DNA of 64,000 nucleotides, taken from contig JAABRT010000009.1 in NCBI GenBank assembly GCA_011390805.1, forward strand, positions 1-64,000, written 5' to 3'. Source of the DNA: Gemmatimonas sp. Lineage in GTDB: Bacteria > Gemmatimonadota > Gemmatimonadetes > Gemmatimonadales > Gemmatimonadaceae. The notes under the pieces were generated by a model that made no database searches, had not been told where the DNA came from, and saw only the letters and a list, made by a program, of their open reading frames with translations. Shown one piece after another: positions 1 to 64,000 of the stretch. Positions within the stretch are counted from its first letter, which is position 1. Every line of letters starts with the position of its first letter. Made by a program: the position numbers and the translations under genes.

Positions 1-1623
1 GATCCGGGCTTTGCCCCCGAAGACCTGCGGCGCACGCTGGCCGTCACCGACGCAGATGTCATGCGTGTGTACAACCAGTACATCAAGGGCCGGCACCACA
101 TCGTCACCAGCTTCGTTCCCAAAGGACAGGCGCAACTTGCCGTTTCGGGCTCGCGCAAAGCGTCGGTGGTGGAAGAACCCATCGTGCTCGGCGCCGAAGC
201 AGAAATCGGTGAGATTGAGCGCGGAAATGCCAAAACAGCATCAAGCTTTGACCGTTCGGTCGAGCCGCCATTCGGGAAGTCTCCCTCGCTCAAGGCCCCC
301 GATGTGTGGCGCACCGAGTTGTCCAACGGCCTTCCGGTACTGGGCATCGAGGATCGCGAAGTCGCGCTTGTACAGTTCGAACTGAGCATGCACGGAGGCC
401 AGTTGTATGAAACACCGGATCGCGTTGGTGTAGCGAATCTGCTGGCACAAAGCATGACGGCCGGAACCGCCAAGCGCACACCTGCCGAGCTTGAGCAGGC
501 CATCGATATGCTCGGTGCCAGCATTACTGTCTCGTCGAGCGGGCAGCGGTTCACCGTGCGTGGTAGCACGCTGGCACGCAACTACGACGCGACCATGGCA
601 CTGGTGCAGGAGATGTTGCTGGAGCCTCGCTTTGACTCCACTGAGTTCGTGCTGTCCAAGCAACGTGTAGCCAACGCGCTGCGTCAGCGGGCCGCGAGTC
701 CGACCGCGGTAGCTGGTGATGTGTTTCAGCGCCTGATGTACGAGGGACATGTCCTGGCGAAAAACCCGCTTGGCGATGAGGCGTCCATTGAAGCCATCAC
801 GCTTGCCGACTTGCGCGAGTTCCACGCCTCAAGGCTCAAACCCTCGGTCGCAGCATTCCACGTGACGGGTGATGTGCGGCAGGCACAAGTTGTGTCCTCG
901 CTCGATCGCCTCGCACAAATGTGGACGGGTAACGCGCCCGCACTGCCCGACGCTCCCACGTGGGCGCCGGAGCGGGCAGGGCTGTATTTCGTGGACGTGC
1001 CAGACGCCAGCCAGTCGGTGCTGCGCATCGGGTATCCGGCGTTGGCGGCGACAGATTCCGCGTTCTATCCCGCAGAGGTCATGAACTTCCGGCTGGGCGG
1101 CGGCGGCTTTGCCTCGGAGCTCACACAGGTGCTGCGCGAACAGCGTGGTTACACGTACGGTATCGGGTCGGGCTTTCAGGGCACGGAGTTCGCCGGGCCG
1201 TTTGTGATTTCATCGTCGGTACGATCGAATGTGACGCTCGAAGCGCTGCAGGATATCAAGCGCATCGTGGAGCAGCACGGTCCATCGTTCGATGCTGCCG
1301 ATCTTGAGGCGACCAGGAGTTATCTGTTGCGGGCCAACGCCGGTGCGTTTGAAACGCTTGGCGCAAAGCTGGGTCTGCTCTCTGATATGAGTGCGTACGG
1401 ATTTCCGGCCAACTACGTGTTGCAGCGGGAACAGGTAGTACGCGATATGGACGTGGCCGGTATCCAGGCGCTTGCCGCCCGGTATCTCGATCCGTCGCGC
1501 ATGATCTGGCTGGTGGTTGGTGATGCCAAAACGCAGCTGCCGCGCCTTCGCGCGTTGGGGCTGGGCGAGCCTGTGATGCTGGATCGAACGGGACAGCGCA
1601 CAAGCGGCATGAGCAGTAACTGA
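1..1623 (+). CDS. M16 family metallopeptidase, C-terminal half (5' end outside window)
   Basis: The frame is open from the first base, so the gene begins upstream of the window. What is visible is a linker, then an M16 (insulinase/processing-peptidase) pair of domains starting near 'LSNGLPVLGIED'. The zinc motif HxxEH is absent here: the equivalent position reads 'NLLAQSM'. This therefore looks like the non-catalytic second half of a tandem M16 protein, whose catalytic half would lie upstream. Near 1105-1190 there is the M16 Arg-Tyr region ('LREQRGYTYGIGSGF'), which in the family helps to bind substrate. Such proteins are periplasmic or membrane-associated zinc peptidases that degrade peptides. 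The stop is TGA at 1621. The gene faces the same way as the next run but is separated from it by 252 bp with a terminator-like hairpin, so it is probably a separate transcript. Confidence 0.9.
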   Translation, partial: DPGFAPEDLRRTLAVTDADVMRVYNQYIKGRHHIVTSFVPKGQAQLAVSGSRKASVVEEPIVLGAEAEIGEIERGNAKTASSFDRSVEPPFGKSPSLKAPDVWRTELSNGLPVLGIEDREVALVQFELSMHGGQLYETPDRVGVANLLAQSMTAGTAKRTPAELEQAIDMLGASITVSSSGQRFTVRGSTLARNYDATMALVQEMLLEPRFDSTEFVLSKQRVANALRQRAASPTAVAGDVFQRLMYEGHVLAKNPLGDEASIEAITLADLREFHASRLKPSVAAFHVTGDVRQAQVVSSLDRLAQMWTGNAPALPDAPTWAPERAGLYFVDVPDASQSVLRIGYPALAATDSAFYPAEVMNFRLGGGGFASELTQVLREQRGYTYGIGSGFQGTEFAGPFVISSSVRSNVTLEALQDIKRIVEQHGPSFDAADLEATRSYLLRANAGAFETLGAKLGLLSDMSAYGFPANYVLQREQVVRDMDVAGIQALAARYLDPSRMIWLVVGDAKTQLPRLRALGLGEPVMLDRTGQRTSGMSSN

Positions 1624-1875
1624 AGATCTCCGCACAGCGTGGGTTCCTCGTGCCAAGCGCGAGGTACCGGCGCAAGTGCGGTTGAACAGGAGCTCCATGG
1701 AGGCTCACCTGGTCGGTCCGAAGTCCATGTTATTACTTGACTTCGGGCCACTGACCTCCTAAGCTTTCTCAGATAGGGCACTGGTTGTTTTGTGCTCACG
1801 TCATCCGGGGGCGGGCCGCGACGCGGTCTGGGCCCCCGTTCTGTTCTGTCCTCGTTTGCCGGCTTGTTTGCTCGT
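1624..1875. other. Intergenic stretch with stem-loops and a possible promoter
   Basis: No gene is seen. There is an 11-bp hairpin with arms at 1715-1725 and 1739-1749, followed by no T run. A possible sigma-70-like promoter has TTGACT at 1737-1742 and, 17 bp on, the weak -10 TAAGCT at 1760-1765. A GC-rich terminator-like hairpin follows at 1806-1838. If the promoter is real, the leader of the next gene would contain that terminator, which is an attenuator-like layout. This is inference only. Confidence 0.35.
1806..1850 (+). terminator. Rho-independent terminator or attenuator hairpin
   Basis: The arms CGGGGGC (1806-1812) and GCCCCCG (1832-1838) pair over 7 bp, and between them GGCCGC and GCGGTC form an inner stem around a 3-base loop. 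A T-rich stretch follows (TTCTGTTCTGT from 1839). The hairpin sits 38 bp before the next start codon. It could end the M16 transcript or act as an attenuator in the leader of the radical SAM gene. Confidence 0.6.
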
Positions 1876-3171
1876 ATGGTTCGTGTCACTGCAATCCAAC
1901 CCGAAAGCATCGCCGAAGCCATCGGTATTGAGCCCGGGACCGAACTGTTGGCCGTCAATGGGCGTCCGCTGGAAGACTTCCTCGATTGGGAGTTTCTCAC
2001 TGCCGACGACGCCTTTGTTGTGTCGGCGCGGCTGCCCAGCGGTGAAGAGGTGGAGTTCGATATCGAGCGTGATGCCGATGACGTGATGGGCGTCGTGCTG
2101 GCACCGCCTACTATCCGCCGCTGCGCCAACCGCTGCGAGTTCTGTTTCATTGAGGGATTGCCCAAGGGGCTGCGCAAACCGCTGTACATTCGCGACGATG
2201 ACTACCGACTCTCGTTCGCGTACGGCAACTTTGCGACGCTGAGCAACGTCAAGGAAAAGGACATCCAGCGTATTCTCGAATACCGCCTGTCGCCCTTGTA
2301 TGTCTCGGTGCACGCCACGCCATGGGAAGCGCGCAAGGTACTGCTCAACAACCCGCGCGTTCCCAACATCGTCGAGCAGCTCACGCGCCTCGCGGACGGC
2401 GGCATTCAGTTTCACGGGCAGATGGTGATTGTGCCGGGGTTGAATGACGGCGACGTGCTTGAGGAGTCGCTGCACGATCTGTACGAACTGGGCGACGCCA
2501 TGATGTCGGTGGCCATTGTGCCTGTGGGCCTCACGCAGTTTTCGCATCTGTACACCGGCCAGTCCATGGACGCGGCTACCTCCGGTGCGCTGCTCGACCA
2601 TGTGGAGCGGTGGGCGCAACGCGCACTCAAAGAGCGCGGCGAACGCTGGGTCACGGGCTCCGACGAACTGTATTTGCTCGCCGGCCGCGAACTGCCACCG
2701 GCCGAGTTCTACGGTGAGTTCCAGCAGATTGAAAATGGCGTGGGCGCGGTGGCGTCGCTTCGTCAGCGTGTGGAGCGCGGGCTCGATCAGCTGCCGCGTC
2801 TTGACGGACAGCGCATCGGCGTGGTGACGGGCGTTTCCATGGCGCCGCTCATGCCCGAACTGCTCGATATGATCTCGCAAAAAACCGGTGCGACGTTTGA
2901 ACTGATCCCGGTAGAAAACTCTTTGTTCGGTCCTACCACAACCACAGCAGGATTGCTGGTTGGTGCCGATATCCGCCGCGCGCTCGACGGTCGTCATGAC
3001 CTTGATCTCGCCCTTATTCCGGCCGAGTGTATCAACGACAACGGCCTCTTTCTAGACGACGAGCCGTTTGTGATGGTGCGCGAAAGTTTTCCCATGCCGG
3101 TGTATGCCTCATACGATTTCATTGACGCGCTGGTGCCCGAAGGCAGCTGCACCGTGCGGCCGGCTGCATGA
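1876..3171 (+). CDS. DUF512 radical SAM protein with N-terminal PDZ-like domain
   Basis: The product is 431 residues if translation starts at ATG 1876. An upstream in-frame GTG at 1792 would add 28 residues encoded by the terminator hairpin, so it was rejected. Residues 1-60 are PDZ-like ('IEPGTELLAVNGRPL'). A radical SAM cysteine triplet CxxxCxxC follows at Cys83, Cys87 and Cys90 ('CANRCEFCF'), and the C-terminal part is the DUF512 domain. The family is widespread in bacteria, very often lies next to der, and has no settled reaction. The cluster should bind 4Fe-4S and S-adenosylmethionine. The stop overlaps the der start by 4 bp (ATGA), so the two are translationally coupled. Confidence 0.92.
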   Translation: MVRVTAIQPESIAEAIGIEPGTELLAVNGRPLEDFLDWEFLTADDAFVVSARLPSGEEVEFDIERDADDVMGVVLAPPTIRRCANRCEFCFIEGLPKGLRKPLYIRDDDYRLSFAYGNFATLSNVKEKDIQRILEYRLSPLYVSVHATPWEARKVLLNNPRVPNIVEQLTRLADGGIQFHGQMVIVPGLNDGDVLEESLHDLYELGDAMMSVAIVPVGLTQFSHLYTGQSMDAATSGALLDHVERWAQRALKERGERWVTGSDELYLLAGRELPPAEFYGEFQQIENGVGAVASLRQRVERGLDQLPRLDGQRIGVVTGVSMAPLMPELLDMISQKTGATFELIPVENSLFGPTTTTAGLLVGADIRRALDGRHDLDLALIPAECINDNGLFLDDEPFVMVRESFPMPVYASYDFIDALVPEGSCTVRPAA

Positions 3172-4484
3172 GTCTCCCAGTCGTTGCGCTCGTAGGGCGC
3201 CCAAACGTTGGTAAGTCTGCACTCTTCAATCGCATTGTCGGTGGTACCAGCGCCATTGTGAGCGACGAGGCGGGCACCACGCGTGACCGTCATTTTGCCC
3301 AGACCGATTGGGCGGGACGTCATTTCTGGCTGGTGGATACCGGCGGACTCACCGACGATCCTCGCATTCCGATGGATCTCGAAATCCGCAAGCAGGTACT
3401 CACGGCCATTGAAGAAGCCGATCTGCTCATGCTGATCGTGGATGCCAAGGCCGGGCTGCATCCAAGCGACCGTCGTGTGCTCGATTTGCTGCGTGATGCC
3501 AGCAAGCCGTGGATTCTGGTGGTGAATAAGGTCGACGATGCGCGCGACACCAACTGGTACGAGTTCTATGAGTTGGGCGCGGGTGATCCCGTACCGGTAT
3601 CGGCGCGCAATGGTACCAGCACCGGCGATCTGCTCGACGAAGTCGTCAAGCGCATTCCCGATGCACCGGAAGAAGTGCCCGATGCATTGCGTGTTGCCGT
3701 GATCGGTCGACCGAACGTTGGCAAGTCATCGTTCATTAATCGCATTCTCAAGGAAGACCGGTTGGTGGTGGCCGACGAAGCCGGTACCACACGCGACTCC
3801 ATCGATACCCCCATGCGGTATCACGATCGTGATCTCATTTTCGTGGACACGGCAGGTTTGCGCCGGCAGAGCAAGGTAGACGAAGGCATTGAGTTCTACG
3901 CCACGTTGCGCACGCTCAAGGCCATTGATCGCGCCGACATTTGTGTGCTGTTGGTCGACGCGGTTGACGGCATCCACAACCAGGACCTCAAGGTTGCCAC
4001 GCTCGCCTGGGAGGCGGGACGCGGACTCATTCTTGTGGCCAACAAGTGGGACTTGTATCCCGAGAAGGGTGACAAGAGTGCCGACAAGTTCCGCAAGAGC
4101 ATTGTGGAGAAGGCGCCGTTCCTTGGTCATGTGCCGTTCCTGTTCACTTCGGCGCTCACGGGCCAGCGTGTGAACAAGGTGCTGGACATCGTGATGGAAG
4201 TAGACGCCGCGCGCAATACGCGCATCAGCACGAGCGCCATTAACGATCGTCTCGGTGAGCTGCTGGCACGTCGTCAGCCGCCGCAGCAGGCCGGACTTGA
4301 GGTGAAGCTCAACTACGCCACGCAGGTGGAAGTGGCGCCTCCGACAATCGCCGTGTTTGGCAACCATCCCGATCTTGTGGTCGAACACTACATCCGCTTT
4401 CTGCACAACGGCTTTCGCGAGACGTTCCCATTTACCGGTAGCCCGCTCCGCATTGTTCTGCGGCGTAAAAACGCCGTCGCATGA
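3168..4484 (+). CDS. der: Ribosome-assembly GTPase Der (EngA)
   Basis: The 438-residue protein has two tandem Era-like GTPase domains and a C-terminal KH-like domain, the usual Der size. P-loops GRPNVGKS occur at residues 10-17 and near 180, each followed by a switch region ('DEAGTTRD' twice), a DTAG/DTGG motif, and G4 motifs NKVD and NKWD. The C-terminus ('SPLRIVLRRKN') matches the KH-like end of the family. Der binds the 50S subunit and is needed for late large-subunit assembly. The start overlaps the stop of the radical SAM gene, and the end overlaps plsY by 4 bp. The DUF512-der-plsY-gpsA order is a recurrent bacterial arrangement. Confidence 0.98.
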   Translation: MSLPVVALVGRPNVGKSALFNRIVGGTSAIVSDEAGTTRDRHFAQTDWAGRHFWLVDTGGLTDDPRIPMDLEIRKQVLTAIEEADLLMLIVDAKAGLHPSDRRVLDLLRDASKPWILVVNKVDDARDTNWYEFYELGAGDPVPVSARNGTSTGDLLDEVVKRIPDAPEEVPDALRVAVIGRPNVGKSSFINRILKEDRLVVADEAGTTRDSIDTPMRYHDRDLIFVDTAGLRRQSKVDEGIEFYATLRTLKAIDRADICVLLVDAVDGIHNQDLKVATLAWEAGRGLILVANKWDLYPEKGDKSADKFRKSIVEKAPFLGHVPFLFTSALTGQRVNKVLDIVMEVDAARNTRISTSAINDRLGELLARRQPPQQAGLEVKLNYATQVEVAPPTIAVFGNHPDLVVEHYIRFLHNGFRETFPFTGSPLRIVLRRKNAVA

Positions 4485-5167
4485 CGCTCATGTTTGTCGT
4501 CGGACTGGCGATGGCGTGGTTGCTGGGATCGGTGCCAACGGCGTACCTCGTGGGGCGCGCGCACGGTGTTGATTTGCGCACCGTCGGCTCGGGAAACCTG
4601 GGTGCCACAAATGCGCTGCGAACATTGGGCTGGAAGGCCGGGCTGCTTGTGTATTTCGTGGATACAATGAAAGGCGTGTTGCCGGTGGCGCTCATTCCGC
4701 GCCTGCTACCTGCCATGTTCGCTGCAACGCCGCCGCCCGGGTGGGGCATGGCGCTGGGAGTGGCCGCGATTCTCGGACATGTGAAGCCGGTGTTTCTGCG
4801 CGGCAAGGGGGGCGGGAAGGGCGTCGCTACGGCCAGTGGTGTGTTCTTTGCGCTCGTGCCGTGGCCGGCGCTCGGTGCGATGGTGAGCTTCATCCTCGTC
4901 ACCTGGATCTGGCGCTATATCTCGCTGGCCTCGTTAGTGGGATCGCTGGTGCTTGTACTCGGTGTGTTCCTGCAACACGGTGTGCAGTCGCCGTATTTCG
5001 TACTGTCGTCGTGTGTCGCCCTGTTTGTGTTTTACACGCATCGCGATAACATCGGGCGTTTGCGCAGCGGCACTGAACGCCGGTTGGGTGAGCGCACAGC
5101 TCCTAACGGAGTGATGGCGAACGGAGCGAATGCAAACGGGGCGAACGCGGCGGAGGGACAACCATGA
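4481..5167 (+). CDS. plsY: Glycerol-3-phosphate acyltransferase PlsY
   Basis: This is an integral membrane enzyme that transfers an acyl group from acyl-phosphate to glycerol-3-phosphate, the first step of phospholipid synthesis. PlsX, which makes the acyl-phosphate, is encoded at about 55.3-56.3 kb in this window. Family motifs are visible: 'GSVPTAYLVGR' near the N-terminus, 'GSGNLGATNALR' and 'RGKGGGKGVAT'. Several hydrophobic segments span residues 1-190. After the last one the protein ends in a polar tail of about 35 residues rich in Asn, Gly and Ala ('GANANGANA'), coded by a short imperfect repeat at 5106-5150; most PlsY proteins lack it. The start overlaps der and the end overlaps gpsA, each by 4 bp. 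Confidence 0.96.
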   Translation: MTLMFVVGLAMAWLLGSVPTAYLVGRAHGVDLRTVGSGNLGATNALRTLGWKAGLLVYFVDTMKGVLPVALIPRLLPAMFAATPPPGWGMALGVAAILGHVKPVFLRGKGGGKGVATASGVFFALVPWPALGAMVSFILVTWIWRYISLASLVGSLVLVLGVFLQHGVQSPYFVLSSCVALFVFYTHRDNIGRLRSGTERRLGERTAPNGVMANGANANGANAAEGQP

Positions 5168-6189
5168 TGCATCCCGCACCATCGGCTCGTATGCGCTGCG
5201 CTGTGATTGGTGCAGGCGCGTGGGGTACGGCTATCGCTGACCGTTTGGCGCGCAACGGTCACGCCGTCAGGTTGTGGGCGCGTGAAGAAGATGTTGTGGC
5301 GTCGATCAACAGCGCGCACCTCAACCAGCGCTTTCTGAAAGACGCGCCGTTGGCGCCAACACTCGTTGCGACCTCCGACATGGGTGAGGCGTTGCAAAAC
5401 GCCGTGCTCGTGGTGTACGCAGCGCCTTCGCATGTATTGCGTGCGGTGGTGAGAAGCGGTGCCGAGTTCATCGCACCGTCGGCCGTGCTGGCCGTGGCCA
5501 CCAAGGGCATTGAGCGCGACACATTGGCACTCATGACCGATGTTGTGGCCAGCGAGTCGCCTACGCACGCCACCGTTGCATTCAGTGGTCCAAGCTTCGC
5601 GGCCGAAGTCGCCGCGCAACAGCCCACCGCCATTGTGGCGGCGAGCAGTGTGCCATCGGCCGCTGCGTTCCTGCAGTTGGCCGCCAGCGCACCGGCGCTG
5701 CGTGTGTATACCACCGACGATGTGATCGGTGTGGAACTGGGTGGCGCGCTCAAGAATGTCATGGCCGTTGCCACCGGTATTCTTGAAGGGCTCGGCATGG
5801 GCTTCAATCCACGTGCTGCGCTCATCACGCGTGGTCTGGCCGAAATGACCCGGTTGGGCGTCGCCCTTGGTGCGCATCCCGAAACGTTCGCCGGTTTGGC
5901 CGGACTCGGCGATCTTGTGCTCACGTGCACCGGTTCGCTGAGCCGCAATCGTGCGCTCGGTGTGGCCATAGGGCAGGGACAGACGCTGGAAGAAGCGCTG
6001 GCCGGCAAGGATACGGTGGCCGAAGGCGTATTGAATGCACAAAGCGCACGTGCCCTCGCTGACCGCGCCGGTGTGGAAATGCCGATTATCGAGGCCACGC
6101 ACCGCATTCTGTTTGACGGGCAAGCGCCTGTTGAGGCCATCGCCGAGCTGATGGCGCGTGAACTGCGCGCTGAACGGGACGGCGGGTGA
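5164..6189 (+). CDS. gpsA: NAD(P)-dependent glycerol-3-phosphate dehydrogenase
   Basis: This cytosolic enzyme reduces dihydroxyacetone phosphate to sn-glycerol-3-phosphate, the substrate of the adjacent PlsY. The 341-residue protein has the N-terminal Rossmann motif 'GAGAWGTAIA' (about residues 17-26), a second signature 'SGPSFAAEV' and the catalytic-lysine segment 'GALKNVMAVATGI' near residue 198. The C-terminal helical domain includes 'GLGDLVLTCTG'. The length is normal. The coding start ATGATG overlaps the plsY stop, and a second ATG three bases on is an equal candidate. Confidence 0.97.
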   Translation: MMHPAPSARMRCAVIGAGAWGTAIADRLARNGHAVRLWAREEDVVASINSAHLNQRFLKDAPLAPTLVATSDMGEALQNAVLVVYAAPSHVLRAVVRSGAEFIAPSAVLAVATKGIERDTLALMTDVVASESPTHATVAFSGPSFAAEVAAQQPTAIVAASSVPSAAAFLQLAASAPALRVYTTDDVIGVELGGALKNVMAVATGILEGLGMGFNPRAALITRGLAEMTRLGVALGAHPETFAGLAGLGDLVLTCTGSLSRNRALGVAIGQGQTLEEALAGKDTVAEGVLNAQSARALADRAGVEMPIIEATHRILFDGQAPVEAIAELMARELRAERDGG

Positions 6190-6545
6190 TGCTCAAGGGC
6201 GAGCCAGTCCAGGAGTTCTATTCCATTGGCGAGGTGTGTGCGCTGACCGAACTCAAGCCACATGTGCTGCGCTACTGGGAAAGTCAGTTCAAGGTGCTCA
6301 GCCCCGCCAAAAACCGCTCCGGCAACCGCGTGTACGCACGACGTGAAGTCGAGTTGATACTGCTGGTGAAACAACTGCTGTACGTGGAGAAGTTCACCAT
6401 TGACGGTGCGCGGCAGAAGCTGGAAGAACATCGACGCGGTGGTGAGTTGCGTGCCGTAGCGCGCACTGCCCTGGAACTCGAGACAATCGAAGCGCTGGAA
6501 CGGGACCTGCAAGCGTTGCAGGAGTTACTCGACGCGCCTCTTTAA
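6189..6545 (+). CDS. MerR-family transcriptional regulator
   Basis: This is a small (118-residue) one-domain MerR protein. The winged helix-turn-helix starts at 'YSIGEVCALTELKPHVLRYWE' (about residues 9-29), followed by the wing 'NRSGNRVYARREVE' and a C-terminal dimerisation helix rich in Glu and Leu. There is no effector domain and no cysteine pattern, so no ligand can be inferred. In other bacteria a short MerR protein of this type often sits in housekeeping operons. The ATG at 6189 shares one base with the gpsA stop (TGATG); a GTG immediately before it is also possible. The next gene, surE, begins 9 bp after the stop. Confidence 0.88.
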   Translation: MLKGEPVQEFYSIGEVCALTELKPHVLRYWESQFKVLSPAKNRSGNRVYARREVELILLVKQLLYVEKFTIDGARQKLEEHRRGGELRAVARTALELETIEALERDLQALQELLDAPL

Positions 6546-6554
6546 TTATTCCTC

Positions 6555-7313
6555 ATGCGTATTCTTCTGAGTAACGATGATGGCATCCTCGCCCGCGGCC
6601 TGGGTGTGCTCGAAAAAGCCTGTGAATCGTTGGGTGAGCTCACCGTCGTCGCGCCCGATCGTGAACAGAGCGCCACCAGCCACTCGCTGACGCTGCATCA
6701 TCCGTTGCGCCCCGTGCGTTTGGGTGAGCGTCGCTGGCAGGTAGATGGCACACCTACCGATTCGGTGTTGCTGGGCGTGGGCGTGCTCATGGAAGAGAAG
6801 CCGGACTTCGTGATCAGCGGTATCAATCACGGACCGAACATGGGTGAGGACGTCCTGTACTCGGGCACCGTGGCCGCGGCCATGGAAGGACTGGCGCTGG
6901 GCATTCCGTCCATTGCCGTGTCGTTTTCCGGCACGGTGCTGCGTGCCGATGCATTGCTCGATTCACAAACCGAACTTCTGGCGCGACTGCTCGGGCATCT
7001 CACGTCGTTGCCGTCGTTCCCGCCCGATACGTTGCTCAACGTCAATCTGCCGGGCATCGAAGCGTCGCAGATCAAAGGGGTGAAGCTCACGCGCCTGGGT
7101 CGTCGTGTGTTTTCCGATTCCATTACGCGCATGAAGGATCCTTGGGGACGTGAGATCTTCTGGGTAGGTGGTGGCTCGGTGGAATGGAGTGGTCCTGCCG
7201 ATTCCGATTTTGCCACTGTAAAGGACGGCTACATCTCGGTCACACCGTTGCACCTCGATCTCACGCATCGTGATCAGCTCGACGCGTCGGCGGACTGGTG
7301 GCGGGAACTGTAG
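6555..7313 (+). CDS. surE: 5'/3'-nucleotidase SurE
   Basis: SurE is a metal-dependent phosphatase of nucleoside monophosphates linked to stationary-phase survival. The 252-residue protein begins 'MRILLSNDDG', whose two Asp residues bind the metal. It contains 'SGINHGPNMGEDVLYSGTV', the other conserved active-site segment, and has normal length. It is followed by pcm with a 16-bp overlap; surE-pcm is a well-known gene pair in proteobacteria too. No clear Shine-Dalgarno sequence precedes the ATG at 6555, so translation may depend on the upstream cistron. Confidence 0.97.
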   Translation: MRILLSNDDGILARGLGVLEKACESLGELTVVAPDREQSATSHSLTLHHPLRPVRLGERRWQVDGTPTDSVLLGVGVLMEEKPDFVISGINHGPNMGEDVLYSGTVAAAMEGLALGIPSIAVSFSGTVLRADALLDSQTELLARLLGHLTSLPSFPPDTLLNVNLPGIEASQIKGVKLTRLGRRVFSDSITRMKDPWGREIFWVGGGSVEWSGPADSDFATVKDGYISVTPLHLDLTHRDQLDASADWWREL

Positions 7314-7957
7314 AACCGTCATTTCGTGGCGCGCGTCGCCGGCTCATTGAAACGTTGCAGGACAAGGGCATCAAAGACCTTGCCGTGCTCAACGCCATTG
7401 ATGCCGTACAACGCCACAAGTTCGTTCCTGCGTCTACCCGGCACCGCGCCTACGAAGATGCGGCGCTGCCGATCGGTTCGGGACAAACCATTTCGCAGCC
7501 GTTTGTACACGCCCGCAGCATTGAACTGCTTGAGCTAACCGGGCGCGAACGTGTGCTGGAAATCGGTACCGGTTCCGGTTATCAGACAGCGCTGCTGGCG
7601 CAGCTTGCCGCGCAGGTGTTTTCGGTGGAGCGGGTGGCGCTGCTCATTGAAAGGGCGCGCACGCTGCTGGCTGAAATGGACGTGCGCAACGTCAGTATGC
7701 TGCTCGGTGATGGCACGCTCGGCTGGCGTGACTACGGTCCGTACGACGGCATCATCGTAGGCGCGGGCGCTCCACACGTTCCCACGGCATATTCAGAGCA
7801 GTTGGCCGAAGGCGGTCGGCTGGTGTTGCCGGTTGGCGGGCGTGAAGAGCAGGTGCTGTGCGTGTTTACCAAACGGGGCACCCAGCTGGAACGCCGTGAC
7901 ATCACACCGGTCCGCTTCGTCCCTTTGATTGGAGCCGGTGGCTGGCCACCCGGCTAA
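7298..7957 (+). CDS. pcm: Protein-L-isoaspartate O-methyltransferase
   Basis: This enzyme repairs isoaspartyl residues in aged proteins by methylation from S-adenosylmethionine. The 219-residue protein has the family N-terminus ('RGARRRLIETLQDKGI'), the SAM-binding motif 'VLEIGTGSGYQTALLA' around residues 85-100 and the post-motif region 'DYGPYDGIIVGAGAPHVP'. The start is GTG 7298, inside the end of surE. No ATG is available before the conserved N-terminal helix, so this start is preferred. Functionally it belongs with SurE in stress survival. Confidence 0.95.
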   Translation: MAGTVEPSFRGARRRLIETLQDKGIKDLAVLNAIDAVQRHKFVPASTRHRAYEDAALPIGSGQTISQPFVHARSIELLELTGRERVLEIGTGSGYQTALLAQLAAQVFSVERVALLIERARTLLAEMDVRNVSMLLGDGTLGWRDYGPYDGIIVGAGAPHVPTAYSEQLAEGGRLVLPVGGREEQVLCVFTKRGTQLERRDITPVRFVPLIGAGGWPPG

Positions 7958-8033
7958 GCCACCCGTCGCCGACCGTCAGCTCGCTGCGTGCGCTCTGAGG
8001 GTGGCATTGTCTGATCGTCAGCCCGAGTCCTTC

Positions 8034-8822
8034 ATGTCCTCATCGTCGCGGTCACCATTGCTTCCTCCTTACGCCATGCCGCCTCTCGACCACGTCGGGA
8101 GCACATCGCACGCAAACGCGGATCGTCCCGCCGCATCGGTTGCGCGTCAGCCGTTCGTGCCTCCGTCGTTTACGGAAACGCAGCCGTTCAATCGCACTGA
8201 GCTGCACGAAGCGCTGGATACCGACCTGCACCGAGCCCCGGACACCGACCTGCACCGAGCCCCGGACGCTGACCTGAACGAAGCTCCAGACACCGACCTG
8301 CCGTGGATTGAGGAGTTCGCCGAACAGATCCCGCAGGCGGTCGCATCGGACGACACCGCGGATACGTGGGCTATTGACGAAGCCGGTCCGTCCATTGCGC
8401 ACATTGCCAACGATCTGGCATCGGCCAGCGCATCGGGCAAAGAACCGTTGGCTGGTGTGCCATCAGCCAGCGCCGCGCCGACGGGGGCGAATGCTGCGGC
8501 ACAGGGCAATGAACAGGCCAATGCACACACACCATGGCAGGATGACGAGGCGTGGATGGACATCATGCCTACGCTCCCCAACAGTGGTTCACACGATCCG
8601 GCAATGGATACCTCCTGGGCTCGTGCATTCGCGGAGCCCATGGCACCCATGACGCCGCCGCCGATTCCGGCTGGTGATACCCAAGCGGCCGCTGCGGCGC
8701 TCGAGGCTGTGGCGCGCCGGCTGCGATCCGGCGAGATTAGCGTACCCGGATTCAAGGCCGAATCGGGCGATGCTGCGGCATTGGCCGCGACTTTATCGGC
8801 GCTGCTTACGGCGCAGGACTGA
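8034..8822 (+). CDS. Unknown acidic, repeat-containing protein
   Basis: The function is not recognised. The 262-residue product starts at ATG 8034; an upstream in-frame start at 7929 would overlap pcm and seems less likely. Residues 57-88 consist of four 8-residue repeats of the form LH(R/E)APDTD coded by four 24-bp DNA repeats. The middle is low-complexity, rich in Ala, Ser, Asp and Pro. Three short Trp-centred motifs recur (PWIEEF, AWMDIM, SWARAF). The last 45 residues ('ALEAVARRLRSGEISVPGF' onward) look like a small folded helical domain. There is no signal peptide and no membrane segment, so it is probably cytosolic. It ends 7 bp before the likely apt start, so it is co-transcribed with apt. 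Confidence 0.65.
   Translation: MSSSSRSPLLPPYAMPPLDHVGSTSHANADRPAASVARQPFVPPSFTETQPFNRTELHEALDTDLHRAPDTDLHRAPDADLNEAPDTDLPWIEEFAEQIPQAVASDDTADTWAIDEAGPSIAHIANDLASASASGKEPLAGVPSASAAPTGANAAAQGNEQANAHTPWQDDEAWMDIMPTLPNSGSHDPAMDTSWARAFAEPMAPMTPPPIPAGDTQAAAAALEAVARRLRSGEISVPGFKAESGDAAALAATLSALLTAQD
8202..8297 (+). repeat. Four tandem 24-bp repeats inside the unknown protein gene
   Basis: Units begin at 8202, 8226, 8250 and 8274, each starting CTG(C/A)ACCGAGC or a close variant and ending in GAC. The unit is a multiple of three, so changes in copy number keep the frame and only lengthen or shorten the Asp-rich linker. Confidence 0.9.
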
Positions 8823-8829
8823 ACTGACA

Positions 8830-9378
8830 TTGAGCGACTTTTCCACCCCCCGCTCGCTTGTTGAGCGGGTGTCGCGCGCTATCCGTGACGTGCCGGACTT
8901 CCCCAAACCCGGTATCATCTTCAAAGACATCACCCCGGTTCTCTCCGATCCGATACTGCTGCGGGATGTAGTGCGGGCGATGCAGGCCCCGTTCGCCACC
9001 TCAGACATTTCACATGTCGTAGCCGTGGAGAGCAGGGGATTTCTCTTTGGTGTGCCCATGGCTTTGGCGTTGGGCGCGGCCTTTGTGCCGGTACGGAAGC
9101 CTGGCAAACTCCCGTGGCGTTCGGCGCGGGAGAGCTATGCGCTGGAGTACGGCAACGACGCCATCGAGATTCACACTGACGCATTGAGCGCCGGCGCTCG
9201 TGTCCTGATTGTGGACGACGTGCTGGCCACGGGTGGTACCGCGGCGGCGACCTGTCGCCTGGTGGAACGCCAAGGCGGGCAGGTGATTGGTGTCTCGGTG
9301 CTCATGGCGCTGGGCTTTTTGCGTGGACGGGACGCACTCGGCGCGCGGCGCACCTACGCGGTGTGGGATACGGACTAA
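8830..9378 (+). CDS. apt: Adenine phosphoribosyltransferase
   Basis: Apt salvages adenine by joining it to PRPP to form AMP. The chosen start is TTG 8830, giving 182 residues, close to the family norm of about 170-180. The much longer open frame from 8674 has no similarity upstream and overlaps the previous gene. Motifs are 'VPDFPKPGIIFKDITPVL' near the N-terminus, 'AVESRGFLFG' and the PRPP-binding loop 'VLIVDDVLATGGTA' (about residues 125-138). A GTG at 8869 would cut into the conserved N-terminus. Confidence 0.94.
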   Translation: MSDFSTPRSLVERVSRAIRDVPDFPKPGIIFKDITPVLSDPILLRDVVRAMQAPFATSDISHVVAVESRGFLFGVPMALALGAAFVPVRKPGKLPWRSARESYALEYGNDAIEIHTDALSAGARVLIVDDVLATGGTAAATCRLVERQGGQVIGVSVLMALGFLRGRDALGARRTYAVWDTD

Positions 9379-9517
9379 CGGCTGCAGGCGCGGTTGCGCG
9401 TGTCGTTGCGCTGTGATGTCTGCGGGCGGCACGCGATGATGCTTGGGTGCGCGGTTGCGCGAGGGTGATCGCGCGGACCCGACAACCCCGTTAGTTTTTC
9501 CATCGCGACACGGGAAC

Positions 9518-9591
9518 GCCCCCGTAGCTCAGTTGGATAGAGCAGCGGTTTCCTAAACCGTTGGTCGGAGGTTCGATTCCTCTCGGGGGCA
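9518..9591 (+). tRNA. tRNA-Arg (anticodon CCU)
   Basis: A full cloverleaf folds by eye: acceptor arms 9518-9524 and 9584-9590 (7 bp), D stem GCTC/GAGC, anticodon stem GCGGT/ACCGT with loop TTCCTAA, and T arm with loop TTCGATT. The anticodon CCT lies at 9552-9554, which reads AGG (Arg). The discriminator is A at 9591, and CCA is not encoded. It is a single gene between apt and the TPR protein. Confidence 0.97.
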
Positions 9592-9695
9592 CTTGGCTTT
9601 GCGCGACGGGTGACGTTTTCCCCTGGATTGAGTATCTTGTGTGCTTGCGTTCTTTTGCGCACACCGTTTAAACCCTGCTGCCCCGTAGTGCACCA

Positions 9696-10370
9696 ATGGC
9701 GAAGACTTCACGACCCGTAAACCCCTCGGCGCCACTGGCTGCCGGCTCTGATGATCCGCTTGAAAGCGCCACCCTGTGGTTGCAGGCCAACGGCAAGCTG
9801 GTCGGCATTGGCGTGGCCGTGGTCGCGGTCATCGGGCTCGGCATTTACGGTGTTCGTGCATCGGACGCCAAGAAGCAGGCCAATGCGTCAACGGCGCTCT
9901 ACGCCGCGCAGGGCGCGCTTTATCAGGGGCAGGCCGACTCCGCGCGGGTAGCACTTCAGGGCGTGATTGATCGTTACGGCAGCACAAGCGCGGGTGAGCA
10001 GGCGGTGCTGCTGCTGGCTCAGTCACACTTTGATGCCGGCGAGTTTGCCGAAGGAATCGCCATTCTTGAAGAGGCCCGGTCCGGCGCTTCGGCGTCATTT
10101 TCGGCCTCGATGGACGTGCTGCTTGCGGCCGGCTACGAGGGTCAGGCCAACTTCGAGAAGGCCGCCGAGTACTACGATTCTGCTGCCAAAGCGGCAGGAT
10201 CATCTGCCGAGCGTGATGCACATCGGTTGGCGCAGGCGCGCTCGCTTATGCGGGCCGGCAAGGATGCTGAGGCCAAGGTGCTGTTTGAAGAGCTGCGCTC
10301 CAAGCCCGGCTCGCCGTACGCTCAGGAAGCCGCTGTTCGGTTAGGTGAGCTCATGGCTTCGGGGCGATAA
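9696..10370 (+). CDS. Membrane-anchored TPR protein (YfgM-like)
   Basis: The 224-residue protein has a short cytosolic N-terminus, one transmembrane segment at about residues 34-51 ('LVGIGVAVVAVIGLGIYG') and then tetratricopeptide-like helical repeats to the end (units such as 'AVLLLAQSHFDAGEFAEGIAILEEA'). This matches the TPR_21/YfgM layout, in which the protein is anchored in the inner membrane and assists secretion partners on the periplasmic side; that role is transferred from the family. It is the last + strand gene before the strand switch and is followed by a strong terminator. Confidence 0.85.
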   Translation: MAKTSRPVNPSAPLAAGSDDPLESATLWLQANGKLVGIGVAVVAVIGLGIYGVRASDAKKQANASTALYAAQGALYQGQADSARVALQGVIDRYGSTSAGEQAVLLLAQSHFDAGEFAEGIAILEEARSGASASFSASMDVLLAAGYEGQANFEKAAEYYDSAAKAAGSSAERDAHRLAQARSLMRAGKDAEAKVLFEELRSKPGSPYAQEAAVRLGELMASGR

Positions 10371-10415
10371 GCGCAGGCTATACAGTCTGGAGTTCGCTCG
10401 TCATTCATGTAAATC

Positions 10416-10451
10416 AGGCTGGGTTCGCACATTAGCGAACTCAGCCTTTTT
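10416..10451 (+). terminator. Rho-independent terminator after the TPR gene
   Basis: The arms AGGCTGGGTTCGC (10416-10428) and GCGAACTCAGCCT (10435-10447) pair over 13 bp, including one G-U pair, around the 6-base loop ACATTA. The T run TTTTT follows at 10447-10451. It ends the + strand gene block. Confidence 0.93.
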
Positions 10452-10663
10452 GCTTGTCGGCTGGTCCTGGACGCCTGACTTCTGTCGACATCGGCAGGCA
10501 GCAGGAGCGGTTGGAATATTGGCCTGTGACGTAGCATACGTCGGTGAAAGCGCGTTGTTCAGGCAGGTGAGCGCCAGCGGGATGTTTGAGTCGGCAAAGG
10601 TGACAGCAGAGAGACACCAGCAGGTCAGTATACGTCTCTTTCGGTTCGGTGTCGGTCGAACAG

Positions 10664-10691
10664 TATGCCGATAATACATGTTATGTAAACC
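10664..10691 (+). other. dif: Probable XerCD dif site (chromosome dimer resolution)
   Basis: The 28 bp divide into a XerC-type arm TATGCCGATAA (10664-10674), a 6-bp centre TACATG and a XerD-type arm TTATGTAAACC (10681-10691). From memory, the XerD arm of Bacillus subtilis dif is TTATGTAAACT (10 of 11 identical) and that of E. coli is TTATGTTAAAT (8 of 11). The XerC arm is always less conserved, and 7 of 11 match E. coli here. The site is alone in the largest gene-free region, exactly where gene polarity reverses, as expected of a terminus. A XerC/D recombinase gene is at about 30.4 kb. Confidence 0.8.
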
Positions 10692-10698
10692 AAAGTAC

Positions 10699-10726
10699 GT
10701 GGATAACTGTGGACAACGTGGATAGC
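10699..10726 (+). repeat. Three direct repeats resembling DnaA boxes, beside the dif-like site
   Basis: The copies are GTGGATAAC (10699-10707), GTGGACAAC (10709-10717) and GTGGATAGC (10718-10726). They start 7 bp after the XerD arm. Read with the base before, they are one or two mismatches from the reverse complement of the DnaA box TTATCCACA. A fourth, inverted near-match TTATCAACA lies at 10769. They could bind DnaA or a terminus-associated protein; neither is shown. Confidence 0.6.
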
Positions 10727-10948
10727 CTCTGGTACTTGCATATTGGGTAGTGAGTCGTACTGGTATGATTATCAACAGGTTACGGCGTATCTCTCAAGTC
10801 ATTTCTGAAATGAGGCCTCACGTTCGTCCAGCGGGCCCAATCTCTCCACATTCCTGACCTGAGAAATGATGCCGTCTCAGCGCTCATCAAACGCCGTCAA
10901 ACCGCTGGTGCCGACGGCGACCGTGGCGGCCTGTGATCGAACTGTGGT

Positions 10949-11857
10949 CTATCCCAGAAGGCCTAGAGTGCCTTGGAACACGATGCGCCCTTCTCCGCGC
11001 AGTGACGGGTCGAAAACCCGACTTGTGGAAACGGCCGCCACTGAGACTCGGTCCCTCGCAGATTCGACGCCGCGAAACGACACCTCCACCTCTCGGCCCG
11101 AGCGCGTCACCAGGCGCACCGGCGCTTGGGCGAGTCCCCATTCAGTAAGCAGTATCGCCGCTGCAATAGCTCCGGTGCCGCACGCCAGCGTCTCTCCCTC
11201 CACGCCGCGCTCGTACGTGCGGTAGCTCCAACGACCGTCTGCGAGCGGCGCTATCCAGTTCACATTGGTTCCCGCGGGAGCGAAGCCGGCCGACTGCCGA
11301 ATTGACCGACCGCGCATTTCTACCGGCACATCGTCGAGCGCGTCGCAAACGATAACCACATGCGGTACGCCCGCCAGCGCAAAACCCACACGGGTCTCCC
11401 CGTGCTCAAGGTCAACCCGTGATTCATGCACTCGAACCTCGGTGACCGGAGCCAGGTCTATCTGTGGCTCGCCCGCCAGAACGCGCGCCTGCACCCGTCC
11501 CGCGTCGGTGTCCAGAACCACCGCCTCCTGCCGGGCCAAACCGTGAGTGACGGCGAATGTTGTGCTGCACAACGTTGCATTACCGCACAGCTCGCCTAGC
11601 GTCCCATCGCTGTTAAAGTACCGTAGCAGCAGCGGGCCGAAGTGTGGTGAAGGTTCGAGCAGAACTACACCGTCTGCGCCTATGCCGTTGTTTCTGTTGC
11701 AGATAGCCCGCACAACCTCAGGTGATTCTATAAGTGCACGCGAGACCGTACGTGCATCGAACACCACAAAGTCGTTGCCTGAGCCGGTCATCTTGGTGAA
11801 CGGCGTGCCACGCAGTGCGGCGGCTTGATCGGCGGTAATGGTGGCCGTGAGCTCCAT
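10949..11857 (-). CDS. dapF: Diaminopimelate epimerase
   Basis: DapF converts LL- to meso-diaminopimelate for lysine and peptidoglycan. The start is ATG 11857, sharing one base with the upstream stop (TGATG). The conserved beginning 'FTKMTGSGNDFVVFD' follows about 20 residues in. Both catalytic cysteines are present, in 'GELCGNATLC' and 'ETLACGTGAIA'. At 302 residues it is slightly longer than the usual 275-285, with an extra C-terminal stretch after the last beta strand. It is the last gene of the long envelope operon and ends facing the dif-like region. No clear terminator was found behind it. Confidence 0.95.
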   Translation of the reverse strand: MELTATITADQAAALRGTPFTKMTGSGNDFVVFDARTVSRALIESPEVVRAICNRNNGIGADGVVLLEPSPHFGPLLLRYFNSDGTLGELCGNATLCSTTFAVTHGLARQEAVVLDTDAGRVQARVLAGEPQIDLAPVTEVRVHESRVDLEHGETRVGFALAGVPHVVIVCDALDDVPVEMRGRSIRQSAGFAPAGTNVNWIAPLADGRWSYRTYERGVEGETLACGTGAIAAAILLTEWGLAQAPVRLVTRSGREVEVSFRGVESARDRVSVAAVSTSRVFDPSLRGEGRIVFQGTLGLLG

Positions 11858-12624
11858 CAGTAGCGCCCGGTCATTCCCCACCAGCGAAGCCTCCAAACCA
11901 TCCAAACGGCCTCGCGCACAATGCGCTTGGACATTTTTGACTCCCCCTCGGTGCGGTCATTGAACACGATGGGAATCTCGGCAATGCGGAAGCCCCGCTT
12001 CCAGGCGCGATAGCTCATCTCGATCTGAAACGCATATCCGTTGGACTTCACCTGGTCCAGCGGGATGGCTTCGAGCACCTTGCGGCGAAAACACTTGAAG
12101 CCTCCGGTGCCGTCTCCGAGATGCATGCCGGTAACCACGCGCGCGTAAATGTTGGCAGCGTACGACAGCAGCAAACGACTCATCGGCCAGTTCACCACCG
12201 TCACGCGTCCTTCCCGGTATCGCGAACCGAGCACCAGATCGGCGTCCTGGACCGCGTGGAGAAACTCGGTCAGGTGCGCCGGATCGTGCGAAAAGTCGGC
12301 GTCCATTTCAAAGATGTACGCGTAGTCGCGCTGCAACGCCCACTCGAATCCGGCCAGGTAGGCTCGTCCAAGTCCAGCCTTTCCCGGCCGGTGCAGCACA
12401 TGCACCCGCGAATCGGCAGCGGCCAGCTGATCGGCCAACTGCCCGGTGCCATCGGGTGAGTTGTCATCAACCACGAGTACCTCGAGTCGCGAATCTTCTG
12501 CCAGAATACGCGGCACAATGCGGGTAATGTTTTCGCGCTCGTTGTACGTGGGCACGATCACCAGCGCGCGTTCACCTTCCGGAACAGCAGCCTGGGGAGA
12601 CCAGGGCGTCTGTTTATCAGGCAT
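11857..12624 (-). CDS. Polyprenol-monophosphate glycosyltransferase (GT2, DPM1-like)
   Basis: The protein is similar to dolichyl-phosphate mannosyltransferase catalytic subunits: it has the GT2 start 'VIVPTYNERENI', the nucleotide and metal motifs 'LVVDDNSPDGTG' and 'EMDADFSHDP', and the typical 'GSRYREGG'-like element 'VLGSRYREGRVTVVNWP'. It lacks C-terminal membrane segments, as soluble DPM1-type enzymes do. It should move a sugar from a nucleotide donor to undecaprenyl phosphate on the cytosolic face. Start ATG 12624 gives 255 residues and overlaps the YfhO gene by 8 bp; an earlier in-frame start at 12648 is less likely. The adjacent YfhO protein could use the lipid-linked sugar. Confidence 0.9.
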   Translation of the reverse strand: MPDKQTPWSPQAAVPEGERALVIVPTYNERENITRIVPRILAEDSRLEVLVVDDNSPDGTGQLADQLAAADSRVHVLHRPGKAGLGRAYLAGFEWALQRDYAYIFEMDADFSHDPAHLTEFLHAVQDADLVLGSRYREGRVTVVNWPMSRLLLSYAANIYARVVTGMHLGDGTGGFKCFRRKVLEAIPLDQVKSNGYAFQIEMSYRAWKRGFRIAEIPIVFNDRTEGESKMSKRIVREAVWMVWRLRWWGMTGRY

Positions 12625-15091
12625 GCACGCTCCGTCGCTCCGATACAACGCCCGCTACCGTCAGCCCGGCCGCGATCAGCAGCGCAATAAGCGTGATGAG
12701 CCTTCCGGTGGCGTTTTTGCCGTTATCAAATCGCAGCGCAACCTGCTTGGCTCCGGCCGGCAGCGCGACACCCGACAGGACATAGTCTGCCCGTGCGATG
12801 GTCGCATCGGCTCCGTCAACCGTGGCCGTCCACCCGGGATAATAGTTTTCGGAGACAACCAAAGCGGCTCCTTCAGGGACCGAGCCATTGAGCGTGATGT
12901 CGATTGCGCCGGGCTCGTACGAGGTCACGGTGGCGGTGACGTCTACCGGCTCGGGCAAGGTGGTGATCTGGTCAGCAGACTGCGCGTTCACGTTGGCGTC
13001 CGGTGCGAAGAGCGCCGCGCGCTGCAAGTCGAAGCGCGGGTCAAGCACGGTGGCCAGCGTGCCTTCGTCATCGGCGGACACACGCAATGGCACCACCCAG
13101 GCGTACGGGTTCTCTCCCGGCAGGCGGTGCAGATACACGGTGCTGCCGGCCGCGTTGGTTGTTGGTCCGGCGAGCAACTGCGCGCCGTCGAGCGGAAGCT
13201 CGGGCAGGTTGGTGTAGAGATACTGCGAGTTGGTGAGCGCCCAGAAGTTGGGGTTGCCAAGCAGACCATCTCCGGCGGTCTCAATCAGGCGACGGTAGCG
13301 TCCCAGTTCGTTGCCCTGATATCCGAGCACGTCGCGAATGCCGTGCGACATGAGCGCTGAACCGCCGAGAAACGGGTCGCGGGACGCCGGCTGCGGTCCG
13401 CCCTGAAGTGCCAACGCGAGCACACGTCCCGGCTGCTCCTGCGACTTGACATAGTCAATCGCCGCATCGCTGGCGTAAAGTGTCTCAGCGCCCGGACTGA
13501 ACTGCCAGTAGTTGCGACCCACACTCCACAGATCTATTGCCACCACCGAAACGAGGACGATTCCCGTCGCTCGCGCCGGCAGCCTGCCCTGACTGCGCAG
13601 CCAAGCCAGTGCGGCCACGATGAGGGCAATCACGGCCACGCGCCACGCGCCGGCCAACACCGCTGGCGCGTTCTGATCAATGAGCGTCACTACGCCGGGA
13701 TTCCACATCACCGATTCGGCGATACGTGTGAATCCACCAACGGACGCGATGACACCGGTAAGCAGGCCGGCGGCCCCTGCCCCGATCACAAACTTCATGG
13801 ACAATCTGCCAGCCAGCAGCCGCTCAGTGCCGAAGGCGGCCAGCACTGCGGCGGCAAAGCTCACCACATATAGGATGGTGCTGGGAGCGCGGAAGTACTT
13901 GCTGCCGGGCACGAGCGCGTACACGAGCTGATAAAAGGGCGTTCCCCCGCCCCAGGCCCAGAGCAATGTGACAACGAAAGTGCCCAGCCAGAACCATGCG
14001 TGCGCGCGCGCGTGCTTGTGAACGCCACCCAAAAGGCCCGCAAACGCCAGCAGAATCACCGCAACACCGAGGTATTCGCTGTGAAAGTGGATCTGATTGG
14101 CGCCCCAGTATTTATCGAGAATGCCGGAGAACTGCGGGAGCCACATGTTGATGGTCTCTTCAATCGGCATGGAGAACGACGTGGCGTACTCGTAGCCTTT
14201 GCCACCAGCCCGGGGAGACCACTCCACGTATTCGCTCACCGGCAGAAACTGAACGGCACCAATGGCGAATCCAATGGCAATGGCGCCGAGTGCGTACGCC
14301 AGACGAGGGATTCCGCGGCGTTTTGGATCGCTGGCGGGCGTGATGGAGTCGCTCGACGCCGAACCCGGATGACGCTTGGTGCCATTGCCCTCAGCCACCG
14401 TACCGGGTACGGCAACCGCACTCGGCCTGAGCGCGACGAACAGCGCGAACGCTCCGGAGGTGAGCAACAGATATTGCAAAAGCTGCGGGTGCGGCGAGAG
14501 CACACCCAGTCCAACCACTAAAGCGAGCACACCCCATGCCCAGCGTCTTCCGTCGCGGATGCCAAGCAGCAACACCCAGAGCGTGAGCGGCAGCAGCGCA
14601 CTTACAAACAGTTTGCCGTCGTGCCCGGGAGACGGAAACGACGCGATCTGTCCGCTCATCATGTACGCCACACCGCCAACCGATGCCGGCAGCAATCCCA
14701 TGCCAAGGGCACGCAAGAACCCGATGGTGAAAAACCCGGCCAGCATGGTGTGCAGCACAAAGCCCCACGTCATCGCGATGTCGGTGGGCAGCAGCAGACG
14801 CAGCAGAAACGTGGGATAAAAAATGTCGCCGTGCATGGCGGCCACGTACGGCAGGCCACCCTGCAGATATGGATTCCACTGAGGGAAACCCTGTCCGGCG
14901 CGCAGCGCTTCGGCGGCAAAATGGCGGTATGGATAACCGGCGATGTACTGATCGGAGCGCGGGTTCACGAGGAACTCGCCACTGAGTGCAGGCCATGCGA
15001 AGAGCAGTGTGCAGACTACACAGGTCAGTGCAGCCCAGGCCCACGCGTAGCGAGGCGTCCAGTCCGGCAACGCGGTGTCGGATCTATCCAT
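12617..15091 (-). CDS. YfhO family membrane protein (GT-C-like)
   Basis: The 824-residue protein has a dozen or more hydrophobic segments in its first 520 residues, a large extracytoplasmic C-terminal domain (about residues 520-790) and a final transmembrane helix before 'VSERRSVHA'. The N-terminal loop 'NPRSDQYIAGYPYRHFAAEALRAGQ' followed by 'PQWNPYLQGG' is typical of the YfhO/GT-C group, where an acidic residue in the first loop is catalytic. In Bacillus and Listeria, YfhO proteins transfer sugars from a polyprenyl carrier to cell-wall polymers. Here the acceptor is unknown. The neighbouring lipid-carrier GT2 and flippase-like genes fit such a role. Confidence 0.88.
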   Translation of the reverse strand: MDRSDTALPDWTPRYAWAWAALTCVVCTLLFAWPALSGEFLVNPRSDQYIAGYPYRHFAAEALRAGQGFPQWNPYLQGGLPYVAAMHGDIFYPTFLLRLLLPTDIAMTWGFVLHTMLAGFFTIGFLRALGMGLLPASVGGVAYMMSGQIASFPSPGHDGKLFVSALLPLTLWVLLLGIRDGRRWAWGVLALVVGLGVLSPHPQLLQYLLLTSGAFALFVALRPSAVAVPGTVAEGNGTKRHPGSASSDSITPASDPKRRGIPRLAYALGAIAIGFAIGAVQFLPVSEYVEWSPRAGGKGYEYATSFSMPIEETINMWLPQFSGILDKYWGANQIHFHSEYLGVAVILLAFAGLLGGVHKHARAHAWFWLGTFVVTLLWAWGGGTPFYQLVYALVPGSKYFRAPSTILYVVSFAAAVLAAFGTERLLAGRLSMKFVIGAGAAGLLTGVIASVGGFTRIAESVMWNPGVVTLIDQNAPAVLAGAWRVAVIALIVAALAWLRSQGRLPARATGIVLVSVVAIDLWSVGRNYWQFSPGAETLYASDAAIDYVKSQEQPGRVLALALQGGPQPASRDPFLGGSALMSHGIRDVLGYQGNELGRYRRLIETAGDGLLGNPNFWALTNSQYLYTNLPELPLDGAQLLAGPTTNAAGSTVYLHRLPGENPYAWVVPLRVSADDEGTLATVLDPRFDLQRAALFAPDANVNAQSADQITTLPEPVDVTATVTSYEPGAIDITLNGSVPEGAALVVSENYYPGWTATVDGADATIARADYVLSGVALPAGAKQVALRFDNGKNATGRLITLIALLIAAGLTVAGVVSERRSVHA

Positions 15092-15156
15092 GCGAGCAGT
15101 TCATGAAGTCAGAGAAATCGCCGTTATACGAGCAAACCCAAAGTGACACAGGGGCG

Positions 15157-16134
15157 TCACGAGCGGACTCGCTTGAGAGCAGGCGTAATTGCGAGGCTGA
15201 TCAGCCCGGGAAGTACCTCGAGCAGCGTCAGCCATAAACGGGAGACGATCGCCAGTACGGTCGCCTCTGCGGAGACGGCCAAGCCCAGCGCACTGAATCC
15301 CGCAACCACTGCGCCCTCGCGAAAACCGATGCCGCCGGGCGCAATCAAAGCCAAATAACCCACAAGGTACGAAGCAGTCCAAATTGCGACGAAAGTAGGT
15401 ATCGCGCCACCGATGTCGGGGAAAATGGCGCGGGACAGGAGTGCGAACGCGAGTCCGTAGCCAAACCACGACGCAATATTGATGGCCGTCGCAGTCCACA
15501 ATGTGTGGTTGGGCAGCTGTCGTGACGGCGACGAAAGTGTTGGACGTTTTCGCGCCATCCACGCGAGCACCGGAGGCAGCAGGAAAGGCAGCGCCAACAC
15601 ACCGAGTGCAAACACACCGCTGCCGGCCCAGGCGAGCCATCGATAGCTCGGGCTCATGGCATCGAGTACCGACGCGCCGGTGAGCGCGACCACGCCAAAC
15701 CCGGCGCCGATGTTGAGCAGTGTACCGATCATCGCGGCACCGGTGGCCGCCACGGGACTCACCCCTTCACGCTGCGCCAGAACGACGAGCGCCCCCACCG
15801 ACCACACCTTTCCCGGCACATAGCGTCCCAGATTGGCAATGGTCCAGATGCGCACCGCGGCACCGAAGCGCAGCGAACTGCCCCAGCCGGTGGTGAGCAG
15901 ACGCCAACTTTGAATGAGTGCGGCGTGCGTGAGCAACACTACCGCGCTGGCCACCGCGAGCATCCACCAGTCGACGGTGAGATTGGCGGCCGTCGCGCGA
16001 AGTTCGTCGGCCTGCGACACGATCGCTCGCGCGATCAACACCAGCAGCACGGCCAGCAGAACAAACTGCAATGCCGTCCACCAGAGCTGTCGCGGTTTGC
16101 TGGCCTGCTGCTCTAGCTGCTCTCGCCGCTGCAT
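15157..16134 (-). CDS. Lysylphosphatidylglycerol synthase TM-region/flippase-like membrane protein (UPF0104)
   Basis: The 325-residue protein has about eight hydrophobic segments and the family pattern 'LGRYVPGKVWSVG' (about residues 95-107) and 'APGGIGFREGAVVAGFSA' near the C-terminus. It corresponds to the membrane half of MprF-like proteins without the catalytic aminoacyl-transfer domain. In the family that half flips lipids across the membrane, so a flippase role for a polyprenyl-linked sugar is plausible but inferred. ATG 16134 shares one base with the GT4 stop (TGATG). A gap of 65 bp separates its end from the YfhO start. Confidence 0.85.
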   Translation of the reverse strand: MQRREQLEQQASKPRQLWWTALQFVLLAVLLVLIARAIVSQADELRATAANLTVDWWMLAVASAVVLLTHAALIQSWRLLTTGWGSSLRFGAAVRIWTIANLGRYVPGKVWSVGALVVLAQREGVSPVAATGAAMIGTLLNIGAGFGVVALTGASVLDAMSPSYRWLAWAGSGVFALGVLALPFLLPPVLAWMARKRPTLSSPSRQLPNHTLWTATAINIASWFGYGLAFALLSRAIFPDIGGAIPTFVAIWTASYLVGYLALIAPGGIGFREGAVVAGFSALGLAVSAEATVLAIVSRLWLTLLEVLPGLISLAITPALKRVRS

Positions 16135-17453
16135 CACGCGGGCCGCTCCACGGCCGCCGCGTACAGCTGCAGGTACTGATCTGCGACCTGCTCGGGACTG
16201 AACCGGGCAAGCACTCGCTCACGGGCGCGATGTCCCATCGCGCGGGCCTCGTCCGGATTGTCGGCCATGCTATCGATCGCGCGCGCCAGCGCGGCGGTAT
16301 CGCCGGTCGTGACAAGCACCCCGCCATGCTCGGGCTGCACAACATCGGGCAGACCGCCGGAGTCGTACGCAATAACAGGTGTGCCGCACAGTTGCGATTC
16401 AACAGCCACGAGGCCAAGCCCTTCTTCGCGGGAGGGCATCACGGTGACGAGCGCATTCTGATAGAACGCTGTCAGCTGATCCGCTGCCAGCGCACCGTGC
16501 CAGGTGATACGGGTGTCGACACCGAGTTTGATGGCGATCTGTTGCACTTCGTCGCGATCGGGACCATCGCCGATGATATCGCAGTGCACATCATGGGCGG
16601 AACGGGCGAGGGCAACACAGAGGTCGGCGGCGCCCTTTTGGGCGTTCAGGCGACCGACGAACAGGATGCGGGGGGGGGAGGACGGCGTTGTCGGTGTTGT
16701 CGGTGGGACGGTTGACGGTGAACGGTTAGCGGTGAACTGCGCGTTGGACTGCGTTGTCGGTGGCACCGTTAACGGTGGACGGTCTGCGGTGAACTGCGCG
16801 ATGTCGACGGGCATGGGGGCGACTTGCACTGCGCTGTCGGGGGCGATGCGCTGGGCTTCGGATGCCAGCCATGTGGAGACGGCGGTGAGGGCGTTGGCTC
16901 GGCTCAGAACACGGCGCATGAGTGGGTGCACGATGGGCTTGGTGCGGGCCAGACGCACGTCGCTGCCGTGCATGGTGATGACCAGCGGTGTGCGGTTACC
17001 TTTGCCTATGCTGCTGACCGATAGTGCGAGGCCGGCGGGGAACCACCAGTGCGCGTGCACCACATCATACGGAGTGGCGTTGCGATGGGCTTCACGCAAT
17101 GTTCGCTTCGTCGCTTGTCGCAGACTCCAGAGCAACTGCGCAAACGCGAACTTCGCCGACCACGATGAGCGCACAAGTTCAGCCATTGTGCCTTCGTACG
17201 CGAGGTTCTGGCGCTGCTCGCTTGCGTAGCGGACGCGCTGCACTGAGACGCCGTCTATGGTTTCGCGTTCCTTGAGGCCGGCGGCCGCCGGCGCGAGCAC
17301 ATGCACGTGCGCACCGCGGTCAATCAGTGCGCGGGCCAGTCGCCAGACAAACGAACCGGCAGCGTCACCAACAAAGCGCGGAAAGTTGTGCGTGACAAAC
17401 AGCACGCGTGGTGCGCCTGTCACCGGTGCGCGTGCCATCGCGGCGGAGCTCAA
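16134..17453 (-). CDS. GT4 family glycosyltransferase with repeated linker
   Basis: This is a GT-B fold enzyme. The acceptor domain starts 'RVLFVTHNFPRFVGDAAGSF'. The donor domain starts 'RILFVGRLNAQKGA' and contains the EX7E-like signature 'MPSREEGLGLVAVESQLCG'. Between the domains is a Pro/Thr-rich linker of about 45 residues made of two 19-residue copies starting AQFTA(D/N)R, coded by a 57-bp tandem duplication. The linker borders a run of nine G bases at 16670-16678, in which slippage would break the frame. The track start is TTG 17453, overlapping the GT2 stop; ATG 17438 is an equally good start. It probably adds a sugar to an envelope glycan. Confidence 0.9.
   Translation of the reverse strand: MSSAAMARAPVTGAPRVLFVTHNFPRFVGDAAGSFVWRLARALIDRGAHVHVLAPAAAGLKERETIDGVSVQRVRYASEQRQNLAYEGTMAELVRSSWSAKFAFAQLLWSLRQATKRTLREAHRNATPYDVVHAHWWFPAGLALSVSSIGKGNRTPLVITMHGSDVRLARTKPIVHPLMRRVLSRANALTAVSTWLASEAQRIAPDSAVQVAPMPVDIAQFTADRPPLTVPPTTQSNAQFTANRSPSTVPPTTPTTPSSPPRILFVGRLNAQKGAADLCVALARSAHDVHCDIIGDGPDRDEVQQIAIKLGVDTRITWHGALAADQLTAFYQNALVTVMPSREEGLGLVAVESQLCGTPVIAYDSGGLPDVVQPEHGGVLVTTGDTAALARAIDSMADNPDEARAMGHRARERVLARFSPEQVADQYLQLYAAAVERPA
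16670..16678. repeat. G9 homopolymer inside the GT4 gene
   Basis: Nine consecutive G on the + strand (C in the coding strand) encode part of a Ser-Pro-Pro-Arg stretch just before the donor domain. Adding or losing one base would truncate the enzyme. Tracts of this length can be hypermutable, but no variation can be seen in one sequence. Confidence 0.9.
16696..16809. repeat. 57-bp tandem duplication in the GT4 linker
   Basis: Copy one is 16696-16752 and copy two 16753-16809; their first 48 bp are nearly identical (for instance both end the matched part with GCGGTGAACTGCGCG). The unit codes for 19 residues and keeps the reading frame. Confidence 0.85.
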
Positions 17454-18466
17454 TCGTCGTGTCGCGAGCGACCCGCTTCCCGCTCGGCGAGCACTTCGTC
17501 CAGCGCACGTCGCACATCACGCAGTTCGGCGCGCTGTTGCGCGATCTGTTCGCCGAGCAAGCCGGTGGCGAAGAAGATGGAGCCGAGCATCAGGCACGTC
17601 TGGATGAGTGTCCACACCCAGCGCTGTCCGAGTCCTGTCACGGCCAGCCAGCCGAGAGCGCCCAGACCGGCAAGAGTGCCGATGGCGAAGAGTGCAGCGC
17701 CCATCATACCAAAGGCCAGCAATGGCTTCTGACCAAAGCGCAACTCAAACCACACTGCGAGCATATCCAGCACGCCCACAGGAATGCGGCTGATACCGAA
17801 CTTTGAGCGGCCGGCGTTGCGCGGATACAGCGGAATGGGCACCTCACCAACCGTGTAACCCTGATTGGCCGCGAGCACAATCATGTAGCGGTGCCAGTCG
17901 GGTCGCATGGGCAGCGCATCCATGATCTCCCGCCGGTACGCCTTCACATTGTTGAGGTCACGCACCGAAACACGAAAGAGTCGCTGACTCAAACCATTGT
18001 AGATCTTTGAGACGAACGCCTTTTCGTATTTGCCCTGCTTGAATCCCGTGACCATGTCTTTGTCGCCATCAAGAATCGGCTGAACAAGGCTGGGAATATC
18101 TTCGGGCTTGAACTGCAGGTCGGCGGGATAAAACACCAGTACATCACCACGTGCATTCAACCAACCCGTGCGCAGTGCTTCGGCAATCCCGCGCTGCGTG
18201 CGATGTCGTACGGGACGCAGAAACGCATACCGCTTTCGGAGCGACTGCAACACCTCCCACGTGTCATCACTTGACCCGTCGTCGATGACAACGACTTCGT
18301 AGGTCGCGCCATGCGCCGAAAACGTTGCCTCGGCGAGCTCCATGAACAGTGGCAGGTTCTCCGCTTCGTCCTTGGCGGGTACGAGCACGCTGACATCAAG
18401 CGTGGGGCGTGCCGACGTCGTACGCGGTGCATCGGCAAAGCCGGTTGGCGCCGTTGTCAACGACAC
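17450..18466 (-). CDS. GT2 family glycosyltransferase with C-terminal membrane segments
   Basis: The 338-residue protein has the catalytic domain first: 'VSVLVPAKDEAENLP', 'VVVIDDGSSDDTW' and 'DVLVFYPADLQFKPED' (an aspartate-containing donor motif, here ADLQ in place of the common DxD). Two transmembrane segments follow (about residues 240-265 and 275-305), then a charged C-terminal helix 'EQIAQQRAELRDVRRALDEVL'. The layout is that of GtrB/CsbB/ArnC-type enzymes, which load a sugar onto undecaprenyl phosphate. Start GTG 18466 lies 3 bp after the rpoN stop. It is one of two GT2 enzymes in this cassette. Confidence 0.9.
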   Translation of the reverse strand: MSLTTAPTGFADAPRTTSARPTLDVSVLVPAKDEAENLPLFMELAEATFSAHGATYEVVVIDDGSSDDTWEVLQSLRKRYAFLRPVRHRTQRGIAEALRTGWLNARGDVLVFYPADLQFKPEDIPSLVQPILDGDKDMVTGFKQGKYEKAFVSKIYNGLSQRLFRVSVRDLNNVKAYRREIMDALPMRPDWHRYMIVLAANQGYTVGEVPIPLYPRNAGRSKFGISRIPVGVLDMLAVWFELRFGQKPLLAFGMMGAALFAIGTLAGLGALGWLAVTGLGQRWVWTLIQTCLMLGSIFFATGLLGEQIAQQRAELRDVRRALDEVLAEREAGRSRHDD

Positions 18467-18469
18467 GCG

Positions 18470-19963
18470 CTACACCCGCTTGCGCATGCGCGCCGGAAGA
18501 ATGCCCAGCTGATCACGATACTTGGCGACGGTACGACGGGCGATCTGTACACCGGTACGCAACAGAATCTCGACGATGGCCTGATCGGTAAGTGGATTCA
18601 GTACGTCTTCACCACTTACCAGCTTCTCGATCTGATCCCTGATGCCGCGCGCAGACACATCGTCGCCGTCGGATGTCGATAGCCCCGACGAGAAAAAGAA
18701 CTTCAGCGGCAATACACCGCGCGGCGTCTGCACAAACTTTTCGTTGGTAACACGTGATACCGTGGACTCGTGCATACCGACGGCGTCTGCCACTTCACGC
18801 AACGTGAGCGGACGCAAATACTGAATGCCGCGCTCAAAAAAATCGCGTTGACGATCAACAATAAAGTTCATGACCTTGAGCATCGTCTGACGACGCTGTT
18901 CAATGGCCTGGATCATCCAATTCGCGGAGTTGAGCTTGGCCGCGATAAAGTCCTTGCTCTCCGTGTCAAAACGCTTGCGATCGCGCGCCAACTCCTGATA
19001 CGAACGGCTCAGCGTGAGACGCGGCAGATTGCCGTCATTCAGGAAGACGTGGTATTGACCGTCGATCTTGTCAATGACGAGATCGGGGATGATATAGTCG
19101 TCGCTGCCGGCCGAGTAACGCAGTCCCGGCTTGGGATCCAGACGCGCGACTTCGTCGGCGGCGGTCTGCACTTCCTGCGCATTGATGCCAAACTTCTTGC
19201 TTACTTCACTCCATCGATGAGCGATAAGTTCGTCAAACGCTTCATCTACAAGTCGCCACGCCAGCGTGCCCTCGGCACCCAGTGCGCGCAACTGCAGCAA
19301 CAGGCATTCACGCAAATCACGCGCACCCACGCCCGGCGGATCAAGCTCCTGCACGATGCGCAGCATCGACACGACTTCTTCGTCGGTGAACGCATCGGCA
19401 GGCGGCATGTCGAGTTCTTCCGCCGCACGCAGGAGCACTTCGTTTACGCCGTCGCGGATCTGATCAAGCGTGGCGGCGAGATGTCCGGTTTCATCAATGT
19501 TGCCGATAAACTCTTCGGCCAGCAACGCCTGTCTGGGAGTCAGATCAAGCAGCGCGATCTGCTCTGACAAATGATCGGCGAGATCCGAGACAGCGACTGT
19601 GACCGGCTCGAAGTATTCCCGTTGCTCGCTCTCTTCCCGCATGCCGCCGGTTTCAAAACCATCAAGCAGCACACCTTCCCAGTCAATATCGTCGTCGCCC
19701 GACTTCTCAGGCTCCGGCTCGGCGGTTGCGTCGGCCTCAACGAGGTTTTCGGGCTCGGTGACGTCGTCGTTTTCGCTCTCTGACTCGGCTTCTTCGTCGT
19801 CGGGTTCAACCAGCTCGAGGAACGGATTGGTGAGCAGTTCCTGCTTGAGATGTTGCTGCAGGTCGAGCAAGGGCATGTACAACAGATCCATCGCCTGATA
19901 CAGGCGTGGATTGATCTTGAGCTCCTGCCGGAGCGACGTGCTCTGCTGTAACCCCGTCTTCAT
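18470..19963 (-). CDS. rpoN: RNA polymerase sigma-54 factor
   Basis: The 497-residue protein has the order expected of sigma-54. The N-terminal activator-interaction region is rich in Gln and Leu ('QSTSLRQELKINPRLYQAMDLL'). An acidic region II covers about residues 55-115. The core-binding and HTH regions follow ('LTLREVADAVGMHESTVSRVTNEKF'), and the C-terminal RpoN box reads 'ARRTVAKYRDQLGI'. It directs transcription from -24/-12 promoters with AAA+ activators, none of which is in this window. The ATG follows the lptB stop directly. An lptB-rpoN order is also found in proteobacteria. Confidence 0.98.
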   Translation of the reverse strand: MKTGLQQSTSLRQELKINPRLYQAMDLLYMPLLDLQQHLKQELLTNPFLELVEPDDEEAESESENDDVTEPENLVEADATAEPEPEKSGDDDIDWEGVLLDGFETGGMREESEQREYFEPVTVAVSDLADHLSEQIALLDLTPRQALLAEEFIGNIDETGHLAATLDQIRDGVNEVLLRAAEELDMPPADAFTDEEVVSMLRIVQELDPPGVGARDLRECLLLQLRALGAEGTLAWRLVDEAFDELIAHRWSEVSKKFGINAQEVQTAADEVARLDPKPGLRYSAGSDDYIIPDLVIDKIDGQYHVFLNDGNLPRLTLSRSYQELARDRKRFDTESKDFIAAKLNSANWMIQAIEQRRQTMLKVMNFIVDRQRDFFERGIQYLRPLTLREVADAVGMHESTVSRVTNEKFVQTPRGVLPLKFFFSSGLSTSDGDDVSARGIRDQIEKLVSGEDVLNPLTDQAIVEILLRTGVQIARRTVAKYRDQLGILPARMRKRV

Positions 19964-21340
19964 TTACGCAGTCGCCTCCGCGACGTGTTCCGCGAACCGC
20001 GCACGCAGGCGCGCTGTCAACGTGGGGCCCAGATACATGCGTGAGACACTGTCATCAAACACCAGATCGCGAACCGTTCCGGAATACTTCACCTGGCCGT
20101 CATACATGATGTACGCGCGGTCCACAATGTCCAGTGTCTGCTCCACGTTGTGGTCTGAAATCAGGACGCCGATCCCGCGATACCGCAACTCAGCCACAAT
20201 CTTCTGGATATCGTCTACCGCAATCGGATCGACGCCTGCAAACGGCTCGTCGAGCATCATGAACTTGGGCTCGGTCACCAAAGCCCGTGTAATCTCGAGT
20301 CGCCGACGTTCGCCGCCGGAGAGCTGAAACGCCTTGCTGCGGCGCAGATGCTTGATCTTGAGCTCATCAAGCAGGAGCTCCAAACGCTTGAGGCGCTCGG
20401 CCTTGGAGATATCGAGCGTCTCCAGGATGGCCAGAATGTTGTCCTCTACCGACAGTTTGCGGAAGATGGACGGCTCCTGCGCCAGGTAGCCGATACCGCG
20501 CTGCGCCCGCTGATACATGGGCATGCGCGTTATGTCTTCACCGTTGAGCGTGATTTTGCCGAGCATAGGTGCGATCAGGCCAACGATCATGTAAAACGTG
20601 GTGGTTTTGCCGGCGCCATTGGGGCCCAGCAGTCCCACGATCTCACCCTGTTTGAGCCGCACCGCGACGTCATTCACCACGCGTCGGCTCTTGTACATCT
20701 TGACCAAGCCCTCGGCCGAAAGCTCGCTGGCGTTTTCGATAAGCAGCGGACCAGCGGCAATCGTGCGCACGACCCGTTGCGTCTCGATTTCCTTGAGTTG
20801 CTCAAGCATCGAACCCGCCGGCGCCTCGGCGAGCGCGCGTTGCACCGCTGCCGTGAGGCGAACCACGGCATCGGGCGCCGATGGCTCAGCCGCCGGCAGC
20901 TGCACCAGTCCGTCGGCGGACATCGCGGGCAGCACGACCGTGGCCAAATGCTGGCGTATGTCTTCATCGTGCAATCGATCGGCGGCCGACGCAATGTCTC
21001 GCCCTTCGGCCTGAAGCGCGGCGAGCTTGAGATTGCGATACGCTGTGGCCACCGCGTGCAGCGGCGCCGCGACCTCGCCCGACGGGCTGTACTGGCTACC
21101 TTCGGCGCCGGACGCGATAAGCAGCGCGCGCAGCGTGGTGACGTGCGTGACATCTCCCTCGCGCAAGCGGGCCAGCAGCGCATCCAGAGCCAACTCTTCG
21201 CGCGGCGCAGCGGCCGGCGCTTCACGGTGCGCTTCGGTGATCGCGTCCTGCGGTGCTTGGATCCGCGCGTCCTGCGGCCCATCCTGCGGCCCAACAGGCG
21301 ACTCGTCGTCGTGTTCGGATGTCGAGTTAATGTCAGTCAT
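19964..21340 (-). CDS. lptB: LPS export ATPase LptB with long N-terminal extension
   Basis: Residues about 207-458 are a complete LptB ABC ATPase: Walker A 'GPNGAGKTT' (239-247), signature '[10 protein letters not shown]', Walker B '[13 protein letters not shown]' and the switch His in '[10 protein letters not shown]'. LptB powers LPS extraction from the inner membrane together with LptF/G (not in this window). The first 206 residues are extra: an acidic low-complexity start (1-50), then an Ala/Leu-rich helical region. Ordinary LptB is about 240 residues. ATG 21340 shares one base with the stop of the LptA-like gene. Internal ATG codons exist near the ABC domain, so a shorter product cannot be ruled out. 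Confidence 0.94.
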
Positions 21341-23175
21341 CACGTGCGCCAACGGCGGTCAAGTAATCGATCGAAAAAATCAGCCGGCAGGCCGACAGCA
21401 CGACGGGCGGGAACAGCAGGCGAACCCGGCCATGGTGCAGCCGGTCCACTGAAACGTAGCGAGCGCCGGGCCAAAGTGTCGGGAGGCGGGATAACGACTG
21501 AATCGCGCGCCAGAGAGTCCCTTCGCGCGGAATCACGGGCTATGGAATCACGTGCCGCCGAATCGGGAGGCAGCACGCATCCAACAGCGGTTGTGTCGGC
21601 CAGCGAGTCGGTGGTTGGTTCGAGATAGACGCCCGATGCCGCACTGTCGATGGTCACATCGCGAATCGACCCCGAGTCGAACTCCACGACCACTTTGTGC
21701 CCGCGCGAATAGTTGATAGCCGGAGGGCAACTGCGACCGCGACTCGACGGAATCTGGTACAGCGCACTGGCATTCCGAATAGCGGTCACCCGACGGATAA
21801 TGCTTTTGGCCGAAGTGTCCGGCGCGGTCGTTGCCGTGTCGAACTCGGCGATAATCGTGTCGCCGCTCAGCACATCTTCTTCGGGATCGGCAATGCGCAC
21901 CGTGTCGGGTGTGCCTTTGGCGAGTGCGCGGCCCACCGCGTTTACACGCGTGAGAATCTGTCCCGGCATCAGGATTTCCAGCGAATCGGCTTCGAGTGCC
22001 TGCAGCGACGTTTCAGCGTAGGAGCGACCCGCGCCCGATGCCCACGCCTCACTCACCTGCTGGTCCTCCAGCTTCATTTCAACACGCTCGGCGCGCATGG
22101 TCACGTCGTTGCTGGTGGCTTGCGCGCGATGCAGTGCCACAACGCGTTCAATCACGCGATTTGCACTGAACAGATCAATGGAGTCTCCCACGAGCCGGAA
22201 CGGCTGCTCCGTATCAAGGGAAACGATCGATGCGTTGCGTATGAGCCGTGACGTCTCGGTGAGTTTGTCAAAGCTGGCGCTGTCGGCTTCGGCGCGAATC
22301 ATCTCGCGATTGATTTGCACAGTGCCCCAGGCCACGATGCCGGTGTCACCGATGGCCTCAAACTGATTGGCGACAATGGTAATGGGCGGACGGGATGCGC
22401 CGGTGGAGTCTTTTTCTATGAGCCGCAGCGTCGGCCGCTGCGGCGCGTACATGCGCGACGCCGGACGGTTCACCGTGGCGCGATAGTACTCAATAATCGG
22501 ACCGGAAAATGTGGACCCGGTCTCGATATCCGTGGCCACCACATTCTGATACGCAACGAGTTTGTCTTCGGCCGTGAAGTACGACATGGACTGCGAGGTC
22601 ATGCGAATCTTTCCGGGTTCGTCAAACACCACGCCACCAATAAGATTCAGCAAACCGGCGCTCTCGTATTGCTCGGCGCTGTCGGCACGAATCGTTTGCG
22701 GATCACCCTGACAGCGCGCTACAACGCCGCCGCCGATAAACGTATTGCGTGAGTTTTCCCCAACACGTGTGCTGGTCAGGCGCGATTCCGAGGGGCTTTC
22801 GCTGAAATCCAGCAGACAGTCGCGAGCCGGAGGCTTGGGCGCCGGTGGCTTTGGCGCGGGGGTGCTGTCGGCGGCACGCAGCGCCGAGTCGGGACGCGCC
22901 GAGTCGGCGATGGCCGCGCGGCGGATAGAATCGGTGGTGATGGAATCGCGGCGAACAGAATCAGCCAGCGCCGCGGCACGCGCGGCTTGCGCGATGGAGT
23001 CAAGCGCCGCCGAGTCGAGCGGCGTGGAATCAGGCAGCGCCAGCGAGTCGGTCACGACGTCGGGCGGCACTACGGGGGGGGGAGACGTTCTGCCGCGAAA
23101 ACAGCCAGCGGAAAACACGCTGAGCGCAACGAATCCCACAAGCGCAGCACGCGCATGTCTTCCGCGCGTACTCAC
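21340..23175 (-). CDS. LptA/OstA-like LPS transport protein, enlarged, probable lipoprotein
   Basis: The 611-residue protein starts with a short hydrophobic signal ending in Cys25 ('SVFSAGC'), an imperfect lipobox. Residues 30-125 and 520-575 are rich in Asp-Ser ('[14 protein letters not shown]' and similar) and look unstructured. Between them is a long beta-rich region with OstA-type segments such as '[22 protein letters not shown]', '[23 protein letters not shown]' and '[20 protein letters not shown]'. LptA bridges the periplasm in LPS transport but is usually under 200 residues, so this may combine several OstA modules. Start GTG 23175 overlaps lptC (GTGA). A G9 tract lies near its 5' end. 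Confidence 0.78.
23074..23082. repeat. G9 homopolymer near the start of the LptA-like gene
   Basis: Nine G on the + strand encode three prolines soon after the signal peptide. A one-base slip would abolish the protein. This is the second G9 tract in the same operon. Confidence 0.9.
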
Positions 23176-23735
23176 GGAGTCTCCACTTTCACCGGCGCCA
23201 CGCCTTTGAAGTTCCGCAGCACACGGAACTGAGAAAGTTGCGGATCGGACTCAAATCCGATGCCGGTGAGTTGCCGCTTGGGCGGCTCATTGAATGTAAA
23301 TGTGGTGTCGCTGAAAATCTGATTGCGCAACTCGTCGTACACGAGGCGAGGGGTCTCCAGCTGCGTGCCGTCTTCGCGCAAGATTACCACATCACCGCGC
23401 GCCTCAAGCCGGTTGAGTCGCTTGTTGTACGTGCCCTCACGCGCGGTCATAATGCCGTCCTCGGCACCCAGCGAGTCGAAGAACGTCACGTTCACACGAC
23501 GCAGTTCCATGCGCTCGCCGCCTTCATACATGTACAGCGTGTCGGACAGCAACTTTCCCTTGGACACACCATTGCCGGTGAGCTGGATGGTGAGTCCCCA
23601 GAATACCTGCTCGGCAGAATCGGGAATCACACTGTCTACTGCCGTGCGCGGCGCGGTGCCCGACGGATCGGCACACGCGGCCGCAAGCGCGACAATCGCG
23701 CTCAACGCAACAACAAACGAATGACGCGCGGTCAT
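23172..23735 (-). CDS. lptC: LPS export protein LptC
   Basis: The 187-residue protein has an N-terminal hydrophobic signal ending 'VALAAAC' (Cys21), so it may be a lipoprotein rather than a single-span membrane protein as in E. coli. The rest is the LptC beta-jellyroll region, with the typical repeating pattern in 'TAREGTYNKRLNRLEARGDVVI', 'TPRLVYDELRNQIFSD' and 'GIGFESDPQLSQFRVLRNF'. In the Lpt machine it receives LPS from LptB2FG and hands it to LptA. The ATG overlaps the kdsD stop by 4 bp. Confidence 0.88.
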   Translation of the reverse strand: MTARHSFVVALSAIVALAAACADPSGTAPRTAVDSVIPDSAEQVFWGLTIQLTGNGVSKGKLLSDTLYMYEGGERMELRRVNVTFFDSLGAEDGIMTAREGTYNKRLNRLEARGDVVILREDGTQLETPRLVYDELRNQIFSDTTFTFNEPPKRQLTGIGFESDPQLSQFRVLRNFKGVAPVKVETP

Positions 23736-24766
23736 ACCGCCCCCGCGCGCATCAGGTCATGCAAATGCACAATGCCTACCAGTAAGTCGTGATCATCAAG
23801 TACCGGCATTGCCATCACGCCGAACGTCTCCATGCGATACACCACAGCGCTGCCCAGTTCACTCTCACGCGCCGTCCGAGGTGTGCGCGACATGACAGTG
23901 GCGGCCGGAACCGTCATCGGGTCGGCCTCGCGTTCGAGCAATCGCGCCAGGTCACCGGCGGTAATCACGCCCTGCAACCGGTCACCTTCCACCACCACCG
24001 CGATACCACGCTGACCAGCCAGACACACCGTTGCTTCACGCATGGTGGCATTGGCGCCAATCACCGGCAGCGGCTTCGCAACCATCACATCACGCACGCG
24101 CGTGAGCAGTTTACGGCCCAGTGCACCGCCGGGATGCAGCTTGGCAAAATCGTCTTTTCCAAACCCGCGCTGCTGCAACAATGCCACGGCCAGTGCGTCA
24201 CCAAGCGCCAACGTAACCGTGGTACTCGTCGTGGGCGCGAGATCGTGCGGACAGGCTTCTTCGCGCACGCCGATGTCGAGGACAACATCGGCATGACGCG
24301 CCAGCCGGGAGGTGCGATCGGCCGTCATGGCAATCATGCGCACTCCCATGCGAGCCAACGCCTCAATCAGCCCCAGCAACTCGCTCGTCTCACCGCTCTT
24401 GGACAACAGGATTGCAACGTCGTGCGGACCAACGATACCAAGATCACCGTGCACACTTTCTACGGGGTGCAAAAACATGGCCGGTGTGCCGGTGCTCGTG
24501 AACGTGGCCGCGATCTTCCGTCCCACCAACCCTGACTTGCCGACGCCCGCCACAATTACGCGTCCGGTGCTTTCGGCAATCAGTGATACGGCCCGCGAGA
24601 AATCATCGCCGAGTGACGCGGCCAATGCCGCAATCGCATCGCGCTCGAGTTCCAGTACACGCCGACCACGCGCAACGTTGTCATTTGGTGCGTCTGCGGA
24701 GTCAGCCCCGAGCGAAGCGGGCGTCGCGGGCGTCGCGGGCGTAGCGGGCGTAGCGGGCGAGGTCAC
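23732..24766 (-). CDS. kdsD: Arabinose-5-phosphate isomerase (Kdo pathway)
   Basis: KdsD converts ribulose-5-phosphate to arabinose-5-phosphate, the first step of Kdo synthesis. The 344-residue protein contains a SIS domain ('GVGKSGLVGRKIAATFTSTG', 'LSKSGETSELL') and two C-terminal CBS domains ('VRDVMVAKPLPVI', 'VMSRTPRTARE'). Ahead of the SIS domain is an unusual Ala-Thr-Pro repeat (residues 4-15) coded by 9-bp repeats. Start GTG 24766 overlaps kdsC by 4 bp. The product feeds KdsA, encoded two genes upstream. Confidence 0.96.
   Translation of the reverse strand: MTSPATPATPATPATPASLGADSADAPNDNVARGRRVLELERDAIAALAASLGDDFSRAVSLIAESTGRVIVAGVGKSGLVGRKIAATFTSTGTPAMFLHPVESVHGDLGIVGPHDVAILLSKSGETSELLGLIEALARMGVRMIAMTADRTSRLARHADVVLDIGVREEACPHDLAPTTSTTVTLALGDALAVALLQQRGFGKDDFAKLHPGGALGRKLLTRVRDVMVAKPLPVIGANATMREATVCLAGQRGIAVVVEGDRLQGVITAGDLARLLEREADPMTVPAATVMSRTPRTARESELGSAVVYRMETFGVMAMPVLDDHDLLVGIVHLHDLMRAGAV
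24717..24761. repeat. 9-bp tandem repeats at the start of kdsD
   Basis: Five units (four full, one diverged) of GCGGGCGT(C/A) run from 24717 to 24761 and encode Pro-Ala-Thr repeats on the - strand. The unit length keeps the frame. Confidence 0.9.
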
Positions 24767-25403
24767 GATGCTACCTCACTGTGCTTCTGCACGTAGGCCT
24801 CGACCGTGTCGTGCCACACGTCGCGCGCATCGAGCAACCCTTCGGCAAACTCGCGCACAGCCCCTGCCCCGCCCTTGCGTGACAGCTGCCACGTGCACGC
24901 GCGCTGCACTTCAGCCGTGGCGTTGCCAACCGCAACCGGCAGCGCGACACGACGAAGAATTGAAAGATCGGGCAGATCATCACCAATGAACGCCGCTTCA
25001 CTGTCTGTGCAGCCGAGTTCACTCAGCACACGCTGCCACGCAGCGAGCTTCCGCGCGTGGCGATCCTGCACCACCGCGTCTACCTGCAGCTCACGCGCGC
25101 GCTGCGCCACACTCTCGGACTCGCGTCCGGTCACAATTGCCACCTTGAGACCGGCCTGACGCAACAGCGCCACACCGAGTCCATCCTGAATGTCATAGCG
25201 CTTGAGTTCAAAGGGGATCAGGCGTTCACCATCTGTGCCTGCTCCGAGATACACGCCACCGTCGGTGAGTGTGCCGTCCACATCCAAACCCACCAGCCGG
25301 ATACGACGCGCCAGCGCCGGATCAATCACCGGCGCCTTGAGGCGGACCGGAGGCAGTTGATCACGTTCAGGCATTGCCATCCCGGAGTCCTGGTCACGTT
25401 CCG

Positions 25404-25407
<4 letters not shown>
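24763..25407 (-). CDS. kdsC: Kdo-8-phosphate phosphatase
   Basis: This HAD-superfamily phosphatase removes phosphate from Kdo-8-phosphate. The nucleophile motif is 'GLDVDGTLTDGGVY', the later motifs are 'VAIVTGRESESV' and 'GDDLPDLSIL', and there is no cap domain, as in KdsC. At 214 residues it is slightly longer than the family because of a polar 35-residue N-terminus; an internal ATG nine codons in is an alternative start. Start GTG 25407 overlaps the kdsA stop (GTGA). Confidence 0.95.
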
Positions 25408-28727
<3,320 letters not shown>

Positions 28728-28797
28728 AAGACTGTAGGGAGCGTCGAGCTTGTAGCAAGTTTCACGCCAGTTAAGATACCGGATCGTGTGGTCGAAG

Positions 28798-28810
28798 GCA
28801 AACCGTTTGC
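28798..28810. promoter_or_regulatory. Perfect inverted repeat between kdsB and terC
   Basis: GCAAAC-C-GTTTGC is a perfect 6-1-6 palindrome, 27 bp before the terC start in the 110-bp divergent gap. It may be an operator for terC or for both genes. A looser repeat, CTTG-TAG-CAAG, lies at about 28749-28759. Confidence 0.4.
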
Positions 28811-29747
28811 TGTGCTCTTTCCCTCTGTAGGACTGGTATGTCGAATCCGTGGTGGTGGGTGGCGTTTAATGCACTCGTGTTGTCGTTGCTGGCGCTCGAT
28901 CTTGGGGTCTTTCACCGCCATTCGCGCGAAGTCACCATGCGCGAGGCGCTGGGCTGGTGCACAGTCTGGATCTCTTTGGCGGTTTGTTTCGGATTGGGAC
29001 TCTGGGCCACGCTCGGGTCGCAATCGGCGCTCGAGTTCGCCGCCGGCTATCTGGTGGAACAGGCGCTTTCCGTCGACAACCTCTTTGTCTTCATCCTGAT
29101 ATTCGGCTTCTTCAAGGTGCCGCCGGCTCTGCAGCACCGGGTGCTGTTCTGGGGCATTCTCGGCGCACTGGTCATGCGCGGCATCATGATCGCCGTGGGG
29201 GCCGCGCTGCTCGCCCAGTTTCACTGGGTGATCTACATTTTTGGCGCCTTTCTGGTGTTTACCGGAGTAAAAATGGCGTTTTCAGCAGACAGCGCCATTG
29301 AGCCCGAATCCAATCCGGTTATCCGGCTGGTACGGCGGGTATTCCCGGTGACTACCAGATATCACGGGGAGAAGTTCTTTATCCGCGAGTCCATCAGACC
29401 GGGTGAAGCGGTGCGCCTGGTTGCCACGCCGCTGTTCGTGGTGCTGGCACTGATCGAGACCACCGACCTGGTGTTCGCGCTTGATTCGATTCCGGCAATC
29501 TTTGGCGTGACGCGCGATCCATTCATCGTGTACACGTCCAACGTGTTCGCTATTCTGGGGCTGCGATCACTCTACTTCGTATTGGCCGGTGTGATTGGCA
29601 AGTTTCACCTGCTCAAATACGGATTGTCGGCCGTGCTGGCCTTTGTGGGTGTGAAAATGCTGGTCTCGGAGCATTACCCGATTCCCATCGGCATCGCGCT
29701 GGGCGTAGTAGGCGGACTGCTGCTCACATCCGTTGTGGCGTCGCTGA

Positions 29748-30365
<618 letters not shown>

Positions 30366-30374
30366 GGCCGGCGA

Positions 30375-31298
30375 TTACGGGCGCGGGTGAAACGATCGGT
30401 GCACACTCCGAAGATACTCGCGGTCAATGTGTGTGTAGAGCTGGGTGGTGGCGATGTCGGCGTGGCCGAGCATCTCCTGCACCGCGCGCAAGTCGGCACC
30501 GCCTTCGAGCAGGTGCGTGGCAAAGGAGTGCCGCAACGTATGCGGCGAGACTGCCCGGTCAATGCCTGCCTTGTTCACGTACTTGCGCAAAATCTTCCAC
30601 GCGCCCATGCGTGTGAGCGGAGCGCCCCGTGCATTGAGAAAGAGAATGCCCTGCCCTTCGCCGCGCTCCAGCGTCGGGCGCAGCTCGCGCATGTACACAG
30701 CCAGCGCACCGATCGCCGAGCGACCAATGGGCACCAGCCGTTCCTTGCTCCCCTTGCCCATCACGCGCACCAGACTCTCTTCGAGCATCACATCACGGAT
30801 GGCCATGGTAATCCATTCGGACACGCGCAATCCGGCACCGTACGCCAGTTCGAGCATCGCGCGATCGCGAAACGCCAACGGCTCGTCAAGGTTGGGTGCA
30901 ACAAGCAGGCGCAGCACTTCTTCCACGGTGAGTACTTCAGGCAAGGTACGCCAGCGTGACGGGGTCTCCAGTCGTTCGGTGGGGTCGTGCGAAACGAGCC
31001 CTTCGCTCAGCAACACACGAAACCAGGTGCGCAGTGCCGATACGTTGCGTCTGATTGTTGCACCGGAGAGCCCAAGGTCCCGCAGCGTGTACACGTACTC
31101 CCGCAGCAACCGTGGCGTGAGCTGGGTAGCATCAGTAGCTCCCTGACTGCGGGCGAACGCAGCACAACGGATAACGTCACGTCCGTACGCCTCGATGGTG
31201 CGCGGTGACGATCCGTACTCAAGTACGAGCACGTCTTCAAAGCGACGCAAATGAAATCCCCGTTCGAGCACCTCCCGTTGTTCATCGGTGGGTATCAC
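30375..31298 (-). CDS. Tyrosine recombinase of the XerC/XerD family
   Basis: The protein has 307 residues from GTG 31298, placed 4 bp after the stop of the upstream kinase. The longer open frame would overlap that kinase and carries no family similarity. An N-terminal core-binding (SAM-like) domain holds '[15 protein letters not shown]'. The catalytic residues are visible: Arg in '[10 protein letters not shown]', Lys in '[10 protein letters not shown]', His and Arg in '[17 protein letters not shown]', His in 'LGHADIATT' and the nucleophile Tyr in 'QLYTHID'. The length and motifs suit XerC or XerD, which resolve chromosome dimers at dif with FtsK. A dif-like site is 19.7 kb away in this window. 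The partner recombinase is not seen. Confidence 0.93.
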
Positions 31299-31302
31299 AC
31301 GC

Positions 31303-33435
31303 TTATCCGGGATCGCGGGGGCCAACGGCTGCGTCAATGCTCTGGCGTACTTTCCGGGCGAGATCAGCCTGCGTAAACGGTTTGGGGAGAAATGCAGTGC
31401 GGTCCTGCTGCACCCCGCGGCGCAGCACTTCATCTTCAGGGTAGCCCGACATGAAGAGCACTTTGGTATCAGGGCGGCTGTGCTGCAGCGCTTCAGACAG
31501 CGCGCGACCACCCATTCCCGGCATCACGACGTCGGAGACCAGCAGATGAATGGTACCGTCGTGTGCTTCGGCCAGCTGTAGCGCTTCTTTACCACTGCGC
31601 GCTTCGAGCACATGATAGCCGTTCTCGCGCAGCATGCGAACCGCCAGCGCGCGCACCGATGGCTCGTCTTCCACCAACAGGATGGTTTCCGTGTTCCCAA
31701 CGCCTTCGGCCAGACGCGCCGAATCTTCAGTCGCCGCATCATCGGGCAACACAGCGGCGGGCAAATAGATGCTGAACTCGGTGCCGCGGTTCACTTCACT
31801 TTCCACGGTGATGTACCCCTCCAGCTGTTTCACCACGCCGTAGGCGAGCGACAGTCCGAGCCCGGTTCCCTGCCCGACTGACTTGGTAGTGAAAAACGGC
31901 TCGAAGACACGCGCCGTGGTCGCGGCATCCATCCCGACACCCGTATCCGAAATGGTCAGCACGATATACGGTCCGGTGCGCATTTCTCGGCGTGTGGCAT
32001 GATACAAATCCCCCACATCGTTGTGCGCCGCGCGATACGCCTCGTCCATATGCACCCGAGCGGTACGAATGGCCAATGTGCCGCCGTCCGGCATGGCATC
32101 ACGCGCGTTCAGCACGAGATTCATGAGGACTTGTTCCAGCTGCGCCGAATCGGCGGTTACGTGCACGGGCTCGGCGGCGGGATCAACGCGAAGGTCAATG
32201 ACCTCGCTGATCAACCGGCGCAACATGGTCGCAAAATCGACCACAAGTTGGTTCAACTCCACGACCTTCATGGTCATGACCTGGCGACGGCTGAACGCCA
32301 ACAGCTGACTGGTGAGGGTGGCCGCACGCGCACCAGCCTCCCCGATCTGCACGGCCGCTTCACGCAGCGGATCGTTGGCGGGCAGTTCCGCATGCAGTAC
32401 GTCGCTGTATCCGTTTATCACCGTGAGCAGATTATTGAAGTCATGGGCAATACCGCCTGCCAATCGCCCTACGACTTCCATACGTTGCGACTGCTGAAGC
32501 GCCCGCTCCATTTGGCGATGTTCCGAAACGTCTACTTGCACGCCCACAAACTGCGACAGCCGCCCCTCAGCGTCACGCACGGGGGTGATGGAAAGGTGCG
32601 TCCAGAATGATCTGCCGTCGCGTGTGTAGTTGAGAATCTCGACTGCACACGGGGAACCGGAGCGCACCGCTTCGCGCAGTGTGCGAACCGTGGCAGGGTC
32701 GGTATCCGGTCCCTGCATGAAGCGACAGTTCCGGCCAATCACGTCGGAGGCGCTATAGCCCGTCATTTTCTCAAATCCGGGATTTACATACACAATCGGA
32801 TTATCAGGCAGCAGTGGATTGGTAATCACAATGCCGTGCGTGACGGCCCGGATTGCGCGGTCACGCAGCAACAGCTCCGCTTCGGCCGAGTGACGGTCGG
32901 TGATGTCCACCAGACTGACACGCAACTCGGTGCCCGCCTCGTTGGCCGCACCTTCAAAATGTACGAAGACCGGTTCCTGCGTGGGTCCCGCTAACGCCAG
33001 ATCACAGTGAGCGCGACCAGCACTCGTGAATGCTGCCTCAAAACAATCGGCAAACGTCCGGCGGTGGGTTTGCGCCACATGTGCTGCAAAGCTGTCGCGC
33101 AGCAGATTGGCGCGATTGGTGCCGAGCAGTGAGGCCGCCTTCAGGTTGGAATGGGTGACCATGCCGTCGCGCGACAAGGTCACATAGCCGGTGGGCGCAA
33201 AGTCAAACAGTTCGGAGTAGCGCGCCCGTTCTACCTCAACCTCCGCCCGCGACGCCCGCAGCTCCTCGCACTGCATGGCCAGTTCGATCTCGTGCACCTG
33301 CAACTCATGAATGAGTCGATGCGCTTCGATGTTGGAGTTGGCACCATCATCTTTCAGCCGCTCAGCAAGCGCCTGTTCGGCGCGCTCACGTAGCGTTGGG
33401 GCTCGGCTTTGCGGAGTTCGATTGTCTGCCTTCAT
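31303..33435 (-). CDS. LOV-domain hybrid histidine kinase (putative blue-light sensor)
   Basis: Domain order in 710 residues: a coiled coil (about 10-70), PAS (about 72-180), LOV (about 204-305), HisKA (H331 in 'GGIAHDFNNLL'), HATPase_c (N443, 'SDTGVGMD' 496-503, 'GTGLGLSLAYG') and a C-terminal receiver (D590, phospho-acceptor D635, K685). The LOV core carries the flavin-adduct cysteine in 'GRNCRFMQG' (Cys237), N269 in 'ILNYTRDG' and Q300 in 'FVGVQVDVS', the pattern of blue-light-sensing flavoproteins. One usual flavin contact (Asn after FW) is Thr279. The start overlaps the CheB-CheR gene by 4 bp, so the two are coupled. Light-controlled phosphotransfer is the likely function. Confidence 0.93.
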   Translation of the reverse strand: MKADNRTPQSRAPTLRERAEQALAERLKDDGANSNIEAHRLIHELQVHEIELAMQCEELRASRAEVEVERARYSELFDFAPTGYVTLSRDGMVTHSNLKAASLLGTNRANLLRDSFAAHVAQTHRRTFADCFEAAFTSAGRAHCDLALAGPTQEPVFVHFEGAANEAGTELRVSLVDITDRHSAEAELLLRDRAIRAVTHGIVITNPLLPDNPIVYVNPGFEKMTGYSASDVIGRNCRFMQGPDTDPATVRTLREAVRSGSPCAVEILNYTRDGRSFWTHLSITPVRDAEGRLSQFVGVQVDVSEHRQMERALQQSQRMEVVGRLAGGIAHDFNNLLTVINGYSDVLHAELPANDPLREAAVQIGEAGARAATLTSQLLAFSRRQVMTMKVVELNQLVVDFATMLRRLISEVIDLRVDPAAEPVHVTADSAQLEQVLMNLVLNARDAMPDGGTLAIRTARVHMDEAYRAAHNDVGDLYHATRREMRTGPYIVLTISDTGVGMDAATTARVFEPFFTTKSVGQGTGLGLSLAYGVVKQLEGYITVESEVNRGTEFSIYLPAAVLPDDAATEDSARLAEGVGNTETILLVEDEPSVRALAVRMLRENGYHVLEARSGKEALQLAEAHDGTIHLLVSDVVMPGMGGRALSEALQHSRPDTKVLFMSGYPEDEVLRRGVQQDRTAFLPKPFTQADLARKVRQSIDAAVGPRDPG

Positions 33436-36116
33436 GTTTTGTGCTCCTGGCTGGCCTTTTGATCGGCAATCGCTTCATGATCGGCGAGCTGTCCCTCCAG
33501 CGATGACTGTGCCTTGCGCAGTGCGGCTTCGAGTGTTTTGGCTTTGGTGATATCGGTCAGGGTGATCACCACACCATCAATCCGGTCGTCGTGCGATCTG
33601 TACGGCAGAATGCGTATGGCAAACCAGCGCCCGTCAGACGCAGTAACTTCTTTCTCCACGATCAGCAGCGTGCGCATGACGCGCCGCGCACTTTCGGCCA
33701 TGTCGGGAAAATCGAGCGTCGACACGATGTCGGTTATCGGACGCCCAACGTCTCCCGGAATCAGGTGAATGATGCTTTCCATGGGCGTGGTGAACCGTCG
33801 CACCTTGAGCTCCCGATCCAGAAACAGCGTGGCAATGCTGGTGCTGTTGAGCAGGTTGGCCATATCGGTACTGGCCAGTGAGAGCTCCTCCAGCTTGGAC
33901 TGTAGTTCCTGATTGACCGTCTGCAGTTCTTCGTTCATGGACTGCAGCTCTTCTTTGGAGGTGGTCAGCTCCTCGTTCGTGCTTTGCAGTTCCTCGTTGG
34001 TGGACTGGAGCTCCTCGTTGGTGGAACGCAGCTCTTCCTGTGACACCTGCATTTCTTCGCGTGCAGTAAGCAGCGAAACGCGGGCCTGTTCCAGGTCCTG
34101 CACCAGTTCGTCCCGCAGCGCCTGTCCTTTGGCTGCGCGCGCCGTCCTTCCCCGATGTCCTGAGGTCGTGGGCGTTGGCAAATCATAAAACACCACCAGC
34201 ACGGTGTGCTTGCCCGAAGATGCATCTGTGATCGGTTGAATCACTACGCGTACATGTAGCGTGGCGTCGCCATCACGAATTATGACGTCCGGTATCGTCA
34301 CATGCTGCGACGATCGCAGGGCTCGCCAGAAGCCCTCGCTCAACGGGCGCTCAAGCCCTGGCCGCGCCATGGCAAACACATTCCAGTTGGCTTTACCTGC
34401 CGCCGGTTCGAGATAGCGTCCGGTACGTCCGCTCACATACAGAATGTCGCCCTGATCACCTACCAGTACTGCCGCGGGCGCGTACTGAGCCAACAGCAAC
34501 CGGTCGGTGGATGATTGCAGACTCTCCGTTGGCCTGCCGGAATCGCGCGACGCCGTTGCTGCGGGGGGGGAAGCCGAACGTCCGAACACCGCCGGCATGG
34601 GCAGCGTTGTCCCACCGTCCGATGGTTCAATTCTCCGGTACAGGCGCGCCTTGTCGGAGATCGGGGCAAAGAGTTCACTGGCGCTCCCCACTGTTTCAGC
34701 GCTGCCCAGAAGCAGCACGCCCTGCTTGCGCAAGCTGTAGTGAAAGAGCGGAATGACCTTTTTCTGCAACTCTGGCGTGAGGTAGATGAGCAGATTGCGA
34801 CACGAGATGAAATCCAGTCTGGTAAATGGCGGATCCATGACCAGATTCTGCGCTGCAAAGACAACCATCTCGCGCACTTCCTTGATCACCCGATAGCCAC
34901 GATCGGTTTTTACGAAATAGCGCTCGAGCAGCTCGCCGGGGACATCGGCTTCGATGTTCAGCGGGTACACGCCCGCGCGCGCTTTCGCGATTGCATCCGG
35001 ATCGAGATCGGTGGCAAACAGCTGCACGCTGCGTCCCTTCGCACCGCCATCTGCACTCATCGCTTCATGAAAGGCAATGGCCAGCGAATAGGCCTCCTCT
35101 CCGGTTGAGCAGGCCGTGACCCACGCCCGTACCGTTTCATCTGCTGTCTTGCCTGCCAGCAACTCCGGCAACACAACCGTGCGCAGCTCGCTCCAGACAT
35201 CGGGATCGCGGAAAAAGCTGGTCACGCCTATGAGCAACTCGCGGAAGAGCAGCTCCCCCTCTGAAGGATTCTCGCGCACATAGCGCACGTAGTCGCCAAT
35301 GCCCTTGAGGTGGTGCAGACCCATTCGACGCTGAATGCGACGCGACAGGGTACTCAGCTTGTATTGCGAGAAATCCTGCCCGGTTTGTGAGCGCAACAGC
35401 AGAATCACCTTGTCGAGCGCGATGCGCTCAGACTCGGAAATCGCCCGTTGGTCCTTGTTCACGACCGACGGCAGGTGCGTGAGGTATTCCGTAATCTGCG
35501 CAAACAACTGATCCGGCGGTGCGATCACATCGGCCAGTTCTTCCGCGATTGCACTTCTCGGCATTGAATCGAACTTGGCCGATTCGGGCGATTGCACAAA
35601 CGCCGCGCCCGCCTGCTCCTTGATGGCGCGCAGACCGAGCGTTCCGTCGGAACCCATGCCCGAGAGCACCACCGCAATACTGCCGGGACCGCGATCGGTG
35701 GCCAGTGACCGGAAGAACAGATCAATCGGCAAGCGCAGGCCGCGCGCCTGTCGTGGCTCCATGACATGCAACACATCATGCAGCACATACAAATCCGCGC
35801 CCGGAGGAATCACGTGAATGTGATTGGGCTGCAGCCGCATGCCATCGCTGATCTGCACCACGGTGAGGCTCGTGCATCGCTGCAGCAACTCCACCAGCAT
35901 GCCGGGCTGTGTGGGGTCGAGGTGCTGTACCACCACGAAGGCGTAGCCACAGTCGGCGGGCACCGGTGTGAAAAACTGCTCAAGTGCCTCGAGACCGCCC
36001 GCCGATGCGCCAATCGCCACTACGGGAAACGACGCCTCTGCCGGGCGATCAACCGGACGGCTTGCTGACCGGCCTGTCGTGTTTTGACTTTCGGAATCCG
36101 GTGCGGTATCGCTCAT
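33432..36116 (-). CDS. CheB-CheR fusion with coiled coil and PAS domain
   Basis: The 894-residue cytosolic protein starts with a CheB methylesterase domain ('[15 protein letters not shown]', '[11 protein letters not shown]', '[14 protein letters not shown]', all three catalytic residues present). Next comes a CheR methyltransferase domain ('[16 protein letters not shown]', '[14 protein letters not shown]'-like '[14 protein letters not shown]', '[10 protein letters not shown]'). After that are a PAS-like region, a heptad coiled coil ('[16 protein letters not shown]' repeats, about 685-745) and a last PAS domain. CheB/CheR fusions act in sensory systems outside classical flagellar chemotaxis. 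No che array gene lies here. ATG 36116 has GGAG 8 bp upstream; another ATG at 36122 is too close to that site. Confidence 0.93.
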
Positions 36117-36296
36117 AGGCATTTCTCCGTGCGAGGACAGGCGCTGCTACGCCTGCATGGTCCGCTTCGGGAAGACGCGGCCAGTCGTGTGATGCACCGA
36201 TCAAAAATGTTTCCGGACCGCGTTGCCGGCGTGCTACCTGTAAGCTAGTGCTTGCCAAGTGAACTGGCGAATGCGTGATACATGCACAGACAGTGA

Positions 36297-39200
36297 TCAT
36301 GGTTGGCTATGCCAGACACGCACGTCATGGCGCTGGGAATCGTCAAACAACACAATGCTGTCGCCCGCCTGCTCGGCGCCGTCCACCATAACTCTGGCTG
36401 TACCACGCGGACCGCCACGGGGATGGTGCACTGTCACATCGAAGTAACTGTTGCCGTAACGGTAGGCAATTTTGTACTCAGGCCAGGACGGCGGAGCACG
36501 AGGTGCGACGCGTAACGCATCGCCTTGCCGTTCAAGTCCCAGCACACCCTCCAGCCCTACGCGATACATCCAGCTCGCCGACCCGGTGTACCAGGTCCAT
36601 CCACCACGCCCCACCTGCCCCTCCGCCGTGTACACATCAGCGGCCACCACATAGGGCTCCACTTTGTACGTGGCTACTTCGCCTGCCGTACGACTGTGCA
36701 TGAGCGGATTGATCATCTGGAACAGGGCAAACGCCCGCTCACCCTCGCCGCGCATCGCAGTGGCCAGCACCGCCCACAGCGCAGCGTGCGTGTACTGCGC
36801 ACCATTCTCCCGCACGCCCGGCAGATAGCCCTTGATGTACCCGGGATCGTGCGGCGTGTGATTAAACGGCGGTGTAAGCAGCACGATTAACTGATCTTCC
36901 TCACGAATGAGATGCTCATTCAGTGAGTGCATTGCGGTATCCTGTCGCGATGCGTCGCCCGCACCTGATAACACGCTCCAGCTTTGCGCCAGTGAATCGA
37001 TCTGGCATTCAGCGTTCGCTGCCGATCCAAGCGCTGTGCCGTCGTCGAAGTACGCGCGACGATACCACGCGCCATCCCAACCATGTTGTTCAACCGCCTG
37101 CCTGTACGCCTCGGCTTGCTCCCGCAGCTCGCCGGCAACAGCGGCCTCGCCGCGCGCATCAACATGCCCGGCAAACTTCTGCAATGTGTCGATGAGGAAC
37201 CAGGCCAGCCAGACGCTCTCACCCCTGCCCTCAACACCCACACGATTCATTCCGTCGTTCCAGTCGCCGCCGCCAATGAGCGGCAGGCCATGCGCTCCCG
37301 TGGTGCACGCGCGACGCAGCGCCCGCAGGCAATGCTCGTAAACGCTGCCATGCTCATCGGTGACGAGCGGTAAGTCATACACCTCATGTTCGTCAGGCGC
37401 GAGCGGTCGCATGGAAAGAAACGGTACGTATTCGTCGAGAATCTGCGTGTCGCCTGTAGCAAGCACGTAGTGATCTACGACGTGCGGCAGCCACACCAGA
37501 TCATCAGAAAATCGTGTGCGAACGCCCTGCCCTGTATGCGGATGCCACCAATGCTGCACGTCGCCTTCAAGGAACTGCCGGGCCGCAGCGCGCAGAATAT
37601 GCGCACGCGCTATTGATGAGTCTGTATGCACGAACGCCATCACATCCTGCAGCTGATCGCGAAATCCGTACGCACCGCTTGATTGATACAGCGCCGAACG
37701 TCCCCACATGCGGCAGCTCAACGCCTGATACAACGACCAGCGATTGATCATCGCATTGAACGTGGGCTCCGGTGTAGTCACTTGCACTGCACTCAATCGT
37801 TCATCCCATGCGCGCACGCTGGCGCTCACTGCGGCCTGCGCATCTGCAACCTTTTGGTAGCGGCTCAGGCATTCCCTGGCCTCGGCTTCGGATCGCGCTG
37901 CACCCACCAGCGTGGCCACCTCACAGCTTTCACCGGGGGCCAGATCAATCACGCATCGCAACGCCGCGCATGGATCGATACCCGCACCGGTGATGGCGCT
38001 GAGTACCATGCCGGATACCAGCCCCGCCGGCTGCGACGCATTGCCATTGCGTCCGAGAAAAGTACGTCGGCTGGCTGTGTGTTCGGTCACCGGTTCCGAC
38101 ATCGCATGAAACGAGGTCCAGCCGGCGAAGTGTGCATCAAAGGTATTCTGCGCAAACAGCGCGCCACGTTCACGATCAAACCATGTGCGTACCTGATGCT
38201 GCGAATGCTCGCGCAGTGCGCCCAGCACCCATTCCACATAGGTCGTGACGGTAATGCGACGCGCCTTGTCCGTAGTATTGGTGAGTTTGAGCAACCCGAT
38301 TTTTGTGGCGGAGCCATCGGCCAGCCCCACCGTGTACTGTGTTTCAATACCGTGTCGGATGTGCGCGAACGTAGAGTGCCCCGCACCGTGCGTCACGGTG
38401 TATTGCGTGGCCGTGCGAATGGGCGCGGGCGTAGCGCACCACGTGTCACCAGTACTTTCCTCGTGCAGGTACACCACGTCGCTCACCGGATCGCTCACCG
38501 GATCGTTGTGCCACGGGGTGAGACGCAGGAAGTAGCTGTTTTCCGCCCAGGCGAAGCCGCCCCCACGTTCGGTAATCACAAACCCACCACAGGGATTGGC
38601 AATGACATTCGACCACGGTGCGGGGGGCAGCGTATCGTTGCGCACCTTGAGTTCGTAATCATTGTTGTCAAGGAGCGAACCAATACCATTCGCATACGTT
38701 GCCGTAATTGGTTCAACCACCCCCACAGCGCGTGGCGTGGCCCGCCGCTCAACACGCGCCGAGCGAAGGCGCGACGAGGGTGCGCGAAGCTCGGCCACCG
38801 AGGGTGCACTGGTGGCAATCGATGAGGTGAGAATGCGCCCCAGATCACGACCGTCGCACGACACATGCAGGCGTGCCGTGGTGCGCAACATGAGCTCGGC
38901 ATCGGCAATGAGCAGATCGCGCCGTCGCACAAAGACGCCGCCCGTGCGATCAAGCGTGCCGGCGTCATTCACCGCGTGGACGGCGGCGGCAATGCGATCG
39001 CCGAGATCCTGCAGATACGTGGGTGCATGCTCGTCGAGTACGACCAGATCAACGGTAAGACCACGACGCCGCCAGAAACGATGCGCCGCCAGCAGCGATC
39101 GCAGTGTGGTGAGTCCTTCGGCATTGCTGATGGTGGCCAACAGGATCGGCACATCCCCCGACACGCCAAAGCCCCAGAGCAGTGGTTGTGATCCGCGATT

Positions 39201-42200
39201 GCGGCGCATCTCCAGCTGCGGTGCACGCAGCGCGGGATGACCATACATCACATGACCAGCCAGCTCCTGAAACACCGCCGCATCAGCCGGCGTGATGCCA
39301 AGCTCTCGCAACTCCACCTGACTGGATGTCCAGGCGAGATCGAACGCGCGCTGCGCCGCGTGTGGATCACGATACCGGTCGGCCAGCGCAAAGGCCCGCT
39401 CCCGTGTGGCGGCAACCAACGTGGTGAAGGCAACCGAGGCCGACTGGCCTGCCTCCAGTCGCAGCCGCGTGCGCACGGCAAAGACAGGATCCAACACCGC
39501 GCCGGTGGTACCCGACAGCTCACCATCGTGCTCAAGCGCTATCGGATTGCGTGTGGACCTGCCACGACCAAGAAAGCGTGCGCGATCGGTTTCGCATGAC
39601 ACACCGCCTGAACGTTCCCTTCCCCCGTCTACCAGATGCACGAACCATTGTGTGGCTTCGTTGGCCGACCGGGGACGCCGTGTTGCAGTGATCGCGTTAC
39701 ACCAGCTGTGCCACGCCGTCTCCACAAAGAGATTGCCGAACGCGGGGTGGGCACGGTCGGCGTCGGCCGGCGCCATGACAATCTCCCCGTAGCTGGTGAG
39801 TTCAAACTCGCGGATACTCCGGCTGTTGTTTGTGAGCGTCACACGCCGTACCTCAGCCGAGTCTTCCGGTACCACCGCGATCTCGGTGCGCGTAGTGACG
39901 TCACCGTCAGTGCGCTCAAAGGTCACCTGTTCGGTGCCCAGCGAGGCACGGTATTGCCGCGCCGGTGCGCACACCGGTTGATGCGCCGTTGACCACACGT
40001 GTCCCGAGCCGATGTCCTTGACATAGCAGAACTGACCGGTGGCATCGCGCGTACCGTCTGCTTTCCAGCGATTCACCGCCAGCGATTCGTAGCGACTGTA
40101 GCCGGAGCCTGCGTTGGTCAACATCACCGTGTACGGTTGATGACCAAGAAAGGCCACATGCGGCGTTGGTGTGTCGGCGGTATCAAACTCGCGCACCACC
40201 GGCTGTTCGCTCTCGGTATCGGGCAACCCGTCGTCTGCCTGCGCACCGAGCGGTGATTGCAGCACCGCCTGGCGTGGAACACGCTCGTGCATCAACAGCT
40301 CGGCGGACCGCACAAGTGGATCGGCATGAAAGCGCCGCTGCCAGATATTGTCGGTGAGTTTGTTGGTGAAGGCCACCAGACTCATACCGATGTGATGCGC
40401 CATGTAGGCATCCACCATGGCAAAGCGGCTGCCCACATCGGGGCGCGTAAAGTCTATGGCATCGCGGAAGCCGTATTCACCCAGCACGCCTTCGTTTTCC
40501 AGACGGGTCAGGTTTTCCAGTGCTGCTTGTGGATCAACCATCGTGGCCAACGCCGACGCGTACGGCGCAATCACCAGCTCACGCCCCAGACCGCGTTTGA
40601 GCGCGAGGTCTGCCACGCCAAAGGAGCGGTACTGATACGTGGCGTGACGATCGCGCACATTGTACGCGCTTTCACTGATGCCCCACGGCACACCACGTGT
40701 GGCGCCATCGGCCACGTGCCGGCTCACCACACCGGTGTAGGCCTGCGCCAGAATCGTTGCCGGTGGTGATTGCATGACCAACAGCGGCATGAGGTACTCG
40801 AACATGCTGCCGCTCCACGAGACCAGCGCCGGAGCACCTGATGAGTAGGTGAGGGTGCGGCCAAGCCGGAACCAGTGGTCGGCGGGTACATCGTTCTTGG
40901 CGATGGCCAGAAAGCTGGCCAACCGCGCTTCCGACGCGAGCAGATCATACAGCGAGCTGTCAAGCGTGTTGGTGTGATGCTGCAAGCCAATGGACAGCAG
41001 CTCGCGCTTTGCATCGAAGAGCACACCGAAGTCCATTGACATCGCATCCTGATACGCCCAGTCGGCCAGGGCCACAAGCCGCGCACGTAACGCTTGGGCA
41101 GTATCGGGCGCAGTCGCAAAGGCGAGGCACGCCTGGCGCAGTGCGATCAGGTGGCCGGCCAGGTTTCCGCTGTCAACGGTGGAGAGATAGGCGGGCTCGA
41201 GAACTGACAGATCGTGCAGATCATACCAGTTGAAGTAATGTCCGTGCGAGCGCGGCAGCTGTTGCATTGTCCGGGCCGTTCGCTCAAGCCGTTCGATCAT
41301 ATCGGTGAGCGTGATCAGCTCCAGATCATGCGCGCTGACCGTTGCCAGCAGTTGCAAACCGATATTTGTGGGCGACGTGCGCATGGCAACCACGGGCTCA
41401 GGCGTGCCTTGGAAGTTGTCGGGCGCCAGCCACTTGGTATCGGCGGTGACAAAGGTGTCGAAAAAGTGCCAGTGCAGCTGTGCGTAGCGAAGCGTTTGGC
41501 TGATCTCCGCGCTGGAGAGCTGATGGGGCGTGGCCAGGTTCGGTGTGCTGAGTGCATGTGCGACCCACGGCGAAAGCAGCCAGAGCAACAGTACCGGCAC
41601 CACCCAAATCGTGAGCATCAGTGGAGACGGGTCGAGCGGATCACCGGTCAGTGTGCCGGCGTGCAGTGCAATGGCCAGCCCCAGCGCGAGCGTGCCCGCA
41701 GCCACCGGCCACATGGCGCGCCACGTACCAAACGGCGAGGCCGTTGTGCTGCGTTCACTCTGCAACGCTGTCTGCCACTCAAGCATGTGCCGGTGTGTGA
41801 CGTTCAGTCGCCACACGGCGCGCACAATGGCATCGACTGACACCCAGGCCTGGTGCGGCAGGAACGTGACCGCCAGCAAAACCTGCTTGGCACTGGTTCG
41901 CATATCCGCGCCAACAGCGCTGTAATACGCACGCCACGACCGCGTGAGCGGCGGCCGCAGCAACGCGATAAGAATGGTGACGATCCACGGGGCCGCGATG
42001 ATTCCCAGCGCAAGCAGCGTCCAACGGGCCATGGATACCGGCAGCAGCAACCAGCCAACTACAAGAAACACAAGTTGCGACAGCTCAACCGTGCTGCGAC
42101 GCAAGTTGTCGATAATCTTCCACCGCGAGAGCAGCGCCAGTCGATTGCGCTCGGCGCCGCCAGGTCCGGGTACCAGACCCGTTAACCACGGTAACAGCTG

Positions 42201-44600
42201 CCAGTCGCCGCGAATCCAGCGATGCTTGCGGCGGGAAAAGGTCAGATACCGTGTCGGATAGTCATCGTACACAATGACATCGGTGGCCAGTCCGGCACGG
42301 GCGTAGTTGCCTTCAATCAGATCGTGTGACAGCAGCGTGTTTTCCGGAAACCGGCCATGCGTTGCGCGCTCAAACGCGGCCACATCATAAATGCCTTTTC
42401 CGGTGAAGCTGCCTTCTCCAAAGAGATCCTGATACACATCCGACACCGCCGTGGTGTACGGATCCACCCCCGGATGCCCTGAATAGATTGACGCAAACGC
42501 ACTCAGGTGCGCACTCGGCAGCGACACTCCGACCCGCGGCTGCAGTATGCCGTGACCACGCACTACGCGCCCGAGATGCGGGTCGTATACGGCGCGATTG
42601 AGCGGATGTGCAATGGCACCAATCAGCGCCGGTGCGGCATCGGGGGGAAGCATCGTGTCAGCGTCGAGCGTAATGACGTACTGCACAGTGCGAAGCACGT
42701 TGGCCTCTCCAATGAGTTGCGAGAACCCATCGCGTTCGCCGCTGAGCACAAACCGGTTGAACTCTCCGAGCTTGCCACGCTTGCGCTCCCAACCCATGAA
42801 CACACCTTCGGCCGCATTCCAGCGACGTGGGCGATGAAACAGAAAAAACGCATCACCTGATTCCGGCGCATATCGTGCGTTGAGTGCGTTGACTCCCTCA
42901 ACGGCAGCGGAGACAATGGCGTTGTCCGTGCTCAGCGTTTCCTGATCTGCATCGGTGAAATCGCTGAGCAGCGCGAAGTGCAGATTGGGCTCACGGTTGG
43001 CAAGAAACTGTACTTCAAGATTGTTGAGCGCGTCGTGCACCGCCTGCACGTCGGGAAAGAGTGTCGGCGTGACCACCGCCGTGCGATACTCGGGGGGCAC
43101 GCCGTGCGTGAGCAGATCGAGTTTGGGCAATGGTCTGGGCGGCATGAGCGCAGCCACCAGTTTGTTTACAACGGTGATAGCCAGCTCCGTGGCCGGAATC
43201 GCGCCAAGCAGGAGCATGAGCCACCAGGAGTCAGGGCCCGGGGTACCGCTCAGCCAGAGCAGCGCCGCGAGTGCACCGGCGAGCAGCGCGGCAACGCTGC
43301 AGAGATACACGATGCTGGGATGACAGCGAACCCAGCGAAGCACACGCTCGGCGACGGGCGGCGTATATCCGGTCGCCATCTCCAACTGCTCCAGTCCTTC
43401 GTCAATCAGGTAGTAACCAACGTGACTGCGTCGGTGGTCAACGCCGTGATGCGGCAGTGCGGAACGTGCGAGCTCAACCGCTTGCTGTGCCACCGCCTGT
43501 TCAACTCGCTTTGTGCGCTTGGCGATGCGTTCAATGACATGCCGATACGCGTCGCGTGTCTCAAAGGTCATGCGCGCGTAGTGTCCGGGCGGATCTTCAC
43601 GCAGCACCGCGTCAACTCGACTCTGCTCTTCGACCAGTGTTCGCCAGTCTATGCGTTCAATCGCGCGCAGACTCGTGATACTGTTGGCCATGACTACCTG
43701 CGTCAGGGCCAGGCGCTGCGTTGCGCGTGCCGTGGCTTCTTCCGCGCTCAGCGCCTCCTCGGCGATCCAGTGCTGCAAGCGCACAACCGCCGGCAGTGTT
43801 CCGCCCTCAGCGCGCAACTGTTGCAGAAACCGTGCGACAAACGTGTCAGTGAGCGCCTGCGCATCACGCGTGAAGTGCGCCAACTCCGTTTCCAGCGCGA
43901 GGCCACCGGTTTCGGCCGCTGTTGCCAGTCGGGTGGCCGCGAGGTCTGCGCGTTCGATTTCTTCGAGCCGTTGCGCAGTACGCAGTCCCATGCGTCGCAC
44001 GTTTTCAATAAGTCCAAGGCGCAGCATTGCCGGAATGGCCCAAAGCTCACCGAGTGTCAGATCGGCAACGTCCTGATAGGCCGACAAGAAGCCGCTCACG
44101 TTCTCGTTTGCGACGCGACCTTCGCTATGCGAGATGAGTGTGATTGCCACTTCGTACACGCGCGGATAGCCCACCAGCGGTCCGGCGGCAAGCGTTGGCA
44201 GTTCGCGATAATAATCACGCGGCAGACTCTCGCGCACTTCGTGCATGTGCTCGCGCAAAACGTGATAGTTGTCCAGCAGCCAATCACCCGCCGGTCCAAC
44301 GTCGGCGCGCAATTCGCTATGCGCATTCAGTTGTGTGTACACACGCGCCAGTATCCGTGATGTCTCTTCCAGCCGCGCCAGCAGCGGAGTACGACTGCGC
44401 TCGGCCTTGGCGGCAACTTCCTGCGAGGCCGCCAACTCCCGGGCGCGCTCGCTCAAATGCTCAGCGCCGAAGAGCTCGCCGCGAATAGGACCGGTGAGCA
44501 CATCATCACGCGCTGTGCTGGTCGGGCGCGAGATGCGTGTTCGGAGTTTCCGGATGGCTCGGGACAGCGGGATAAGCGCACTCCTTGAAGTGGACCGCAA
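36297..44600 (-). CDS. ndvB: Cyclic beta-glucan synthase (NdvB/ChvB type)
   Basis: This giant membrane enzyme (2767 residues) makes and cyclises a beta-glucan from UDP-glucose. N-terminal helices span 1-420 and membrane segments lie near 425-455, 855-885 and 985-1020. A GT84 glycosyltransferase core holds 'TLDADTMLPPDA' (about 645) and 'HRWIRGDWQLLPWL' (about 795). A glycoamylase-like domain contains 'YMAHHIGMSLVAF' (about 1400). Two supersandwich regions and a C-terminal GH94-type phosphorylase domain follow, with the Asp motif 'GGGDWNDGMNR' (about 2445). The product is a periplasmic osmoregulatory glucan in rhizobia; linkage here is unknown. The start is uncertain: TTG 44600 is the first codon available, and GTG codons occur about 34 residues on. 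Confidence 0.93.
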   Translation of the reverse strand: MRSTSRSALIPLSRAIRKLRTRISRPTSTARDDVLTGPIRGELFGAEHLSERARELAASQEVAAKAERSRTPLLARLEETSRILARVYTQLNAHSELRADVGPAGDWLLDNYHVLREHMHEVRESLPRDYYRELPTLAAGPLVGYPRVYEVAITLISHSEGRVANENVSGFLSAYQDVADLTLGELWAIPAMLRLGLIENVRRMGLRTAQRLEEIERADLAATRLATAAETGGLALETELAHFTRDAQALTDTFVARFLQQLRAEGGTLPAVVRLQHWIAEEALSAEEATARATQRLALTQVVMANSITSLRAIERIDWRTLVEEQSRVDAVLREDPPGHYARMTFETRDAYRHVIERIAKRTKRVEQAVAQQAVELARSALPHHGVDHRRSHVGYYLIDEGLEQLEMATGYTPPVAERVLRWVRCHPSIVYLCSVAALLAGALAALLWLSGTPGPDSWWLMLLLGAIPATELAITVVNKLVAALMPPRPLPKLDLLTHGVPPEYRTAVVTPTLFPDVQAVHDALNNLEVQFLANREPNLHFALLSDFTDADQETLSTDNAIVSAAVEGVNALNARYAPESGDAFFLFHRPRRWNAAEGVFMGWERKRGKLGEFNRFVLSGERDGFSQLIGEANVLRTVQYVITLDADTMLPPDAAPALIGAIAHPLNRAVYDPHLGRVVRGHGILQPRVGVSLPSAHLSAFASIYSGHPGVDPYTTAVSDVYQDLFGEGSFTGKGIYDVAAFERATHGRFPENTLLSHDLIEGNYARAGLATDVIVYDDYPTRYLTFSRRKHRWIRGDWQLLPWLTGLVPGPGGAERNRLALLSRWKIIDNLRRSTVELSQLVFLVVGWLLLPVSMARWTLLALGIIAAPWIVTILIALLRPPLTRSWRAYYSAVGADMRTSAKQVLLAVTFLPHQAWVSVDAIVRAVWRLNVTHRHMLEWQTALQSERSTTASPFGTWRAMWPVAAGTLALGLAIALHAGTLTGDPLDPSPLMLTIWVVPVLLLWLLSPWVAHALSTPNLATPHQLSSAEISQTLRYAQLHWHFFDTFVTADTKWLAPDNFQGTPEPVVAMRTSPTNIGLQLLATVSAHDLELITLTDMIERLERTARTMQQLPRSHGHYFNWYDLHDLSVLEPAYLSTVDSGNLAGHLIALRQACLAFATAPDTAQALRARLVALADWAYQDAMSMDFGVLFDAKRELLSIGLQHHTNTLDSSLYDLLASEARLASFLAIAKNDVPADHWFRLGRTLTYSSGAPALVSWSGSMFEYLMPLLVMQSPPATILAQAYTGVVSRHVADGATRGVPWGISESAYNVRDRHATYQYRSFGVADLALKRGLGRELVIAPYASALATMVDPQAALENLTRLENEGVLGEYGFRDAIDFTRPDVGSRFAMVDAYMAHHIGMSLVAFTNKLTDNIWQRRFHADPLVRSAELLMHERVPRQAVLQSPLGAQADDGLPDTESEQPVVREFDTADTPTPHVAFLGHQPYTVMLTNAGSGYSRYESLAVNRWKADGTRDATGQFCYVKDIGSGHVWSTAHQPVCAPARQYRASLGTEQVTFERTDGDVTTRTEIAVVPEDSAEVRRVTLTNNSRSIREFELTSYGEIVMAPADADRAHPAFGNLFVETAWHSWCNAITATRRPRSANEATQWFVHLVDGGRERSGGVSCETDRARFLGRGRSTRNPIALEHDGELSGTTGAVLDPVFAVRTRLRLEAGQSASVAFTTLVAATRERAFALADRYRDPHAAQRAFDLAWTSSQVELRELGITPADAAVFQELAGHVMYGHPALRAPQLEMRRNRGSQPLLWGFGVSGDVPILLATISNAEGLTTLRSLLAAHRFWRRRGLTVDLVVLDEHAPTYLQDLGDRIAAAVHAVNDAGTLDRTGGVFVRRRDLLIADAELMLRTTARLHVSCDGRDLGRILTSSIATSAPSVAELRAPSSRLRSARVERRATPRAVGVVEPITATYANGIGSLLDNNDYELKVRNDTLPPAPWSNVIANPCGGFVITERGGGFAWAENSYFLRLTPWHNDPVSDPVSDVVYLHEESTGDTWCATPAPIRTATQYTVTHGAGHSTFAHIRHGIETQYTVGLADGSATKIGLLKLTNTTDKARRITVTTYVEWVLGALREHSQHQVRTWFDRERGALFAQNTFDAHFAGWTSFHAMSEPVTEHTASRRTFLGRNGNASQPAGLVSGMVLSAITGAGIDPCAALRCVIDLAPGESCEVATLVGAARSEAEARECLSRYQKVADAQAAVSASVRAWDERLSAVQVTTPEPTFNAMINRWSLYQALSCRMWGRSALYQSSGAYGFRDQLQDVMAFVHTDSSIARAHILRAAARQFLEGDVQHWWHPHTGQGVRTRFSDDLVWLPHVVDHYVLATGDTQILDEYVPFLSMRPLAPDEHEVYDLPLVTDEHGSVYEHCLRALRRACTTGAHGLPLIGGGDWNDGMNRVGVEGRGESVWLAWFLIDTLQKFAGHVDARGEAAVAGELREQAEAYRQAVEQHGWDGAWYRRAYFDDGTALGSAANAECQIDSLAQSWSVLSGAGDASRQDTAMHSLNEHLIREEDQLIVLLTPPFNHTPHDPGYIKGYLPGVRENGAQYTHAALWAVLATAMRGEGERAFALFQMINPLMHSRTAGEVATYKVEPYVVAADVYTAEGQVGRGGWTWYTGSASWMYRVGLEGVLGLERQGDALRVAPRAPPSWPEYKIAYRYGNSYFDVTVHHPRGGPRGTARVMVDGAEQAGDSIVLFDDSQRHDVRVWHSQP

Positions 44601-44736
44601 ACCTTCAATCAGTCACACGAGGCCGTTATCCGAAATAGTCCGAAAGGGCTATAGTGCGCATCCGCTGTGGCGCGTATCGTGGGGATCGCTGCAGGCGCGG
44701 CACCACCACGACCCAACTACAACGGAGCCCGGACTG

Positions 44737-44865
44737 ATGAGCAAACTATTGCGGGGGCTGGCGGCGGGATGGGGCGCGAAAAAGCTGGGCGGCGGATGCT
44801 TCACCACCGTGCTTGTGTTCATTCTGCTGTGGTGGCTGCTGGGCAACTTCGACATCTTCAGCTGA
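44737..44865 (+). CDS. 42-residue single-span membrane peptide
   Basis: A short open frame starts at ATG 44737, with GGAG about 10 bp upstream. The peptide has a basic, Gly-rich N-terminus ('RGLAAGWGAKKLGGG'), one hydrophobic segment ('FTTVLVFILLWWLLG') and a short end 'NFDIFS'. It has no known family. It lies alone on the + strand between ndvB and the response regulator, in a gap that holds nothing else. The charge pattern, hydrophobic stretch and ribosome site favour a real small protein; conservation is untested. Confidence 0.55.
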   Translation: MSKLLRGLAAGWGAKKLGGGCFTTVLVFILLWWLLGNFDIFS

Positions 44866-44890
44866 ACGCCGGAACGGCGCAGCCCAGCCG

Positions 44891-45349
44891 TCACTCCGGC
44901 GCTGCAGCCCCGGCGCGATCGTGCGCCTGCATGAACGGCTTCAACAGTGCGCCGAGCTCATCAAGGTCAAACGGCTTCTCAAGAAACACGTCAAATCCCG
45001 CTTCCAACGCGCGCTTGCGTTCGCTGTCAGAGCTCCAGCCGGTCATGGCAATCATTACCACGTCGCGTCCCCACTCCTCGCCACGCGCCGTCTGCAACAC
45101 CTGAACGCCGCTGCTGCTCGGCATGGAAAGATCGAGAAATGCGATGTGTGGCACCCACGCGGCCATTTCGCAAAGCGCAGCATCGGCAGTTGTCGCCGTA
45201 CGGGTTGCAAAGCCAAGCAGCTCGAGTCCGGCAGCCAGGCTCTCAACAAGATCAGCGCTGTCGTCCATCACAAAAATGCGACGTGGATATTCCGCTGCCG
45301 AGGGCCCGGAATGCGTTGGTGAAGTGTCCGGAATGGCGGGCGAAGTCAT
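44891..45349 (-). CDS. Single-domain response regulator
   Basis: The 152-residue protein is a lone receiver domain: 'RIFVMDDSADLVESL' carries the acidic pair, 'IAFLDLSMPSSSG' the phospho-acceptor Asp, 'VMIAMTGW' the Thr and 'FLEKPFDLDEL' the Lys. There is no DNA-binding output, so it must act through protein contacts or in a phosphorelay. It overlaps the upstream kinase by 4 bp (ATGA), which marks it as the cognate partner. Confidence 0.93.
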   Translation of the reverse strand: MTSPAIPDTSPTHSGPSAAEYPRRIFVMDDSADLVESLAAGLELLGFATRTATTADAALCEMAAWVPHIAFLDLSMPSSSGVQVLQTARGEEWGRDVVMIAMTGWSSDSERKRALEAGFDVFLEKPFDLDELGALLKPFMQAHDRAGAAAPE

Positions 45350-46470
45350 GGCAGCGCCAGAGCAGCCAGCGGTACGCGCAATGTGAACGTACTTCCCTTC
45401 CCCAGCCCCTCGCTGTGCGCGATCAGTGAGCCGCCATGCAACTGGGCCACATGCATGGCAACGGCCAAGCCGACGCCCAGTCCTTCCGGTCGGTTTTTTG
45501 CCAACCGTGGGGCGCGTGTAAAGAGATCAAAGATTTCGCTGAGCCGGGAAGGTTCGATGCCGCAGCCCCAGTCGCGGATTTCGAACAGCGCGTGTCCTTC
45601 TTCACACCACACGCGGAACGCAACGCGTGCGTTGCCGGGCTCGCTGTACTTGATGGCATTGCCAAGCACATTGCACAGTGCCTGTGTCAGACGCGTCGGG
45701 TCGGCCAGCATCTCGCAATCTGCGTCACGCAACTCCAGGTCGAGTGTCGCACCGGCGCGCTCCATGATTGGCCGCATGTTTTCAACGGTGGTGTCCACCA
45801 GCGATTGAATCGTGACCCCCGATGGCACGAGAGACATGGCATCCCAGCGCACACGGCTCAGATCCAGCGAATCTTCCGTGAATCGTTGCAACTGATCGAG
45901 CTGCCGATCGAGCACGGCGTGCATGCGTGTGCTCATCGCTTCGGAGGCGTCGGGAGAACGCACCACGCGCAGCGCCTGCTTGATGGCCTGCAGCGGGTTG
46001 CGTATCTCGTGGGCCAGTGTGGCAAGAAACTCATCCCGATGCCGTATGGCGCGATGCAGTTCCTTCTCAAGCAGCTTGTGGCGATGCACGTCGGTGAGCG
46101 TGGCCATCCAGTGCGTATTTTCGCGACCGTTTGCACTGACCGGTGTGGCCTGGCACAACAACCAGCGATACGCATCGTCACGCCGCCGACATCTGAACTC
46201 GAGCTCAAACGGCTCGCCGTCGGTAAACGCGGAATCCCACGTTTGTTCAAATCGCGCCCGATCGTCGGGATGACACAACGAACTCCAACCGTCACGGCGC
46301 AGATCTACCGTTGACTGACCCGTGTACCGTGCAGCCGCACGGTTCTGATAGATCGGCGAACCATCACTGCCGGTGAGCCAGACAAAATCGCGGATAGCGT
46401 CGCCGATGAGCGACACCGCGTCGGGAAACGACGCTAAGGTTCCAGCGGTTGACGAGAAGTTGAGTGACAA
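45346..46470 (-). CDS. PAS-domain histidine kinase
   Basis: The 374-residue soluble kinase has a PAS_3-type domain (about residues 20-130, 'FVWLTGSDGSPIYQNRAAARYTG' in part and 'CHPDDRARFEQTW'), HisKA with phospho-accepting His in 'LATLAHEIRNPLQAI' and HATPase_c ('LCNVLGNAIKYSEPG', 'EIRDWGCGIEP', 'GLGVGLAVAMHVAQLHGG'). There is no membrane segment, so the signal is intracellular. The start is TTG 46470 without a clear ribosome site; GTG 46416 is an alternative. The receiver gene follows in the same operon. Confidence 0.92.
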   Translation of the reverse strand: MSLNFSSTAGTLASFPDAVSLIGDAIRDFVWLTGSDGSPIYQNRAAARYTGQSTVDLRRDGWSSLCHPDDRARFEQTWDSAFTDGEPFELEFRCRRRDDAYRWLLCQATPVSANGRENTHWMATLTDVHRHKLLEKELHRAIRHRDEFLATLAHEIRNPLQAIKQALRVVRSPDASEAMSTRMHAVLDRQLDQLQRFTEDSLDLSRVRWDAMSLVPSGVTIQSLVDTTVENMRPIMERAGATLDLELRDADCEMLADPTRLTQALCNVLGNAIKYSEPGNARVAFRVWCEEGHALFEIRDWGCGIEPSRLSEIFDLFTRAPRLAKNRPEGLGVGLAVAMHVAQLHGGSLIAHSEGLGKGSTFTLRVPLAALALP

Positions 46471-46588
46471 GGAGACAGGGCCGAATGCGGCACCGCATAA
46501 GGGTGCTGGGGAGTAGTCCCACGAGGAGCTGCCGTAACGTCTGTCTTTGAGTATACGTCAGAATGTGCAGGCGCGCACGTGATGTCCC

Positions 46589-47197
46589 TCACTCGTGTTT
46601 TCCTGATTGCCGGGCTCGCCAAACGATCAAAGCGACCACAACAATCGCGACTGCTACGCCCGCGGCAATGGATTGGCTTCTGCCCACGGCAGCAATCAAA
46701 GCGTCAGCATTCGAACCCAGCGAGAAGGCGAGCCATGTAACCAGGGCATACCACACAGCCGAGGCAAGGCTCATTGCCACCATCGCACGCAACACACCAA
46801 CCTGCAGTGCACCGGCCAGTGGCGGCACCACCGCGCGCACGGCCGGAATGAACCGGCTCACTGATAACGCCCACAAGCCGTGTTTCCTGTACGCCTCTTC
46901 CACACGCACCGCTCCCTCGGGGCCGCCCAGGATTGGCAGCTTGGACTGCAACCACGTTGCACCGAGACGCCGGCCGAGTACAAACATGAGCAGTGCTCCG
47001 CCCAGATTGCCAACCATGGTGGCAGCCCACACACCAAACGCCGTCCCTTCACCTCGCGCCGCGACAAATGCCCCAAGCGCAATGGCCGTGTCGGCAGGCA
47101 ACGGAGGAAAGATGTTTTCCGCAAACGCCGCGGCCGCGATCACGAGATACAGCAGTGGCGCCGGTAAAGCGCTCAGCCAGTTCAGGAAATCACTCAC
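46589..47197 (-). CDS. DedA family membrane protein
   Basis: The 202-residue protein has the DedA/SNARE-associated layout: a re-entrant segment with 'AENIFPPLPADTAIALGAF' near the N-terminus, 'GNLGGALLMFVLGRRLG', the conserved 'SRFIPAVRAVVPPLAG' and C-terminal membrane helices. DedA proteins are needed for envelope homeostasis, and some recycle undecaprenyl phosphate or phosphatidylethanolamine across the membrane. The start is GTG 47197. It is the last gene of the lipid/quinone run and lies 63 bp from ispF. Confidence 0.93.
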   Translation of the reverse strand: MSDFLNWLSALPAPLLYLVIAAAAFAENIFPPLPADTAIALGAFVAARGEGTAFGVWAATMVGNLGGALLMFVLGRRLGATWLQSKLPILGGPEGAVRVEEAYRKHGLWALSVSRFIPAVRAVVPPLAGALQVGVLRAMVAMSLASAVWYALVTWLAFSLGSNADALIAAVGRSQSIAAGVAVAIVVVALIVWRARQSGKHE

Positions 47198-47260
47198 CGA
47201 GTCGCTCAGGCGCGACGTGTGCTCTGGCGCATGTGAGCAGGCGTGCGCAGGCGCAAGACG

Positions 47261-47749
47261 CTACCCCTCAGCACGCACGAGAGTGGCTACGACCATGACA
47301 CCCAGCCCTTCTTCGCGTCCAATCCAACCCATGCGTTCGTTGGTTTTCCCCTTCACAAACACATCGCCCACTTCAACGTGTAAGGTGCTGGCGAGCCGCT
47401 GACGCATCGCCTCGCGATGCGGGCCGATTTTTGGACGTTCGGCAATCACGGTGACATCAACATTGCCAACTCGCCATCCCGCGTCGTGAACACGCGACAC
47501 GGCGGCCGACAGCATCACAATCGAGTCGGCGTTTTTGTTGGCTGGATCGGTGTCCGGAAACAGCGCTCCGATGTCTCCCAGCGCCGCTGCACCAAGAATC
47601 GCATCGGTAATGGCGTGGCAGATCGCATCGCCATCGCTGTGGCCGGCGCAGTGCCGGTCTTCGGGGATGTCAATGCCGCCCAGACGCATGGGGCCGCCCG
47701 GAGCAAAGCGATGCGAGTCGTAGCCAATGCCAGTGCGCATGGCCAGCAT
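47261..47749 (-). CDS. ispF: 2-C-methyl-D-erythritol 2,4-cyclodiphosphate synthase
   Basis: IspF catalyses the cyclisation step of the MEP isoprenoid pathway. The 162-residue protein has the metal ligands in 'GIGYDSHRF' and 'HSDGDAICHAITDAILGA', 'LFPDTDPANKNADS' and the C-terminal 'TNERMGWIGREEGLGV'. ATG 47749 shares one base with the mqnC stop; ATG 47740 fits the usual N-terminus equally well. Co-location with mqnC makes sense because the menaquinone side chain is an isoprenoid. Confidence 0.97.
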   Translation of the reverse strand: MLAMRTGIGYDSHRFAPGGPMRLGGIDIPEDRHCAGHSDGDAICHAITDAILGAAALGDIGALFPDTDPANKNADSIVMLSAAVSRVHDAGWRVGNVDVTVIAERPKIGPHREAMRQRLASTLHVEVGDVFVKGKTNERMGWIGREEGLGVMVVATLVRAEG

Positions 47750-48801
47750 CAGGCGGCAGCGCTCGCTGTTGGCTGTGCGACCGCCTGCCCCGGCAGAATG
47801 GTGTAATCCTGACGACGCCGTGCCGGCGTGAAGCCCGCGTCAACAATGAGATGTTCAATCTCAGCGGTGGTGGTGCGATGCGTGGTGTTGGCTGCCGACA
47901 CCACGTTCTCTTCGATCATGAGCGATCCGAAGTCGTTGCAGCCAAAGCGCAGCGCCATCTGCCCCACTTTCATGCCCATCGTGACCCAGCTCGACTGCAA
48001 GTTGGGGACGTTGTCGAGAATAATGCGCGAGATTGCAACCGTACGCAGATACTCCTGCGCATCCGTTCGCGGCATGTGCGACATGGTGGGTGTGTTCTCG
48101 GGCTGCAACGGCCAGCAGATAAACGCGGTGAACCCGCCGGTGCGCGCCTGCACCTCACGCACCCGCTGCAGATGTTCAATGCGCTCGGCGAGCGTCTCGC
48201 CAATGCCGTACATCATGGTCACGGATGTCTTCATGCCCGCAGCGTGCGCCAACTCCATGATCTCCAGCCAGCGGTCGGCACCGGCCTTTTTGGGCGCCAC
48301 CTGATCGCGCACGCGCTGCACAAGGATTTCACCGCCGCCACCCGGAATGGAGTTCAGTCCGGCCTGCTGCAGTTCGCGAATTACATCGGCGGCGTCCATG
48401 CGGAAGCGCGTGGCAAAAAAGTCCACTTCGCTGGGCGAGAAGCCGTGAATGTGAATGGGGTGGTACGTCTTGATGTAGCGCAGCAGATCGAGATACCACT
48501 CAAACGGGATGTACGGATTGTGCCCGCCCTGAATGAGGATCTGCTGACCCCCGAGCTCCTTGGTCTCGTCAATCTTCTGGCCGATCTGTTCAAACGACAG
48601 CGTATAGCCTTCGCCATGTTTTGGACGACGGGCAAAGGCACAGAATCCGCAGTCGGCAACACACACATTGGTGTAGTTGATGTTGCGGTCTACGATGTAC
48701 GTAACAACACCGTGCGGGTGCATGGCTTCGCGCCGGCGATCGGCCTCGAGGCCGAGTTCGAGCAGCGGGGCGTTGGTATAAAAGTCGAGTAAATCACGCA
48801 T
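47749..48801 (-). CDS. mqnC: Cyclic dehypoxanthinyl futalosine synthase
   Basis: MqnC is a radical SAM enzyme that cyclises dehypoxanthinyl futalosine in the futalosine route to menaquinone. The 350-residue protein has the CxxxCxxC motif in 'VCVADCGFCAFARRP' (about residues 47-57), 'LIQGGHNPYIPFEWY' and 'SIPGGGGEILV'. The paralogue MqnE is encoded two genes upstream. The gene starts 21 bp after mqnA. Confidence 0.96.
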   Translation of the reverse strand: MRDLLDFYTNAPLLELGLEADRRREAMHPHGVVTYIVDRNINYTNVCVADCGFCAFARRPKHGEGYTLSFEQIGQKIDETKELGGQQILIQGGHNPYIPFEWYLDLLRYIKTYHPIHIHGFSPSEVDFFATRFRMDAADVIRELQQAGLNSIPGGGGEILVQRVRDQVAPKKAGADRWLEIMELAHAAGMKTSVTMMYGIGETLAERIEHLQRVREVQARTGGFTAFICWPLQPENTPTMSHMPRTDAQEYLRTVAISRIILDNVPNLQSSWVTMGMKVGQMALRFGCNDFGSLMIEENVVSAANTTHRTTTAEIEHLIVDAGFTPARRRQDYTILPGQAVAQPTASAAA

Positions 48802-48822
48802 AACACACTCCGAGCACCGCGT

Positions 48823-49671
48823 TCACGCGGCCGGAAGAAAGGCGAGTTTCCCGTCGGGCACTCGGCCGGCCGCCACGAGTCGTCTGAAGAACTCGGTGAG
48901 GCCCGCGAGGTGCGGGTACGACAGGCGATAGTCCAATCCTGAAAGATAGTCGAGACAACGTTGCGGCCCTACGCCACTCGAATGGGCCGCCTGCTGCGCC
49001 AGCGCAGGCAGGTTGTCCAGTCCCCAGTCGCGCGACGCCAACAACGACGCGTGCGCGGCCATGCTGGCGTGCACCGGTGTCGCACGCTGCGCCACCCACA
49101 CGGCAAATACGAAGGGCAGTCCGGTCCACGCTTTCCACGCTTCTCCCAGATCATACCGATACGGGTACAGCGAAGGCCACGGCGAATCCTGTTCCGCCGC
49201 ATCGTGCAATCGCAACGCCGCATCGCCAATCACCAGGCGGGCGTCGTGCTGCTCCGTGGCAAAGTGTGCGATGTCAACAATCTCGGCGTTGCCCGGCACA
49301 AACTCCGGATGCGCGCGCCAGACATGAGCAAACAGCAGTTCGAGCAGCGCGACGCTGGTCATGCTGCTGCGGCTCACGATCACGCGTGCGCCGTCGAGTT
49401 CCTGTACCGGACGCTTGCTGAACAGCATCACGCTCTGCACCGGCCCATTGCACGAAATCGCCAACTCCGGCAGCAACAAATACCGCTCGGCGTCACGCGC
49501 GTACTCCACTGCAGATACCACGCTCAGGTCCAGCTCGCTGCGCGACATCAGTTGATTGAGCGCGGTGGGCACACCATTCACCAACTGCGCATCCATCGGT
49601 ACGACGCCCCGGTCAATGGCGCCATACACCGGATAGCAGTTGATGTAGGGAATGCGACCAATGCGCAGCAT
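48823..49671 (-). CDS. mqnA: Chorismate dehydratase
   Basis: MqnA dehydrates chorismate to 3-enolpyruvylbenzoate, the first step of the futalosine pathway. The 282-residue periplasmic-binding-protein-like fold begins 'LRIGRIPYINCYPVYGAID' and contains 'SRSSMTSVALLELLF' and 'LVIGDAALRLHD', typical of the family. No signal peptide is seen, so it is cytosolic. It lies between mqnE and mqnC. Confidence 0.94.
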   Translation of the reverse strand: MLRIGRIPYINCYPVYGAIDRGVVPMDAQLVNGVPTALNQLMSRSELDLSVVSAVEYARDAERYLLLPELAISCNGPVQSVMLFSKRPVQELDGARVIVSRSSMTSVALLELLFAHVWRAHPEFVPGNAEIVDIAHFATEQHDARLVIGDAALRLHDAAEQDSPWPSLYPYRYDLGEAWKAWTGLPFVFAVWVAQRATPVHASMAAHASLLASRDWGLDNLPALAQQAAHSSGVGPQRCLDYLSGLDYRLSYPHLAGLTEFFRRLVAAGRVPDGKLAFLPAA

Positions 49672-49682
49672 GAGCGTATCGC

Positions 49683-50876
49683 CTACGCTGTGATCAGTGC
49701 CTGCGGTTCGGTGTCGGCGTCGGCATCGACGTCAGTCTCACCAAAAACACGCAGCACGTTGTAGAACGAATCACGCTCGGCCGGCACCTTGCCTGCCCCA
49801 CGAATCAGCTTGAGCAGTGCATCGAGTGTCATGCCCTGCGGCGTGGTGGCGCCCACTGCGTGGTAAATCTTTTCTCGCACCACCGTGCCTTCAATGTCGT
49901 TCACACCAAAGTGCAGCGCTGTCTGCGTGACAAAGGGCGTCACCATGATCCAGTGCGATTTGATGTGATCGAAGTTGTCCAGAAACAACCGACCCACCGC
50001 CAGATTGCGCAGATCATCAAAGCCGGTGCTCGATGTTCCAACGCGGCCGAGCGTCTCGCCGAGCGCGTTATCGTCAGGGTGGTAGGCCAGCGGAATGTAG
50101 GCCAGAAACCCTCCGGTCTCATCCTGCAGGTCGCGCAGCATCTGCAGGTGCTCCATGCGGTCTTCAATGGTCTCAACATGACCATAGAGCATGGTGCAGT
50201 TGGTGCGGATCCCCAGTTCATGCGCGGCACGATGCACACCGATGTAATCGGCACCACCGAGCTTCTTGTCGGCAATCTCGTCGCGCACCGCCTCACTGAA
50301 CGTTTCGGCGCCACCACCGGGCATCGTGTCCAATCCGGCTTCGCGCAGCGCCGACAGCACTTCCTTCCAGGACATCTTTTCGATGCGCGCAATGTGAGCA
50401 ATCTCGACGGCGGTAAGCGCCTTGATATGCACGTGCGGCAGTCGTTCCTTGAGCGCACGGAACATGGTGCTGTAGTACTCAAGCCCCGTTTGCATATCGA
50501 GGCCACCAACAATGTGGAACTCGCGGGTAAGACCGTTGTCAGCCTGCTCCGCCTCTTCCATCACCTGCGCCAGCGAGTACCGATATGCGCCTTCTTCCTT
50601 GGGCAATCGTGCGTAACCGCAGAACACGCACGTCTTTCGCAGCACGCAGATGTTCGTGGGATTGATGTGCTGATTGGCCGCAAACGTAACCTGATCGCCG
50701 TGCCGCACACGATTGGCCGCGTTGGCCATGTGGCCGACGCCGAGCAGGTCGGGCGAACGGAAGAGCACCGCCCCGTCCTGTTGCGTGAGACGTTCACCAC
50801 GACGCAGTTTTTCCCCGATCGGGCGCAGCGCCGGATCGCGGAGGGATGACAGATCGACATTCACGGTGAGCGGCAT
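49683..50876 (-). CDS. mqnE: Aminofutalosine synthase
   Basis: MqnE is a radical SAM enzyme that joins 3-enolpyruvylbenzoate to S-adenosylmethionine. The 397-residue protein carries 'CVLRKTCVFCGYARL' (CxxxxxxC then CxxC spacing, with the CxxxCxxC triplet inside it formed by the last cysteines and flanking residues), 'EFHIVGGLDMQTGLEYY' and 'TMPGGGAETFSEAVRDEI'. ATG 50876 has AGGAG at 6 bp spacing; the open frame continues 11 codons upstream without support. It follows fabF after 68 bp and leads the three mqn genes. MqnB and MqnD are not in the window. Confidence 0.95.
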   Translation of the reverse strand: MPLTVNVDLSSLRDPALRPIGEKLRRGERLTQQDGAVLFRSPDLLGVGHMANAANRVRHGDQVTFAANQHINPTNICVLRKTCVFCGYARLPKEEGAYRYSLAQVMEEAEQADNGLTREFHIVGGLDMQTGLEYYSTMFRALKERLPHVHIKALTAVEIAHIARIEKMSWKEVLSALREAGLDTMPGGGAETFSEAVRDEIADKKLGGADYIGVHRAAHELGIRTNCTMLYGHVETIEDRMEHLQMLRDLQDETGGFLAYIPLAYHPDDNALGETLGRVGTSSTGFDDLRNLAVGRLFLDNFDHIKSHWIMVTPFVTQTALHFGVNDIEGTVVREKIYHAVGATTPQGMTLDALLKLIRGAGKVPAERDSFYNVLRVFGETDVDADADTEPQALITA

Positions 50877-50944
50877 GCGAAACTCCTGAAGAACGCGTTG
50901 GCCACGCACATCGTGGCCTTACGCGATGAACGCGGGCCCGCTAC

Positions 50945-52186
50945 TCAATCGTGCCAGCGTCTGAGCGCGAGCGTGGTGTTGTGCCCACCAAAACCTGAGC
51001 TGTTGCTGATGGCAATCTCAATCTCCCGGCGCGTGGGCGTATTAGGAGAATAGTTGAGATCGCACTCGGGATCCCGGGTTTCGAAGTTGATGGTTGGTGG
51101 AACAATTTGATCGCGGATGGCCAGCGCGCAGGCTACGAACTCCACCGACGCTGTCGCGCCCAGCATATGGCCGGTGCACGACTTGGTGGAGCTCACCGTG
51201 AGCGCGTCTGCATGCGCCCCGAACACCTTGCGAATGCCGCGCGACTCGTTGGGGTCATTGAGTGGCGTGCTGGTACCGTGCGCGTTGATGTACTGCACGT
51301 CACCCGGTCCCACGCCACCGTCTTCGAGCGCGCGCTTCATCGCACGCTGCAACCCTTCATGATCTTCGGGCTGACCGGTAAGGTGGTACGCGTCGCCGGT
51401 GGCGCCGTAGCCTATCACTTCACCATAAATGCGCGCGCCGCGCTTGCGCGCGTGTTCCAGCTCTTCAAGAATCACCACGCCCGCGCCTTCGCCCAGCACA
51501 AAACCATCGCGGTTGGCATCGAACGGACGTGAGGCACGCGCCGGATCGTCGTTTCGGGTAGACAGCGCGGTCATGTTGGCGAATCCGCCGATGGCCATTT
51601 CCGACACGGCCGCTTCCGAACCGCCGGTAATCATGACATCGGCATCGCCGTACTGAATGCAGCGAAACGCCGTACCGATCGCGTGGCCGCCCGTTGCACA
51701 CGCTGACACGGTGGCAAAGTTGGGTCCGCGCGCGTTGTAGCGCATGGACACCACGCCGGCGGCGATGTCGGAGATGAACATGGGCACGAAAAACGCCGAG
51801 ATCTTGCTGGGCCCACGCTCACGCAGCATGTCATGCTGCTCTTCGAACGTGCGGATACCGCCGATGCCGGAACCGATAATGACACCGGTGCGATCGGGTT
51901 CGTATCCGCCGTCGTTAAGACCTGCGTCCGTCATGGCCTGCACGGATGCCGCCATGGCGTACTGGGTGTAGGGATCGGCGCGACGGGCCTCTTTCCGGTC
52001 CATCGCAACCAACGGATCAAACCCCTTTACTTCGCACGCGAAGCGCACCGAAAACGCCGACGCATCGAAGTGCGTGATCGGTGCCGCGCCGGAAACTCCA
52101 TCAAGCAAACTCTGCCAGGTCGTCGCCACGTCGTTACCGACGGGTGTGACGGCTCCAAGTCCTGTGACGACGACCCTGCGACGCAT
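50945..52186 (-). CDS. fabF: 3-oxoacyl-ACP synthase II
   Basis: FabF elongates acyl-ACP with malonyl-ACP in fatty acid synthesis. The 413-residue protein has the Cys-His-His triad: 'TVSACATGGHAIG', 'NAHGTSTPLND' and 'KSCTGHMLGATASVE'. It begins 'RRVVVTGLGAVTPVG'. ATG 52186 shares one base with the acpP stop (TGATG); a TTG just before it is less likely. It is the last fab gene of the cluster. Confidence 0.98.
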   Translation of the reverse strand: MRRRVVVTGLGAVTPVGNDVATTWQSLLDGVSGAAPITHFDASAFSVRFACEVKGFDPLVAMDRKEARRADPYTQYAMAASVQAMTDAGLNDGGYEPDRTGVIIGSGIGGIRTFEEQHDMLRERGPSKISAFFVPMFISDIAAGVVSMRYNARGPNFATVSACATGGHAIGTAFRCIQYGDADVMITGGSEAAVSEMAIGGFANMTALSTRNDDPARASRPFDANRDGFVLGEGAGVVILEELEHARKRGARIYGEVIGYGATGDAYHLTGQPEDHEGLQRAMKRALEDGGVGPGDVQYINAHGTSTPLNDPNESRGIRKVFGAHADALTVSSTKSCTGHMLGATASVEFVACALAIRDQIVPPTINFETRDPECDLNYSPNTPTRREIEIAISNSSGFGGHNTTLALRRWHD

Positions 52187-52425
52187 CAACCAGCGACCTT
52201 GGCCTCAAGGTATGCGATGGCGTCGCCAACTGTACGCAGCTTCTCGGCATCCTCGTCGGGGATGTCGATGTTGAACTCCTTCTCAAACTCCATCACGAGC
52301 TCAACGATGTCGAGCGAATCCGCGCCCAGATCTTCGATGAAGCTGGCTTCCGGGGTCAACTTCTCCGGCTCAACGCCGAGCTCCTTCTGGATGATGTCCT
52401 TGATCTTCGCTTCGTGCTCCGCCAT
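52186..52425 (-). CDS. acpP: Acyl carrier protein
   Basis: The 79-residue acidic ACP has the phosphopantetheine serine in '[14 protein letters not shown]' (Ser37). ATG 52425 is chosen: GAGG lies about 8 bp upstream, and the family starts here ('[17 protein letters not shown]'). The longer frame from 52485 has no support. It carries growing acyl chains for the Fab enzymes encoded around it. A small hairpin precedes it in the 125-bp gap after fabG. Confidence 0.97.
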
Positions 52426-52476
52426 GGGAACGGTTCCTCGTATGTGAGACTGAAATGGTGAACGAACAAAGGTAGC

Positions 52477-52494
52477 CCCGGACACACGTCCGAG
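52477..52494 (-). other. Intercistronic hairpin between fabG and acpP
   Basis: Arms 52477-52483 and 52488-52494 pair over 7 bp (one G-U on the - strand) around a 4-base loop. No T run follows, so it is not a strong terminator. It may stabilise or process the acpP message. Confidence 0.35.
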
Positions 52495-52550
52495 GGAGGG
52501 TTTGCAACGTGTGAAATCCGCCGTCGTCGCCGGATGTAGCCTGCAGCGCG

Positions 52551-53300
52551 TTACATCGCCAATCCGCCGTCAACAACAAACACCTGTCCGGTGATGTACG
52601 AGGCGAGATCCGAGGCGAGGAAAGTGACCATGTTTGCGATATCGGCCGGTGTACCCAGCCGTTCAAGCGGGATACTGGCTGAAAGCGCCGTCTTGGCGTC
52701 AGCGGGCATCGCCGACGTCATGTCTGTATCGATGTAGCCGGGCGCAACCACATTGGCCAATACCCCGCGCGAACCGAGTTCCCGCGCCAGGGATTTGGTC
52801 AGACCGATCAGCCCCGCTTTACTGGCGGCGTAGTTGGTCTGTCCCTTGTTGCCCATGAGGCCCACCACGCTGGCCAGATTGATCACGCGTCCCTGCCGAC
52901 GCTTCATCATGCCGCGACTGGCGGCCCGACAGGTTGCAAAGGCACCGCGCAGATTGGTGTTGATGACGGTATCCCAGTCATCATCCTTCACGCGCATGAT
53001 CAGATTGTCGCGCGTGAGGCCGGCGTTGTTGACCAGAATATCCAGCGATCCGAAGTCGCGCTCCACCGCCTCCACCAGCGCCGAACATTGCGCAATCTCG
53101 CCCACATCGGCCGCGTAGCCACGCACGGTGACATTGTGCGCAGCCGCAATCTCGGCGGCCGCCGCTTCAGCACGCGCCTGATCGCGACCCGTGACCGCAA
53201 CCGAGGCGCCGCACGATGCAAGCTGCTCCGCAATCGCGCGACCGATGCCGCGCGTGGAACCGGTAACGAGCGCAACCCGCCCGGACAGATCAATGTGCAT
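52551..53300 (-). CDS. fabG: 3-oxoacyl-ACP reductase
   Basis: FabG is the NADPH-dependent ketoreductase of fatty acid synthesis. The 249-residue SDR protein has the cofactor motif '[16 protein letters not shown]', the 'NNAG' element and the catalytic Ser-Tyr-Lys set in '[22 protein letters not shown]'. It ends '[12 protein letters not shown]'. ATG 53300 overlaps the fabD end by 11 bp; the upstream extension in the open frame lies inside fabD and is unlikely. Confidence 0.97.
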
Positions 53301-54252
53301 GTGACGGATTGAGAGAGTGTCCGAGTTCCAGCAGCTTCTCAAGATCGGCCACGGTACCGCCGGTCATGGTGCGGATCTCGGGAGCAATGCGACGTGCCAG
53401 TCCGGACAACACATTGCCGGTACCCAACTCAACGTACAACGCGTCGGGAAACGCGTGCACCAGATTGCGCATGACAAGTGTCCAGTGCACCGGCGCCGTG
53501 AGTTGCTGAATAAGCAGCGGGCGTGCCGCATCGGCACGCGTGATCGCTGATCCGTCGACATTGGCAAACACCGGCACGCGCGGATCGCGCAACGTTGCGG
53601 CTTCGAGCACGGCATCAAGTCCGTCAACCGCCGGTTCCATGAGCGGAGAATGAAATGCGCCGCTCACCGGCAGCGGAAGGCAACGCTTGGCCCCCGCTTC
53701 CTTGGCCAGTTCCACGGCGCGCTCCACACCCGCACGTTCACCGGAGATGACCACCTGCTCCGGGCTGTTGTAGTTGGCCGGCACCACCAATCCCGCCTCG
53801 GCTGTGGCCTGCTTGCAAATGTCTTCGATGGACACCGACAATGTGCCCAGCACGGCGCTCATCGCACCGGGACGCGACCGGCCGGTGTCGTACATGAGCT
53901 GGCCGCGGCGACGCACGATGCGCGCTGCATCTTCGAGGTCGAGCGCGCCTGCGGTGTGGTACGCCGAAAACTCACCGAGCGAATGACCGGCGGCGGCGCG
54001 CACAAACGGCGACAATACATCGCCTACCATGGCCCACGCCGCAGCGCTGTGCGCCAGCAGCGCCGGCTGTGCGTTGTGTGTCCGGCGCAACTCATCTTCC
54101 GGACCATCGAACGCGAGCGACGAGATAGACACACCGGTCGCGCGATCAACGGTCTCAAACGCATGCCGCGCCGCCGACGATGCGTCGAACAGATCGCGCC
54201 CCATGCCCACCTTTTGCGATCCCTGACCGGGAAGCAGCAGAACAATATCCAT
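53290..54252 (-). CDS. fabD: Malonyl-CoA:ACP transacylase
   Basis: FabD loads malonate onto ACP. The 320-residue protein begins 'DIVLLLPGQGSQKVGMG', has the nucleophile Ser in 'AAGHSLGEFSAY' and the catalytic His in 'PVSGAFHSPLM'. ATG 54252 has AGGAG at a 6-bp spacing; the TTG two codons earlier is not needed. It lies 34 bp after fabH. Confidence 0.97.
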   Translation of the reverse strand: MDIVLLLPGQGSQKVGMGRDLFDASSAARHAFETVDRATGVSISSLAFDGPEDELRRTHNAQPALLAHSAAAWAMVGDVLSPFVRAAAGHSLGEFSAYHTAGALDLEDAARIVRRRGQLMYDTGRSRPGAMSAVLGTLSVSIEDICKQATAEAGLVVPANYNSPEQVVISGERAGVERAVELAKEAGAKRCLPLPVSGAFHSPLMEPAVDGLDAVLEAATLRDPRVPVFANVDGSAITRADAARPLLIQQLTAPVHWTLVMRNLVHAFPDALYVELGTGNVLSGLARRIAPEIRTMTGGTVADLEKLLELGHSLNPSHAH

Positions 54253-54286
54253 GGACAACTCCTGAACTGAGGTGTGCCGGTGTGCG

Positions 54287-55297
54287 CTAGAAGCGCACTA
54301 CCAGCGAACCCCATGTGAAGCCGGCTCCGAATGCAGCGAAAAGAACCAACGTGCCTTCAGGCACGAGGCCCTGCGACCGCGCGTCGGCCAGCGCAATGGG
54401 AATTGAACCGGCACTGGTATTGCCGAAGTGTTCAACGTTGCTGAAGAAGCGATCCATGGAAATGCCTGAATGCTTTGCCGTGGCTTCGATGATGCGCATG
54501 TTGGCCTGATGCGGAATGACCAGATCAACATCTGCCGGCGTGAGCTTCGCGCCATCGAGCGCGCGGTCCACTGCTTCGGCCATGGAACGCACGGCGTGTT
54601 TGAACACCTCCCGCCCTTCCATGCGCACATACTGCCGACGCTCTTCGTACACCTTGTCGCTGAACGGTTCGGCAACACCACCCGCCGGACGCCACAACAG
54701 CTCGGCCAGATTGCCGTCGCTTCGGGCGTAGCTTGAGAGAATGCCGCGCTCACGCGCCTCGCCACGCGGCAACGTGCGCGTGTGACGAATGATCGTGGCA
54801 CCAGCGCCATCACCAAAGAGCACACACGTGTTTCGATCGGTCCAGTCAACGATGGTGCTGAGTACTTCCGCTCCGATCACCAGCACCGTTTCGGCCATGC
54901 CGGTGGCAATGAGTCCTTCGGCAACCTGCGCGCTGTACAACCAACCGCTGCACGCCGCGCCCAGATCAAATGCCATCGCGCGGCCCGCGCCAAGGGCGGC
55001 TTGCACTTCAACAGCCGTCGCCGGCAGCAGGTGATCCGGAGTCGCGGTGCCCAGCACAATGACATCGATTTCACCCGGCTGCACGCCCGCATCCGCCATC
55101 GCTTTCCGTGACGCGGCAACGGACAGTACGGTGAGTGTTTCGTCGGGATCCGAGACGTAGCGCTGACCGATACCGGTGCGTTCGCGAATCCAGGCGTCGT
55201 TGGTATCGAGTCCGTTCTTCGCCAGGTCGTCGTTGGTCACGGCGCGGCGCGGCACGGCGTAGCCGGTACCGGCGATGTAGGCAATCGGACGCTTCAT
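54287..55297 (-). CDS. fabH: 3-oxoacyl-ACP synthase III
   Basis: FabH starts fatty acid synthesis by condensing acetyl-CoA (or another acyl-CoA) with malonyl-ACP. The 336-residue protein has the catalytic Cys in 'DLGAACSGWLYS', His in 'VIPHQANMRIIEA' and Asn in 'HFGNTSAGSIP'. The start ATG 55297 overlaps plsX by 4 bp. The primer specificity (straight or branched chain) cannot be read from the sequence. Confidence 0.97.
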   Translation of the reverse strand: MKRPIAYIAGTGYAVPRRAVTNDDLAKNGLDTNDAWIRERTGIGQRYVSDPDETLTVLSVAASRKAMADAGVQPGEIDVIVLGTATPDHLLPATAVEVQAALGAGRAMAFDLGAACSGWLYSAQVAEGLIATGMAETVLVIGAEVLSTIVDWTDRNTCVLFGDGAGATIIRHTRTLPRGEARERGILSSYARSDGNLAELLWRPAGGVAEPFSDKVYEERRQYVRMEGREVFKHAVRSMAEAVDRALDGAKLTPADVDLVIPHQANMRIIEATAKHSGISMDRFFSNVEHFGNTSAGSIPIALADARSQGLVPEGTLVLFAAFGAGFTWGSLVVRF

Positions 55298-56337
55298 GCA
55301 GCCGATCCGGTGGGGGCCTCGTGCGACGGCACCGATTCAGCAAGCCGACGCCGGATGTGCGCGGTCATGTCGGAGTCATACGCCCGCTGGGCCACGCGAA
55401 TCGCATTCTTGATGGCTCTGGGTGAGCTCTTGCCGTGCGAGATAATGCTCACGCCGTTTACGCCGAGCAGTGGCGCACCGCCGTACTCGTCGGCATCGAG
55501 TTGATGCAACGCGCGGCGCAACGTGCCGCGATCAAGCTGCGCCTGATCTGCCACCATGCCGATCAGGGTGGGTGCCAGAGCTTCGTAGAACTTGAGCACC
55601 ACATTGCCCACAAAGCCGTCGCACACAACTACGTCAATGGGACCGCGGTCGCAGATGCCGGTGGCCAGGTCACGCCCTTCCACGTTGCCGATGAAGTTCA
55701 GTCCCGACTGGAGCAGCAGCTGATGGGCTTCTTTCACCACAGCATTTCCCTTCTCCGCTTCTTCGCCAATGGACAGCAGTCCGATGGACGGCGAGGAACG
55801 TCCGAGCAGATCCTGCGCGTACGTGGCACCGATGCGCGCGAACTGCACCAGTTCCTGCGGCGAGCAATCAACGTTGGCGCCGGAATCGAGCACCAGTACC
55901 GGTTGATTGGCGGTCGGGAAAATGGTGCCGATCGCGGGGCGTGTGAGCCCTGCGTTGAGCTTGAGATGGAATGTGGACGCGGCCATTTGCGCCCCGGTAT
56001 TGCCCGCAGAAATAAACGCATCGGCCAGACCATCGGCGACGCGCTTGATACCCACGACCATGGAGCTGTTGGGCCTGCTGCGCAGCGCGACCGCCGGTTT
56101 GTCGGTCATGGCGATTACATCGGGCGCCTCGACAATGATGAGTCGGTCACGCACGTGTGCCAGCGACGACAGCTCGCCGGCCAGAAGCGCCGCGATCTGT
56201 GACTCTATGACGGCGGTTGCGCCGACCAACTGCAGTTCGAGCGGGGCCGGCAACTCCGCGAGCGCCAGGAGCGCGCCCGCCACGGGGGCCTGAGGGGCGA
56301 AATCGCCCCCCATGGCATCCACGCAGATGCGCGCCAA
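55294..56337 (-). CDS. plsX: Phosphate acyltransferase PlsX
   Basis: PlsX makes acyl-phosphate from acyl-ACP, the donor for PlsY (encoded at 4.5 kb). The 347-residue protein begins 'RICVDAMGGDFAPQAPVAG' and contains 'SAGNTGAQMAASTFHL' and 'VCDGFVGNVVLKFYE'. The start is TTG 56337, three bases after the rpmF stop; no ATG or GTG precedes the conserved N-terminus. The rpmF-plsX-fabH order is widely conserved. Confidence 0.97.
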   Translation of the reverse strand: MARICVDAMGGDFAPQAPVAGALLALAELPAPLELQLVGATAVIESQIAALLAGELSSLAHVRDRLIIVEAPDVIAMTDKPAVALRSRPNSSMVVGIKRVADGLADAFISAGNTGAQMAASTFHLKLNAGLTRPAIGTIFPTANQPVLVLDSGANVDCSPQELVQFARIGATYAQDLLGRSSPSIGLLSIGEEAEKGNAVVKEAHQLLLQSGLNFIGNVEGRDLATGICDRGPIDVVVCDGFVGNVVLKFYEALAPTLIGMVADQAQLDRGTLRRALHQLDADEYGGAPLLGVNGVSIISHGKSSPRAIKNAIRVAQRAYDSDMTAHIRRRLAESVPSHEAPTGSAA

Positions 56338-56340
56338 CGC

Positions 56341-56523
56341 TTACGCTTCCTGCGCGGCCACTCGCTGTTCACCCGCGTAGTAGCCGCACTCGAGGCACAC
56401 GCGATGTGGACGCTTCATCGTGCCGCACTGCGGACACGTCTGGATCACGATTGCCGGCGCGATCTTGTGCGTGTTACGCGCGCGCTTTTTGCGCTTGGAT
56501 GTGCGGCGCTTTGGGACGGCCAT
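56341..56523 (-). CDS. rpmF: Ribosomal protein bL32
   Basis: The 60-residue basic protein begins 'AVPKRRTSKRKKRARNTH' and holds four cysteines in a zinc-ribbon pattern ('TCPQCGTMKRPHRVCLECG', CxxC...CxxC). It is therefore the zinc-binding (C+) form of L32. It is part of the large ribosomal subunit. It lies between the DUF177 gene and plsX, the standard place. Confidence 0.98.
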   Translation of the reverse strand: MAVPKRRTSKRKKRARNTHKIAPAIVIQTCPQCGTMKRPHRVCLECGYYAGEQRVAAQEA

Positions 56524-56559
56524 GGGAAAACCCTGGAAAAATGTGCGAAGAACTACGAA

Positions 56560-57072
56560 TCAGGACGACGAATCGCGCATCGCGCGCAGTGCGTCCCATC
56601 GTGAATCAGTGGAAGCGGACGCACAGGCGCACGTTTCCACATTACGGTCAATACCACAAATCGGACACAGCCCCTGACAATCATCACGACAGGTGACAAA
56701 CGCCGGAGCAGCCAACAACCACGCCTCACGAACCACCGGTCTGAGGTCTACTGCCCGCGCCCCCGCGGTGAGCGGGAACACGTCATCCTCCTCAGCCTCG
56801 TCAAGACCCGCTTCGGCAAACAGCCCGGAAACGGTATCGCTCACGCTGGTGGTCACATCTGTCAGGCAACGGCGACACGACGCGACTGCTTCACCGGAAA
56901 ACTGACCCGTGAAATAGAAACGTCCCGGACCTGCGTAGGAAAGGCGTCCTTCTACATGCACCGTCGATGACGGCAACATGTCCCCTTCCTCCCAGACCGC
57001 ATCGTCCTCGCCGAGATGGCCATTCACCGTCTGCGCGCCCGACTCGATCGTGCGGATATCAAAGTACAGCAT
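56560..57072 (-). CDS. YceD/DUF177 family protein
   Basis: The 170-residue protein belongs to DUF177, whose gene almost always precedes rpmF; family members are linked to 23S rRNA accumulation. It has the two typical parts: 'GRFYFTGQFSGEAVASCRRCL' (CxxC) and, after an acidic stretch, 'CRDDCQGLCPICGIDRN' with further cysteines that may bind metal. ATG 57072 is preferred over the frame start at 57096 because the family begins near 'YFDIRTIESG'. Confidence 0.88.
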   Translation of the reverse strand: MLYFDIRTIESGAQTVNGHLGEDDAVWEEGDMLPSSTVHVEGRLSYAGPGRFYFTGQFSGEAVASCRRCLTDVTTSVSDTVSGLFAEAGLDEAEEDDVFPLTAGARAVDLRPVVREAWLLAAPAFVTCRDDCQGLCPICGIDRNVETCACASASTDSRWDALRAMRDSSS

Positions 57073-57167
57073 AGCCCAGAAAAGTAGAGCGATCACGGGG
57101 CGAACACAAGGGCACGCTGCACTCCCGCTCGACAGCTCAACTCTCTGCCCCGACGCAAGTTACAGAA

Positions 57168-57190
57168 GCCCGAACGAATGCCGCTCGGGC
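57168..57190 (-). terminator. Probable terminator after ndk
   Basis: Arms 57168-57176 and 57182-57190 form a 9-bp stem on the - strand (one G-U) around a 5-base loop. On the opposite strand the same position is a mismatch, which supports - strand use. The tail TTCTGTAACTT is only moderately T-rich. It lies 51 bp after the ndk stop, before the DUF177-rpmF operon. Confidence 0.55.
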
Positions 57191-57240
57191 CCACGTTCAG
57201 GCTCCGGTAACCGCCGCCGTCACTGCGCGGCTGCTGACGC

Positions 57241-57660
57241 TTAAATCGTGTCTGCGCCGGCGAAGAAAAACGCCGCTTCAATGGCGGCATTCTCGTCGGA
57301 ATCGGAGGCGTGAATAGCGTTCCGTCCCTTCGACTCTGCGTACAGCTTGCGCACCGTACCCTCAGCCGCTTCGGCCGGATCGGTGGCACCGATCACCGTG
57401 CGAAGCGTCGCCACGGCGTCATCACGCTCCAGCAGCAGCGGCATGCAGGGGCCGCTGGACATGAACTCCACCAGCTCCCCGTAGAACGGGCGTGCAGCGT
57501 GCACCGCGTAGAAGCCTCCAGCCTGCTCCGTGCTCAGGTGCATCACGCGGGCCGCCTTCACCACGAAACCGTGCTTCTCGAGCAGCGCAATGATGAGTCC
57601 CGCTTTGCCGGCGCCGAAGGCGTCAGGCTTTACAATCGTCAGTGTATGGCGTCCGGCCAT
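57241..57660 (-). CDS. ndk: Nucleoside diphosphate kinase
   Basis: Ndk passes phosphate between nucleoside di- and triphosphates. ATG 57660 gives 139 residues, the family length; the open frame upstream overlaps the CBS protein. It begins '[20 protein letters not shown]' and has the phospho-accepting His in '[14 protein letters not shown]'. The gene lies 4 bp after the CBS protein and close to sucCD. Ndk and succinyl-CoA synthetase are known to cooperate in several bacteria, balancing ATP and GTP. Confidence 0.97.
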
Positions 57661-57664
57661 GATA

Positions 57665-58561
57665 TCAGGATCCGATGAGTTTGCGAACGATGTCACCCCG
57701 CGTGAGAAATCCCACGAGCGTGCCGTCCCGTACAACCGGGACCCGTTCGACGTCTTTATTGAGCATCAGCGACGCCACCTCGGCGAGCGGTTGATGCGGT
57801 GAAACGCAGAGCACGCGTCGCGACATGACATCGCGAACCGTGCGCCGCGCGGCGCCAATGGGCGAGCTGTTGGGCTGTCCACCGGCACGGGGAAGGTAAT
57901 GACTCAACAGGTGACGCAGCAGCTCCCGTTCACTCAAGAGACCAATAACCCGGTTTTCCTGATCGACCACCGGAAGCGCCCCTACCCCGGCACGCCGCAT
58001 ATCGAGCACCGCCGATCGCAGGGGGGCGTCGGCCGAAATCGATCGCGGATTGTGCGTCATTACGTCGCGCACGGTGATCTGCGGCTCCACGATCACCTCG
58101 TGCCACTCGGGCGCCGACAGCAGCGCCTCGGCCGTGGCGGCACCTTCGAATGAGGTGACGGCGCCCGGTCGGGAAAGCAACTGTCCAAGCGCCCCCACCA
58201 TTTGCAAATGCCGAGCGGCGTCCTGTCGCGGCGCCACCACAAGGGCGACAAACCGCGCGCACTGCTGATCCTCACCGTCGCCCAGCTCACGGCACACCGG
58301 CCGGCTCGCAATCCCTACTGCCAGCGCCAACGACGAGACCGCGTCCGTGCGATAATGCAGCACGAAGCCGCGGCCCCGGTATCCCACGACATCTTCCGGA
58401 CGCGCCTCCTCGAGACGTTCGCGGAGGCGATCCGGATCAACCACTGCCCCGTCGGCCTGCAACGCGTCCACCAGTGCGAAACCGGCATCGGCGAGGGTCG
58501 TAGCCGCGAGCGGCACAAGGCAGCGCGCGGGCGACAGCATATCCGTTAAGTGGATAGGCAC
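57665..58561 (-). CDS. EIIA-like/tandem CBS-domain protein
   Basis: Residues 1-150 resemble a PTS EIIA (nitrogen-type) domain: '[27 protein letters not shown]' in part, with His69 at the place of the EIIA phospho-histidine, then '[27 protein letters not shown]'. Two CBS domains follow (about 164-218 and 242-296), each starting VRDVM. CBS pairs usually sense adenine nucleotides. The combination suggests a regulator of energy or carbon status, matching its place between sucD and ndk, but no target is known. It starts 42 bp after the sucD stop. Confidence 0.82.
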
Positions 58562-58603
58562 AGGACGAAGGCAGTGGCTGAGTACACGCTGTGATGCCAG
58601 CCG

Positions 58604-59476
58604 TTACGCGAGGCGAGCGCCGATCAGGTCAACGAAATCAACCGGACGCTGTGCGACACCCATACCCGCGGCCTTGAACGCATCGATCTTTTCGGCCGCC
58701 GTTCCCGACGAACCTGAGATGATCGCGCCTGCATGACCCATGCGACGGCCCGGCGGTGCGGTCTGACCGGCGATGAAGCCAACCACCGGCTTCTTCATGT
58801 GATCCTTGATGAACTGTGCGGCTTCCTGTTCATCGGTGCCACCGATTTCGCCCATCATGGCAATAGCCTTGGTGTGCGGATCGGCTTCGAATGCGGCCAG
58901 GCAATCAATGAAGTTGGTGCCGTTGATCGGATCGCCACCAATGCCCACGCACGAGCTCTGGCCAATGCCGGCGCGTGTAAGCTGATGCACGATTTCGTAT
59001 GTGAGTGTGCCGGAGCGACTCACGATACCAACATTGCCCGGCGTGCAAATACGTCCCGGAATAATGCCGACCTTGCTCTGACCGGGCGTGATGAGACCCG
59101 GGCAGTTGGGTCCGAGCAAACGTGCGCCGTGCTCTTTCACGAACGGATACACGCGCGTCATGTCGAGCACGGGTACGCCTTCAGTGATGCAGACAATGAG
59201 CTTGATGCCGGCGGCTGCAGCTTCCATGATCGCATCAGCGGCAAATGGAGGCGGCACATAGATCACCGATGTATTGGCGCCGGTGGCTTCGACGGCAGCG
59301 TGCATGGTGTCGAAAATCGGCACGCTGTCATCAAACTTCTGTCCACCCTTCCCCGGAGTCACGCCACCAACAACCTTGGTGCCGTACTCCATCATCTGGC
59401 GGGTGTGGAACGAGCCGTCACGGCCCGTAATGCCCTGCACGATCAGCGTAGTGCTGTTGTCAATGAAGATACTCAT
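58604..59476 (-). CDS. sucD: Succinyl-CoA synthetase alpha subunit
   Basis: SucD carries the phosphorylated His and the CoA site of the TCA-cycle enzyme. The 290-residue protein begins '[20 protein letters not shown]' and has the catalytic His in '[16 protein letters not shown]', as well as '[20 protein letters not shown]'. ATG 59476 shares one base with the sucC stop. Length is normal. Confidence 0.98.
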
Positions 59477-60618
59477 CAGGCGGCTTCTCCCTTGGCCAAC
59501 TTCACCGCGCGCTGCACGGCTTCGTCCATGTCTGACGAGGCGGAGAACCCGTTCTCCGTCAAAATCTTCATTGCGATTTCCTCGTTTGTACCGGTGAGCC
59601 GGATGACGATCGGTACCTTGAGCGGATTCTGCTTGGTGGCGGTCACGATTCCGTTCGCGACATCATCGGTGCGCGTGATGCCACCGAAGATGTTAAACAG
59701 AATGCATTTCACGTTTTCATCGGCGGTGATGATGCGCAGTGCATTCACCACTTTTTCCGGATTCGACGAGCCGCCGATGTCGAGGAAGTTGGCGGGATCT
59801 CCACCGTAAAACTTCACAAGGTCCATCGTCGCCATGGCCAGACCTGCACCGTTTACAATGCAACCCACATCGCCATCAAGCTTGATGAACGTGAGGTTGG
59901 CATTGCGTGCATCCACTTCACTCGGTGCCTCGCTCGACTCGTCGCGCAACGCGGCAATGTCGGGGCGGCGATCAAGTTCGTTGTCATCAATCACCATCTT
60001 GCCGTCAACGGCAATCAGCTCATTGGTGGGCGTGACAACCAGCGGATTGATTTCGGCGAGCGAACAACCGGCGTTGGTGAACGCGGTGTAGAGCTGCTGC
60101 ATGATCTTGGCAGCAGAGCGCGCAAGCTTGGCGTCGGAGTACAGAAAGAAGCCCATGCGCAGCGCTTCAAACGACATCAGGCCGTAGCGTGGATCAACCG
60201 GCAGATAGAGAATCTTTTCCGGCGTGGTAGCGGCCACTTCTTCAATGTCGATACCACCGGCGGCGCTCACCATGAACACGGCCTTCTTCGTGGCACGATC
60301 CACGATGATGCCCACATAGGCTTCCGACGCAATGTCGGCTGCTTCGGTGACCAGCACCTTCTCAACGGTGAGCCCTTTGATATCCATGCCGAGAATGGCT
60401 TCCGCCTTCTCGCGTGCATCGGCCGGCGTCTTGCAGAACTTCACGCCGCCCGCTTTGCCGCGGCCACCTGCGTGCACCTGCGCCTTCACCATCACGGCCA
60501 CACCATATTCCTTGGCAATAGCCTCAGCCTCGTCGGCCGTACGAGCGATTTTGCCTGGCGGAATCGGCACGCCGGCCGCTCGCATCAGCTCTTTCGCCTG
60601 ATATTCATGTAAATCCAC
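59476..60618 (-). CDS. sucC: Succinyl-CoA synthetase beta subunit
   Basis: SucC is the ATP-grasp subunit that binds nucleotide and succinate. The 380-residue protein begins '[17 protein letters not shown]' and has '[15 protein letters not shown]', '[10 protein letters not shown]' and '[14 protein letters not shown]'. The start is GTG 60618 with GGAG about 8 bp upstream. It is the first gene of the sucC-sucD-CBS-ndk group; 83 bp separate it from the next gene upstream. Confidence 0.98.
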
Positions 60619-60701
60619 GCGTTCTCCAATGTCGGGGGTGTCAACCAGCTTTCAATGCTACGCAGCCACGTATGATCGGGGCAAGCCAAATCCTCGTGTG
60701 C

Positions 60702-63296
60702 TCATGGTCTTCGGCCCAGCACGCGGCCGAGACTGTCAAAGGTTGCGCCAAAGCGCACCAAATCACTTTCACGCAATGCCGCGCGCATCGCGTCGTACAA
60801 CCGTCGCGCTTCCAACTCCCGTCCGGCAGCGGAACGATCCGCTGCGTCGCGCATGTCACGCTCGCCCGGAGCGCCCGGCAGGATGTCGTTCAGATTCGCA
60901 CCAGCCCACAGCAGCGAATCGGTGGCGACCCCGAGCGCTGTGAGATGCAGACCGCCGGCGTCGTTCGTGTACGCCGGACGCACCAGTAACGGCCGACCAT
61001 TGCGCACCAGCACGCGCACCGTGCCCAGCATAACCGGCCCGTCTGATTCACGGCGTTCAGCAGCGGCCATCGTGTCCAGCTCACTCCCCAGCTGCTGCGT
61101 GAGCACCGACCAGCGAGGGAGCGGCTCCGACAGCGGACGCCAGCGCGTTTCGCGCGTGCGCCCACCAGTGGCCTCCACCACGCCCACCAGCTGATCGGCC
61201 TGGTTGACCAGCGGCAGGGACCAGCTGATTGTGGCGCGCGCGAGCCCGGTGCCGGCAACCGGAAAAGGCACTGCTCCGGGTACCGAGTCGGGCAAAAAGT
61301 TGGCTGTACTGCCGGTACGGCGTGACCCTACCCGCGTGAACGCCTGCGCCTGTGCCAGTGCACCATCAGTGGGAATCGGCAACTGATCGCGCACGGCGAT
61401 CGGCAGATCCGTGTCGCGAATGAGCAGTCCGCTCAGTCGCTTGAGCGCCGTGCGTGCGATAGGATCCTGATCGGCGGCGGCAATAAAGCGCACGCGCCCG
61501 GTTTCCGCATCAACAATCGCAGTGGCCGCGTGACGGAAGTAACTGCGCGCCTCTCCCGCGAGAAACGTGCGCACCGTGAGTGGATAAAAATCCGACGCGC
61601 TGTATAGATCGAGCACCCACAGCAGCAGTCCGTTGTGCACCACCGGCGTGATCGCATCGCCCTGTGCAAGCACCGGCGCAAGCCGACGTACCCGTTCACG
61701 CACATCGCGATGCAGCACCACCGCGCGCGGTTGTTCGTCGAGCGCCTCGCCCAGCAGTGACGCATCGCGTGTTGCCCAGGCGTGGGCCAGGCGTGCACCA
61801 AATCCATCAAGGTCGGCCGCGGCAATGCGACGGTCGCCAAACGGACTGACGGCGGATTGTGCGTCGGTCGCTTCTCCGACGGCATCGAATGTGACCGTGA
61901 CTGTTTGCGGCGTATAAACGATGCGATGTTCGGTGAATCCCGGCGCAACCAGCGGTTCGGCAAGTGTCGCGGCACCCAAACCGGGGTGTCGCGCCAGCAC
62001 GGGTGCGCCATTCATATCGCGCACAGTGCCTGGCACCACACGTACGTCCCACAACGGTGTTGGCGTATTGCTCCGGGTGACCAGAACGGCTTGTGCACCA
62101 TCGGGCCCGGACTGCCACACCGGCGGCAACACAGCGGAGAGCGGCGCGTCAGCAGCACCGCGCACCTGCTCCAGTACCGCTGCGTCCCACCACACCACGT
62201 CGCGCACGGCCGAAAGAATGCTGCGGTCGGACTCCATGTCGGCGCCGACGCCGGTGCTTCCGAACTCCGCACTGCTGGCGCTTGAATCACGATCACGGTC
62301 ACCGTCGGTCACGGTGAACTGCATGCCTTCCACGTTGTACGCGCGTCGTGTGAACAGCGCACGTGTGGCTTCGTAATCACGATCACGTGTGGCCGCTGCA
62401 CCAAAGTAGGCTCCGCTGGCAGCGACACCCGGCGCGACCTGGCGCAACAACAGCGCGCTCACAATCACCAGCGTGACCGTGACGAACGCGGCCCGGATCT
62501 GACCCAGCCAGCCTGCCCGCAGCACGATCAGCGCCGCGGCGAAGGTACCCACCGCCAGCAGCAGATCGATGCGCGACGTAAAGCGATGGTCTACGCGCGT
62601 AAACAGTCCGTCAAATCCACTGCCCCACTGCAGCAGCTCGTACGCATCCAGACGGTAACTCCATGCCAGCAGCACCAGAACGAGCGAACCAAGCGCGGTC
62701 AGATGTCGTCGCACGTGAGGTGCGGCCACAAGCTGTCGTGACTCCATGCGCAAGTGCCGCGTGATGGCGTACAACACCGTGGTCATCGCCGTGACAACCA
62801 CAATCGTGACCAGCGACCAGGTGTAGAGCGCCATTTCAAACGGCAGCCAGTACACGTAAAATCCGAGATCGCGCTGAAAATATCCTTCGTATTCGGCGAA
62901 GCGCTCGCCCCGCCACGCCATGGACAACACGGTCCAGTCGTCGAGCGTGATCGTAAGCAACGCACCGATCACTGCGGCGGCCAGCAGGGTAACGGGGAGC
63001 AAACGCCTCGCGGGAATGACCTCGGTCAGCTCCAGATTGCCAACGCTTGTTGGCATGATGATGGAGTGAATCGCGTGACGCACCGCCCACAGGTTGGCAA
63101 ACACAAAACCACTGCCGAGCACCCACGCTCCGCCTTTGAGCGCCACAATGGAGAGGACTTTTTCGCGCCATACTCCACTCGCGCCCAGCGCAGCGTACCA
63201 CCCCTGATCGACAATCAGTGCACTGAGTGCACGTCCCACGAGCAATAACACAGCGGCTGCAAAAACAGCCGCAATGATCCCGAGACGTGAACGCAT
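60702..63296 (-). CDS. UPF0182 family membrane protein
   Basis: The 864-residue protein has about seven transmembrane segments within residues 1-290 and a large extracytoplasmic domain after them, the layout of UPF0182. Family segments include 'LIVDQGWYAALGASGVWREKVL', 'GEARSYFRHAATAIVDAETG' and 'GARPLLVRP'-like 'NGRPLLVRPAYTND'. The function of the family is not known. ATG 63296 is chosen over the GTG just before it. It lies between the phosphomannomutase gene and sucC. Confidence 0.9.
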   Translation of the reverse strand: MRSRLGIIAAVFAAAVLLLVGRALSALIVDQGWYAALGASGVWREKVLSIVALKGGAWVLGSGFVFANLWAVRHAIHSIIMPTSVGNLELTEVIPARRLLPVTLLAAAVIGALLTITLDDWTVLSMAWRGERFAEYEGYFQRDLGFYVYWLPFEMALYTWSLVTIVVVTAMTTVLYAITRHLRMESRQLVAAPHVRRHLTALGSLVLVLLAWSYRLDAYELLQWGSGFDGLFTRVDHRFTSRIDLLLAVGTFAAALIVLRAGWLGQIRAAFVTVTLVIVSALLLRQVAPGVAASGAYFGAAATRDRDYEATRALFTRRAYNVEGMQFTVTDGDRDRDSSASSAEFGSTGVGADMESDRSILSAVRDVVWWDAAVLEQVRGAADAPLSAVLPPVWQSGPDGAQAVLVTRSNTPTPLWDVRVVPGTVRDMNGAPVLARHPGLGAATLAEPLVAPGFTEHRIVYTPQTVTVTFDAVGEATDAQSAVSPFGDRRIAAADLDGFGARLAHAWATRDASLLGEALDEQPRAVVLHRDVRERVRRLAPVLAQGDAITPVVHNGLLLWVLDLYSASDFYPLTVRTFLAGEARSYFRHAATAIVDAETGRVRFIAAADQDPIARTALKRLSGLLIRDTDLPIAVRDQLPIPTDGALAQAQAFTRVGSRRTGSTANFLPDSVPGAVPFPVAGTGLARATISWSLPLVNQADQLVGVVEATGGRTRETRWRPLSEPLPRWSVLTQQLGSELDTMAAAERRESDGPVMLGTVRVLVRNGRPLLVRPAYTNDAGGLHLTALGVATDSLLWAGANLNDILPGAPGERDMRDAADRSAAGRELEARRLYDAMRAALRESDLVRFGATFDSLGRVLGRRP

Positions 63297-63332
63297 CACG
63301 GCGCGCGCATCAGCAACGGTTCACACACACGC

Positions 63333-64000
63333 TCAGTGCGCGCTGGGCGTGGGATCCACACCGCGCTCGCGCAACCAGTTTTCAAAAATGCTGCGGATCT
63401 CGGCCAGCCTCGGCTCGGTGCGCGCCTCGAAACGCATCACCAGTACCGGCTGTGTGTTGGACGCGCGAATCAGCCCCCACCCGTCACCAAACAGCACCCG
63501 CACGCCATCCACGTCGTTCACATTGTATCGCGCGCGGAAATGCGCGACTGCATCGTGCACAATGTCGAACTTGATATTGTCTTCGGTGTCGACGCGGATT
63601 TCAGGCGTTGAGACAAACTCCGGAACGTCGGAGAGCAACTCATCGACCGTCTGTCCGCTGTCGTCAAGAATGCGAAGCAGTCTGGCCGCCGCGTACAGGG
63701 CATCGTCGTGACCGTAAAAGCCCTCTTCGAAAAACATGTGTCCCGACATTTCACCCGCCACCGGTGCCTTCGTCTCCTTCATCTTTTCCTTGATGAGTGA
63801 GTGGCCCGTTTTCCACATTACGGGCACACCGCCGGCCGCTTCCACGGCATCGGATAACGCCTGCGAACACTTCACATCAAAGATGATGGACTGCCCCTTC
63901 CCCGTGCGCGCGAGGACATCGCGAGCGTACAGGATGAGCAGATGATCACCCCAGATAATGCGTCCGCTCGCGTTCACCATGCCGATGCGATCGCCATCGC
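63333..64000 (-). CDS. Phosphomannomutase/phosphoglucomutase, C-terminal part (5' end outside window)
   Basis: The frame is open to the end of the window, so the N-terminal half lies beyond it. The visible part starts inside the metal-binding loop 'DGDRIG' and continues through the sugar-binding motif 'GEMSGHMFFEEGFYGHDDAL' and the C-terminal phosphate-binding part 'GWGLIRASNTQPVLVMRFEA'. It is an alpha-D-phosphohexomutase of the AlgC/ManB type that interconverts hexose 1- and 6-phosphates for envelope sugars. Mannose and glucose specificity cannot be separated here. Confidence 0.95.
   Translation of the reverse strand, partial: DGDRIGMVNASGRIIWGDHLLILYARDVLARTGKGQSIIFDVKCSQALSDAVEAAGGVPVMWKTGHSLIKEKMKETKAPVAGEMSGHMFFEEGFYGHDDALYAAARLLRILDDSGQTVDELLSDVPEFVSTPEIRVDTEDNIKFDIVHDAVAHFRARYNVNDVDGVRVLFGDGWGLIRASNTQPVLVMRFEARTEPRLAEIRSIFENWLRERGVDPTPSAH

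Follow-up and report, generated by a model that had tools for sequence, protein, structure and literature searches.

The 28-mer at positions 10664-10691 of the window (the whole 64,000-nucleotide stretch analysed here, from a contig of Gemmatimonas sp.) is, judging from its sequence and surroundings, confirmed as dif, the site at which a Gemmatimonadaceae bacterium resolves its chromosome dimers, and just outside its XerD arm it carries an extra module of outward-facing boxes which is most likely bound by DnaA. To this explanation as a whole we assign a probability of roughly two in three. It is built on the dif site, its position, the polarity of KOPS around it, the conserved box with its spacing, and the likeness of this box to the one upstream of dnaA. 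dif is a widely conserved bacterial site, usually regarded as 28 bp and no more, with FtsK as its activator; a DnaA-like box fixed to the base pair beside it across families suggests a direct connection, open to testing, between the factor that initiates replication and the step that closes the chromosome cycle.

The initial annotation had placed dif at exactly these coordinates, and the site indeed stands out there: a profile of 71 family sites, with its own genus excluded, scores it at 40.5 bits, and the runner-up in the 74-kb contig reaches only 0.6, leaving no better candidate elsewhere in that contig. The format is that of dif, with 28 bp divided into two 11-bp arms and a 6-bp centre and with the ATAA/TTAT inner palindrome. 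The XerD arm, described earlier as nearly identical to that of Bacillus subtilis, agrees with B. subtilis dif (ACTTCCTAGAATATATATTATGTAAACT) in 10 of 11 positions; identity over the whole site is 20/28 to this seed, and 20 and 18 of 28 to the F. alni and E. coli seeds, respectively, all quoted by Kono et al. 2011 (PMC3025954). With up to three mismatches allowed, the 19-bp dif core has no further match within the window and none in 100 shuffles. Because the search pattern used to gather the family sites prescribes parts of the 28-mer, conservation within it is inflated; the flank lies outside this pattern.

The copy number is that expected of dif: the 28-mer occurs once in its own 3.96-Mb, 170-contig assembly and once in each of four congeners, and 106 of the 179 family genomes have a dif match, almost all of them in one copy. 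Extra copies in family genomes are mostly found on short contigs or at contig ends. In many draft genomes (G075, G097, G120, G122, G153, G157, G178, G179, and others), dif lies within a few hundred bases of a contig end, and some of them have another copy on a short contig, perhaps because elements integrate at dif or because the assemblies mix strains. Integration of elements at dif is known, and the 28-mer could itself be read as the attachment site of such an element rather than as the chromosomal dif, in line with the contigs of several relatives that end a few hundred bases away from it. We consider this extremely improbable: there is no phage cargo among the annotated neighbour genes, the housekeeping neighbours (a TPR-repeat protein gene and dapF) are kept in a synteny that contradicts this reading in over 80 relatives, and the single copy, the skew, and KOPS all fit a chromosomal dif.

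Table 1. Features of the dif locus and its neighbourhood in the window
Feature	Position	Strand	Remarks
dif 28-mer TATGCCGATAATACATGTTATGTAAACC	10664-10691	+	read at exact coordinates
dif XerC arm TATGCCGATAA	10664..10674	+	position 5 is C in 74/75 non-redundant family sites; ATAA at positions 8-11 was fixed in the search pattern used to collect sites
dif 6-bp centre TACATG	10675..10680	+	differs between genera, as expected for dif
dif XerD arm TTATGTAAACC	10681..10691	+	10/11 identical to the B. subtilis XerD arm
Accessory box 1 GTGGATAAC (other strand GTTATCCAC)	10699..10707	+	starts at +8 after dif; GTGG at +7/+8 in 54/75 family sites
Accessory box 2 TGTGGACAA (other strand TTGTCCACA, DnaA-box-like)	10708..10716	+	GTGG start offset by exactly 10 bp from the GTGG start in box 1
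Third, weaker repeat GTGGATAG	10718..10725	+	not kept in congeners
TPR-repeat protein gene, left neighbour	9696..10370	+	points at dif; PF09976 and others
dapF (diaminopimelate epimerase), right neighbour	10949..11905	-	points at dif; PF01678
xerD, tyrosine recombinase with dif as its expected target	30375..31511	-	TIGR02225 337.8 bits (curated cut-off 329.6); PF00589, PF02899

The surroundings of the site support the replication terminus proposed in the initial annotation, together with both observations on gene order that it had made. According to the ORF list, dif lies in the largest gene-free region of the window (10371-10948, 578 bp), and gene polarity switches around it, since all CDS on its left, along with tRNA-Arg (9518-9592), are on the + strand, and the genes on its right are almost all on the - strand, one exception being the TerC-family gene at 28838-29815 (+). 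Both neighbours keep their place and direction in the relatives where they were found: the TPR gene is left of dif and on + in 82/82, and dapF is right of dif and on - in 103/103. Farther to the right, the window holds a 2767-aa open frame (36297-44600, - strand) with glycosyl hydrolase 94 and glucoamylase-type domains, resembling a very large cyclic-glucan-synthase-like protein.

The GC skew, by which the position was to be checked, points to the same place: in the window's contig it is +0.053 over the 10.7 kb left of dif and -0.042 over the 63.7 kb right of it, and the cumulative maximum of the contig falls at 10785, 94 bp from dif. The sampled skew of the complete relative G026 (4,636,964 bp) agrees with this, being positive in nearly all samples before dif (1,930,300) and mostly negative after it. 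The expected location opposite oriC was measured on three single-contig relatives, the genome under study being split into 170 contigs: in G026, with dnaA at 449, dif lies about 42% of the way round, and in G095 and G096 the distance from dnaA to dif is ~44% and ~45% of the chromosome. An oriC reading of the region was rejected, as dnaA is on another contig (C93) and both genes and skew converge here.

Further support for the terminus comes from the elements of the resolution machinery. KOPS GGGNAGGG is directed towards dif 15:1 in the window's contig and nearly always at the loci of eight relatives; the E. coli-type KOPS GGGCAGGG is directed so 60:2 over 870 kb of G026. FtsK with a gamma domain is present, and xerD lies 20 kb from dif in the window and ~21 to 24 kb from it in G026 and in G036, a member of a sister family. 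A second full-length Xer was found in G003, G026, and G036, and in the fragmented G000 there is only a short piece of a second one (contig C8).

The coordinates of the 28-mer proved exact, although the conserved locus does not end at 10691, since a second block continues to about 10717. When the family sites are aligned on the 28-mer, this block appears at +7 to +26 after dif, on the XerD side only, with column conservation far above the background (for example, 1.69 bits at +20 against a background mean of 0.055 and maximum of 0.33). It consists of GTGG(A/G)NAA repeats with starts exactly 10 bp apart (+7/+17 or +8/+18); the GTGG of box 2 stands at +17/+18 in 61/75 family sites and at +17 in 18/18 non-redundant sites of the sister families. 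In nine of ten genomes, dif is the only place with the exact tandem GTGGRNAACTGTGGRNAA, which is present there in one copy. The block does not represent the end of dapF, which lies at a variable distance from dif; a further block in f2 (~+29 to +48), considered as another site, is probably the dapF end, since dapF ends about there in this family. An isolated TTATCAACA, a weak DnaA-box-like 9-mer, occurs at 10769-10777 (+), 77 bp right of dif.

To describe the distribution of the box, we counted outward copies of TGTGGRNA no more than 45 bp away from dif, using 13,198 windows as controls. On the right of dif, the box is found in 67/79 sites of f1, 42/48 of f2 (all at +16), and 5/5 of f3, against 41/13,198 control windows (0.3%); the counts for f4 and f6 are 2/4 and 1/2. 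Its position in f1, f2, and f3 is nearly always +16/+17, and in these families TGTGGRNA is almost never inward or on the left of dif. In the sister family f2, the first repeat decays, and the second one, typically TGTGGACAAG or TGTGGAGAAG, is kept at exactly +16. A mirrored arrangement occurs in some genera of f5: among its sites outside the genus g81, 6/12 have an outward box to the left of dif, mostly as TTTTCCACA, at 10-12 bp from the XerC arm. This form suggests that adjacency to dif and outward orientation are more important than contact with XerD; if the boxes are indeed DnaA sites, the change of side with polarity kept would mean that their function depends on the dif-adjacent, outward-facing place and not on contact with XerD alone. 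In f7, f8, f10, and the genus g81 of f5, dif is present and no TGTGGRNA box was found, which means that the box is not required for dif in general.

The fixed direction of the boxes at the place where FtsK meets XerD could indicate that they are FtsK-loading or KOPS-type sequences. We regard this as very improbable, and octamer counts largely refute it: the polarised octamer of this family is GGGCAGGG, the E. coli-type KOPS, with the 60:2 bias given above, while GTGGATAA is rare and GTGGGAAA has no consistent polarity.

The boxes were also compared with the region upstream of dnaA. Read on the other strand, the dif boxes are TTNTCCACA or TTTCCCACA, with any base tolerated at position 3. In 31/34 genomes, the region upstream of dnaA contains a match to a profile derived solely from the dif boxes, in the form TTATCCACA, TTTTCCACA or, in one case, TTGTCCACA, whereas 790 kb of background gives 5 hits. 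This upstream box usually lies within TTGACTT(A/T)TCCACA, as expected for DnaA autoregulation. Since the same 9-mer recurs upstream of dnaA in 31/34 genomes, the dif box is most likely a DnaA box, and we consider DnaA the probable ligand of the accessory boxes. The motif is thus shared by the two places with a caveat for position 3, at which the boxes upstream of dnaA, unlike those at dif, nearly always have A or T; the difference possibly means that the two are read with unequal affinity or by distinct proteins. At 10699-10716 there is no match to the strict E. coli consensus TTWTNCACA, from which TTGTCCACA deviates at position 3. In the dnaA-dnaN intergenic region, a usual oriC, exact dif-type boxes are few (2 in 8.5 kb).

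The different use of base 3 at dif and at dnaA is also what would be expected if the boxes, being real and conserved, were bound by a protein other than DnaA, such as a Xer accessory factor or a nucleoid or terminus-organising protein. Their fixed spacing and one-sidedness would suit a dedicated Xer accessory factor. We nevertheless find a non-DnaA binder rather unlikely, because the 9-mer found upstream of dnaA in 31 of the 34 genomes occurs there at more than 100 times the background density, and because the mirrored left-side boxes mostly have the canonical form TTTTCCACA.

Proteins with two DnaA-type ATPase domains occur in most of the Gemmatimonadales genomes searched; an example is the 624-aa frame G026:C1:1693244-1694866 (L106), which has no hit to the DnaA DNA-binding domain and adjoins a DUF4388/TPR protein. 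Such a double-ATPase protein is not needed for the boxes: the 98-100% complete genomes G019, G023, and G046 have a single DnaA match, and a box is retained at dif in G019 and G023.

By homology, XerC and XerD would bind the two arms of dif, and FtsK, steered by KOPS, would reach the site at septation and switch on XerD, the recombinase activated by FtsK, so that dimers are resolved. In this lineage, the XerD arm is flanked on its outer side by the extra module of one or two outward 9-bp boxes with a 10-bp pitch, equal to one helical turn; DnaA most likely binds them, possibly in the form of a short oligomer along a single face of the helix. A DnaA pair would be placed some one and a half turns beyond the XerD arm, at the point where XerD is met by FtsK coming from the right, and this pair could hold FtsK off until DnaA leaves or changes its nucleotide state, or could help to assemble the synapse. 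Among the conceivable roles, the likeliest is that of a one-sided accessory factor beside the face on which XerD and FtsK touch, which would couple Xer recombination, or else the state of the locus replicated last, to the DnaA cycle. Any regulatory role of the boxes is largely conjecture, and we would rather doubt than expect it; as a tentative proposal for Gemmatimonadales and some relatives, for which we see somewhat less than even chances, DnaA may bind a fixed site beside dif and join in or gate dimer resolution or termination. If this is true, a single protein, DnaA, would be at work both at the start and at the end of the replication cycle.

DnaA could also be bound at the terminus for titration or reset only, as at datA or DARS, with no part in recombination. 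The datA, DARS1, and DARS2 loci are not at dif and include sites of other factors. Like the present element, they are compact groups of DnaA-type boxes outside oriC, and clusters of this kind are known regulators in E. coli (PMC4585315); here, unlike in datA or DARS, one or two boxes stand at a fixed distance from a recombination site. Titration or reset would need neither base-pair-exact spacing from the dif arm nor outward polarity, yet both are kept across families, and we think a role confined to it improbable.

In comparison with the dif/XerCD-FtsK systems of E. coli and B. subtilis, the 28-bp two-arm single-copy site, the skew switch, the polarity of KOPS GGGNAGGG, and the genes for XerD and FtsK-gamma are the same, and the difference consists in the conserved box module by the XerD arm, of which the papers searched give no description for dif. 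The plasmid Xer sites cer and psi are similar in combining a Xer core with conserved one-sided sites for accessory proteins. At cer and psi these are ArgR/PepA or ArcA, and a much longer stretch is involved; the box described here is instead DnaA-box-like and belongs to a chromosomal site.

The initial annotation saw here a concrete dif sequence for a little-studied phylum, which is new only in part: using a Firmicutes profile, Kono et al. 2011 (PMC3025954) predicted dif in the single Gemmatimonadetes genome then at hand. Given this prediction of the same kind of site in the same phylum, dif in Gemmatimonadota is in itself ordinary; that study covers one genome, and its main text mentions neither the flank nor DnaA. 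In our search of the open-access literature for DnaA boxes together with dif, none of the titles and abstracts described a DnaA element adjacent to dif, and a position-fixed DnaA-like element beside dif has apparently been undescribed so far. dif sequences are now at hand across the phylum, together with a clear prediction for a culturable species.

A scan for dif combined with GTGGATAA in a collection of 84,980 species gave 111 stretches, and Gemmatimonadota is the largest named group among the 80 matches listed. The listed matches also include a Peregrinibacteria/Peribacteraceae group and single sites in a WOR-3 genome, Larsenimonas, an alphaproteobacterium, and other bacteria; some of the matches outside Gemmatimonadota must be due to chance. 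The Peregrinibacteria/Patescibacteria sites L155, L160, L162, L221, L223, and L230 (e.g., CTTAACATAATGCATTTTATGTTAA) have GTGGATAA boxes nearby, L221 on both sides, and may possibly represent dif with DnaA boxes in another phylum.
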